From positions 1-38,805 of the forward strand of contig CACYSI010000026.1 in the NCBI GenBank assembly GCA_902776975.1: a stretch of 38,805 nt of DNA, written 5' to 3'. Shown in pieces: positions 1-38,805 of the stretch. The translations under genes and the position numbers were made by a program. The notes under the pieces are model-generated. The model searched no databases and was not told where the DNA came from. It saw nothing but the letters and a program-made list of their open reading frames with translations. The DNA is from an uncultured Ruminococcus sp. GTDB taxonomy: Bacteria > Bacillota > Clostridia > Oscillospirales > Acutalibacteraceae. Every line of letters starts with the position of its first letter. The first letter of the stretch is position 1.

Positions 1-1
1 G

Positions 2-1093
2 TTATCATCCACTCCGATTCAGAGCGCCGATGAAGTTGTCAAGGTCGGCGATCGTGTAGAACTGCTTATTATGAAGACCAACGACGTTGAGGGTACCATA
101 ATGCTCTCAAAGCGCAGAGTAGACGCCCAGAAGGGTTTTGAGGAGCTTCAGAAGGCTTATGACGAGAAGCAGATCCTCACCGGTCTCGTGACCGAGGTCG
201 TATCCGGCGGCGTTATAGCTGTAACTAACGATATCCGCGTGTTCATCCCCGCTTCACAGGCTACCTTAGAGCGTGACGCTAACCTTGAGGATCTCAAGGG
301 TCAGGAGGTCAAGTTCCGTCTGATCGAGATGTCACAGCGCGGCAGAAGAAGAAAGATCATCGGCTCTATCAAGAGTGTTCTCCGTGAAGAGGCAGCCGCT
401 AAGCGCGCTGAGTTCTGGGAGAACTGCGAGGTTGGCAAGACTTATACAGGCGTAGTTCGTACACTGACATCCTACGGCGCTTTTGTAGATCTCGGCGGAG
501 TATCGGGCATGATCCACATCTCCGAGCTCTCATGGCTGCGCATCAAGCATCCCAGCGAGGTCGTCAACGTAGGCGATACCGTTGAGGTATATATCAAGGA
601 CATCAACCCCGAGACCAAGAAGATATCTCTGGGTTATAAGAAGACCGAGGACAATCCCTGGACTATTCTTGAGAGAGATTATCCTGTCGGCACCGTTGTC
701 AAGGCTAAGGTAGTCGGTCTGACCGCTTTCGGCGCTTTCGCCAACATCATCCCCGGCATCGACGGACTTATCCATATCTCTCAGATTTCCAACAAGCGTA
801 TCGAGAAGCCCGCAGACGAGCTTTCGGTAGGTGATGAGGTAGAGGCTAAGATCACAGGCATCGACTTCGATAAGAAGCGTGTCAGCCTGTCAATCCGCGC
901 TCTCCTGCCTGATTCAAGACCCGCTCCTGTTGCTGACGAAGCTCCCGCTGAGGATGAAGTCGTAGCTGTAGCTGAGCCTGACGCCGAACCCGTTATCCGC
1001 GAGCTTGAGGATGAGGTTCCCGCCGCTGAAGAAGCCGCTCCTGTTGAGGAAGCCGCTCCCGCTGCGGAAGAGACTCCTGCAGACGCAGAATAA
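2..1093 (+). CDS. rpsA: 30S ribosomal protein S1 / S1 RNA-binding domain protein (5' partial)
   Basis: The frame is open to the window edge, and residues encoded before the first ATG (position 71) complete an S1 domain, so the gene is 5'-truncated and 71 is not its start. One partial and three full S1 OB-fold repeats follow, centred near 200-360, 440-640 and 680-900; the last two carry the typical GAF and G-HIS cores. S1 domains bind mRNA and help load it on the 30S subunit. The tail (about 905-1090) is a low-complexity Ala/Glu/Pro stretch. In many Clostridia this protein is fused to the C-terminus of IspH; whether that holds here lies outside the window. A strong terminator follows directly. 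Confidence 0.9.
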
Positions 1094-1104
1094 TAGCTTT
1101 TTAT

Positions 1105-1139
1105 CGGGCATCCCGTTGCGGATGCCCGTTTTTCTTTTA
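1105..1139 (+). terminator. Rho-independent terminator of rpsA
   Basis: A perfect 9-bp GC-rich stem (1105-1113 with 1120-1128) with a 6-nt loop is followed by a T-rich tract, 12 nt after the rpsA stop codon. Confidence 0.9.
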
Positions 1140-1174
1140 TTTATCTTATAGAGAATATTTATGTGATGATTATT

Positions 1175-1183
1175 TGGTACAAT
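1175..1183 (+). promoter_or_regulatory. Extended -10 promoter upstream of the ywlG-like gene
   Basis: TG-N-TACAAT (extended -10) lies at 1175-1183 with no convincing -35 box. Transcription would start near 1190, which favours the ATG at 1216 over the one at 1201. Confidence 0.45.
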
Positions 1184-1215
1184 AAAAGTAATAATATTTT
1201 ATGGGATATGATAAT

Positions 1216-1767
1216 ATGTTTGACAGGATAACAAATGATACCAAAGCTGTCTTCACACAGCTTATCGAAGCAGCAAAGTTGACTGAGGGATCTATCGTAG
1301 TTCTCGGGTGCTCTACCAGTGAGGTAGGCGGAGATCGAATAGGCACTCACTCCAGTATGGATGTGGCCGCGGCGATATATGACGGCTTTTTTGATTTGCT
1401 TAAGGACAAGGGCATATATCTTGCCGCTCAGTGCTGCGAGCATCTCAACCGCGCCCTGGTCGTAGAGCGTGAGCTTGCCGTCAAGCTCAATATCCCGATA
1501 GTCAACGCCGTACCTCAGCCAAAGGCGGGCGGCAGCAGCGCTACCACAGCGTATTCGAGATTTGAGGATCCGGTGTTGGTCGAGCATATCAAAGCCGACG
1601 CCGGTGTGGATATCGGCGGAACTCTTATAGGTATGCATCTTAAAGAGACTGCCGTGCCTCTCAGATTACCGCAAAAGAAGATCGGCGAGGCGTTTGTGGC
1701 GTCCGCTCGTACAAGAGCTAAGTTCATAGGCGGCGCTCGCGCTGTTTATGACGAAAATCTGTTGTGA
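1216..1767 (+). CDS. YwlG/TIGR01440 (DUF436) family protein
   Basis: This small soluble protein of about 183 residues matches the YwlG/DUF436 family, conserved in Firmicutes and of unknown biochemical function. Family features visible are the N-terminal GCSTSEVGG loop, the AAQCCEHLNRAL segment with paired cysteines, and a C-terminal conserved G-TLIGMHL region. No signal peptide or membrane segment is seen. An in-frame ATG at 1201 has no ribosome-binding site and would lie about 11 nt from the predicted transcription start, so 1216 is preferred. The HD-domain gene follows 11 nt downstream with a GTGAGGTG ribosome-binding site, so the two are probably cotranscribed. Confidence 0.85.
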   Translation: MFDRITNDTKAVFTQLIEAAKLTEGSIVVLGCSTSEVGGDRIGTHSSMDVAAAIYDGFFDLLKDKGIYLAAQCCEHLNRALVVERELAVKLNIPIVNAVPQPKAGGSSATTAYSRFEDPVLVEHIKADAGVDIGGTLIGMHLKETAVPLRLPQKKIGEAFVASARTRAKFIGGARAVYDENLL

Positions 1768-1778
1768 GGTGAATAGAT

Positions 1779-4640
<2,862 letters not shown>

Positions 4641-4664
4641 TTAAAATAGCATACAGTTGATTTT

Positions 4665-4694
4665 CCCTGTCCGTTCGGGCAGGGTTTTCTTTTT
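4665..4694 (+). terminator. Terminator downstream of ligA
   Basis: An 8-bp stem (4665-4672 with 4677-4684, one G-T pair) with a GTTC loop is followed by TTTTCTTTTT. It was probably the original ligA terminator, now displaced by the element at 4384-4640. Confidence 0.85.
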
Positions 4695-4704
4695 GTCCGG
4701 ACAG

Positions 4705-4734
4705 GTCATATTTCTGTCCAAGCCTTCATATGCT
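4705..4734 (+). promoter_or_regulatory. SigE-type sporulation promoter of spoIIIA
   Basis: GTCATATT (4705-4712) and CATATGCT (4727-4734) are separated by 14 nt, a close match to the mother-cell sigma-E consensus known from Bacillus (GTCATATT-N13-15-CATACAnT). It lies just after the ligA terminator and ends about 20 nt before the spoIIIAA start. In B. subtilis the spoIIIA operon is SigE-dependent. Confidence 0.7.
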
Positions 4735-4755
4735 TTAGTGAAAGGACTGAAACGA

Positions 4756-5682
4756 ATGAAATCAAAAAGTCTGGAAGTAATACTTGATAAACTGCCCGAA
4801 AATATCAGAGCGCCTCTGACAGAATGCAGACCTGCTTATGAGGACAGCATAACCGAACTGACGCTGAGATCCGGCAGACCCGTGTGCGTCTATCTCAGAG
4901 ACAAATTGATGTATGTAACTCAAAACGGATTACTTACCGATCATCCTCTGTCAGATCAGCTCATAAAAACCGAAGCTAAGGATATAGAGAATACCGTGCT
5001 GAAGCTTTGCGATTATTCTCTGTATGCGTATCAGAACGAGTTAAACAGTGGATTCATAACCATCGGTAACGGAGTCAGAGCCGGTATTTGCGGAACTGCA
5101 GTCATCAACGGTGACAGGATAACTAATATCAGGGATATCAGCTCGATCAATTTCAGAGTCGCCGGAGAAATAAAAGGTTGTTCAAGCGGGTTGCTCGGCA
5201 AGATCGATCCGTTGAGAGGTGTTTTGATATGCGGAGAGCCGTCAAGCGGAAAGACGACTCTTATTCGCGATATGGCTCGTGAACTGTCATACAGATACAG
5301 AGTCAGCGTTATAGACGAGAGACGCGAGCTGTCCGCTTCATCCCGCGGTAGGTTCGGATATGATCTCGGCTTATGCGATGTGTTCAGCGGTTATCCCAAG
5401 AGCGCGGCTGTTGTATCGGCAGTGCGCAGTATGGCTCCAGATATCATAGTTTGCGATGAGATAGGGGAGGAGTCGGATATACAAGCTCTGAGTTACTCTA
5501 TGGGCTGCGGAGCGGCGTTCATAGCGTCGGTACACGCCTCATCTATGGACGATCTTCGATCAAGAAAAGCGGTTGCTGAGATGATAGAGCTTTCTGCGTT
5601 CAGATATATAGTATTTCTATCCGGAAGAGCTGAACCCGGCAGAACAGAGAAGATATATGAGATGAGAGAAAGCGTTGCTTAG
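4756..5682 (+). CDS. spoIIIAA: Stage III sporulation protein AA (ATPase)
   Basis: SpoIIIAA is the cytoplasmic secretion-type ATPase of the SpoIIIA-SpoIIQ feeding-tube complex between mother cell and forespore. The 308 residues match the family length. The Walker A motif GEPSSGKT sits near residue 157, and a Walker B-like IIVCDEIGEE follows near residue 235. The start at 4756 has AAAGGA about 10 nt upstream; the open frame runs further up but only through the terminator and promoter. First gene of an eight-gene operon behind a SigE-like promoter; it overlaps spoIIIAB by 8 nt. Confidence 0.95.
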   Translation: MKSKSLEVILDKLPENIRAPLTECRPAYEDSITELTLRSGRPVCVYLRDKLMYVTQNGLLTDHPLSDQLIKTEAKDIENTVLKLCDYSLYAYQNELNSGFITIGNGVRAGICGTAVINGDRITNIRDISSINFRVAGEIKGCSSGLLGKIDPLRGVLICGEPSSGKTTLIRDMARELSYRYRVSVIDERRELSASSRGRFGYDLGLCDVFSGYPKSAAVVSAVRSMAPDIIVCDEIGEESDIQALSYSMGCGAAFIASVHASSMDDLRSRKAVAEMIELSAFRYIVFLSGRAEPGRTEKIYEMRESVA

Positions 5683-6142
5683 GCTTATTCTTTGTTTGTG
5701 TATAGTATTCAGCTCGGCTATAGCGGGGATACATTTATCTCAGAGGCTTGTCGGCAGGAGAGATACCTTGAAGTGCCTTGCGGATATGCTCAGGAGAGCA
5801 TCGGTGCTTATCAGCTATAATTCGGGCGATCTGTACGAGGTTTTCTCGGATAATTTCGCCGGCTTTGATTTTGAGCGTACCGGAGCGTTCGACACACAAT
5901 GGCGAGCATTTGCGGATTCTTTGTCTAAGCGAATAACTAATGAGGATATAATTCTGTTAAAGAATTTTGCTGACGGCATAGGAGCCGGCGATACTGACTC
6001 GTTGAAAAAACACTTCGAGCTTTATTTAACACTGCTTGATGAACAGATATCCCGTTCACAGTCCGATATCGATACTAAGTCCAAGATGTACAGGATCATA
6101 CCTGTATCTGTAGGTCTTATTATTTCGATTCTGATTATTTGA
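5675..6142 (+). CDS. spoIIIAB: Stage III sporulation protein AB
   Basis: A 155-residue protein with an N-terminal hydrophobic segment (about 1-20) and a C-terminal membrane segment (IIPVSVGLIISILII), separated by a helical region, the SpoIIIAB layout; its core resembles type II secretion GspF-like domains. It starts at TTG inside the end of spoIIIAA, implying translational coupling. Identification rests on operon position and topology plus the conserved core (ADMLRRASVLISYNSGDLYEV). Confidence 0.88.
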   Translation: MLRLILCLCIVFSSAIAGIHLSQRLVGRRDTLKCLADMLRRASVLISYNSGDLYEVFSDNFAGFDFERTGAFDTQWRAFADSLSKRITNEDIILLKNFADGIGAGDTDSLKKHFELYLTLLDEQISRSQSDIDTKSKMYRIIPVSVGLIISILII

Positions 6143-6168
6143 GCGAGGTATAAAAGGATGGAAATATA

Positions 6169-6363
6169 ATGGATGTTGATATGATATTCAAGATAGCCGC
6201 TATCGGAATCATAGTGGCTATCCTCAACCAGCTTTTGATACGAAGCGGCAGAGAGGAGCAGGCGCTGCTGACTACTATCGCGGGACTTGTGGTGGCTTTG
6301 ATGATGATCATAGCTCAGATCAGCGATCTGTTCAGCTCGGTCAAGAGCACCTTCGGTCTATGA
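6169..6363 (+). CDS. spoIIIAC: Stage III sporulation protein AC
   Basis: A 64-residue protein with two hydrophobic helices joined by a short polar loop (IRSGREEQA), the expected size and topology of SpoIIIAC, a small membrane component of the SpoIIIA channel complex. The stop overlaps the start of spoIIIAD in an ATGA arrangement. It fits the order AA-AB-AC-AD exactly. Confidence 0.93.
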   Translation: MDVDMIFKIAAIGIIVAILNQLLIRSGREEQALLTTIAGLVVALMMIIAQISDLFSSVKSTFGL

Positions 6364-6746
6364 GTATACTTGCGGTCTGCGGCGCAGCGATCATTACCGC
6401 CGTCATGGCGTTGCTCCTGCGTCAGAAAAGTCCTCACAGCGCTCTTTTACTATCCATAGCCTCAGGCACCGTTATAATGCTGAGCCTGCTGAGAGATATC
6501 CCCGATATCATAACGGGAGTGAACGCTTTGCTCGGTTCTGCGGGGATAGACGGCGGCGATATCATCCTGTTGTTCAAGATAGTAGGTATATGCTTTGTGA
6601 CCGAGTTCACCTGTGACTGTGTATCCGAGGCGGGGCTTTTGTCGCTGTCTACTAATATCTCTTTTGCAGGTAAGATACTTGTGCTGGTTACATCTCTGCC
6701 TATGTTTGAACGCGTCATCTCCGTGATACAGGAGCTGAGCGGATAG
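6360..6746 (+). CDS. spoIIIAD: Stage III sporulation protein AD
   Basis: A 128-residue membrane protein with about four hydrophobic helices, including FKIVGICFVTEFTCDCVSEAG, a strongly conserved SpoIIIAD segment. It is part of the mother-cell membrane SpoIIIA assembly. It overlaps spoIIIAC by 4 nt and is followed immediately (0 nt) by spoIIIAE. Confidence 0.93.
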   Translation: MSILAVCGAAIITAVMALLLRQKSPHSALLLSIASGTVIMLSLLRDIPDIITGVNALLGSAGIDGGDIILLFKIVGICFVTEFTCDCVSEAGLLSLSTNISFAGKILVLVTSLPMFERVISVIQELSG

Positions 6747-7868
6747 ATGAAGCGTTTTATGATAGCTCTTGCGGCGTTGGTTATTTTACCTGTTATTTGC
6801 TCTTTCAGAGTCAGCGCCGAACAGATCGAGTTGTTTGAGGATGAAAAAAACCGTATAGAAGACAGCTTGTCGGATGAAGCCAAACAAGGCTTGCGTGATA
6901 TAGGCATAGACGGTATTGACGACGTCATCGGCGGCGGTATTGATACATCTAAGGTAACGGACGGTATCTTTGATATGCTTAAGCGGTACAGCTCGGCTCC
7001 GATTTCATCATTTGTTATTTTGATCGGAGTCATAATAATAACTTCGATAGCTGAGTCTTACACTTATTCGCTCAGATATACTCATACCAAAGAGGTCATG
7101 TCAGCGACTGTAAGTGTATTTACGGCTTCAGCGGTGATACTCCCTGTATCGCAGTTAGCCGCCGATACGGTAGCGGTGATACACAGCGCGTCATCTTTGA
7201 TGTTGTTATATCTGCCCGTAACCGCCGGCATAACAGCGTTCTCGGGCAAAGCTATAACCTCAGCGGGTTATTATGCCGCGGTCATAACGGGATCGGGACT
7301 GTTGTCAAAGCTCGCATCGTCCGTTCTCGCTCCGTTGCTGAATATATTTCTTTCGCTTTCGGTTTGCAGCGGTATCTCAGGAAGAATAAATCTCAGCGGA
7401 TTGACGGAAACCGCAGCCAAAGCCTTTAAGTGGACGCTGACCTTCGCTGTCAGTATGTTCGCGGCTGTAACAGGGCTTAATTCTGCCATGGCGGGAGCGG
7501 GAGATAACCTAGCCGGCAGAGCAACTAAGTTTGCTCTCAGCTCACTGATACCCATGATCGGGTCATCTCTCGCCGAGGCATATCAGTCGATACAGGGCAG
7601 TTTGGGATTGCTGAGATCGGGGCTGGGCGTATTTGTGATACTTACGGTGCTGATCACGTTTGCGCCGCTGTTGATACGCACTCTGCTGTGGTCTTTAGCC
7701 TTGAGCTGCGCAAAAATGACCGCCGACGCGTTCGGCGTATCTTCGGCGAGCCGCATATTCAACGCGATAACGACATTTCTATCTTCTCTAAGAGCTTTGT
7801 TGATCGCAGTAACGATAACGTTTGTTATCTCTTCCGCTGCAGTTATCAGAATAGGAGGAGCGATATGA
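6747..7868 (+). CDS. spoIIIAE: Stage III sporulation protein AE
   Basis: A polytopic membrane protein of 373 residues with an N-terminal signal-like segment ending near SFRVSA, an extracytoplasmic region of about 70 residues (DIGIDGIDDVIGGG), then several transmembrane helices from about residue 85 to the end. Size and topology match SpoIIIAE, the largest membrane subunit of the complex. Its stop overlaps the spoIIIAF start as ATGA. Confidence 0.94.
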   Translation: MKRFMIALAALVILPVICSFRVSAEQIELFEDEKNRIEDSLSDEAKQGLRDIGIDGIDDVIGGGIDTSKVTDGIFDMLKRYSSAPISSFVILIGVIIITSIAESYTYSLRYTHTKEVMSATVSVFTASAVILPVSQLAADTVAVIHSASSLMLLYLPVTAGITAFSGKAITSAGYYAAVITGSGLLSKLASSVLAPLLNIFLSLSVCSGISGRINLSGLTETAAKAFKWTLTFAVSMFAAVTGLNSAMAGAGDNLAGRATKFALSSLIPMIGSSLAEAYQSIQGSLGLLRSGLGVFVILTVLITFAPLLIRTLLWSLALSCAKMTADAFGVSSASRIFNAITTFLSSLRALLIAVTITFVISSAAVIRIGGAI

Positions 7869-8338
7869 AAACTCTTTCGGCTGCTTCTTTGTCGCTGTGC
7901 TGTGTTGTCGTTGCGGTATCGGTCATATCGCTGCTGATACCCCATAAGCGCACGACCAAGATGCTTAGCTTTGCCATAGGACTGTTTGTTATAGTTTCTG
8001 CGCTGAATGTATTATCGGGCTTATCAAACGTCGAAATTGATGATGCCGTAATTGGCGCGACTGAGTATTCCGGGATAAGCAGCGGAGATATAAACGACGC
8101 GGTGATCGGTATGACGGCAGAGGATCTGACGGTAGAGCTGAATGAACTGCTGAAGAACGAAGGTATAAACGCCGATGATATCTCGCTGACTCTCAAAATT
8201 TCCGATAACGGCAGAATATACGCGGCAAGAGTAATCATATATATAAGTAAAGACTACGCAAACAGGAGAGAAGATATAAGAAGTATAGTGTATAGGAATC
8301 TGTCAAAGGAGCCTGAGATATATGTTGCAGGGCAGTAA
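7865..8338 (+). CDS. spoIIIAF: Stage III sporulation protein AF
   Basis: A 157-residue protein with two N-terminal hydrophobic helices (about 5-28 and 36-55) followed by a soluble domain ending in a ring-building-motif-like alpha/beta fold (ADDISLTLKISDNGRIYAARVII). It is shorter than the B. subtilis protein. The start at 7865 is chosen for the ATGA overlap with spoIIIAE and the GGAGGAG just upstream; the frame extends upstream only within spoIIIAE. It overlaps spoIIIAG by 17 nt. Confidence 0.88.
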   Translation: MKTLSAASLSLCCVVVAVSVISLLIPHKRTTKMLSFAIGLFVIVSALNVLSGLSNVEIDDAVIGATEYSGISSGDINDAVIGMTAEDLTVELNELLKNEGINADDISLTLKISDNGRIYAARVIIYISKDYANRREDIRSIVYRNLSKEPEIYVAGQ

Positions 8339-8741
8339 GCTGAGCGCTGTGTTAGGCGACAGGCGAACTCTTAAGTGGGCGCTTATAATAGGAGCGGCGG
8401 CTGTAGCGCTTATATTTTTAACGTCAGTTGTTGATATATTCCCTTCTGACAGCTCCAAGGTCATAGACAGGTACGCATCACAGACAGAGAGCCGTTTGCT
8501 CGATATACTAAGCTCGATAGACGGGGTAGGTGAGGCTAAGATCTTTTTGACCATGGATAACAGCGGTGAGAATGTATATCTGAAAAACAGCGACAAAAAG
8601 ACAGTCAGCATCGAGCCAAAGGTTCGCGGCGTAGTGATAGTATGTGAAGGAGGAGATGATCCGATAGTTTCATCAAGGGTACTTGAAGCGGTGACCAAGG
8701 CTCTCAGCCTTAATTCGGATAAGGTATGTATAACCAAGTGA
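8322..8741 (+). CDS. spoIIIAG: Stage III sporulation protein AG
   Basis: A 139-residue single-pass protein: a short cytoplasmic N-terminus, a transmembrane helix at about 19-38 (WALIIGAAAVALIFLTSV), then an extracytoplasmic domain with the SpoIIIAG ring-forming core (LLDILSSIDGVGEAKIFLTM...VRGVVIVCEGGDDP). It is markedly shorter than the B. subtilis protein, mainly in the linker between helix and ring domain. SpoIIIAG forms a large ring in the intermembrane space. Confidence 0.92.
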   Translation: MLQGSKLSAVLGDRRTLKWALIIGAAAVALIFLTSVVDIFPSDSSKVIDRYASQTESRLLDILSSIDGVGEAKIFLTMDNSGENVYLKNSDKKTVSIEPKVRGVVIVCEGGDDPIVSSRVLEAVTKALSLNSDKVCITK

Positions 8742-8768
8742 AAATAAAATAAACAACGGAGGCTAAAC

Positions 8769-9314
8769 ATGAAGATAAAAAAACAACATATATTAGCTGC
8801 AGCATTGGTACTTGCGCTCGGAGCGGCGGTCTATCTCAACTGGCAGTTTTCGGGCACGCCGCTGATATCTCCGAGTTCAAAGGAACTGGGCGCGGCTACA
8901 TATGTCAGTAAGGACGCGACAGCTACCGCTGATGAGCCTGTGTCAAAGACCAATGCGGAGATGACGCCGGAGGGCAAGCTGGCAAAGGCGCGTACAGAGC
9001 GTACTCAGGCACAGGATAAGGCGCTCTCTGAGGCTAAGAACATCTTAGAGCTGTCTGACAGTTCGGATGAAGCTAAGGCTGAGGCGGTCAAATCGGCTGA
9101 CGCTATCGAGCAGAGGATACTTGCTCAAAGTATCGTTGAGAGTATTCTGGAAGCTAAGGGCTTTAACGGAGCCCTGTGCTACATTTCCGACGGCGGATGC
9201 ACAGTCACCGTACAAAAGGATGATCTTAAGGATGACTCGCCTGTGATCATCAAGGACGCTGTACTGTCACAGCTCGATATAGAATTCAATAATATTGTTA
9301 TCGTTGATGTATAG
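8769..9314 (+). CDS. spoIIIAH: Stage III sporulation protein AH-like
   Basis: A 181-residue protein with an N-terminal transmembrane helix (about 7-25, HILAAALVLALGAAVYL), a charged helical linker rich in Ala, Lys and Glu, and a C-terminal YscJ/FliF-like ring-building domain (RILAQSIVESILEAKGFNGALCYISDGGCTV). In B. subtilis SpoIIIAH binds forespore SpoIIQ across the intermembrane space. An ACGGAGG ribosome-binding site precedes the start. Last gene of the operon, ending just before a long hairpin. Confidence 0.92.
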   Translation: MKIKKQHILAAALVLALGAAVYLNWQFSGTPLISPSSKELGAATYVSKDATATADEPVSKTNAEMTPEGKLAKARTERTQAQDKALSEAKNILELSDSSDEAKAEAVKSADAIEQRILAQSIVESILEAKGFNGALCYISDGGCTVTVQKDDLKDDSPVIIKDAVLSQLDIEFNNIVIVDV

Positions 9315-9325
9315 ACGGTATACAA

Positions 9326-9354
9326 GAAAGCGTGCGCATCAAGCGCGCGCTTTC
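9326..9354. terminator. Long hairpin after spoIIIAH
   Basis: A 12-bp uninterrupted stem (9326-9337 with 9343-9354, one G-T pair) with loop ATCAA starts 12 nt after the spoIIIAH stop. It lacks a clear T-tract on either strand, so it may act as a 3'-end stabiliser or weak terminator. Confidence 0.5.
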
Positions 9355-9409
9355 GTCTACCCATCGCTCGTGCGCACGCAGTGCGCTACTGAGCGGGGAC
9401 TATGAATTA

Positions 9410-9511
9410 TTTTTTGTTTGACAAATGTTACCGCAATAATACAGTTTGTATATTTTATCTTTGCAAGCAATCAATTATACAGTTTGTTGTAATTCCCTGT
9501 CAAACAAAAAA
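9410..9511. repeat. Inverted-repeat block with paired internal direct repeats
   Basis: Perfect 14-bp inverted repeats (9410-9423 and 9498-9511) enclose 74 bp that contain an 11-bp direct repeat, ATACAGTTTGT, at 9439-9449 and 9477-9487. No coding potential. The right arm overlaps the -35 box of a minus-strand promoter and the T-tract of the pullulanase terminator. Confidence 0.5.
9474..9503 (-). promoter_or_regulatory. Near-consensus sigma-A promoter, minus strand
   Basis: On the minus strand TTGACA (9503-9498) and TATAAT (9479-9474) are 18 nt apart. Both hexamers are perfect. The predicted start near 9467 would give a transcript running toward and antisense to spoIIIAH; no gene is seen in that direction before 9314. 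Confidence 0.6.
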
Positions 9512-9532
9512 CGGACGGCTTTCACCGTCCGT
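9503..9532 (-). terminator. Terminator of the pullulanase gene
   Basis: An 8-bp perfect stem (9511-9518 with 9525-9532), read on the minus strand, is followed by a run of T (A-tract at 9503-9511 on the plus strand), 9 nt past the pulA stop codon. Confidence 0.85.
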
Positions 9533-9540
9533 TTAGCTGT

Positions 9541-11586
9541 TTATTTGAGCATTTCTTTTATCTCGCTGCTTATCTCGATCTTCGGCTCGACCTTCTTTTC
9601 GATTTTCAAAGGTTCGGTACCGTTTATCTTATCATAGCTGTCAGCGTCAACTATGATGAGAGCTGAGTGGGGAGGTATATTGTCTTCCGGGTCAAAGATA
9701 TCTGTCGCTTTTGCGGAGGCAGAATCTCCGTTAGCTATGATATACCACCTTTTGGGCAGCTCGTACTGAGATTTGATCTGCGGAGCGCAGGCGTTATCGC
9801 TGTTGTTTATTATAACGCTGATCATCTTCCACTCGCCTTCGGTATCGTTCTTGATGGTAAGAGAGATAGTCTGTCCGTTATATACGATATATCCGTCGTT
9901 AACTGCTTTAGTAGTGTTGTCGCGCAGAGGCGAGAAAGCCTTGCGTATCTGTATCAGACCCTTGTAGTAGTCGACAAGCTGTGAGTATCTTACTATACGA
10001 GTCCAATTGATGGAGTTTATCGAATCGGGAGATTTATATGAGTTGTGATCTCCTCGCTTTGTTCTCGCGAATTCTTCGCCTGCAAGCATGAAGGGGATAC
10101 CCATGGATGAGAGTATCAGTACAGCCGCAAGTTTGTTTTGTCCGATATACAGCTTGTCGGTAGTGTTAAAGTCGTCGCACCAGTTTGACTTGAGTATCTT
10201 ATCCCACAGAGTAAGGTTATCATGAGCCGAAGCGTAAGTGATGCACTGCGAAGGCTCGTTAGCCCAGTTACCGAAGGTAACGGATGAAGCGCCCATCATA
10301 CCGGCGATGACATTATAGGCGCTGTGCGTAGAACCTTGTATGAAGCCCTTGCTGTCATCGTCCGATCCGCCCTTGATACCGTGGCGCATATCATCATTGA
10401 ACATGCCGATGCGGTCAGAGAGCTTTTTTGCGTTCGATTTGTTACAGCAGTCCTCACCCGATATACCGTTCTCACCGTCGTTAGCTGTCCAGGGTTCGCC
10501 GTACATCAGTATTCGCTTATCTATCTTATCAAGCTCAGCTCTGATCTCGTTTAAAGTATCTATATCATGGCACGCCATAAGGTCAAAGCGGAAGCCGTCG
10601 ATATGGTATTCTTCGACCCAGTATCTGAGAGAGTCGATCATAAACTTGCGGAACATGACCTTGTCGCTTGCCGTCACGTTGCCGCAGCCGGAAGAATTAA
10701 GGAACTTGCCGTCCTGCATACGGAAGTAATATCCCGGCACAGTCTTTTCAAAAGGTGAGTCTGCGGTGGAGTAAACATGGTTGTAAACTACGTCCATTAT
10801 CACGCCTATACCGGCTTTATGAAGAGCCATTACCATCTGCTTGAACTCTTTTATGCGCACCTCGCCGTGATAAGCATCGGTGGAGTATGAGCCTTCGGGC
10901 ACGTTGTAGTTGACAGGATCATAGCCCCAGTTGTACTCTACACCGGTAATCTCGTTGACAGAGCCGAAGTCGAATACGGGATTGAGCTGTACATGAGTTA
11001 TACCCAGCTGTTTGAGATAGTTCACACAGGTAGGATAAGAGGTAAAGGGGATGACTGTGTTCTCTTCCGTAAAAGCGAGGAATTTGCCGCGATGCTCTTT
11101 ACTGACTCCGGATGTATCGGATGAAGAAAAGTCCCTTACATGAATCTCCCAGATAACAGCGTCATTAGGCTTATCGGGCAGTACATGACGGTCACTGTCC
11201 CAGCCCTCGGGATCGGTAGCCTTGAGATCAACTACCTCTGATCGAGTTGAGTTGACACCTACGGCTCTTGAGTAAACATCCTGAGTCTCGTGAGTACCTT
11301 TCTCAGTCTTGATGACATAGGTATAATAAACGCCCTTGAGGTCGCCGTCTATAGCAGCTGACCAAACGCCTGTAGACGCGTCATACAGCATTTGCTTGAT
11401 GCCGATCACCTGAGCACCCTCTTCGTAGAATGAGCCGGTAGAATAGAGCTTCAACAATACCTGCTCTGCAGACGGAGCCCAAACCTTGAAAGCTGTACAC
11501 TCGGGTGTATAGACGCTTCCGAGGTCGTTCCCGTGGTAGGTGCTGTATATTTCATCTTTGTTTGAATAAAAAGCGGTAGTACTCAT
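9541..11586 (-). CDS. pulA: Type I pullulanase (GH13, alpha-1,6-debranching)
   Basis: It hydrolyses alpha-1,6 branches in pullulan, glycogen and limit dextrins. The 681 residues contain an N-terminal CBM48-like domain (about 25-115), the pullulanase signature YNWGYDP (218-224), and GH13 regions I-IV: DVVYNH (265-270), GFRFD with the nucleophile D335, YGEPW with the acid/base E364, and ASAHDN with D456. A C-terminal beta-sandwich follows. There is no signal peptide, so it probably acts inside the cell on imported malto-oligosaccharides or storage glycogen, complementing the secreted amylase near the window end. It has its own promoter and terminator and is convergent with spoIIIA. Confidence 0.95.
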   Translation of the reverse strand: MSTTAFYSNKDEIYSTYHGNDLGSVYTPECTAFKVWAPSAEQVLLKLYSTGSFYEEGAQVIGIKQMLYDASTGVWSAAIDGDLKGVYYTYVIKTEKGTHETQDVYSRAVGVNSTRSEVVDLKATDPEGWDSDRHVLPDKPNDAVIWEIHVRDFSSSDTSGVSKEHRGKFLAFTEENTVIPFTSYPTCVNYLKQLGITHVQLNPVFDFGSVNEITGVEYNWGYDPVNYNVPEGSYSTDAYHGEVRIKEFKQMVMALHKAGIGVIMDVVYNHVYSTADSPFEKTVPGYYFRMQDGKFLNSSGCGNVTASDKVMFRKFMIDSLRYWVEEYHIDGFRFDLMACHDIDTLNEIRAELDKIDKRILMYGEPWTANDGENGISGEDCCNKSNAKKLSDRIGMFNDDMRHGIKGGSDDDSKGFIQGSTHSAYNVIAGMMGASSVTFGNWANEPSQCITYASAHDNLTLWDKILKSNWCDDFNTTDKLYIGQNKLAAVLILSSMGIPFMLAGEEFARTKRGDHNSYKSPDSINSINWTRIVRYSQLVDYYKGLIQIRKAFSPLRDNTTKAVNDGYIVYNGQTISLTIKNDTEGEWKMISVIINNSDNACAPQIKSQYELPKRWYIIANGDSASAKATDIFDPEDNIPPHSALIIVDADSYDKINGTEPLKIEKKVEPKIEISSEIKEMLK

Positions 11587-11622
11587 CTGCTAAACCTCAC
11601 GATAATTATTCATACGGTTAGT

Positions 11623-11651
11623 ATATTAGCATTTTTTTCGATTATTTTCAA
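11623..11651 (-). promoter_or_regulatory. Promoter of pulA
   Basis: On the minus strand TTGAAA (11651-11646) and TAATAT (11628-11623) are 17 nt apart. A GTGAGG ribosome-binding site lies about 8 nt before the pulA ATG. The rest of the 11587-11897 intergenic stretch is AT-rich and shows no gene. Confidence 0.6.
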
Positions 11652-11897
11652 CATATAATTTATGGTTCGACTCTTCTTGCGGATAATTCTGTCTTTTTCT
11701 ATAAAAATTTTTGATCCGTTTTAGTCAAACTGTCAATTTTTATCGAGTCAAATTTTATCCTGTTTCCTAAAAATTATCTTTATTGATATTTCATGCTATT
11801 CACGACCTGTCTTTTTGTTACAAAACAGCAGTGATCCGCCATGTGCTTGGTATTTAAATATCTGCCTATTATGCGTTGTAATAGACATCTAAGAGAG

Positions 11898-11926
11898 TTT
11901 ACAAAGAAGTTTTTTTATGATATAAT
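11898..11926 (+). promoter_or_regulatory. Sigma-A promoter of the nusB-dnaE operon
   Basis: TTTACA (11898-11903) and TATAAT (11921-11926) are separated by 17 nt, about 45 nt upstream of nusB. Confidence 0.8.
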
Positions 11927-11969
11927 AAAACAAATAATGGGATATTCCGGATTGTGAGGCTTACAGGGT

Positions 11970-12404
11970 ATGTGTGATAACAATATTACCGAAGCGGTCA
12001 ATAAAAAACCTTCAAAATATGAAATACGTGAGCAGGCATTTTTTCTGTGCTTTGAATCGCTGTTTTCAGATACCGATATAGACGAGATCGCGGATAACGC
12101 GGGCGACGCCAGAGACGAGATCATCAGCGCTCCGGCGATAGAGCGAGCTAAAGGTGTTATTGAACATCAAGATGAGATAGACGCCCTTATTTCTTCAAAG
12201 CTGAAATCAGGCTGGAAGCTCTCTCGTATATCCCGTGTTTCGCTTGCTGTTCTCAGACTTGCCGTGTATGAGATGAAATACATTGAAGATATACCCGTGT
12301 CTGTGTCGATCAATGAGGCGGTAGAGCTTTCGAAGAAGTTTACGGTTCAAGAGGACACATCCTTCATCAACGGTGTCCTCGGAGCGATAGCTAAGGAGCT
12401 GTAA
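11970..12404 (+). CDS. nusB: Transcription antitermination factor NusB
   Basis: NusB with S10 (NusE) binds boxA RNA and supports antitermination of rRNA transcription. The 144-residue all-helical protein starts with KYEIREQAFFLCFE and ends with the family signature VSINEAVELSKKF...SFINGVLGAIAKEL. First gene of a tight run nusB - M22-like - xseA - dnaE. The next gene starts 1 nt after its stop. Confidence 0.93.
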   Translation: MCDNNITEAVNKKPSKYEIREQAFFLCFESLFSDTDIDEIADNAGDARDEIISAPAIERAKGVIEHQDEIDALISSKLKSGWKLSRISRVSLAVLRLAVYEMKYIEDIPVSVSINEAVELSKKFTVQEDTSFINGVLGAIAKEL

Positions 12405-12405
12405 A

Positions 12406-13335
12406 GTGTATCTCGGTATCGACACGAGTAACTATACCACATCGGTATGCCTGTATGACAGCGTATCGGGTAAGGTGATATCCCGCCGCAAACTGTTGCC
12501 TGTTCGTGAGGGAGAGCTGGGACTCAGACAGTCCGACGCAGTGTTTCACCATGTTCAGCAGCTGCCCGAGCTTTTCAGAAGCGCTTTTACGGATTACGCA
12601 GGAGATATAGAGGCTATAGGCGTTTCGTACGCTCCCCGTACAGCCGAAGGCTCTTATATGCCGTGCTTTACCGTAGGCGTCACGGCGGCGGAGATACTTG
12701 CTTCCGTATTGAAAGTCCCTTTGTATCGCTTTTCACATCAGCAGGGGCATATCGCTGCGGCGCTGTACAGTGTTGACAGACTTGATCTGATCGACAAGAA
12801 GCATGTAGCCTTTCATGTCAGCGGCGGCACAACCGAGGCGCTGCTTGTCAACTCATCCGAAGGCTTTGTCACGACCGATATAATAGCTCAAACTCTTGAC
12901 CTTAACGCGGGTCAGCTCATAGATAGGATAGGGGTCATGCTCGGACTGCGTTTTCCCTGCGGCAAAGAGCTTGAAAAACTTGCTTTGAGCTGTGACGAAA
13001 AGGTCAGAGCCAAGGCTACTCTGAAAGGGCTCGACTGCTGCCTCAGCGGCGGTCAGAATATTGCCGAAAAGTACCTAAAAGAGGGCAAGAGTCCCGAATA
13101 TATCGCTCGTTTCGCTATGGAATTCGTCGCCGAAGCCATTGTCGGCATGAGTCTTGCTATTCGCGAAAGCTACGGTGATCTGCCTTTTGTTTACGCTGGC
13201 GGTGTTATGTCCGATTCCATAATCAGAGACAAGCTCTCAGAGCTGCATGAGTGTGTGTTCGCAAAGCCCGAGTTCTCATCAGATAACGCGGCGGGTACCG
13301 CTGTTCTGACTTATATCAAAGATAGTTTAAGGTGA
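12406..13335 (+). CDS. TsaD/Kae1-like protein (peptidase M22 family paralogue)
   Basis: A 309-residue ASKHA-fold protein related to TsaD, which makes the t6A tRNA modification. Visible are the N-terminal phosphate loop LGIDTSNYTTS, the metal-binding pair H111 and H115 in SHQQGH, a VSGGTTEAL loop, and a C-terminal AGGVMSD plus SSDNAAGTA. Sequence and nusB-xseA context fit a Clostridia-specific paralogue rather than canonical TsaD, whose His motif region and length differ. Its role is unknown. It starts at GTG, 1 nt after nusB, so translation is probably coupled. Confidence 0.8.
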   Translation: MYLGIDTSNYTTSVCLYDSVSGKVISRRKLLPVREGELGLRQSDAVFHHVQQLPELFRSAFTDYAGDIEAIGVSYAPRTAEGSYMPCFTVGVTAAEILASVLKVPLYRFSHQQGHIAAALYSVDRLDLIDKKHVAFHVSGGTTEALLVNSSEGFVTTDIIAQTLDLNAGQLIDRIGVMLGLRFPCGKELEKLALSCDEKVRAKATLKGLDCCLSGGQNIAEKYLKEGKSPEYIARFAMEFVAEAIVGMSLAIRESYGDLPFVYAGGVMSDSIIRDKLSELHECVFAKPEFSSDNAAGTAVLTYIKDSLR

Positions 13336-13339
13336 ACCT

Positions 13340-14533
13340 ATGTTAACACCGCAGGTTTTTACGGTATCACAGATAAACTCGCGCGTAAGCAGTCTGATCG
13401 CATCCGATCCCGCTTTGCAGACAGTTTTTGTCGAAGGTGAGTTGTCTAACGTAAATATAAACTCCAAGAGCGGACATATGTACTTTTCGCTCAAGGATTC
13501 AAAGAGCGTTATCCGCGCGGTTATGTTCGCGTGGAGCGTTCGTAATCTAAGATTCCGTCCCGAAGACGGTATGAAGGTCATCATGCGAGCGCAGGTGACC
13601 GTATATGAGCCGGCGGGTCAGTATCAGCTCAGAGTCGAGGATATGCAGCCCGACGGAGTGGGCGTGCTTGCCATGCAGCTCGAACAGCTCAAGAAGAAGC
13701 TCGGCTCAGAGGGGCTTTTTGCTGCCGAGCATAAAAAGCCTATACCGGCTTTGCCTAAGACCGTCGGCGTCATAACTTCGCCAACGGGAGCGGCTTTGAG
13801 AGATATCATGCAGATAATCGGCAGACGATTTCCCATAGCTCAGATCGTTCTCGCTCCTGTTCTGGTACAGGGAGACGAGGCTCCCGCTCAGCTTGCTCGA
13901 GCTGTGCGCCTTTTTTCTGAGCAAAGAGTCGCTGATGTATTGATAATCGGCAGAGGCGGCGGCTCTATGGAGGATCTTTGGGCATTCAATGATGAGTATC
14001 TCGCGAGAGCGATATATGACTGCGAGATACCTGTCATATCCGCTGTGGGACATGAGACTGACTTTACCATATGTGATTTTGTCAGCGATCTCAGAGCGCC
14101 CACGCCGTCTGCCGCGGCAGAGCTTGCCGTGCCGGATTCTGCTGATCTGAATGCTGTTATAGACTCTGCTTTGTATAAGGTCAGGTCTTCGCTGTACAAC
14201 AGGATGACGCTGCTGCGTCAACAGTACGACAGAAGCTCAAAGCTGATAGAGGCGTACTCGCCGTTTGAAGAGGTTAATAAACAACGTAAGTTTATTGACG
14301 CTCTTTCAGACAGAGCAAAGTATCTTGCCGAGAGCCGTCTCAGCACCGCGCAAGCAGCCGCGGGTGAGCTGATAGCTAAAGCTCAGGCGCTTGATCCTCT
14401 TGCTGTTCTCAACAGAGGCTTCTCTTATGTAGTCAAAGACGATCACCCCGCTGTTTCGGTCAACGATATCAAAAGCGGCGATATGGTCGATATCATCTTT
14501 AAGGACGGCAGAGTCAAGGCAGAGATAAAATAA
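13340..14533 (+). CDS. xseA: Exodeoxyribonuclease VII large subunit
   Basis: XseA with the small subunit XseB degrades single-stranded DNA into oligonucleotides. The 397 residues show an N-terminal OB fold (VFVEGELSNVN...SGHMYFSLKDS), the catalytic core with GVITSPTGAALRDI, IIGRGGGSMEDLWAFNDE and SAVGHETDFTICDFV, and a coiled-coil C-terminus. xseB, usually directly downstream, is absent: only 27 nt separate this gene from dnaE. Confidence 0.95.
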   Translation: MLTPQVFTVSQINSRVSSLIASDPALQTVFVEGELSNVNINSKSGHMYFSLKDSKSVIRAVMFAWSVRNLRFRPEDGMKVIMRAQVTVYEPAGQYQLRVEDMQPDGVGVLAMQLEQLKKKLGSEGLFAAEHKKPIPALPKTVGVITSPTGAALRDIMQIIGRRFPIAQIVLAPVLVQGDEAPAQLARAVRLFSEQRVADVLIIGRGGGSMEDLWAFNDEYLARAIYDCEIPVISAVGHETDFTICDFVSDLRAPTPSAAAELAVPDSADLNAVIDSALYKVRSSLYNRMTLLRQQYDRSSKLIEAYSPFEEVNKQRKFIDALSDRAKYLAESRLSTAQAAAGELIAKAQALDPLAVLNRGFSYVVKDDHPAVSVNDIKSGDMVDIIFKDGRVKAEIK

Positions 14534-14560
14534 TACCGGAAATGACCGGAGGAAAATAAA

Positions 14561-17500
14561 ATGTCATTCGTACACCTGCATGTACATACCGAATACAGTT
14601 TACTTGACGGCGCCTGCCGTATCTCCCGCCTTGTATCGAGGGCTAAGGAGCTCGGGCAGAGCGCCTTAGCTGTTACCGATCACGGAGTGATGTACGGTGT
14701 GATCGATTTTTACAGAGAGTGCAAAAAACAAGGTGTACATCCTGTTATCGGGTGTGAGGTCTATGTGGCTCCTCGCTCGAGATTCGACAAGACCTTTGAG
14801 CTTGACAGGGATTATTATCACCTCATACTCCTGTGTGAGAACAACACGGGCTATCGCAATCTGATGAAGCTCGTGTCGCTCGGCTTTACCGAGGGTTTTT
14901 ACAACAAGCCCCGAGTAGACCGGGAGCTACTCGAGAAGTATCACGAGGGACTTATATGTTTGTCGGCGTGTATGTCGGGCGAGGTTCCCAAAAGGCTGTT
15001 GTCGGACGACTACGCCGGTGCGGCAGAAGCCGCGAGATATTATCAGAGCTTATTCGGAAAAGACAATTATTATATTGAACTTCAGAACCACGGCTTGTCT
15101 GAGCAGCAGGAGCTGAACTCACAGCTCATAAGGTTATCGCGCGAGATCGGCGCGGGTCTTGTGGCTACCAACGACTGTCATTATATCCGCAGAGAGGACA
15201 GCCGCCTGCATGAGATACTGCTCTGTATCCAGACAAACAGTACGGTAAATGATAAAAAAATGAGCTTCGGAGCCGAAGAATTCTATCTCAAGAGCGAGGA
15301 CGAGATGCGCTCTGTGTTCAGCGGTGTTGACGAGGCTTTTGAAAATACGGTCAAGATCGCCGAACGCTGTAATGTTGAGATCAGGTTCGGTGAGCGTAAA
15401 CTGCCGGACTTCAAGACTCCCGATAACGAGGATCATTACGAGTTTTTTAAGCGTAAATGCTATGAGGGATTGTATCGCCGCTACGGGAGCGATCCCGACA
15501 GCTCGCTTATCGAAAGACTCGAGTATGAGCTTAACGTTATCCGTAGAATGGGGTTTGTAGATTACTTCCTCATAGTCAACGATTTTGTACAGTACGCCAA
15601 GAGCCGCGATATCCCCGTAGGTCCCGGCAGAGGCTCGGGAGCCGGATCGCTGTGCGCTTATTGCATAGGTATCACAGGTATCGACCCCATCAAGTATGAT
15701 CTGCTGTTTGAGAGATTTCTGAACCCCGAGCGCGTCAGTATGCCCGATTTTGATATCGACTTCTGCAAGGACAGAAGGGGAGAGGTCATAGATTATGTTA
15801 TCGACAAGTACGGCGCTGACAGAGTAGCTCAGATCGTCGCGTTCGGTACCATGCAGGCTCGCGGAGCTGTCAGAGACGTCGGCAGAGTCCTCGATCTGCC
15901 TTACGCTCAGGTCGATAAGATAGCTAAGATGATACCGTTCAGCTTTGATATGACGGTCGACAAGGCGCTCACCTTGTCCGATGAGCTCAGACAGAGCTAT
16001 CATCAGGATCCTACGGTAAAGCAGATACTCGATATCGCGAGAGATCTCGAGGGTGTTCCCAGACATATCACTATGCACGCTGCGGGTGTGGTCATCACCG
16101 ACAGACCCGTCAGTGACTATGTGCCTCTCGCTAAGTCGGATGACGCGGTGGTCACTCAGTTCACCATGACTACCTTAGAGGAGCTCGGGCTCCTCAAAAT
16201 GGATTTTCTCGGACTTCGCAATTTGACTGTCATCCACGACGCTGAGGTAATGATTCGCAGGCGTGAGCCTGATTTTTCTATTGATAATATCAGTTATGAT
16301 GACAAGGCTGTATATAATATGATATCATCCGGCAATACAGACGGAGTGTTCCAGTTTGAGAGCGGAGGCATGAAGAACGTTCTGACTCAGCTCAAGCCCG
16401 AACGCTTTGAAGACCTTATCGCGGTAATATCGCTGTATCGTCCGGGTCCCATGGACTCCATACCTACATATATACGCAACCGCCATGATCCCTCTCTGAT
16501 CACTTACAAGCATCCGCTTCTTGAGCCTATACTCAAGGTCACTAACGGATGTATAGTTTATCAGGAGCAGGTCATGCAGATATTCCGCTCTCTCGCGGGC
16601 TATTCGCTCGGCAGAGCGGATATTGTGCGACGCGCTATGAGTAAAAAGAAGCATGAGGTAATGGAGCGTGAAAAGCAGATATTCATCAACGGTCTTGTTA
16701 ATGAAGACGGTCGGGTAGAGGTTGAAGGCTGTCTCAGACGAGGTATAGACGAGAGCACCGCGTTGTCTGTATTCGCTGATATGGAGAGCTTTGCGTCATA
16801 TGCTTTCAATAAAAGCCACGCTGCGGCGTATGCTGCCGTTTCATATCAGACGGCATATCTTAAATGCCGCTATAAGCGCGAGTATATGGCGGCTCTGCTG
16901 TCATCTGTTATCGACAGTCAAAACAAGACAGCGCTGTATATCAGCGAGTGTCACAGACTCGGCGTTGCGGTACTGCCCCCGAGCGTGAATGAGAGCGGCA
17001 GCAAATTCACCGTTAACGGCGGAAACATCCGCTTCGGACTTTCGGCGGTAAAGAATCTCGGTCTCGCTTTTATAGACGCGATCATACGAGAGCGCGCTAT
17101 GCGTCCGTATCAGTCGTATTATGATTTTTGCAAGCGTCTCAACGGCAGAGGTCTCAACGCCCGCTCGCTCGAGAGCCTCATCAAATGCGGAGCGCTGGAT
17201 AACCTCGGTTATAACCGCAGACAGATGCTCGCCGTGTCTAAGACCGTGCTTGACGATCTCGAGTATGACAGAAGGCGAGGCGGCGGAGCCGGTCAGATAT
17301 CTCTGTTTGATATGGGCGGCACGGATGTGACTGCCGACGAGATTGCGGTACCTGATTTGGAGGATTATCCGCTGACAGAAAAGCTGAATATGGAGAAAGA
17401 GACTGCGGGTCTGTATCTCAGCGGTCATCCTCTTGATGAGTATGCCGATTATTCAGAGAAAATAGGTACGGATCGTATCAGTGACATACTCAATATCGAA

Positions 17501-18064
17501 GAGAGCGGTTTAGCTGATCGCTCTAAGGTCAGACTGCTCGCTATAGTCAACAAGAATAAAACTCAGATAACTAAAAATAATAAGATGATGGCGTTCACCG
17601 AGGTAGAAGATCGCTTCGGAGCCTGCGAGGTCATTGTGTTCCCTAATGTGCTTGAAGAGTGCAGAGAGGCTTTGTACATTGGTTCCGTTGTTTTTATAGA
17701 GGGTACTCTCAGCTGTAAAGAAGACGAAGAGCCGCGTGTTATAGCCGATAAGATCACGGCACTGCCTCCCGCGTCACAGCTCAAAGAGCCTGTAAGTAAA
17801 ACTGTTCGTTCGGATCCGGTAGCAGAGAGTCATACAGCTAAAGAGCGCAGGTTGTATCTCAGAGTACCGTCGCTCGATTCTCCCGAGTTCCGAAAGGCAG
17901 AGAATATTCTCTCTATATTTTCCGGCAATACTGCCGTAGTGTTTTATCTAAGCGACAGCAGATCTCAGGTCATGGCGCCCGGAGAGCTTTGGACTTCTCC
18001 GAACCCGACTATGCTCTCTGAGCTTGAGTATCAGCTGGGCGAAGGAAATGTTGTACTAAAGTAA
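14561..18064 (+). CDS. dnaE: DNA polymerase III alpha subunit
   Basis: A replicative polymerase subunit of 1167 residues. The N-terminal PHP domain starts with HLHVHTEYSLLDGA. The palm holds the catalytic aspartates in PDFDIDFCKDRR near residue 395 and GPGRGSGAGSL near 355. Fingers follow (GVFQFES, YRPGPMDSIP), then helix-hairpin-helix and a C-terminal OB fold (about 985-1060). A GGAGG ribosome-binding site sits 9 nt upstream. The following gene, pfkA, has its own promoter; the dnaE-pfkA neighbourhood is common in Firmicutes. Confidence 0.96.
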   Translation: MSFVHLHVHTEYSLLDGACRISRLVSRAKELGQSALAVTDHGVMYGVIDFYRECKKQGVHPVIGCEVYVAPRSRFDKTFELDRDYYHLILLCENNTGYRNLMKLVSLGFTEGFYNKPRVDRELLEKYHEGLICLSACMSGEVPKRLLSDDYAGAAEAARYYQSLFGKDNYYIELQNHGLSEQQELNSQLIRLSREIGAGLVATNDCHYIRREDSRLHEILLCIQTNSTVNDKKMSFGAEEFYLKSEDEMRSVFSGVDEAFENTVKIAERCNVEIRFGERKLPDFKTPDNEDHYEFFKRKCYEGLYRRYGSDPDSSLIERLEYELNVIRRMGFVDYFLIVNDFVQYAKSRDIPVGPGRGSGAGSLCAYCIGITGIDPIKYDLLFERFLNPERVSMPDFDIDFCKDRRGEVIDYVIDKYGADRVAQIVAFGTMQARGAVRDVGRVLDLPYAQVDKIAKMIPFSFDMTVDKALTLSDELRQSYHQDPTVKQILDIARDLEGVPRHITMHAAGVVITDRPVSDYVPLAKSDDAVVTQFTMTTLEELGLLKMDFLGLRNLTVIHDAEVMIRRREPDFSIDNISYDDKAVYNMISSGNTDGVFQFESGGMKNVLTQLKPERFEDLIAVISLYRPGPMDSIPTYIRNRHDPSLITYKHPLLEPILKVTNGCIVYQEQVMQIFRSLAGYSLGRADIVRRAMSKKKHEVMEREKQIFINGLVNEDGRVEVEGCLRRGIDESTALSVFADMESFASYAFNKSHAAAYAAVSYQTAYLKCRYKREYMAALLSSVIDSQNKTALYISECHRLGVAVLPPSVNESGSKFTVNGGNIRFGLSAVKNLGLAFIDAIIRERAMRPYQSYYDFCKRLNGRGLNARSLESLIKCGALDNLGYNRRQMLAVSKTVLDDLEYDRRRGGGAGQISLFDMGGTDVTADEIAVPDLEDYPLTEKLNMEKETAGLYLSGHPLDEYADYSEKIGTDRISDILNIEESGLADRSKVRLLAIVNKNKTQITKNNKMMAFTEVEDRFGACEVIVFPNVLEECREALYIGSVVFIEGTLSCKEDEEPRVIADKITALPPASQLKEPVSKTVRSDPVAESHTAKERRLYLRVPSLDSPEFRKAENILSIFSGNTAVVFYLSDSRSQVMAPGELWTSPNPTMLSELEYQLGEGNVVLK

Positions 18065-18100
18065 ACGGACGAATTTATTTGACGAATTTTCGGTAAATAC

Positions 18101-18130
18101 TTGATTATATACGGATGTTTGTATTATAAT
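18101..18130 (+). promoter_or_regulatory. Promoter of pfkA
   Basis: TTGATT (18101-18106) and TATAAT (18125-18130) are 18 nt apart in the AT-rich gap after dnaE; the pfkA start is 43 nt downstream. Confidence 0.65.
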
Positions 18131-18172
18131 ATAGTAGTATTATTATATTTACATAATGATTGGAGGATTATT

Positions 18173-19138
18173 ATGGCTAAATCATTAGCAGTATTAACCA
18201 GCGGCGGCGACGCTCCCGGTATGAACGCCGCTATCAGAGCGGTAGTAAGAGCCGGTATCTACTACGGCTTTAAGATGATGGGTGTTTACAAGGGCTACAG
18301 CGGTCTTTTGAACGGTGATGTAGCTGAGCTCAACCTGCGCTCAGTATCGGATATACTCAGCCGCGGCGGTACTATCCTGTATACAGCCCGCAGCAAGAGA
18401 TTTATGCAGCTTGAGTATCAGAAGCAGGCGGCTGATTATTGCCGCTCTCTCGATATAGAGGGTCTTGTAGTTATCGGCGGCGACGGTTCGTTCAAGGGCG
18501 CCCGCGCTCTTTCTAACCAAGGTATACCCTGCGTAGGTATCCCCGGCACTATAGATAACGATATAGCTTGTTCCGACTATACTATCGGTTTTGATACGGC
18601 TATGAATACCGCTGTTGAGATGGTAGATAAGATCCGTGATACAGCAGCCAGCCACGACCGCTGCTCTGTTGTAGAGGTCATGGGACGTCACTGCGGCGAT
18701 ATAGCTCTGCAGACCGGTATCGCGGTAGGCGCTACAGCTATACTCGTACCCGAGATCGAGCATGATCTTGAGAGAGATGTTATCTCGCGTATTTATGAGC
18801 AGAAGGATACCGGCAAAAAGCATTTTATCGTTATCGTAGCTGAGGGTGTAGGCGGCGTTCAGGAGATTTCACATTATATCCAGCATCGCACGGGTATAGA
18901 GACCAGAGCCACTATCCTCGGTCATGTACAGCGCGGCGGTTCTCCGACGCTTATGGACAGACTGATGGCTACTTCTATGGGCGTCTCGGCGGTTCACCTT
19001 CTCGCTAACGGAGTAGGCAACCGTGTCGTTGCCTATAAAAACGGCGATATCGTTGATTATGATATCACCGAAGCTCTGGATATGCCGCGCGTATTTGACA
19101 AAGATTTGTATGACATCGCTTTGGAGGTATCCATCTGA
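18173..19138 (+). CDS. pfkA: ATP-dependent 6-phosphofructokinase
   Basis: It phosphorylates fructose 6-phosphate to the 1,6-bisphosphate, the committed step of glycolysis. The 321 residues fit the bacterial family. Motifs: LTSGGDAPGMNAAIR (nucleotide loop), VIGGDGSFKGA, and PGTIDNDI with the catalytic Asp; a glycine at the GGDGS position favours ATP over pyrophosphate use. VEVMGRHCGD binds substrate. The start is set by GGAGG 6 nt upstream; the open frame extends further up but only through the promoter. Confidence 0.96.
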   Translation: MAKSLAVLTSGGDAPGMNAAIRAVVRAGIYYGFKMMGVYKGYSGLLNGDVAELNLRSVSDILSRGGTILYTARSKRFMQLEYQKQAADYCRSLDIEGLVVIGGDGSFKGARALSNQGIPCVGIPGTIDNDIACSDYTIGFDTAMNTAVEMVDKIRDTAASHDRCSVVEVMGRHCGDIALQTGIAVGATAILVPEIEHDLERDVISRIYEQKDTGKKHFIVIVAEGVGGVQEISHYIQHRTGIETRATILGHVQRGGSPTLMDRLMATSMGVSAVHLLANGVGNRVVAYKNGDIVDYDITEALDMPRVFDKDLYDIALEVSI

Positions 19139-19170
19139 TTTCATCCTGTTGAATTGGGTGACGATAAGTT

Positions 19171-20493
19171 ATGGGTATTAAGTATTTTTATAATTTTTGT
19201 GTATCTTCTCTCGATGATACGCGGCTTGACGGAGATATACTCTCTGCTGTCCGCAAGAGTTATTTCGATGAATTTGATAAGATCAAAGACAAGATAACTC
19301 TTGACAGCGAGAGCGACTCTTTGATGTATGACTATTGCATAGAGAAGGATAAACCTCTCAGATGGACGGTTCGTACGGCTCAGGGCGCTGTGCTGCAGGA
19401 TGTTTCCTTATCAGACGGCGGCAGGTATTATCTGTGCTTTTACAGTGAGGGCAGGCTTTTTAAGCGTTTGCTTTTCAGCAGATTGCATACTTTGCTCAGA
19501 GCAGAGTACACCGATGACAGCGGCGCTGTAAGAGCTTCTGTTGAGCCCAGAAAGCGCAACGGCGGTCTTTGCCTGCTTTATACAGACAAGAAGTTCGGCA
19601 CGCCTGTTGTCCTTACGGATATGCCGCGTATCGGTGATGACGCTGTCCGCTCTCGCGTAGAAAGTGAGTTTACGGATTACACTGTCGCGGCGTCCACTAA
19701 CGAAGGCGTAGTAAGATATTTGACTGAGGATCAGCGAGCCGCGCTCGACAGCTTTATCGCAAAGGTCAGAGATGAACTCAGCAACATCCCCGAAGAGAAC
19801 TTTGTAAACGGCGAAACTCCTTTGGCAGATAAGATAAACGCTAAGGACTTCAACGTAAAACGTAATCTGTCCGCTTCGCTTGATATCACTAAGGCTCGCG
19901 ATTTCAGCGCGCCTGCTCGGACTGAGGAGTCTGTAGTCGATGATATCGACGAACTTGTCCCGATCACTGCTGACGAAGCCTATATAGGTGAGGATCTTGA
20001 AGCAGCTCCCGCTGAGTCCGCGCCTGAGCCCGATAAGCTGATCATGGCTGACGGAGCGGTATACAGCTATTACGGCGAGCTTGATGAGAGCGGTGACCGT
20101 TCGGGATACGGCAGAACCATGACCGACCTCGGTCGTACCGCCTACGAGGGTACTTATCTCGATGATAAGCGCTCAGGCAAAGGCTCATATTATTATAAGG
20201 ACGGCACTCTTTGCTACAGCGGAGAGTGGGCTGAGAACGCCCGTCACGGCGTCGGAGTCGGTGTAAGCTCTCGTGACGGCTCTATCCACCTCGGACGGTG
20301 GAAAAACAATAAGCCCGAGGGCAACGGCGTGCGTATGTCGGCAGACGGAGATATCAGATTCGTTTGCAGAGAGATGTCCGACGGCAAGACGATTCTTATG
20401 AATTTTACCGATGATGATACGGTCGTTATATCTCAGTACGATTCGGACGGATCAAAAATCGCCGAGAAGTCTGTTTCTCTGGAAGATTTTTAA
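19171..20493 (+). CDS. MORN-repeat protein with an uncharacterised N-terminal domain
   Basis: A 440-residue soluble protein. The first 290 or so residues match no family I recognise and include an acidic linker (about 245-295). Residues of about 300-385 carry three MORN-type repeats (GYGRTM...YEGTY, GKGSYYY...YSGEW, GVGVGVS...HLGRWKNNKPEGNGVRM). MORN repeats often mediate protein or membrane contacts. No signal peptide. It follows pfkA by 32 nt and is followed by its own terminator; a link to glycolysis cannot be claimed. Confidence 0.75.
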   Translation: MGIKYFYNFCVSSLDDTRLDGDILSAVRKSYFDEFDKIKDKITLDSESDSLMYDYCIEKDKPLRWTVRTAQGAVLQDVSLSDGGRYYLCFYSEGRLFKRLLFSRLHTLLRAEYTDDSGAVRASVEPRKRNGGLCLLYTDKKFGTPVVLTDMPRIGDDAVRSRVESEFTDYTVAASTNEGVVRYLTEDQRAALDSFIAKVRDELSNIPEENFVNGETPLADKINAKDFNVKRNLSASLDITKARDFSAPARTEESVVDDIDELVPITADEAYIGEDLEAAPAESAPEPDKLIMADGAVYSYYGELDESGDRSGYGRTMTDLGRTAYEGTYLDDKRSGKGSYYYKDGTLCYSGEWAENARHGVGVGVSSRDGSIHLGRWKNNKPEGNGVRMSADGDIRFVCREMSDGKTILMNFTDDDTVVISQYDSDGSKIAEKSVSLEDF

Positions 20494-20528
20494 AATTTTT
20501 AATAATTCGGACCTTACGGTCAATACTA

Positions 20529-20559
20529 TTACCGTCGCTGTATGCGGCGGTAAATTTTT
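20529..20559 (+). terminator. Terminator after the MORN gene
   Basis: A perfect 10-bp stem (20529-20538 with 20544-20553, one G-T pair), loop TGTAT, is followed by ATTTTT. The lipoprotein start codon lies 20 nt beyond. Confidence 0.75.
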
Positions 20560-20578
20560 AACTGTAAGGAGAATTTAT

Positions 20579-20983
20579 ATGAAGAGAATAACAGCGCTCT
20601 TATGCGCCGCGCTGTGTATGTGCCTTGTCCTTTGCTCCTGCGACGAGATGGGCAACGCCGTAAACAGCGCTAAGAATAAGGCTTCGGAGGCGGTATCCGA
20701 TCTCAATAAGGATATGAATAAGTACAGCACGGATAATAACGGTCTTTTTGATGACAACCGTGAGACTGTAACGCCTACAAACCCACCGGTGACCGAGACA
20801 GAGTTTTATACCGAGGTTGAAGAGACCGAAGGCTTTATCGAAGAGAATGTAGAAGAAATGATAGATAACGGTCAGGTAGAGGACGGTGACGGTAACGTCG
20901 GTGATCTCGAAAACATCGACGGCGACGCTAATGTCGATGAAAATGCCGTTGAGACCGAAACCGTTGATGAAATGACCGACTGA
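20579..20983 (+). CDS. Small acidic lipoprotein of unknown function
   Basis: A 134-residue protein with a lipoprotein signal peptide (MKRITALLCAALCMCLVLCS) and the lipobox LCSC, giving a lipid-modified Cys21. The mature part is short, very acidic and of low complexity (runs of Glu/Asp/Val, with a TPTNPPVTETE linker), with no recognisable domain. The start is fixed by AAGGAG 7 nt upstream and by the signal peptide; the frame extends upstream only through the previous gene end. It lies just before lgt, which would attach its lipid anchor, though lgt has a separate promoter. Confidence 0.75.
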   Translation: MKRITALLCAALCMCLVLCSCDEMGNAVNSAKNKASEAVSDLNKDMNKYSTDNNGLFDDNRETVTPTNPPVTETEFYTEVEETEGFIEENVEEMIDNGQVEDGDGNVGDLENIDGDANVDENAVETETVDEMTD

Positions 20984-21000
20984 GCAGGCTGATGCCTGCT
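20983..21000 (+). terminator. Hairpin after the lipoprotein gene
   Basis: A perfect 7-bp stem (AGCAGGC with GCCTGCT, loop TGAT) overlaps the stop codon's last base; there is only TT downstream, so termination is weak or not its role. Confidence 0.45.
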
Positions 21001-21118
21001 TTACATATGCTGACTATGATTGATTCGGGTGAGTAAATAGAGCAGGCAGCCACCTTGCGTGAATTAATCAGTGGCTACATATCTTTTGGTATAATTGTAT
21101 ATATTGTTTTGGCTATAG

Positions 21119-21151
21119 TTCCCGACGGTTTGTGACGGTCGGGGATTTTTT
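21119..21151 (+). terminator. Second terminator before lgt
   Basis: An 8-bp stem (21119-21126 with 21138-21145, one G-T pair) is followed by six T. The stretch 21001-21118 holds no ORF; it has a TATAAT at 21090 without a good -35, so a short RNA ending here is possible but not shown. Confidence 0.75.
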
Positions 21152-21161
21152 GCCTTTGGTA

Positions 21162-21190
21162 TTGTGAAATCTATCAAAATATAGTATAAT
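21162..21190 (+). promoter_or_regulatory. Promoter of lgt-folD
   Basis: TTGTGA (21162-21167) and TATAAT (21185-21190) are 17 nt apart, 32 nt upstream of lgt. Confidence 0.7.
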
Positions 21191-21222
21191 ACCTACTCAG
21201 AAAAGATAACTGAGGTATATTT

Positions 21223-22080
21223 ATGTTTCATGTTTCATTTCCGGGGCTGGGCATCAATGACCTGCCCATCAACCGAGTAGCCTTTTCTATAGGCTCATTC
21301 AATGTATATTGGTACGGTATACTCATAGCCGCGGGATTACTGCTCGCTGTTACATACGCGTATTTTAACGCTCACCGCTATGACGTGGATCGCAGTAAGC
21401 TCATGGACTGTGTTATCGTAGGTATCATAACATCTATAATAGGAGCGAGAGCGTATTATGTAGCTTTCAAATGGGATTATTTCTCTGCCCATCCTGGTGA
21501 GATCATTGATATCCGTGACGGCGGTATAGCTATCTACGGAGCTATCATCGGCGCTCTTATCGGCGGTCTTACCATGGCTAAGATCCGCAAGCATAAGTTC
21601 CTGCCGATCCTCGATATAACCATGACGGGATTTTTGATAGGACAGGCTTTCGGTCGCTGGGGCAACTTCTTCAATCAGGAGGCTTTCGGCACCGAAACGA
21701 ACTCGATTTTCCGTATGGTCAGTGAGAACACCGGCGGAGTCGGCGTGCATCCGTGCTTTTTGTATGAGTCTGTATGGTGCGCCGTAGGTTTTGTATTCCT
21801 GTTTATATTCAACCGCAAGTTTCAGAAGTATCACGGACAGGTGTTCTACCTCTATCTTGTCTGGTACGGACTTGAACGCACCATCGTAGAGGGACTGCGT
21901 ACTGACAGCCTGTATCTGCCTTTCAAGATGTTCGGTTATGACGTCAGAGTATCTCAGGCGCTGTCGCTTATACTGGTGATAGTCGGCGTCATACTGCTGA
22001 TAGTCAACCGTAAAAAGGACGACGGCATGAGAGGCAGGACCTTTACGACAACACATAAAAAATCCAAGAAAAGGGGTTAA
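21223..22080 (+). CDS. lgt: Prolipoprotein diacylglyceryl transferase
   Basis: Lgt transfers diacylglycerol from phosphatidylglycerol to the lipobox cysteine of prelipoproteins, in the cytoplasmic membrane. The 285-residue polytopic protein has the catalytic/signature region IGQAFGRWGNFFNQEAFG (about 145-162), an earlier RDGGIAIYGA, and HPCFLYESVW. The C-terminus is basic. folD follows 4 nt downstream. In-window substrates include the acidic lipoprotein and ModA. Confidence 0.95.
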   Translation: MFHVSFPGLGINDLPINRVAFSIGSFNVYWYGILIAAGLLLAVTYAYFNAHRYDVDRSKLMDCVIVGIITSIIGARAYYVAFKWDYFSAHPGEIIDIRDGGIAIYGAIIGALIGGLTMAKIRKHKFLPILDITMTGFLIGQAFGRWGNFFNQEAFGTETNSIFRMVSENTGGVGVHPCFLYESVWCAVGFVFLFIFNRKFQKYHGQVFYLYLVWYGLERTIVEGLRTDSLYLPFKMFGYDVRVSQALSLILVIVGVILLIVNRKKDDGMRGRTFTTTHKKSKKRG

Positions 22081-22084
22081 TATA

Positions 22085-22936
22085 ATGTATAAGCTGATAG
22101 ACGGTAAACTGGTATCGCAGAGCGTTAAGGACAGGATACGCGATGAGGTCTCCGTGTTGAAGAAAACCGGCAAAGAGATAACTCTCGCCGTTATCATCGT
22201 AGGCGACGATCCCGCTTCAAGGGTATATGTAAATAATAAAAAGAAGGCTTGCGAGTATGTAGGCTTTCGTTCTCTTGAATACGCTCTGCCCGCCGAGACT
22301 ACTCAGGAGGAGCTCATAGCTCTTATCGAGGAGCTTAACGGTAGGGAAGATGTAAACGGTATACTCTGCCAGTTGCCTGTTCCCAAGCACATTGATGATA
22401 AGGCCGTTATAGCCGCTATTTCTGTTGAGAAGGATGTCGACGCTTTCTCTTCGTACAATGTCGGTAAGATAATGATAGGGGACTATGACTTTCTGCCTTG
22501 CACTCCCGCGGGCGTAATGGAGATGCTCAGCTATTATGATATAGATGTAGAGGGCAAGAACTGCGTAGTAATCGGCAGAAGTAACATCGTAGGCAAGCCT
22601 ATGGCTATGCTGCTGCTGCACAAAAACGGTACCGTAACGATCACTCACAGCCGCACCAAGAACCTCTCAGAGATCACTAAGGAGGCGGATATCCTCGTAG
22701 CGGCTGTCGGCAGAGCGAAGTTTGTCACAGCGGATATGGTCAAGGACGGAGCCGTAGTCATCGACGTAGGCATGAACCGTGACGAGAACGGCAAGCTCTG
22801 CGGCGATGTTGATTTTGATTCCGTAAAAGAAAAATGTTCCTACATTACTCCCGTTCCAGGCGGCGTAGGCCCCATGACCATCGCCATGCTGATGCAGAAT
22901 ACCTTAAAGGCGTATCATATACAAAACAAGGATTAA
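22085..22936 (+). CDS. folD: Bifunctional methylenetetrahydrofolate dehydrogenase/cyclohydrolase
   Basis: FolD interconverts 5,10-methylene- and 10-formyl-tetrahydrofolate, feeding purine and formyl-Met synthesis. The 283 residues show YVNNKKKACEYVGF with the active-site lysine, QLPVPKHID, KDVDAF, the nucleotide-binding VIGRSNIVGKPMAMLL and the C-terminal TPVPGGVGPMTIAML. A ribosome-binding site AAGGGG lies in the lgt tail, so the two genes are probably cotranscribed. Confidence 0.96.
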   Translation: MYKLIDGKLVSQSVKDRIRDEVSVLKKTGKEITLAVIIVGDDPASRVYVNNKKKACEYVGFRSLEYALPAETTQEELIALIEELNGREDVNGILCQLPVPKHIDDKAVIAAISVEKDVDAFSSYNVGKIMIGDYDFLPCTPAGVMEMLSYYDIDVEGKNCVVIGRSNIVGKPMAMLLLHKNGTVTITHSRTKNLSEITKEADILVAAVGRAKFVTADMVKDGAVVIDVGMNRDENGKLCGDVDFDSVKEKCSYITPVPGGVGPMTIAMLMQNTLKAYHIQNKD

Positions 22937-22943
22937 AAAATTC

Positions 22944-22972
22944 TTGACAACAAATATACTTTATGATATAGT
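22944..22972 (+). promoter_or_regulatory. Promoter of rplU-prp-rpmA
   Basis: A perfect TTGACA (22944-22949) and TATAGT (22967-22972) are 17 nt apart, 8 nt after the folD stop. Confidence 0.85.
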
Positions 22973-22979
22973 ATATAAG

Positions 22980-23087
22980 CCGCATACTGTGGGTTTATTA
23001 AGTGCGCGTATATGCTTTGCTATAAACAGTAAAAAGCAACTTCGTTGCCACCCACCCGTAGCGAGTCTAAGTAAAAGGAATGATAAA
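22980..23087 (+). promoter_or_regulatory. Structured 5' leader of rplU (L21-leader-like)
   Basis: The leader of about 108 nt can fold with ACTG and TTTAT (22986-22998) pairing with ATAAA and CAGT (23022-23030), then a small hairpin GCAAC-TTC-GTTGC (23036-23048); GTGGGT near 22988 could alternatively pair with ACCCAC near 23050. L21 leaders that regulate this operon are known in Firmicutes; assignment here is by position and fold, not by a covariance search. Confidence 0.5.
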
Positions 23088-23396
23088 ATGTTCGCAGTAA
23101 TCGAGACCGGCGGTAAGCAGTACAGAGTTGAGCAGGGCGATGTTATCTACATCGAGAAGCTCGACGCTGAGAACGGCGCTACCGTTGAGTTCAAGGTTGT
23201 CGCTGTTTCGGACGGCGACGGTATCAAGGCCGGCACACCTTATGTTGACGGCGCTAAGGTTTCAGCTGAGGTCATCAAGACCGATAAGGCTAAGAAGATC
23301 TATGTATCGACCTACAAGCCCAAGAAGGGCGAGAAGCGCAAGATGGGTCACCGTCAGCCTTACACAAAGGTTGAGATCAAGGCTATCAACGCCTGA
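23088..23396 (+). CDS. rplU: 50S ribosomal protein L21
   Basis: L21 binds 23S rRNA near domains I and II. The 102 residues begin MFAVIETGGKQYRVEQGD and end with the RNA-binding KKGEKRKMGHRQPYTKVEI. The start has AAAGGA about 9 nt upstream; the frame is open further up, but that part is promoter and leader. Its stop overlaps the prp start by 1 nt, the conserved rplU-prp-rpmA order. Confidence 0.97.
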   Translation: MFAVIETGGKQYRVEQGDVIYIEKLDAENGATVEFKVVAVSDGDGIKAGTPYVDGAKVSAEVIKTDKAKKIYVSTYKPKKGEKRKMGHRQPYTKVEIKAINA

Positions 23397-23713
23397 TGAT
23401 CACAGTCCGGTTTTTCGGTAAGTCTCCTATCTACGGCTTTCACATCACAGGTCACTCGGATATCAATCCCGATGGTCCCGAGATACTTTGCGCGGCGGTA
23501 TCGTCAGCGGCTTATATGGTCGCCAACACCGTGACGGAGATAATCGGACTCGAGCCTGAGCTGCGTGTCGATGACGGAGATATGTATTTGAAATTACAGA
23601 CTGAAAACGAAGCTCAAAGATGCCGTGATATTTTTGACGGCATGAGGCTTCATCTCAGCTCCATTGAGGAGCAGTACAAAGACTATATCAAACTCACATA
23701 TTCGGAGGTGTAA
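23396..23713 (+). CDS. prp: Ribosomal-processing cysteine protease Prp
   Basis: Prp removes the N-terminal extension of ribosomal protein L27 in Firmicutes and relatives. The 105 residues carry the catalytic pair H20 in TGHSD and C32 in [11 protein letters not shown], at the expected spacing. It sits between rplU and its substrate gene rpmA. The adjacent L27 precursor has a duplicated cleavage motif. Confidence 0.93.
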
Positions 23714-23717
23714 GGTA

Positions 23718-24023
23718 ATGCTTAAGATAAATCTGCAGTTGTTCGCTCATAAAAAGCAGTTGTTCGCTCATAAAAAGGGTATGGGTTCAACAAAGAACGG
23801 TCGTGACAGCGAGTCTAAGCGTCTCGGCGTTAAGCGCGCTGACGGTCAGTTCGTTTTAGCCGGCAACATTCTTGTTAAGCAGAGAGGTACTCACATTCAT
23901 CCCGGTAACAACGTAGGCCGCGGCTCTGATGATTCTCTCTTCGCTAAGGTTGACGGCGTTGTACGCTTTGAGCGTATGGGCAGGGACAGAAAGCGCGCCA
24001 GCGTTTATCCTGTTGAGCAGTAA
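23718..24023 (+). CDS. rpmA: 50S ribosomal protein L27 with duplicated N-terminal processing motif
   Basis: L27 reaches the peptidyl transferase centre with its N-terminus, which in Firmicutes is exposed only after Prp cuts the precursor between F and A of a motif like NLQFFA. This 101-residue protein begins [13 protein letters not shown], then repeats QLFAHKK before [11 protein letters not shown]. The repeat is an exact 21-bp tandem duplication (23736-23756 and 23757-23777). Cutting only at the first site would leave seven extra residues in the ribosome active centre; cutting at the second gives the usual mature end AHKKGMGS. The start at 23718 follows GGAGGTG about 7 nt upstream. Confidence 0.95.
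23736..23777 (+). repeat. Exact 21-bp tandem duplication in rpmA
   Basis: Two identical, adjacent, in-frame 21-nt units encode QLFAHKK twice. No mismatch is seen, so the event is recent, under strong purifying pressure, or an assembly artefact. Confidence 0.95.
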
Positions 24024-24033
24024 GACCATTTTA

Positions 24034-24062
24034 GGGGCGGTTTGATACCGCCCTTTCTTTTT
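24034..24062 (+). terminator. Terminator of rplU-prp-rpmA
   Basis: A perfect 7-bp GC-rich stem (24035-24041 with 24047-24053), loop TTGAT, is followed by TTTCTTTTT. Confidence 0.9.
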
Positions 24063-24065
24063 AGC

Positions 24066-24116
24066 CTTCACCTTGAGGAGAAGGTGCCTCGCCTAAGCGA
24101 GGCGGATGAGGTGGAA
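24066..24116. repeat. REP-like double hairpin
   Basis: Two adjacent palindromes: CACCTT/AAGGTG (24069-24086) and GCCTCGC-CTAA-GCGAGGC (24086-24103), followed by GGATGAGGTG. Similar short palindromic units are scattered in intergenic regions of gut Clostridia. It is non-coding and lies between the rpmA terminator and obgE. Confidence 0.5.
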
Positions 24117-24203
24117 GCGGCTCCACTCTATTCCGTTTATTGTATATCCGGAAGGCTTCTGCCTCATACGACTGATTTCATTTAATTGACTTTCTTTAGA
24201 TAG

Positions 24204-25490
<1,287 letters not shown>

Positions 25491-25493
25491 GCC

Positions 25494-25877
25494 ATGGATG
25501 ACAGAACTATTAATTCTATCCCGACGCTGAATCTCGCTTTTATCGGCGACGGAGTATACGATCTGCTTGTGCGTGAGTATCTGGTAAAGAACAGCTCCGC
25601 TCATGTAGGCGAGCTTAACAAGCTCAAGGTGAGCATGGTCAACTGCAAGAGTCAGGCTGAGTATGTCAGACTGCTCGTTGACGCGCTGACAGATGAAGAG
25701 GCGGATATATATAAACGCGGCAGAAACACTAAGGTTAACTCTGCATCAAAACATTCTACTCTTTCGGATTATCACGCCGCCACTGGCTTAGAGACGCTTT
25801 TCGGCTGGCTGTACCTAAAGGGCAGAACCGAACGCATAAACGAACTCTTCTCGCTTATAATAAAACTGTCTACTTAA
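25494..25877 (+). CDS. mrnC: Mini-ribonuclease 3
   Basis: Mini-III is an RNase III catalytic domain without a dsRNA-binding domain; it matures 23S rRNA. The 127 residues show NLAFIGDGVYDLLVREYL with the catalytic-site Asp, NSASKHSTL, and ATGLETLFGWLYLKG, the Mini-III equivalent of the second acidic motif. It begins 3 nt after obgE and is likely cotranscribed with it. In other Firmicutes it usually lies by cysS, so the context is slightly different here. Confidence 0.92.
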   Translation: MDDRTINSIPTLNLAFIGDGVYDLLVREYLVKNSSAHVGELNKLKVSMVNCKSQAEYVRLLVDALTDEEADIYKRGRNTKVNSASKHSTLSDYHAATGLETLFGWLYLKGRTERINELFSLIIKLST

Positions 25878-25939
25878 TGTAAGGCGGCGTAAAGCGCTCA
25901 CATATAGTTGATGCAGCTCTTTATCGAAAGCGTGATAAT

Positions 25940-26803
25940 ATGAAAAGAACCGACAGAGTCAAAACAGCAGTTGATTATCTCCTGATACTATCGGGAGCTG
26001 CGATATACGCTCTGTCGGTCGATTTTTTTACAGCGCCTAATGATATCGCTCCCGGAGGCGTCACAGGCATTTCGACGATGCTAAATCATCTGTTCCTGAC
26101 TCCTATCGGCGGTGTATCGCTGATACTCAACATACCGCTGTTTATTTGGGGAGCGCTGGAGAATGGGGCGAGATTTATGGCGCGTACCGTCATAGCGGTA
26201 GCGTTAGTAGCTGTTTTCATTGATGTGATATCTTTATTTGAGATTTCATATAACGGCGACAGGATCACCGCCTCGATCTTCGGAGGCATTCTGTCCGGCA
26301 CGGGACTCGGGCTTATATTCCTGCGCGGAGGCAGTACTGGAGGTACCGATATAATAGCGCGCAATCTTAATAAGAGATTCCCGTTTATCAGCATAGGGAG
26401 CATAGTGCTTATATCGGACGCGGTGGTAGTAGCTCTTTCGGCGATAGTATACGGAAAACTCGAGAACGCTCTGTACGCCGTTATCGCTATTTTCACATCG
26501 TCAAAGCTGATCGACGCGGTGGTTTTCGGCTTTTCACGCGATAACGGAAAGCTCTTGATAATCATATCTTCGGCTTACGATGAGGTATCGGATATCATCA
26601 CGGCTAAAGAGGATAAGGGAGTCACCCTTATAAAAGCATCGGGCGGCTTCAGTAAGGCAGACTTAGGCGTTATACTGTGCGCTGTCCATCCTCGAGACGC
26701 ATACAGGATCAAAGCGTCTGTATTAAGCGCAGACACTCACGCATTTATTATCACAACTACCGCTACAGCCATATCAGGACTCGGCTTCACAAATTTTTCT
26801 TGA
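25940..26803 (+). CDS. YitT/DUF2179 family membrane protein
   Basis: A 287-residue protein with five to six transmembrane helices in the first 200 residues and a soluble C-terminal DUF2179 domain (about 205-285, with GVTLIKASGGFSKADLGVILCAV). Visible family signatures are APNDIAPGGVTGIS and FLRGGSTGGTDIIAR. The family is widespread in Firmicutes; transport or sensing roles are suggested but unproven. The stop codon overlaps the -35 region of the rpsF promoter. Confidence 0.9.
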   Translation: MKRTDRVKTAVDYLLILSGAAIYALSVDFFTAPNDIAPGGVTGISTMLNHLFLTPIGGVSLILNIPLFIWGALENGARFMARTVIAVALVAVFIDVISLFEISYNGDRITASIFGGILSGTGLGLIFLRGGSTGGTDIIARNLNKRFPFISIGSIVLISDAVVVALSAIVYGKLENALYAVIAIFTSSKLIDAVVFGFSRDNGKLLIIISSAYDEVSDIITAKEDKGVTLIKASGGFSKADLGVILCAVHPRDAYRIKASVLSADTHAFIITTTATAISGLGFTNFS

Positions 26804-26828
26804 CTTTTAAGGCGGGATCCGCTATAAT
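26800..26828 (+). promoter_or_regulatory. Promoter of rpsF-ssb-rpsR
   Basis: TTGACT (26800-26805) and TATAAT (26823-26828) are 17 nt apart; the -35 overlaps the last codon of the upstream gene. Confidence 0.85.
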
Positions 26829-26835
26829 ACTACAT

Positions 26836-26925
26836 GTTATATGTGCAACTATGCCCATAAACTAATAACATACCTTGCGCCGTATAGATCTGTATGGCGC
26901 CGAATGTCCAAGAGGAGGTGTAAGC
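26836..26925 (+). promoter_or_regulatory. Structured 5' leader of rpsF (S6:S18-leader candidate)
   Basis: A 10-bp stem, GCGCCGTATA with TGTATGGCGC (26878-26901), closed by GATC, is followed by CCGAA and then the AGAGGAGG ribosome-binding site. S6:S18 complexes autoregulate by binding a CCG-containing leader hairpin in many bacteria; this leader has the right place and a CCGA next to the stem, but I could not test it against the consensus. Confidence 0.45.
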
Positions 26926-27339
26926 ATGGCATTGAAGGCTAATTACGAGACCGTAATGGTATTTTCAATGAAGCAGGGCGAGGATGGTATCCAGGCTCTC
27001 ATCGAGAAGTTCAAGAATCTCATCGAGAAGCACGCTACTCTGCAGAATGTTGACGAATGGGGCAAGCGTAAGCTGGCTTATCTCATCAACAAAGAGGCTG
27101 AGGGCTACTATGTGCTGATGAACTTTGAGGCTGAGGCTGATTTCCCCGCAGAGCTGGATCGTATCTATAAGATCACAGACGGCGTTATCCGCTCATTGAT
27201 CATCCGTAAGCCCGAGGGCGCTGAGGTTCCTGTCAAGGAAGAGCCCAAGGCTGAGGCTGTAGAAGAGGCTCCCGCTGAAGAGGCGGCTGAGGCTCCCGCA
27301 GCTGAAGAAGCTCCTGCCGCTGAAGAAGCAGCAGAGTGA
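26926..27339 (+). CDS. rpsF: 30S ribosomal protein S6 with acidic Ala/Glu tail
   Basis: S6 pairs with S18 on the 30S platform. Residues 1-95 are the ferredoxin-like S6 fold (YETVMVFSMKQGEDGI...LAYLINKEAEGYYVLMNFEA). Residues of about 98-137 form an extra tail of Ala, Glu and Pro with no fold expected, similar to the S1 tail at the window start. The start at 26926 follows AGAGGAGGTG; the frame is open upstream only through the leader hairpin. Order rpsF-ssb-rpsR is the conserved Firmicutes arrangement. Confidence 0.95.
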   Translation: MALKANYETVMVFSMKQGEDGIQALIEKFKNLIEKHATLQNVDEWGKRKLAYLINKEAEGYYVLMNFEAEADFPAELDRIYKITDGVIRSLIIRKPEGAEVPVKEEPKAEAVEEAPAEEAAEAPAAEEAPAAEEAAE

Positions 27340-27402
27340 TCTGATTTGTAACGAATAAAGATGAACTTGCGGCTGTAAAGCCGGAACGAAAGGATTTTTG
27401 CT

Positions 27403-27891
27403 ATGATCAACAGAGTAATTTTGATGGGTCGCTTAGTTGCCGATCCTGAGTTAAAGACAACAAATACCGGCATATCGGTAACCTCATTCCGTATTGCTGT
27501 AGACCGCAGCTATGTCAAGGCAGGCGCTGAGCGCCAGGCTGATTTCTTCGACGTAGTAGCGTGGCGCAGCTCGGCTGAGTTCGTATGCCGCAACTTCTCT
27601 AAAGGCTCTCTCATAGCCGTAGACGGTCAGCTCCAGTCCCGTCAGTATCAGACTAAGGACGGTCAGAACCGCACTGCTATCGAGGTTGTAGCCGATAACG
27701 TCAGCTTTACGGGAGAGCGCCGTGATCCCTCAGCCGGTACTTACGGCGGCGGATACAGCCAGGCTCCCAGAGCGAACGCTTACGGCGGTTCTCAGGTGAT
27801 GCCTGAGGCTCCCGCTCAGCCCGCTGCTTATTCTGCGGGAGCTCCTGACGATTTTCAGGTAATGCCTTTAGATGACGATCTACCGTTTTAA
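27403..27891 (+). CDS. ssb: Single-stranded DNA-binding protein
   Basis: SSB coats single-stranded DNA and recruits repair and replication proteins. The 162 residues have an N-terminal OB fold (MINRVILMGRLVADPELK...FDVVAWRSSAEFV), a Gly/Ala/Pro-rich disordered linker, and the C-terminal docking tip DDDLPF. An AAAGGA ribosome-binding site lies about 10 nt upstream. Confidence 0.96.
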   Translation: MINRVILMGRLVADPELKTTNTGISVTSFRIAVDRSYVKAGAERQADFFDVVAWRSSAEFVCRNFSKGSLIAVDGQLQSRQYQTKDGQNRTAIEVVADNVSFTGERRDPSAGTYGGGYSQAPRANAYGGSQVMPEAPAQPAAYSAGAPDDFQVMPLDDDLPF

Positions 27892-27900
27892 TAATGAGTA

Positions 27901-27937
27901 TGGGAGATAATCTCCCTATGAGGATGATCTTTCATCC
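27901..27937 (+). promoter_or_regulatory. Two hairpins between ssb and rpsR
   Basis: GGGAGA-TAA-TCTCCC (27902-27916) and GGATGA-N4-TCATCC (27922-27937) form adjacent short hairpins in the 78-nt gap. There is no T-tract, so a processing or stabilising role is more likely than termination. Confidence 0.4.
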
Positions 27938-27969
27938 ATACATCCTAATTTATGAAAGGAGAACCCAAC

Positions 27970-28203
27970 ATGGCTGACAGACCTATGGGTAACAGACGCC
28001 GTCGTAAGGTATGCGGCTTCTGTGTAGACAAGGTTGAGCATATCGACTACAAGGATATCGCTCGTCTGCGTCGTTATATGTCCGAGCGCGCCAAGATTCT
28101 GCCCCGCAGAGTTACAGGCACCTGCGCCGCTCACCAGCGTGATCTTACCACTGCTATCAAGCGCGCGCGTCAGATCGCTCTCTTACCTTATACATCAGAC
28201 TGA
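27970..28203 (+). CDS. rpsR: 30S ribosomal protein S18
   Basis: The 77-residue protein has the basic N-terminus and the core [35 protein letters not shown]. It is of the zinc-binding (C+) type: C15-x-x-C18 with a later C-x-x-H. The start follows AAAGGAGA about 8 nt upstream; an ATG at 27952 is part of that ribosome-binding region. Confidence 0.96.
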
Positions 28204-28204
28204 T

Positions 28205-28245
28205 GAGGAGTTGTCCAAATCTTCGATTTGGCTGACAACTCCCAC
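28205..28245. repeat. Long palindrome after rpsR
   Basis: A 9-bp outer stem, GGAGTTGTC (28207-28215) with GACAACTCC (28234-28242), and a 6-bp inner stem, CAAATC-TTC-GATTTG (28216-28230). It has no T-tract. The following 28246-28330 has no ORF and no assigned feature. Confidence 0.6.
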
Positions 28246-28332
28246 GCAAGGCTTTCCCAAGAAGCGGAGCGGATGTACTCGTCCCGCAAACGCTGATTGG
28301 CTGAAAGCTACTGCGTACCTACATAGTTCAAT

Positions 28333-28361
28333 AAAAGCTCCCGATCTTCGGGAGCTTTTTT
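28333..28361. terminator. Bidirectional terminator
   Basis: A perfect 8-bp stem (28337-28344 with 28348-28355) with A-tract before and T-tract after, so it can end transcription of rpsR and, from the other strand, serve as a backstop for the molybdenum operon. Confidence 0.85.
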
Positions 28362-28369
28362 GTATATGT

Positions 28370-28397
28370 AAAACAGACGGTAACACCGACCGTCTGT
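28370..28397 (-). terminator. Terminator of the mod-moa operon
   Basis: A 9-bp perfect stem, ACAGACGGT with ACCGTCTGT (28373-28381 and 28389-28397), followed on the minus strand by TTTAC, 11 nt after the last gene of the operon. Confidence 0.65.
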
Positions 28398-28407
28398 GAT
28401 TATATGT

Positions 28408-28881
28408 TTATTCTTTTTTGCCGCTGAGCATATCGAGACCGTGGCTGAGGTGAGGGAGCACGAAGCCCAGATTCTCTGTAGCTCCCTTAGGTGATCCCGG
28501 CAGATTGATTATCAGACTGTTTCTCCTTATGCCGGATATTCCTCTTGACAGCATCCCTCTCGGCGTGATCCGCATTGATTGTTGCCGCATATACTCGGAT
28601 ATTCCGGGAGCTTCTCTCTCTATTATTTCCCTTGTTGCTTCCGGAGTGACATCTCTGGGCGCAAAGCCGGTACCTCCGGTTGTTATGATCAGTTCGACGC
28701 CTTTGTCACATTCTTCGACAAGGGTGTTTTTGATTTTATTTTTCTCATCGGGAATAATAATATATCCCGACAATTCATATCCCGCGTCTTTGAGCATAGT
28801 GCAGATCAAAGCGCCGCTTTTGTCCTCATATTCTCCGCTGCTCGCTCTGTCGCTTATCGTGATGACCGATGCTTTATACAT
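28408..28881 (-). CDS. mog: MoaB/Mog family molybdopterin adenylyltransferase
   Basis: MoaB/Mog proteins adenylate molybdopterin before metal insertion. The 157 residues show the MoCF fold: ITISDRASSGEYEDKSG at the N-terminus, ELIITTGGTGFAPRDVTPEAT in the middle, and SLIINLPGSPKGATENL near the end. Last gene of an eight-gene molybdenum operon. MoaB and Mog cannot be told apart with confidence by eye, so the symbol is provisional. Confidence 0.88.
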   Translation of the reverse strand: MYKASVITISDRASSGEYEDKSGALICTMLKDAGYELSGYIIIPDEKNKIKNTLVEECDKGVELIITTGGTGFAPRDVTPEATREIIEREAPGISEYMRQQSMRITPRGMLSRGISGIRRNSLIINLPGSPKGATENLGFVLPHLSHGLDMLSGKKE

Positions 28882-28898
28882 ATTAACCTCTTATAAAA

Positions 28899-29915
28899 CT
28901 ATTTTCCGAACGGACAGTGCGGATACACACATTCGTCACAACCGAGGCATAGTCCGCCCTCGCCGTACTCGGTGAAGTCGTCTTTTTGCATACGGACTCC
29001 GGCGGCTATCCTTGGCATTACCAGATCAAATATCGTCGCTTTGGCGTACATGACGCATCCCGGCAGACCCATTATGGGCTTTCCGTCATCAAAGTATCCC
29101 AGCAGGAACATGGCTCCCGGGAGTACCGGCGCTCCGTAGGTGACTATATCAGCGCCGCTGTTCTTTATAGCTCCCGGAGTATTGTCATCGGGATCAACGC
29201 TCATACCTCCGGTGCAAAGTATCATATCAGCTTTGTCTTTGACACTGTTTATTGCCTCGGTAATATTATCTATACCGTCATCGGTCTTGATGTGTTCGGT
29301 TACGGTTATGCCGTATTTTTTCAGCTTTTCTATTATTACAGGCGTGAATTTGTCCTCTATCCTGCCGTAGAATACTTCGCTGCCTGTAGTTATGACAGCC
29401 GCGGTCTTGACAGAGTAGGGGATAACGTTCATTATTGGACTGCAGTCAGCTATGTACTCAGCCTGTCTCAGCTTTATCTTGTCTATGACCAAAGGTATGA
29501 CCCTTGTGCCTGCCAGCTTATCGCCTTTTTTTACTGCAGTATATCCCTTGCGGGTAGCTATCATCAGCTCATCGACCGAGTTTATCTTATACAGCTTATC
29601 CCTGTCTAAGGTGAACACTCCGTCAGTCTCGGCAAACAGCTCGATCTTGCCCTCTTTTGCGTCAGAGCGCGAGATGTTCTCGCCTTTGCATATACCGCAA
29701 AGTATCTCTGCCGCGTCATTTTCGTGAAGCATATTCTCATTCATTTCAAAGATATACAGGTTCTCTTTGCCCATGCTGAGCAGTACGGGTATATCCTCTT
29801 CGGTGACTATATGTCCTTTTCTGAATCTTGCGCCTTTGTACTCGCCGGGTATGATCTGAGTCAGATCGTGACACAGTACATGACCTACGGCATCTGTGGT
29901 TTTTATCAGTTTCAT
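28899..29915 (-). CDS. MoeA-like molybdopterin-binding protein with Cys-rich C-terminus
   Basis: A 338-residue protein with a MoCF-biosynthesis domain in its second half: ITTGSEVFYGRIEDKFTP, DMILCTGGMSVDPDDNTP, and GKPIMGLPGCVMYAK. MoeA inserts molybdate into adenylated molybdopterin. The N-terminal part is shorter and different from canonical MoeA, and the tail ends in CLGCDECVYPHC (C-x2-C-x2-C-x4-C), a likely metal or cluster site. This compact form is typical of Clostridia. Whether it replaces MoeA or acts as a regulator or chaperone is not known from the sequence. Confidence 0.82.
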   Translation of the reverse strand: MKLIKTTDAVGHVLCHDLTQIIPGEYKGARFRKGHIVTEEDIPVLLSMGKENLYIFEMNENMLHENDAAEILCGICKGENISRSDAKEGKIELFAETDGVFTLDRDKLYKINSVDELMIATRKGYTAVKKGDKLAGTRVIPLVIDKIKLRQAEYIADCSPIMNVIPYSVKTAAVITTGSEVFYGRIEDKFTPVIIEKLKKYGITVTEHIKTDDGIDNITEAINSVKDKADMILCTGGMSVDPDDNTPGAIKNSGADIVTYGAPVLPGAMFLLGYFDDGKPIMGLPGCVMYAKATIFDLVMPRIAAGVRMQKDDFTEYGEGGLCLGCDECVYPHCPFGK

Positions 29916-29924
29916 ATTATTCCT

Positions 29925-30371
29925 CTATAGAATTATAATATCATCATTAGGGCGGATATCGCCGCCTTTGATGACTTTGGCGAATATACCCTCAGTCGGC
30001 ATCACACATTTGCCGACCTGTTTTTTTATTTCACAGTCGTTATGGCATTGTTTACCTATCTGAGTTATCTCTAACTCCGCCTCACCGACTTTGAGTCTTG
30101 TTCCGACTGGGATAGATACAAGATCGATCCCTGATGTCAGTATATTCTCTCCGAAGTCACCGGCGTAAAGATCTGCTCCGAGAGAGCGCATTTTATCGAC
30201 ACTTTCGTTAGCAAGCAGACTTATTTGTCTGTGCCTGAAAGCGGCTCGCTTATCGCCTGCGTGAGCGTCCCCGAGGATGCCGTGATCTTCTACAAGAGTC
30301 ACACAGGGTACGGGATGCTTTTTAGTACCTTTCTTTTCGCTTATGCAGACTGCGATAACATTTGCCTTCAT
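29925..30371 (-). CDS. MOSC-domain protein
   Basis: A 148-residue single MOSC domain, as in the C-terminus of Moco sulfurases, which bind sulfur or molybdenum cofactor through a conserved cysteine. Visible: GDAHAGDKRAAFRHRQISLL, AGDFGENILTSGIDL, and KQCHNDC (with the candidate active Cys), ending in GGDIRPNDDI. It overlaps moaC by 4 nt and is embedded in the molybdenum operon, supporting a role in cofactor maturation. Confidence 0.88.
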   Translation of the reverse strand: MKANVIAVCISEKKGTKKHPVPCVTLVEDHGILGDAHAGDKRAAFRHRQISLLANESVDKMRSLGADLYAGDFGENILTSGIDLVSIPVGTRLKVGEAELEITQIGKQCHNDCEIKKQVGKCVMPTEGIFAKVIKGGDIRPNDDIIIL

Positions 30372-30832
30372 CTGTTGTACTCTCCGCTTTTGCCGCCTGA
30401 TTTATGCAGCAGCATTATGTCTGATATTACTATATCCTTCTGTACCGATTTACACATATCGTATACAGTCAGAGCCGCGGCGCTTGCAGCTGTCAGAGCT
30501 TCCATCTCTACGCCAGTCACTCCTTTGCATTTTACCTCCGATGCTATATGAATCTCGGTATCGGTGAGCGTAAAACTGATGTCTGCCGAGCTTAGCGCAA
30601 GCGGATGACACATAGGTATTATATCGGGTGTATGCTTTGCCGCCATTATGCCGGCTACCTGAGCTACAGATAGAACATCGCCTTTCTTTATGCCTCCGCT
30701 TTTTATCAATTCCATTGTGCTCTTATTGACCGTGACCGTGCATGAGGCGGTTGCTGTACGAAATGTCTCGGTTTTATCAGTGACATCTACCATGTGAGCG
30801 CGTCCCTGTTCATTTATATGAGAGAAGTCCAT
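30368..30832 (-). CDS. moaC: Cyclic pyranopterin monophosphate synthase MoaC
   Basis: MoaC completes conversion of GTP to cyclic pyranopterin monophosphate after MoaA. The 154 residues carry MVDVTDKTETFRTATA, KKGDVLSVAQVAGIMAAKHTPDIIPMCHPL and KCKGVTGVEMEALTAAS with the conserved lysine, glutamate and histidine positions. It begins 1 nt after moaA. Confidence 0.96.
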   Translation of the reverse strand: MDFSHINEQGRAHMVDVTDKTETFRTATASCTVTVNKSTMELIKSGGIKKGDVLSVAQVAGIMAAKHTPDIIPMCHPLALSSADISFTLTDTEIHIASEVKCKGVTGVEMEALTAASAAALTVYDMCKSVQKDIVISDIMLLHKSGGKSGEYNR

Positions 30833-30833
30833 G

Positions 30834-31784
30834 CTAACCTCCGATCTCGTTCATATTTCTTGACGATTGTGAGCCGACAGAATCGATTTTATGACACATC
30901 GGCTTGTTAATGATACCATTCTTTATCGCTTGAATAAGCTCGTTTCCGTGAAGTCCTTTTAACGATATTTCATCCTCAGAGTGCAGGCACGGTTTAAGTC
31001 TGCCGTCAGCGGTTACGCGTATCTTGTCACAACGCTCACAAAAGCTGTGTGACATCGGCGATATAAGACCGATGGAACCTTTATAACCCGGTAACCTATA
31101 TACTCTCGCTACACCGTCTACAGTCAGCTCGGCGGAGTTGAGAAGGAGCTTTTCTATATTCTTTACCGTTACAAAGAGATTATCGCTGAGCGACTTAGTT
31201 ATACCTATAGGCATAAGTTCAATGAATCTGAGCTGAATATTATTATCCTTTGTCAGTGATAACATGGGAAGTATCTCAGAGTCGTTGATACCGCCTAAGA
31301 GGACGGTATTTATTTTGATATTGTCAAAGCCTGCTTTCTGTGCAGCCTCGATACCATTGAGCGTTTGATCAAGCTTACCGAGTCTGGTTATCCTGCGGAA
31401 TGTATCTCTGTCTAAGGTATCCAGACTGATGTTGAGCCTGTCGACTCCGACAGATTTCAGATCTTTTGCCATTTTCGGAAGTAAAGAGCCGTTTGTAGTT
31501 ATGCTCAGCTCTATATCATCGGATATACGTCTGATATTATCACACAAAGTCAGTATACCTTTACGCAGCAGAGGCTCGCCGCCGGTAAGCCGTATCTTGG
31601 TTATACCGAGATCATATGAGGCTTCGGCTATCTCGCTAAGCTCCTCTATACTGAGTATATCCGAGTGACTTTTCTTAGGTACACCTTCTTCGGGCATACA
31701 GTAGATGCATCTGTAGTTGCACAGATCAGTCACAGACAGGCGCAGGTATTTGATTATTCTGCCGTATTTATCTTTCATGATCAT
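30834..31784 (-). CDS. moaA: GTP 3',8-cyclase MoaA (radical SAM)
   Basis: MoaA starts molybdopterin synthesis from GTP. The radical-SAM cluster motif is CNYRCIYC near the N-terminus, TGGEPLLR follows, and the second cluster is CERCDKIRVTADGRLKPC; the C-terminus ends in RNMNEIGG, matching the double-glycine tail. The start at 31784 has AGG about 5 nt upstream and overlaps the end of modC by 17 nt; an ATG at 31778 is also possible, and 31817 lacks a ribosome-binding site. Confidence 0.93.
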   Translation of the reverse strand: MIMKDKYGRIIKYLRLSVTDLCNYRCIYCMPEEGVPKKSHSDILSIEELSEIAEASYDLGITKIRLTGGEPLLRKGILTLCDNIRRISDDIELSITTNGSLLPKMAKDLKSVGVDRLNISLDTLDRDTFRRITRLGKLDQTLNGIEAAQKAGFDNIKINTVLLGGINDSEILPMLSLTKDNNIQLRFIELMPIGITKSLSDNLFVTVKNIEKLLLNSAELTVDGVARVYRLPGYKGSIGLISPMSHSFCERCDKIRVTADGRLKPCLHSEDEISLKGLHGNELIQAIKNGIINKPMCHKIDSVGSQSSRNMNEIGG

Positions 31785-32496
31785 TGAACCTGCCGATATC
31801 AAGTCCGGCTCTTTCATATATTACTTTCATTTTTGATTTGAACTCTTCTGTTGTTACTGTTCTTTCGGTCACACCCGATGCGATCTCGGTCACTCTTTCG
31901 CACATGGTCAAGACCTCATCAACATCGTGAGATACCAGTATGGATTCTCCTCCGAAGTTGTTAATGATATCCTTGATATAAGGTATCAGCTCGGCTTTGA
32001 GCAAAATATCAAGAGAGGCAAACGGTTCGTCCAGAAGTATGACTTCCGGCTGTGAGGCGAACATCCTCGCTAAAGCTACACGCTGTTGTTCACCGCCCGA
32101 TAGGGTAGAGGGCCGTTTGTCCTCGAGACCGTTGAGTCTGAAACGTTCTGTCAGTTCAGCCGTTTTTGCGATCCTGTCGCTTTTTTTCAGTGTACGCATA
32201 CCAGCCTCTATATTGCCATTGACTGTCATATTGGGGAAGAGAGCGTATTCCTGAAACAAATAACCTACTTTGCGTTTTTGAGGCTGAAGGTCGATATGCT
32301 GTGAACTGTCAAATAAAGTCCTTCCGTTTAATTGTATCACACCGGAGTCGGGCTTTTCAATACCCGCTATACATTTTAGCGTTATACTTTTACCGGCGCC
32401 CGACGGTCCGAACAGCGCCGTAACTTCACCGTCAACTTTGAACGATGCTTTCAGCGTAAAGCTATCGAGCTTTTTTTCGATATCTACATACAGCAT
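31768..32496 (-). CDS. modC: Molybdate ABC transporter ATP-binding protein
   Basis: The 242-residue ABC ATPase has Walker A GPSGAGKS, Q-loop FQEYALFPN, signature LSGGEQQR, Walker B VILLDEPFASLD and the switch histidine in LVSHDVDEV. It lacks the extra C-terminal MOP domain of the E. coli protein. It overlaps modB by 1 nt, and its position between modB and moaA supports molybdate (or tungstate) as substrate. Confidence 0.93.
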   Translation of the reverse strand: MLYVDIEKKLDSFTLKASFKVDGEVTALFGPSGAGKSITLKCIAGIEKPDSGVIQLNGRTLFDSSQHIDLQPQKRKVGYLFQEYALFPNMTVNGNIEAGMRTLKKSDRIAKTAELTERFRLNGLEDKRPSTLSGGEQQRVALARMFASQPEVILLDEPFASLDILLKAELIPYIKDIINNFGGESILVSHDVDEVLTMCERVTEIASGVTERTVTTEEFKSKMKVIYERAGLDIGRFNDHER

Positions 32497-33161
32497 TATC
32501 CGCGCCTCCTGTCGGTTCTTTCAAGCAGATTGACGCAAAGCAGTACAACAGCTGATATCGCGATATTTATAAGCACCCACTTGATCGCAAGTTCATCGTT
32601 GCCGGTACGCCACAGCTGATAGACGGCTGTAGATACCGTAGCGGTCTTACCGGGAGTATAACCGGCTATCATAGAAGTAGCGCCGTACTCTCCGAGAGCT
32701 CTCGCGAAAGACAGCACAGCTCCCGCGATAATCCCTTGCCTGCAATAGGGAAGACGTATGCGCCAGAAGATATAGCTGTTGCTGAGTCCGAGAGTCCTTC
32801 CGGCAGAAGCAAGATTCTCGTCAAATCGCTCAAAAGCTCCTCTTGCCGTACGATACATAAGCGGAAGCACCACCACAGACACAGCAAAAACAGCCGACCA
32901 CCATTGCATGGTCAGCCTTACATTGAGTTTTTCGAGAAAGAACTCTCCTACAGGTCTTTTGGGACCTAATAAAAGGAGCAAAAGATATCCCACCACCGTT
33001 GGTGGCAGTACCAACGGCAGTGTGAAGATAACATCAAGTATTCCTTTTATTACGCGAGGAGTTTTCGCAATGTAATAAGCGGCGGCGATACCGACAAAAA
33101 AGACAATGACAGCCGAGATCGCCGCTATTCTCAGTGAGTTGAATAAAGGAAAAAGATCCAT
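32496..33161 (-). CDS. modB: Molybdate ABC transporter permease
   Basis: A 221-residue inner-membrane permease with about five to six helices. The coupling motif to the ATPase is RARALGEYGATSMIAG-like (ARALGEYGATSM, about residue 150). DVIFTLPLVLPPTVVGYLLL is a conserved ModB/CysT-type segment. It follows modA after 77 nt. Confidence 0.93.
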   Translation of the reverse strand: MDLFPLFNSLRIAAISAVIVFFVGIAAAYYIAKTPRVIKGILDVIFTLPLVLPPTVVGYLLLLLLGPKRPVGEFFLEKLNVRLTMQWWSAVFAVSVVVLPLMYRTARGAFERFDENLASAGRTLGLSNSYIFWRIRLPYCRQGIIAGAVLSFARALGEYGATSMIAGYTPGKTATVSTAVYQLWRTGNDELAIKWVLINIAISAVVLLCVNLLERTDRRRG

Positions 33162-33174
33162 GATAAGATAAAAT

Positions 33175-33230
33175 CGGTTGAGATCGCAAGGCTTGATACT
33201 ATATATCGAGATCTCGCAATGACTGTTTTA
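33175..33230 (-). promoter_or_regulatory. Weak hairpin between modA and modB
   Basis: GAGATC and GATCTC can pair across a 24-nt loop in the 77-nt gap. This is a common place for a partial terminator or stabiliser that keeps binding-protein levels above the permease; the stem is short, so support is limited. Confidence 0.3.
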
Positions 33231-33238
33231 ACGATGTA

Positions 33239-34054
33239 TTATGATAAAGGTGTAAAACCTACCTTTGCGAATATGTCGGAAGACTCAGCTTTGCGCAAAT
33301 AATCGAGCAGCGCCTTAGCCTCTTCGGTGTGCTTGCTTTTCGCAAGCACAGCTGCCGGATAGATGACCTGACCGCACATATCTTCCGTAGCGGTATCGGC
33401 AACCTTGAGTTTTGCGGAGTAAGCGTCCGTCTGATAAATTATACCGCAGTCAACGGTGCCTTCGGCTACCTGTGTTGTAACCTCTTTGACATTGGAGCCG
33501 TATGTGAGCAGTCCTTTTTTTGCCAGCGACTCTTCATCGAGCTTATAGAAGTCAAATATCTTCTGAGTATACTGTCCTACAGGAACATCCTCGTTTCCGA
33601 TCGCCATGAGGATATCACCTGCCTCGAGATGAGCTTTCATGTCATCGTAGCTTTTGATCTCCTTTTTGCTGTTGTCAGCTACGCACAGAGCTACTTTGTT
33701 CTCAAGGAGATCTACTCTTGTGTCGGAGTTGATATAACCTGCTTTTTCAAGCTCGTTCATTTGCTTTTGAGCTGCTGAAATGAACAGATCGCATACCGCG
33801 CCTTCTTCGATCTGGGTTTTGAGGGTTCCGGAAGAGTCAAAGTTGAATGTAAGCTTTATATCCGGAGCGACTTTTGAATACAACTCAGCTATCTCATTAA
33901 GAGTTTCGGTCATACTTGCCGCCGCAAACACTACCAGTTCAGTCTTGTTGTTACCGGCGTCGGCCGATTTTTGAGCTGAATTGTTGCCAGCGCAAGCGGT
34001 AAGCACAGATAAAACGAATAAAGTAACCATAAGTATCGATGTAATTCTTTTCAT
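33239..34054 (-). CDS. modA: Molybdate ABC transporter substrate-binding lipoprotein
   Basis: The 271-residue ModA has a lipoprotein signal with lipobox LTAC, so Cys21 would be lipid-modified and the protein anchored outside the membrane. Conserved oxyanion-site segments are ELVVFAAASMTETLNE, FNFDSSGTLKTQIEEGA, and DCGIIYQTDA. First gene of the minus-strand operon; its promoter overlaps that of the divergent regulator. Confidence 0.94.
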   Translation of the reverse strand: MKRITSILMVTLFVLSVLTACAGNNSAQKSADAGNNKTELVVFAAASMTETLNEIAELYSKVAPDIKLTFNFDSSGTLKTQIEEGAVCDLFISAAQKQMNELEKAGYINSDTRVDLLENKVALCVADNSKKEIKSYDDMKAHLEAGDILMAIGNEDVPVGQYTQKIFDFYKLDEESLAKKGLLTYGSNVKEVTTQVAEGTVDCGIIYQTDAYSAKLKVADTATEDMCGQVIYPAAVLAKSKHTEEAKALLDYLRKAESSDIFAKVGFTPLS

Positions 34055-34085
34055 TGATTTATCCCCATATCATTGATATACACTA

Positions 34086-34114
34086 ATTCTATCATTTATA
34101 AATAGTTGACACAA
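34086..34114 (-). promoter_or_regulatory. Promoter of the mod-moa operon
   Basis: On the minus strand TTGTGT (34114-34109) and TAGAAT (34091-34086) are 17 nt apart. The -35 overlaps the -35 of the divergent iclR-like promoter. The leader is only about 25 nt, too short for a riboswitch. Confidence 0.7.
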
Positions 34115-34134
34115 CGCAAATTGTTCTGTATTAT
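34106..34134 (+). promoter_or_regulatory. Promoter of the IclR-family gene
   Basis: TTGACA (34106-34111) and TATTAT (34129-34134) are 17 nt apart. The -10 lies inside the first palindrome, suggesting self-repression. Confidence 0.8.
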
Positions 34135-34159
34135 AGAATTGTTATTCTGCATTACAGAA
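34124..34159. promoter_or_regulatory. Tandem palindromic operators, candidate IclR-type binding sites
   Basis: TTCTGTATTATAGAA (34124-34138) and TTCTGCATTACAGAA (34145-34159) are 15-bp palindromes of the form TTCTG-N5-CAGAA, the first with one mismatch. Their centres are 21 bp apart, two helical turns, as for a dimer pair on one DNA face. They overlap the regulator promoter and lie upstream of the mod promoter. Confidence 0.75.
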
Positions 34160-34174
34160 TATAAGGAGAATGAA

Positions 34175-34939
34175 ATGGAAGATAATAAAGGTAAGGTAAA
34201 ATCTCTTAATAAAGCAATAGATATACTTGACGCGTTGACTGCGGTGCGCGGAGGTCTGAGCCTCAGCGAAATATCAGCAAGATGCGGTTTTCCTAAAAGC
34301 ACTGCCTATGCTTTGACTTCAACCATGAGGGATCGCGGGCTGATACGTCAGCTGCCTGACGGAGCTTATGCTTTGGGTATGCGTATGTTTGAGTATGGAT
34401 CGGCTGTATCCAAGGCTTTTGACATAGCGTCCATAGCCAGACCGTACCTTGAGAGTCTTTCTTCACTGACGGGGGCTGATTCGGTTATTACTATGTATAA
34501 TGATTACAGCGCAGTTTCGTTTGATTATTCCGTAAGCGCTACCGGCGTCCAGATAATCCCCGAGATCGGAGTCAAGCTGCCTTTGCACTGTACGTCTCAG
34601 GGCAAGTTGCTTCTCGCTAATCTTCCTGACAGAAAGATCGTTTCCATGCTGAGAGATAAACAGCTGATACAGTATACACCTCATACGATAGTTGATACAG
34701 ACAGACTGCTCACAGAGATATCCGAGATACGTTCTATGGGATATGCGGTCGAAGACGGCGAGTATAAAATCGGATTACGTTCGGTTTCGGCTCCCGTTAC
34801 AGATAGTTCCGGTGATCTGAGATACGCGCTGTCTACTGTAGGCTTTTTCCGTAAGACTTCTTCCGAAGAGTTCAAAAACGCCGTTGATGCTACGATAAAA
34901 CAGGCGGATATGCTTTCTAACGCTTTGAGATATGATTGA
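34175..34939 (+). CDS. IclR-family transcriptional regulator
   Basis: A 254-residue regulator: winged helix-turn-helix in the first 70 residues (LSLSEISARCGFPKSTAYALTSTMRDRGLI) and an IclR effector domain (PLHCTSQGKLLLANLP, GYAVEDGEYKIGLRSVSAPVTD). The effector is unknown. The start at 34175 follows AAGGAG. Divergent from modA with shared control region, it probably regulates itself and the molybdenum operon. Regulation of mod genes by an IclR member, instead of ModE, would be unusual; the alternative is control of an unrelated gene elsewhere. Confidence 0.92.
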   Translation: MEDNKGKVKSLNKAIDILDALTAVRGGLSLSEISARCGFPKSTAYALTSTMRDRGLIRQLPDGAYALGMRMFEYGSAVSKAFDIASIARPYLESLSSLTGADSVITMYNDYSAVSFDYSVSATGVQIIPEIGVKLPLHCTSQGKLLLANLPDRKIVSMLRDKQLIQYTPHTIVDTDRLLTEISEIRSMGYAVEDGEYKIGLRSVSAPVTDSSGDLRYALSTVGFFRKTSSEEFKNAVDATIKQADMLSNALRYD

Positions 34940-34960
34940 GAATAGCTCTGTTCAAGAATA

Positions 34961-34999
34961 AGGAGGCGACTTCGTATGAAGCGCCTCCTGTTTCTGTTG
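34961..34999 (+). terminator. Terminator after the iclR-like gene
   Basis: An 8-bp stem, AGGAGGCG (34961-34968) with CGCCTCCT (34982-34989), and an inner 4-bp stem are followed by GTTTCTGTT. The T-tract is modest. Confidence 0.65.
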
Positions 35000-35043
35000 C
35001 TATATTAGGTTCTGAACCACTGCAGTAATTGAAAGCCTTTTTA

Positions 35044-35271
35044 TTATGTGGCGCTCGTGCTGTAGTCGCGGTCGCCTGCCTCGGTAGTGTCTCTGAACAG
35101 CAGCGAGATGCACCACAACGCAGCCAGAGCAACAAGAACATATACGATCCTGCTAACGATACCGGACTGACCTCCGAAGAGGAAGCCGACTATATCAAAT
35201 TGGAACAGTCCTATGCTGCCCCAGTTGATGCCGCCGACGATCAGCAGTGATAAAGCAATTTTATCCAGCAT
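35044..35271 (-). CDS. DUF378 family small membrane protein
   Basis: A 75-residue protein with two transmembrane helices (KIALSLLIVGGINWGSIGLF and IVYVLVALAALWCISLLF) and the DUF378 hallmark GGINWGSIGLFQFD. Function is unknown; the family is common in Firmicutes. A strong ribosome-binding site AAGGAGG precedes the start, next to a palindrome TTACAGT-N3-ACTGTAA. It lies 59 nt downstream of the Cys-rich membrane protein on the same strand. Confidence 0.85.
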   Translation of the reverse strand: MLDKIALSLLIVGGINWGSIGLFQFDIVGFLFGGQSGIVSRIVYVLVALAALWCISLLFRDTTEAGDRDYSTSAT

Positions 35272-35283
35272 TATTATACCTCC

Positions 35284-35300
35284 TTACAGTAAGACTGTAA
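35284..35300. promoter_or_regulatory. Palindrome at the DUF378 gene ribosome-binding site
   Basis: TTACAGT (35284-35290) and ACTGTAA (35294-35300), 3 nt apart, lie directly against the AAGGAGG of the minus-strand gene. It may be an operator or a translational hairpin. Confidence 0.4.
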
Positions 35301-35330
35301 TGTTAGTTTTGACAATAATGCCGGCTGTAT

Positions 35331-35711
35331 TCAGATAACTTTTGTCAAGTATAAAATTAACACTATTATGCCGAGTGCAAAAATCACCGCGGCGATGATT
35401 TTTGTTATTTTTACAGATTTTTTCAGTTTATACTTATGTATCATGATTTCGGGAGGGAAGGGCAGAAAGAAATACATTATACCGAGGATGATTAGTGAAA
35501 CCGACGCTCCGATCGCGCCTACGTCTCTCAAAAAAGAGTATAAGAATATACATATACCTATTGCTATAACAAAAATACCGTTGATAACAGAAAACGGCTT
35601 TTGGAATTTTTCTCTCATTTCATAAAACTTGTTGGCTTGATCCTGGCACTCGTCGCAGCAGTACATTTCGTGATAAGAGATCTCCTTGGCGCAGTATTCA
35701 CACTTTTTCAT
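35331..35711 (-). CDS. Small membrane protein with N-terminal Cys-rich zinc-ribbon-like motif
   Basis: A protein of about 126 residues. The N-terminus carries C-x2-C and CC-x2-C clusters (CEYCAKEI...YCCDEC), likely a zinc ribbon in the cytoplasm; three hydrophobic helices follow (about 45-60, 68-84 and 108-126). I do not recognise a named family. Two in-frame ATGs exist; 35711 is preferred because AAAGG lies about 9 nt upstream, against about 3 nt for 35717. Confidence 0.7.
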   Translation of the reverse strand: MKKCEYCAKEISYHEMYCCDECQDQANKFYEMREKFQKPFSVINGIFVIAIGICIFLYSFLRDVGAIGASVSLIILGIMYFFLPFPPEIMIHKYKLKKSVKITKIIAAVIFALGIIVLILYLTKVI

Positions 35712-35849
35712 GCACATTTACCTTTCGATAGCAAGATTGATAATCATTTTACCACTTTGAGCCTGTTTTTGCAACATATAAAACAAAAATGAAAAATAAA
35801 ATTGGCTATATTGTTCAAATATAATTATAATATTTGTAGAAAAAGTGAA

Positions 35850-35878
35850 TTGAAGATTCTTGTGTTATTTGGTATACT
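35850..35878 (+). promoter_or_regulatory. Promoter of the dockerin amylase
   Basis: TTGAAG (35850-35855) and TATACT (35873-35878) are 17 nt apart. The 5' leader of about 55 nt contains a hairpin, GATAGCCG with CGGTTATC (35903-35923), and a strong AGGAGG ribosome-binding site. Confidence 0.7.
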
Positions 35879-35940
35879 AACTATGAGGAATACTCAGATT
35901 ATGATAGCCGTTTTACGGTTATCCATTTAGGAGGAAAATT

Positions 35941-38118
35941 ATGAAAATGAAACGAGTATTAAGCGTACTGCTCGCAGCAATCATCGTTGTTTCGTGCTTC
36001 GCGGTTGCTTCGGTAGCCGTATCCGGCGCGAGCGCTGATGTCGCGGCGTCAGGCTCTGCGTACGACAGTATGCAGACAGCAATCTCAGCCGAAAACGGCT
36101 ACGGATTGTCTGAGACAGTAGACCAGGGTACTATTATCCAGGCATGGAACTGGTCGTTCAAAAACATCGAGGCAAATCTTGAGAAGCTCGCTTCTCAGGG
36201 CTTTACTACCATTCAGGTATCGCCTCCCAATGAGATCAAAAAGGCTACTAAGGGCGTTAAAGTGACTGCCGGCGATACTAACGGTTGGTGGATGTTCTAT
36301 CAGCCCGTAGGTTTCCAGCTCAACGAGAGCACCGATAACGCTCTGGGCACCAAGTCTGAGTTCGTATCTATGTGCCAAAAGGCTCATCAGCTCGGACTGA
36401 AGATCATCGTCGACGCGGTTATCAACCATGTCGGTACCAAGGACGGTACTCCCGACAGCGACAGCTCTGTTATGAATCACGTTAATGATAAAGTCAAGAC
36501 CTTTGAGCCTGTGCTCTACAATAACCAGCTGTTCCATTCTCCGTGGAAGAAGATGCAGTATATTGAGAGCAACGCTTCTCAGTATGATTCTACATACGAC
36601 CTTACCCGCAACTGCACCTCCGGTCTGCCCGATCTTAAGACTGAGGATCAGCGCGTTCAGGATATGATCTATGAGTATCTTGAAGAGCTTATCGAGTCCG
36701 GCGCCGACGGCTTCCGTTTCGACGCTGCTAAGCACATCGAGACTCCCGATGATATCAGCAGCCTGAGATCCGACTTCTGGACAGATACTCTGGTAAAGGT
36801 AAAGAACAAGTATTCCGACAGAGAGATCTACGCTTACGGCGAGATCCTTAACACTTGCGGTATTAACCGTCCCTTCAGCATGTATACCAAGCTGTTCGAT
36901 GTAACAGACTCCAGTTCTTATTGGAGCATCAAGGACGCTGTTGTCAAGGGCGGCTCAAACGGCAACGCTATTCCTTACTATCCCAACGCAAACTTCACAA
37001 GCAAGAACGTTGTTCAGTGGGATGAGTCTCACGATACTTACTGCGACGGCAACACCAGCGGCTTGACTTCTTTACAGCGCGGTAAGATCTGGGCTCTCGT
37101 AGCAGGTCGTAAGGACATCAGCTGCGTATACTTCGCTCGTCCCGATGACGGCACCAGCACCGGCGCGATGAACAACGTCACTCTCGGCGAAGCTAAGTCA
37201 ACATCGTGGGCAAACGCTACAACCAAGGCTGTCAACCAGTTCAACAACTACTTCATCGGTCAGGATGAGTACTGCTCAAGCTCAGGCGGCACAGCCTGGA
37301 TCGAGAGAGGTTCAACAGGCGCGATTATCGTAAACCTCGGCGGCACAACCTCCAAGAGCGTATCTCTTACAAACCACAAGCTTACAAACGGCACATACAA
37401 GGATGCTATCACAGGCAACACCTTTACTGTAAGCGGCGGCAAGATCTCCGGTTCTGTAGGCAGCACAGGCGTAGCGTGCATCTATGAGAACAATGCGACT
37501 CCCACAGAGAAGCCTACCGATCCTCCCGTAACCTATGTTCTCGGCGATATCGACGAGACAAACGAGGTAGACAATGTTGACGCTACCTATATCCTCCGCT
37601 ATGCTATCGGCGTAGTTAAGTCTATCACCGACAAGCAGGTATTAGAAGGCGACGTTGACGGAGATAAGGCTGTTACAGTTATCGACGCTACATACATCCA
37701 GCGTTATGCTGTTAAGATGTCAACACCTTACGCTATTGGTGAGACAAAGGTTGTTGAAGGCGGTCAGATCCCGACTCAGAAACCTACAACACAGACACCC
37801 ACTACACAGACTCCTACAACACAGGAGCCCACAACTTACAATCCTCCCACAACACATGAAGTCGGCGATACAGTCACACTGTACTTCTCCAACAACAAGG
37901 GTTGGGATGGCGTAAACGTATACATGTGGTCTGAAGGCGGCGAGTCCACCGCATGGCCCGGCGTTGCGGCTACATATGTAGTATACCAGTGTTATCTTCA
38001 ACGGCTCAGGCGGCCAGACAGAGGACGTAGACGTTGCTTCCGCCGCTGCTCAGGGCTGCGGTCTGTACTGCTTAGATACACAGAACGACCTCGGTCACTT
38101 CTTGGTAGGTTATTATGA
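35941..38118 (+). CDS. Secreted alpha-amylase (GH13, AmyE-like) with dockerin; frame broken in the first CBM
   Basis: An extracellular alpha-1,4-glucan hydrolase. Signal peptide at about 1-30; GH13 catalytic domain 60-490 resembling B. subtilis AmyE, with DAVINH (158-163), FRFDAAKH with nucleophile D261, YGEIL with acid/base E301 and ESHD with D365. A type I dockerin spans about 534-602 (GDIDETNEVDNVDATYI and GDVDGDKAVTVIDATYI repeats), so the enzyme likely docks to a cohesin scaffold as in amylosomes. A Thr/Pro-rich linker and a CBM26-like module follow. The module frame is lost after VAATYV at 37980; the codons from there to the stop at 38118 are out of frame and not native. Coding continues in two other frames (see the next entries). 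It is therefore damaged or misassembled 3' of the dockerin. Confidence 0.9.
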   Translation: MKMKRVLSVLLAAIIVVSCFAVASVAVSGASADVAASGSAYDSMQTAISAENGYGLSETVDQGTIIQAWNWSFKNIEANLEKLASQGFTTIQVSPPNEIKKATKGVKVTAGDTNGWWMFYQPVGFQLNESTDNALGTKSEFVSMCQKAHQLGLKIIVDAVINHVGTKDGTPDSDSSVMNHVNDKVKTFEPVLYNNQLFHSPWKKMQYIESNASQYDSTYDLTRNCTSGLPDLKTEDQRVQDMIYEYLEELIESGADGFRFDAAKHIETPDDISSLRSDFWTDTLVKVKNKYSDREIYAYGEILNTCGINRPFSMYTKLFDVTDSSSYWSIKDAVVKGGSNGNAIPYYPNANFTSKNVVQWDESHDTYCDGNTSGLTSLQRGKIWALVAGRKDISCVYFARPDDGTSTGAMNNVTLGEAKSTSWANATTKAVNQFNNYFIGQDEYCSSSGGTAWIERGSTGAIIVNLGGTTSKSVSLTNHKLTNGTYKDAITGNTFTVSGGKISGSVGSTGVACIYENNATPTEKPTDPPVTYVLGDIDETNEVDNVDATYILRYAIGVVKSITDKQVLEGDVDGDKAVTVIDATYIQRYAVKMSTPYAIGETKVVEGGQIPTQKPTTQTPTTQTPTTQEPTTYNPPTTHEVGDTVTLYFSNNKGWDGVNVYMWSEGGESTAWPGVAATYVVYQCYLQRLRRPDRGRRRCFRRCSGLRSVLLRYTERPRSLLGRLL

Positions 38119-38155
38119 ATATGTAGGTCCCACAGAGGGCGGCGACAAGCCCACG
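37834..38155 (+). repeat. Tandem CBM26 repeat, copy 1
   Basis: A unit of 322 bp: linker plus starch-binding module. Its first 147 bp match copy 2 with one mismatch, and the remainder matches less closely. Against copy 2 it lacks 13 nt at 37980. Confidence 0.85.
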
Positions 38156-38365
38156 ACTTACAATCCTCCCACAACACATGAAGTCGGCGATACAGTCACA
38201 CTTTACTTCTCCAACAACAAGGGTTGGGATGGCGTAAACGTATACATGTGGTCTGAAGGCGGCGAGTCCACCGCATGGCCCGGCGTTGCGGCTACATATG
38301 TATGGATACCAACCAGTATACCAGTGTTATTTTCAACGGCTCAGGCGGCCAGACAGAGGACGTAG
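37982..38365 (+). pseudogene. Amylase continuation in a second frame: end of CBM copy 1 and most of copy 2
   Basis: From 37982 the native amylase frame resumes (TSVIFNGSGGQTEDVDVAS, then LGHFLVGYYEYVGPTEGG and the next linker and CBM up to VAATYV at 38301), with no start codon of its own and a TAG immediately upstream. After 38301 this frame again becomes non-native, ending at 38365. It is the middle part of the broken amylase, not an independent gene. Confidence 0.7.
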
Positions 38366-38460
38366 ACGTTGCTTCCGCTGCTGCTCAGGGTTGCGGTCTG
38401 TATTGTCTTGATGACAAGAATGACCTCGGTCACTATCTCGTAGGTTATTATGAGTACACG
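38156..38460 (+). repeat. Tandem CBM26 repeat, copy 2
   Basis: Second unit of the duplicated starch-binding module; offset 322 bp from copy 1 before the indel and 335 bp after it. Confidence 0.8.
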
Positions 38461-38805
38461 GGCACAACAAGCGGAAACAACAATACCGAAGAAACTCAGG
38501 GTCAGGGAAATCAGGGCGACAATACAGGCGTATCCTTCCTGCTCACAGATAACTTCGGTTGGGGTACCGCTTATGTTTACGCATGGGACGACGCCGGTAA
38601 TAAGCTCAACGGCGAATGGCCCGGCTCAGCTCAGGCAGAGACTATCGTAAACGACTACGGCGAGACTCAGTTCAGATGCTATGTTCCCGACGGCGCTACC
38701 GGCGTTATCCTCAGCAACGGCAACGGCGCACAGACTGAGGACATCACCGACTTCGGTACCTATGACGGTTACTGGATGGACGGTTCCAAAAATGACCTCG
38801 GACAT
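38302..38805 (+). CDS. Amylase 3' part in a third frame: end of CBM copy 2 and a third, intact CBM (3' partial)
   Basis: The frame from MDTNQYTSVIFNGSGG at 38302 is open to the window end. It finishes copy 2, passes a Gly/Asn/Gln linker (SGNNNTEETQGQGNQGDN), and encodes a third, more divergent CBM26-like module (VSFLLTDNFGWGTAYVYAWDDAG...WPGSA...VILSNGNGAQTEDI) that is complete in its core. Comparison with this module shows that copies 1 and 2 each lack about 14 residues after WPGVAATYV. It is 3' partial. It would not be translated from the amylase start unless the sequence has errors. Confidence 0.7.
   Translation, partial: MDTNQYTSVIFNGSGGQTEDVDVASAAAQGCGLYCLDDKNDLGHYLVGYYEYTGTTSGNNNTEETQGQGNQGDNTGVSFLLTDNFGWGTAYVYAWDDAGNKLNGEWPGSAQAETIVNDYGETQFRCYVPDGATGVILSNGNGAQTEDITDFGTYDGYWMDGSKNDLGH

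What the first reader, a model, noticed from the sequence alone, without database searches (positions are those of the whole stretch)
23718..23790. Duplicated Prp cleavage motif in the L27 precursor
Seen: an exact 21-bp in-frame tandem duplication gives QLFAHKK twice before GMGSTKNG. Known: Prp must cut Firmicutes pre-L27 between F and A so that the mature N-terminus reaches the peptidyl transferase centre. Inferred: the precursor has two candidate sites, and only cutting at the second, or at both, gives a normal L27. This could slow maturation, give two ribosome populations, or be a neutral expansion tolerated because Prp trims the rest. Prp itself is intact and adjacent.
Basis: partly seen in the sequence, partly recalled or inferred. 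Interest (0 to 1): 0.75.

Follow-up and report, generated by a model that had tools for sequence, protein, structure and literature searches.

The report
Duplicated protease site in ribosomal L27
One bacterium carries a small, recent in-frame duplication that doubles the spot where its ribosomal protein L27 must be trimmed; it is present in the assembled sequence and unique among the relatives examined, most likely a tolerated accident, but it is a handy natural test of what the trimming enzyme needs.

Summary
An exact 21-bp tandem duplication (23735-23777) gives QLFAHKK twice near the N-terminus of the only L27 gene found in this genome, next to an intact, single Prp gene. It is the only exact tandem duplication of period 12-60 in the window and not chance. 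It is private to this genome in the sets searched: of 142 other same-genus genomes with an L27 match, 138 read at DNA level have one unit and 4 break off too early to tell; at phylum level 1 of 398 sampled genomes (this one) matched a duplication-sized query; two genome-contig scans gave nothing. The copies are identical, so the event looks recent. Site 1 keeps the upstream P8-P1 sequence but has QLF instead of GMG at P5'-P7'. Site 2 keeps [10 protein letters not shown] but has K, K, H where relatives mostly have I/L, N, I/V at P4-P6. Only a cut at site 2 gives normal L27, so if the allele is real and Prp does the job, site 2 is cut without the usual P4-P6. Most likely a tolerated slippage duplication, probably cut twice. 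Not testable here: reads, other strains of the species, the mature N-terminus.

The parts
23396..23713 (+). prp (ysxB), Prp cysteine protease that matures L27; 105 aa, motif GHS...C...S intact
   Evidence: Pfam PF04327 E 4.6e-22; only match in the genome; aligns to solved Prp chains 4peo/7kld, 2idl, 7jvs
23704..23708 (+). GGAGG ribosome-binding site of rpmA, overlapping the end of prp
   Evidence: read; the same GGAGG is seen in many relatives
23718..24023 (+). rpmA, precursor of ribosomal protein L27, 101 aa
   Evidence: Pfam PF01016 E 1.6e-36; only match in the genome; translation
23736..23756 (+). first 21-bp unit, QLFAHKK; candidate cut F9|A10 between bases 23744 and 23745
23757..23777 (+). 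second 21-bp unit, QLFAHKK; candidate cut F16|A17 between bases 23765 and 23766, the cut that gives the normal AHKKGMG N-terminus
23766..24020 (+). mature L27 ([12 protein letters not shown]...), identical to two same-genus relatives apart from the duplication
   Evidence: G004 and G535, 100% identity over 2-101 with a 7-residue gap

Best explanation
A recent replication-slippage type duplication of 21 bp in rpmA doubled the core of the Prp site in the L27 precursor of one lineage. It stays in frame, and the whole insertion lies upstream of the bond that defines mature L27, so Prp can still release a normal L27. Most likely Prp cuts first at site 1, which has the complete upstream recognition sequence, and then at site 2 using [10 protein letters not shown]; a single direct cut at site 2 would give the same product. 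The duplication is then close to neutral. Shown: the duplication, its uniqueness in the sets searched, the single intact genes. Inferred: order of cuts, neutrality, and that the living cell carries the assembled allele.
For: Exact in-frame duplication; the rest of the protein is identical to G004 and G535. One L27 and one Prp match in a genome estimated 97.75% complete, so the cell appears to depend on this precursor. The two copies are identical at every base: one recent event. 138 same-genus genomes have one unit. Site 2 keeps P1 F, P2 L, P3 Q and P1'-P5' AHKKG, invariant in the 139 records profiled (P3 in the 137 that reach it). A review (PMC9405229; sections 11, 13 and 25 whole, 3 and 16 first part) gives P1 F and P3 Q as key contacts and reports that uncleavable L27 in S. 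aureus is non-viable.
Against: Site 2 has K at P4; none of 137 records has it (I 111, L 25, F 1), nor any of the 22 long L27s in the review's Table 2 (all L or I, my count). The review describes contacts of P4 L, P5 N and P6 L (P numbers for its L4 and L6 are mine), so site 2 may be cut poorly and the duplication may carry a cost. No mature N-terminus, read data or second strain was available.
Confidence: 0.58

Rival explanations
1. Assembly, read or strain-mixture error: the species normally has one unit and the assembled allele is wrong or rare.
For: The genome is a 65-contig draft with 1.91% estimated contamination. No relative has the duplication. No reads could be inspected. The start of rpmA is also where several related drafts break: contigs of G462, G483, G496, G497 and G513 end or begin within the first 30 codons, G496 and G497 at the same base, so this conserved stretch may be hard to assemble in mixtures.
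Against: The longest repeat inside the array is 22 bp, so for words of 23 bases or more the assembly path through the array alone is unbranched, and the junction CATAAAAAGCAGTTG should have come from reads. The array (43 bp) is shorter than ordinary short reads. Contig-end overlaps of 49 and 85 bp do not reveal one assembly word length, so this is not decisive.
Confidence: 0.18
2. Prp cuts only at site 1 and the ribosome, or later trimming by peptidases, tolerates seven extra residues (AHKKQLF) on L27.
For: Site 1 has the whole P8-P4' sequence usual in relatives; site 2 lacks the usual P4-P6.
Against: The review states that the unprocessed extension blocks tRNA binding and that an uncleavable precursor is non-viable in S. 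aureus. AHKKG at the mature N-terminus is invariant in 139 records (the one exception met, G456, reads SNKKG).
Confidence: 0.1
3. The duplication slows or stages L27 maturation (two cuts per molecule), giving a real fitness or regulatory effect.
For: Two cuts are plausible from the sequence, and the review proposes that Prp stays bound to L27 as a chaperone.
Against: Only one genome has it, with identical copies, so there is no sign that it was kept by selection. Prp shows no change at the catalytic residues.
Confidence: 0.1
4. Internal initiation at a TTG inside the second unit bypasses the problem (product MFAHKKGMG).
For: TTG is the Leu15 codon of the second unit.
Against: The clear GGAGG lies upstream of the normal ATG and none precedes this TTG; the product would still need a cut after F.
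Confidence: 0.03

Closest known systems
Long-form pre-L27 with one Prp site (MLKLNLQFF|ASKK type; PMC9405229 Table 2)
   Same: prp directly upstream of L27, same QLF|AHKK core, same mature protein
   Different: Core unit present twice in tandem; the extension is 16 residues counted to the second bond, against 9 in one-unit relatives that begin MLKI. The review says extensions as long as 15 residues have been observed; Table 2 shows longer ones without a repeated unit
Streptococcal pre-L27 with a longer extension ([16 protein letters not shown] in S. mutans, Table 2 of PMC9405229)
   Same: Longer extension before a QLF|AHKK site
   Different: There the extra residues lie upstream of NLQLF, so P4 and P5 stay L and N; here the insertion breaks P4-P6 at the second site
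80-alpha phage scaffold and capsid proteins cut by Prp (Table 1 of PMC9405229)
   Same: Prp substrates with N-terminal sequences longer than that of L27
   Different: One site each with a complete NLQ(F/H)F context

Membership tests
Ribosomal protein bL27 (long form, Prp-processed) | L27 domain over the curated cut-off | tested here: met
   PF01016, 124.6 bits against cut-off 20.5
Ribosomal protein bL27 (long form, Prp-processed) | N-terminal extension ending in a site of the usual form (N/D)(L/I)Q(L/F)F|A | tested here: met
   Site 1 reads [10 protein letters not shown]
Ribosomal protein bL27 (long form, Prp-processed) | The complete site lies directly before the mature N-terminus | tested here: not met
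   The bond before AHKKGMG is preceded by HKKQLF, without the usual P4-P6; this is the variant feature
Ribosomal protein bL27 (long form, Prp-processed) | Cleavage by Prp in the cell | not testable with these tools
   Needs N-terminal sequencing or mass spectrometry
Prp protease (C108, Peptidase_Prp) | Family profile and adjacency to L27 | tested here: met
   PF04327, 78.5 bits against cut-off 27; gene directly upstream of rpmA
Prp protease (C108, Peptidase_Prp) | Catalytic His and Cys and the helix Ser (H22, C34, S38 of SaPrp) | tested here: met
   H20, C32, S36 align with them; invariant in the 6 aligned Prps
Prp protease (C108, Peptidase_Prp) | Asp31 of SaPrp (loop support; D31A inactive according to the review) | tested here: not met
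   Glu29 here; also Glu in the close one-unit relatives L003-L007, so not linked to the duplication

The most novel reading that the evidence does not exclude
The lineage has evolved a two-step L27 precursor: Prp first cuts the complete site 1, leaving a seven-residue stub that keeps L27 inactive (or Prp-bound) until a slower second cut at the incomplete site 2, so that late 50S assembly is staged by two cuts of one protease.
Probability: 0.06. Interest if true: 0.65.

Novelty: new variant of a known kind. Interest (0 to 1): 0.32.

Why it matters
If the allele is real, it is a natural experiment on Prp specificity. The cell appears to have one L27 gene, and normal L27 needs a cut at a bond without the P4-P6 residues that the review describes in contact with the enzyme. 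That would mean QLF plus the downstream AHKKGMG is enough in the cell, or that the first cut helps the second. This is a clean question for a peptide assay and bears on how much of the substrate Prp really reads. If it is a neutral accident, it matters little.

Tried and rejected
Chance repeat: rejected. A second L27 or second Prp gene that would make this copy dispensable: none found. A duplication shared by a clade: rejected for the sets searched. A Prp changed to suit the duplication: the window's Prp is 72% identical to L003 and keeps the catalytic residues; the Asp-to-Glu change is shared with one-unit relatives. A private Lys codon that marks both copies: I first thought AAA AAG was nearly private; in the larger set 18 of 137 records have it, so it dates nothing by itself. 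A DNA hairpin that could explain the slippage: nothing unusual (z -0.67). Contig-end overlaps to learn the assembler's word length: 49 and 85 bp, no single value. Print search for a duplicated Prp site in L27 in the held PMC library: one targeted search (10 of 50 papers listed) and three wider ones (20 of 148, 20 of 123, 20 of 27), listings only; no title or abstract start shown reports one. Of a second paper, PMC5744158, I saw passages. The two founding S. aureus Prp papers are not held, so I know them only through the review. Odds: after the second read of my calls I moved the best explanation from 0.60 to 0.58 and the artefact rival from 0.15 to 0.18, because several related drafts break at this place.

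Full report
What is there. The window is contig C26 (1-38805) of a draft genome of 2,140,305 bases in 65 contigs, estimated 97.75% complete and 1.91% contaminated. At 23088-24023 it has L21, prp and L27 in the usual order (the L21 name rests on the sequence and on the known operon order, not on a family search). The L27 gene starts at 23718 and reads [28 protein letters not shown].... The repeat is exact, 21 bp, two units, with one further shared base, 23735-23777. It is the only exact tandem duplication of period 12-60 in the window; ten Markov surrogates gave none.

Who else has it: genus. 143 of 161 genomes, this one included, matched the 101-residue query; 18 had no match. Of the other 142, I read DNA at the start of L27 for all (records of the window's own genome set aside). 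138 have one unit: 136 by the motif script, G515 and G456, whose site is divergent (KIKIHLF|SNKKGMC). Two, G496 and G497, stop at the contig end inside the first QLFAHKK met, so a further unit upstream cannot be excluded. Two, G513 and G526, do not reach it.

Who else has it: wider. In a sample of the order, 365 of 394 genomes matched; only the best rows are listed, and by eye none of those but this genome aligns without a gap through both units. With a 34-residue query at E 1e-9, 1 of 398 sampled genomes of the phylum matched, this one. In a scoring control 7-residue duplications in other long-L27 backgrounds scored 44.8-55.1 bits and single-unit forms 27.6-37.8, so such duplications should have been seen; a 9-residue duplication (38.4 bits) would not stand out. 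Two scans of genome contigs, the exact 42 bases and a relaxed variable-gap pattern (it finds the window), gave 0 hits. The relaxed pattern requires TTC for the first Phe; a single-site version with TTC rings in 27 of the 32 loci then held, three of them the window's own. The collection may leave out genomes very near the window's own.

When it arose. The two units are identical at every base, so the event looks recent. Both end AAA AAG; the relatives with the identical mature protein, G004 and G535 (L003, L033), have AAA AAA, but AAA AAG is found in 18 of 137 records of the larger set, so it is not private.

The two sites are not alike. In one search, 139 records (138 genomes of the genus; G493 twice; G515 and G456 not among them; two records cut at P2) show P1 F and P2 L in all 139, P3 Q in 137 of 137, P4 I 111, L 25, F 1, P5 N 135, K 1, D 1, P6 I 125, V 10, L 2, and P1'-P5' AHKKG in all 139, P6' M 135 or Q 4, P7' G in all. 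In the window, site 1 has the usual P8-P4' but Q L F at P5'-P7'. Site 2 has P3-P1 and P1'-P7' intact but K, K, H at P4, P5, P6. K at P5 occurs once in the profile (L071) and in G456, so P5 looks flexible. K at P4 occurs in none of the 137 records, in G456 or G515, or in the 22 long L27s of the review's Table 2 (my count). G456 has H at P3 and S, N at P1', P2'; if that sequence is right, even these positions are not absolute. The review (PMC9405229; sections 11, 13 and 25 whole, 3 and 16 first part) describes P1 F, P3 Q, P4 L, P5 N and P6 L in contact with the enzyme or holding the peptide's shape in the S. aureus complex 7KLD, and reports that an uncleavable precursor is lethal in S. aureus.

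Most likely working. Prp is single, intact in its catalytic residues and adjacent. Site 1 is the better upstream match, so I expect it to be cut first; the remaining [14 protein letters not shown] must then be cut again to give normal L27. A direct cut at site 2 gives the same end product. Because everything added lies upstream of the second bond, the duplication can be close to neutral. That this is so in the cell is inference. The alternatives (an assembly or strain artefact, site-1-only cutting with a tolerated stub, staged maturation, internal initiation) are listed with their evidence.

Artefact question. A one-unit gene does not contain the junction CATAAAAAGCAGTTG, and repeats inside the array are at most 22 bp, so an assembler using words of 23 or more should not make two units without reads that hold the junction. 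This is an argument, not a read check. Against it stands that contigs of five related drafts (G462, G483, G496, G497, G513) end or begin within the first 30 codons of rpmA, so the place may be awkward to assemble. No reads and no second strain of the species were available, and contig-end overlaps of 49 and 85 bp did not settle the word length.

Verdict. Present in the assembled sequence, unique in the sets searched, apparently recent, and most likely a tolerated accident. Its value is as a natural test of which parts of the substrate Prp needs. Interest 0.32.

Noticed in passing
L030/L076 (G057), L153 (G036), L154 (G044), L155 (G040), L156 (G131), L157 (G045): Six same-order genomes of different genera have a short L27 that begins MAHKKG, with no extension, and 0 of 6 have a Prp match. 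Suggests that the extension and Prp were lost together, in five families.
   Followed up: partly
window 23480-23482 (Prp residue 29); L003-L007: Glu replaces the Asp that corresponds to Asp31 of S. aureus Prp, where D31A is reported inactive; shared by close relatives with one-unit L27.
   Followed up: partly
L084 (genome G456): A same-genus L27 with a divergent site, KIKIHLFSNKKGMCST, and no ATG at the usual place; real change or poor sequence.
   Followed up: no
L117, L133, L111, L146, L072 (G496, G497, G483, G513, G462): Contigs of five draft genomes of the genus end or begin within the first 30 codons of rpmA, two of them at the same base.
   Followed up: no
window 37777-37835 and 37840-38483: A 15-bp repeat array next to a 335-bp imperfect tandem pair (87% match) near the contig end; the last 280 bases have 78-97% similar copies on contigs C37, C10 and C7, as in a repetitive gene family.
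   Followed up: no
window 1-49 and 38721-38805: Exact overlaps with the last 49 bases of contig C48 (35,094 bases) and the first 85 bases of C45, possible neighbours of this contig.
   Followed up: partly
L043 and L044 (genome G493): Two L27 genes on different contigs of one draft genome, with different silent changes; may be a mixed bin.
   Followed up: no
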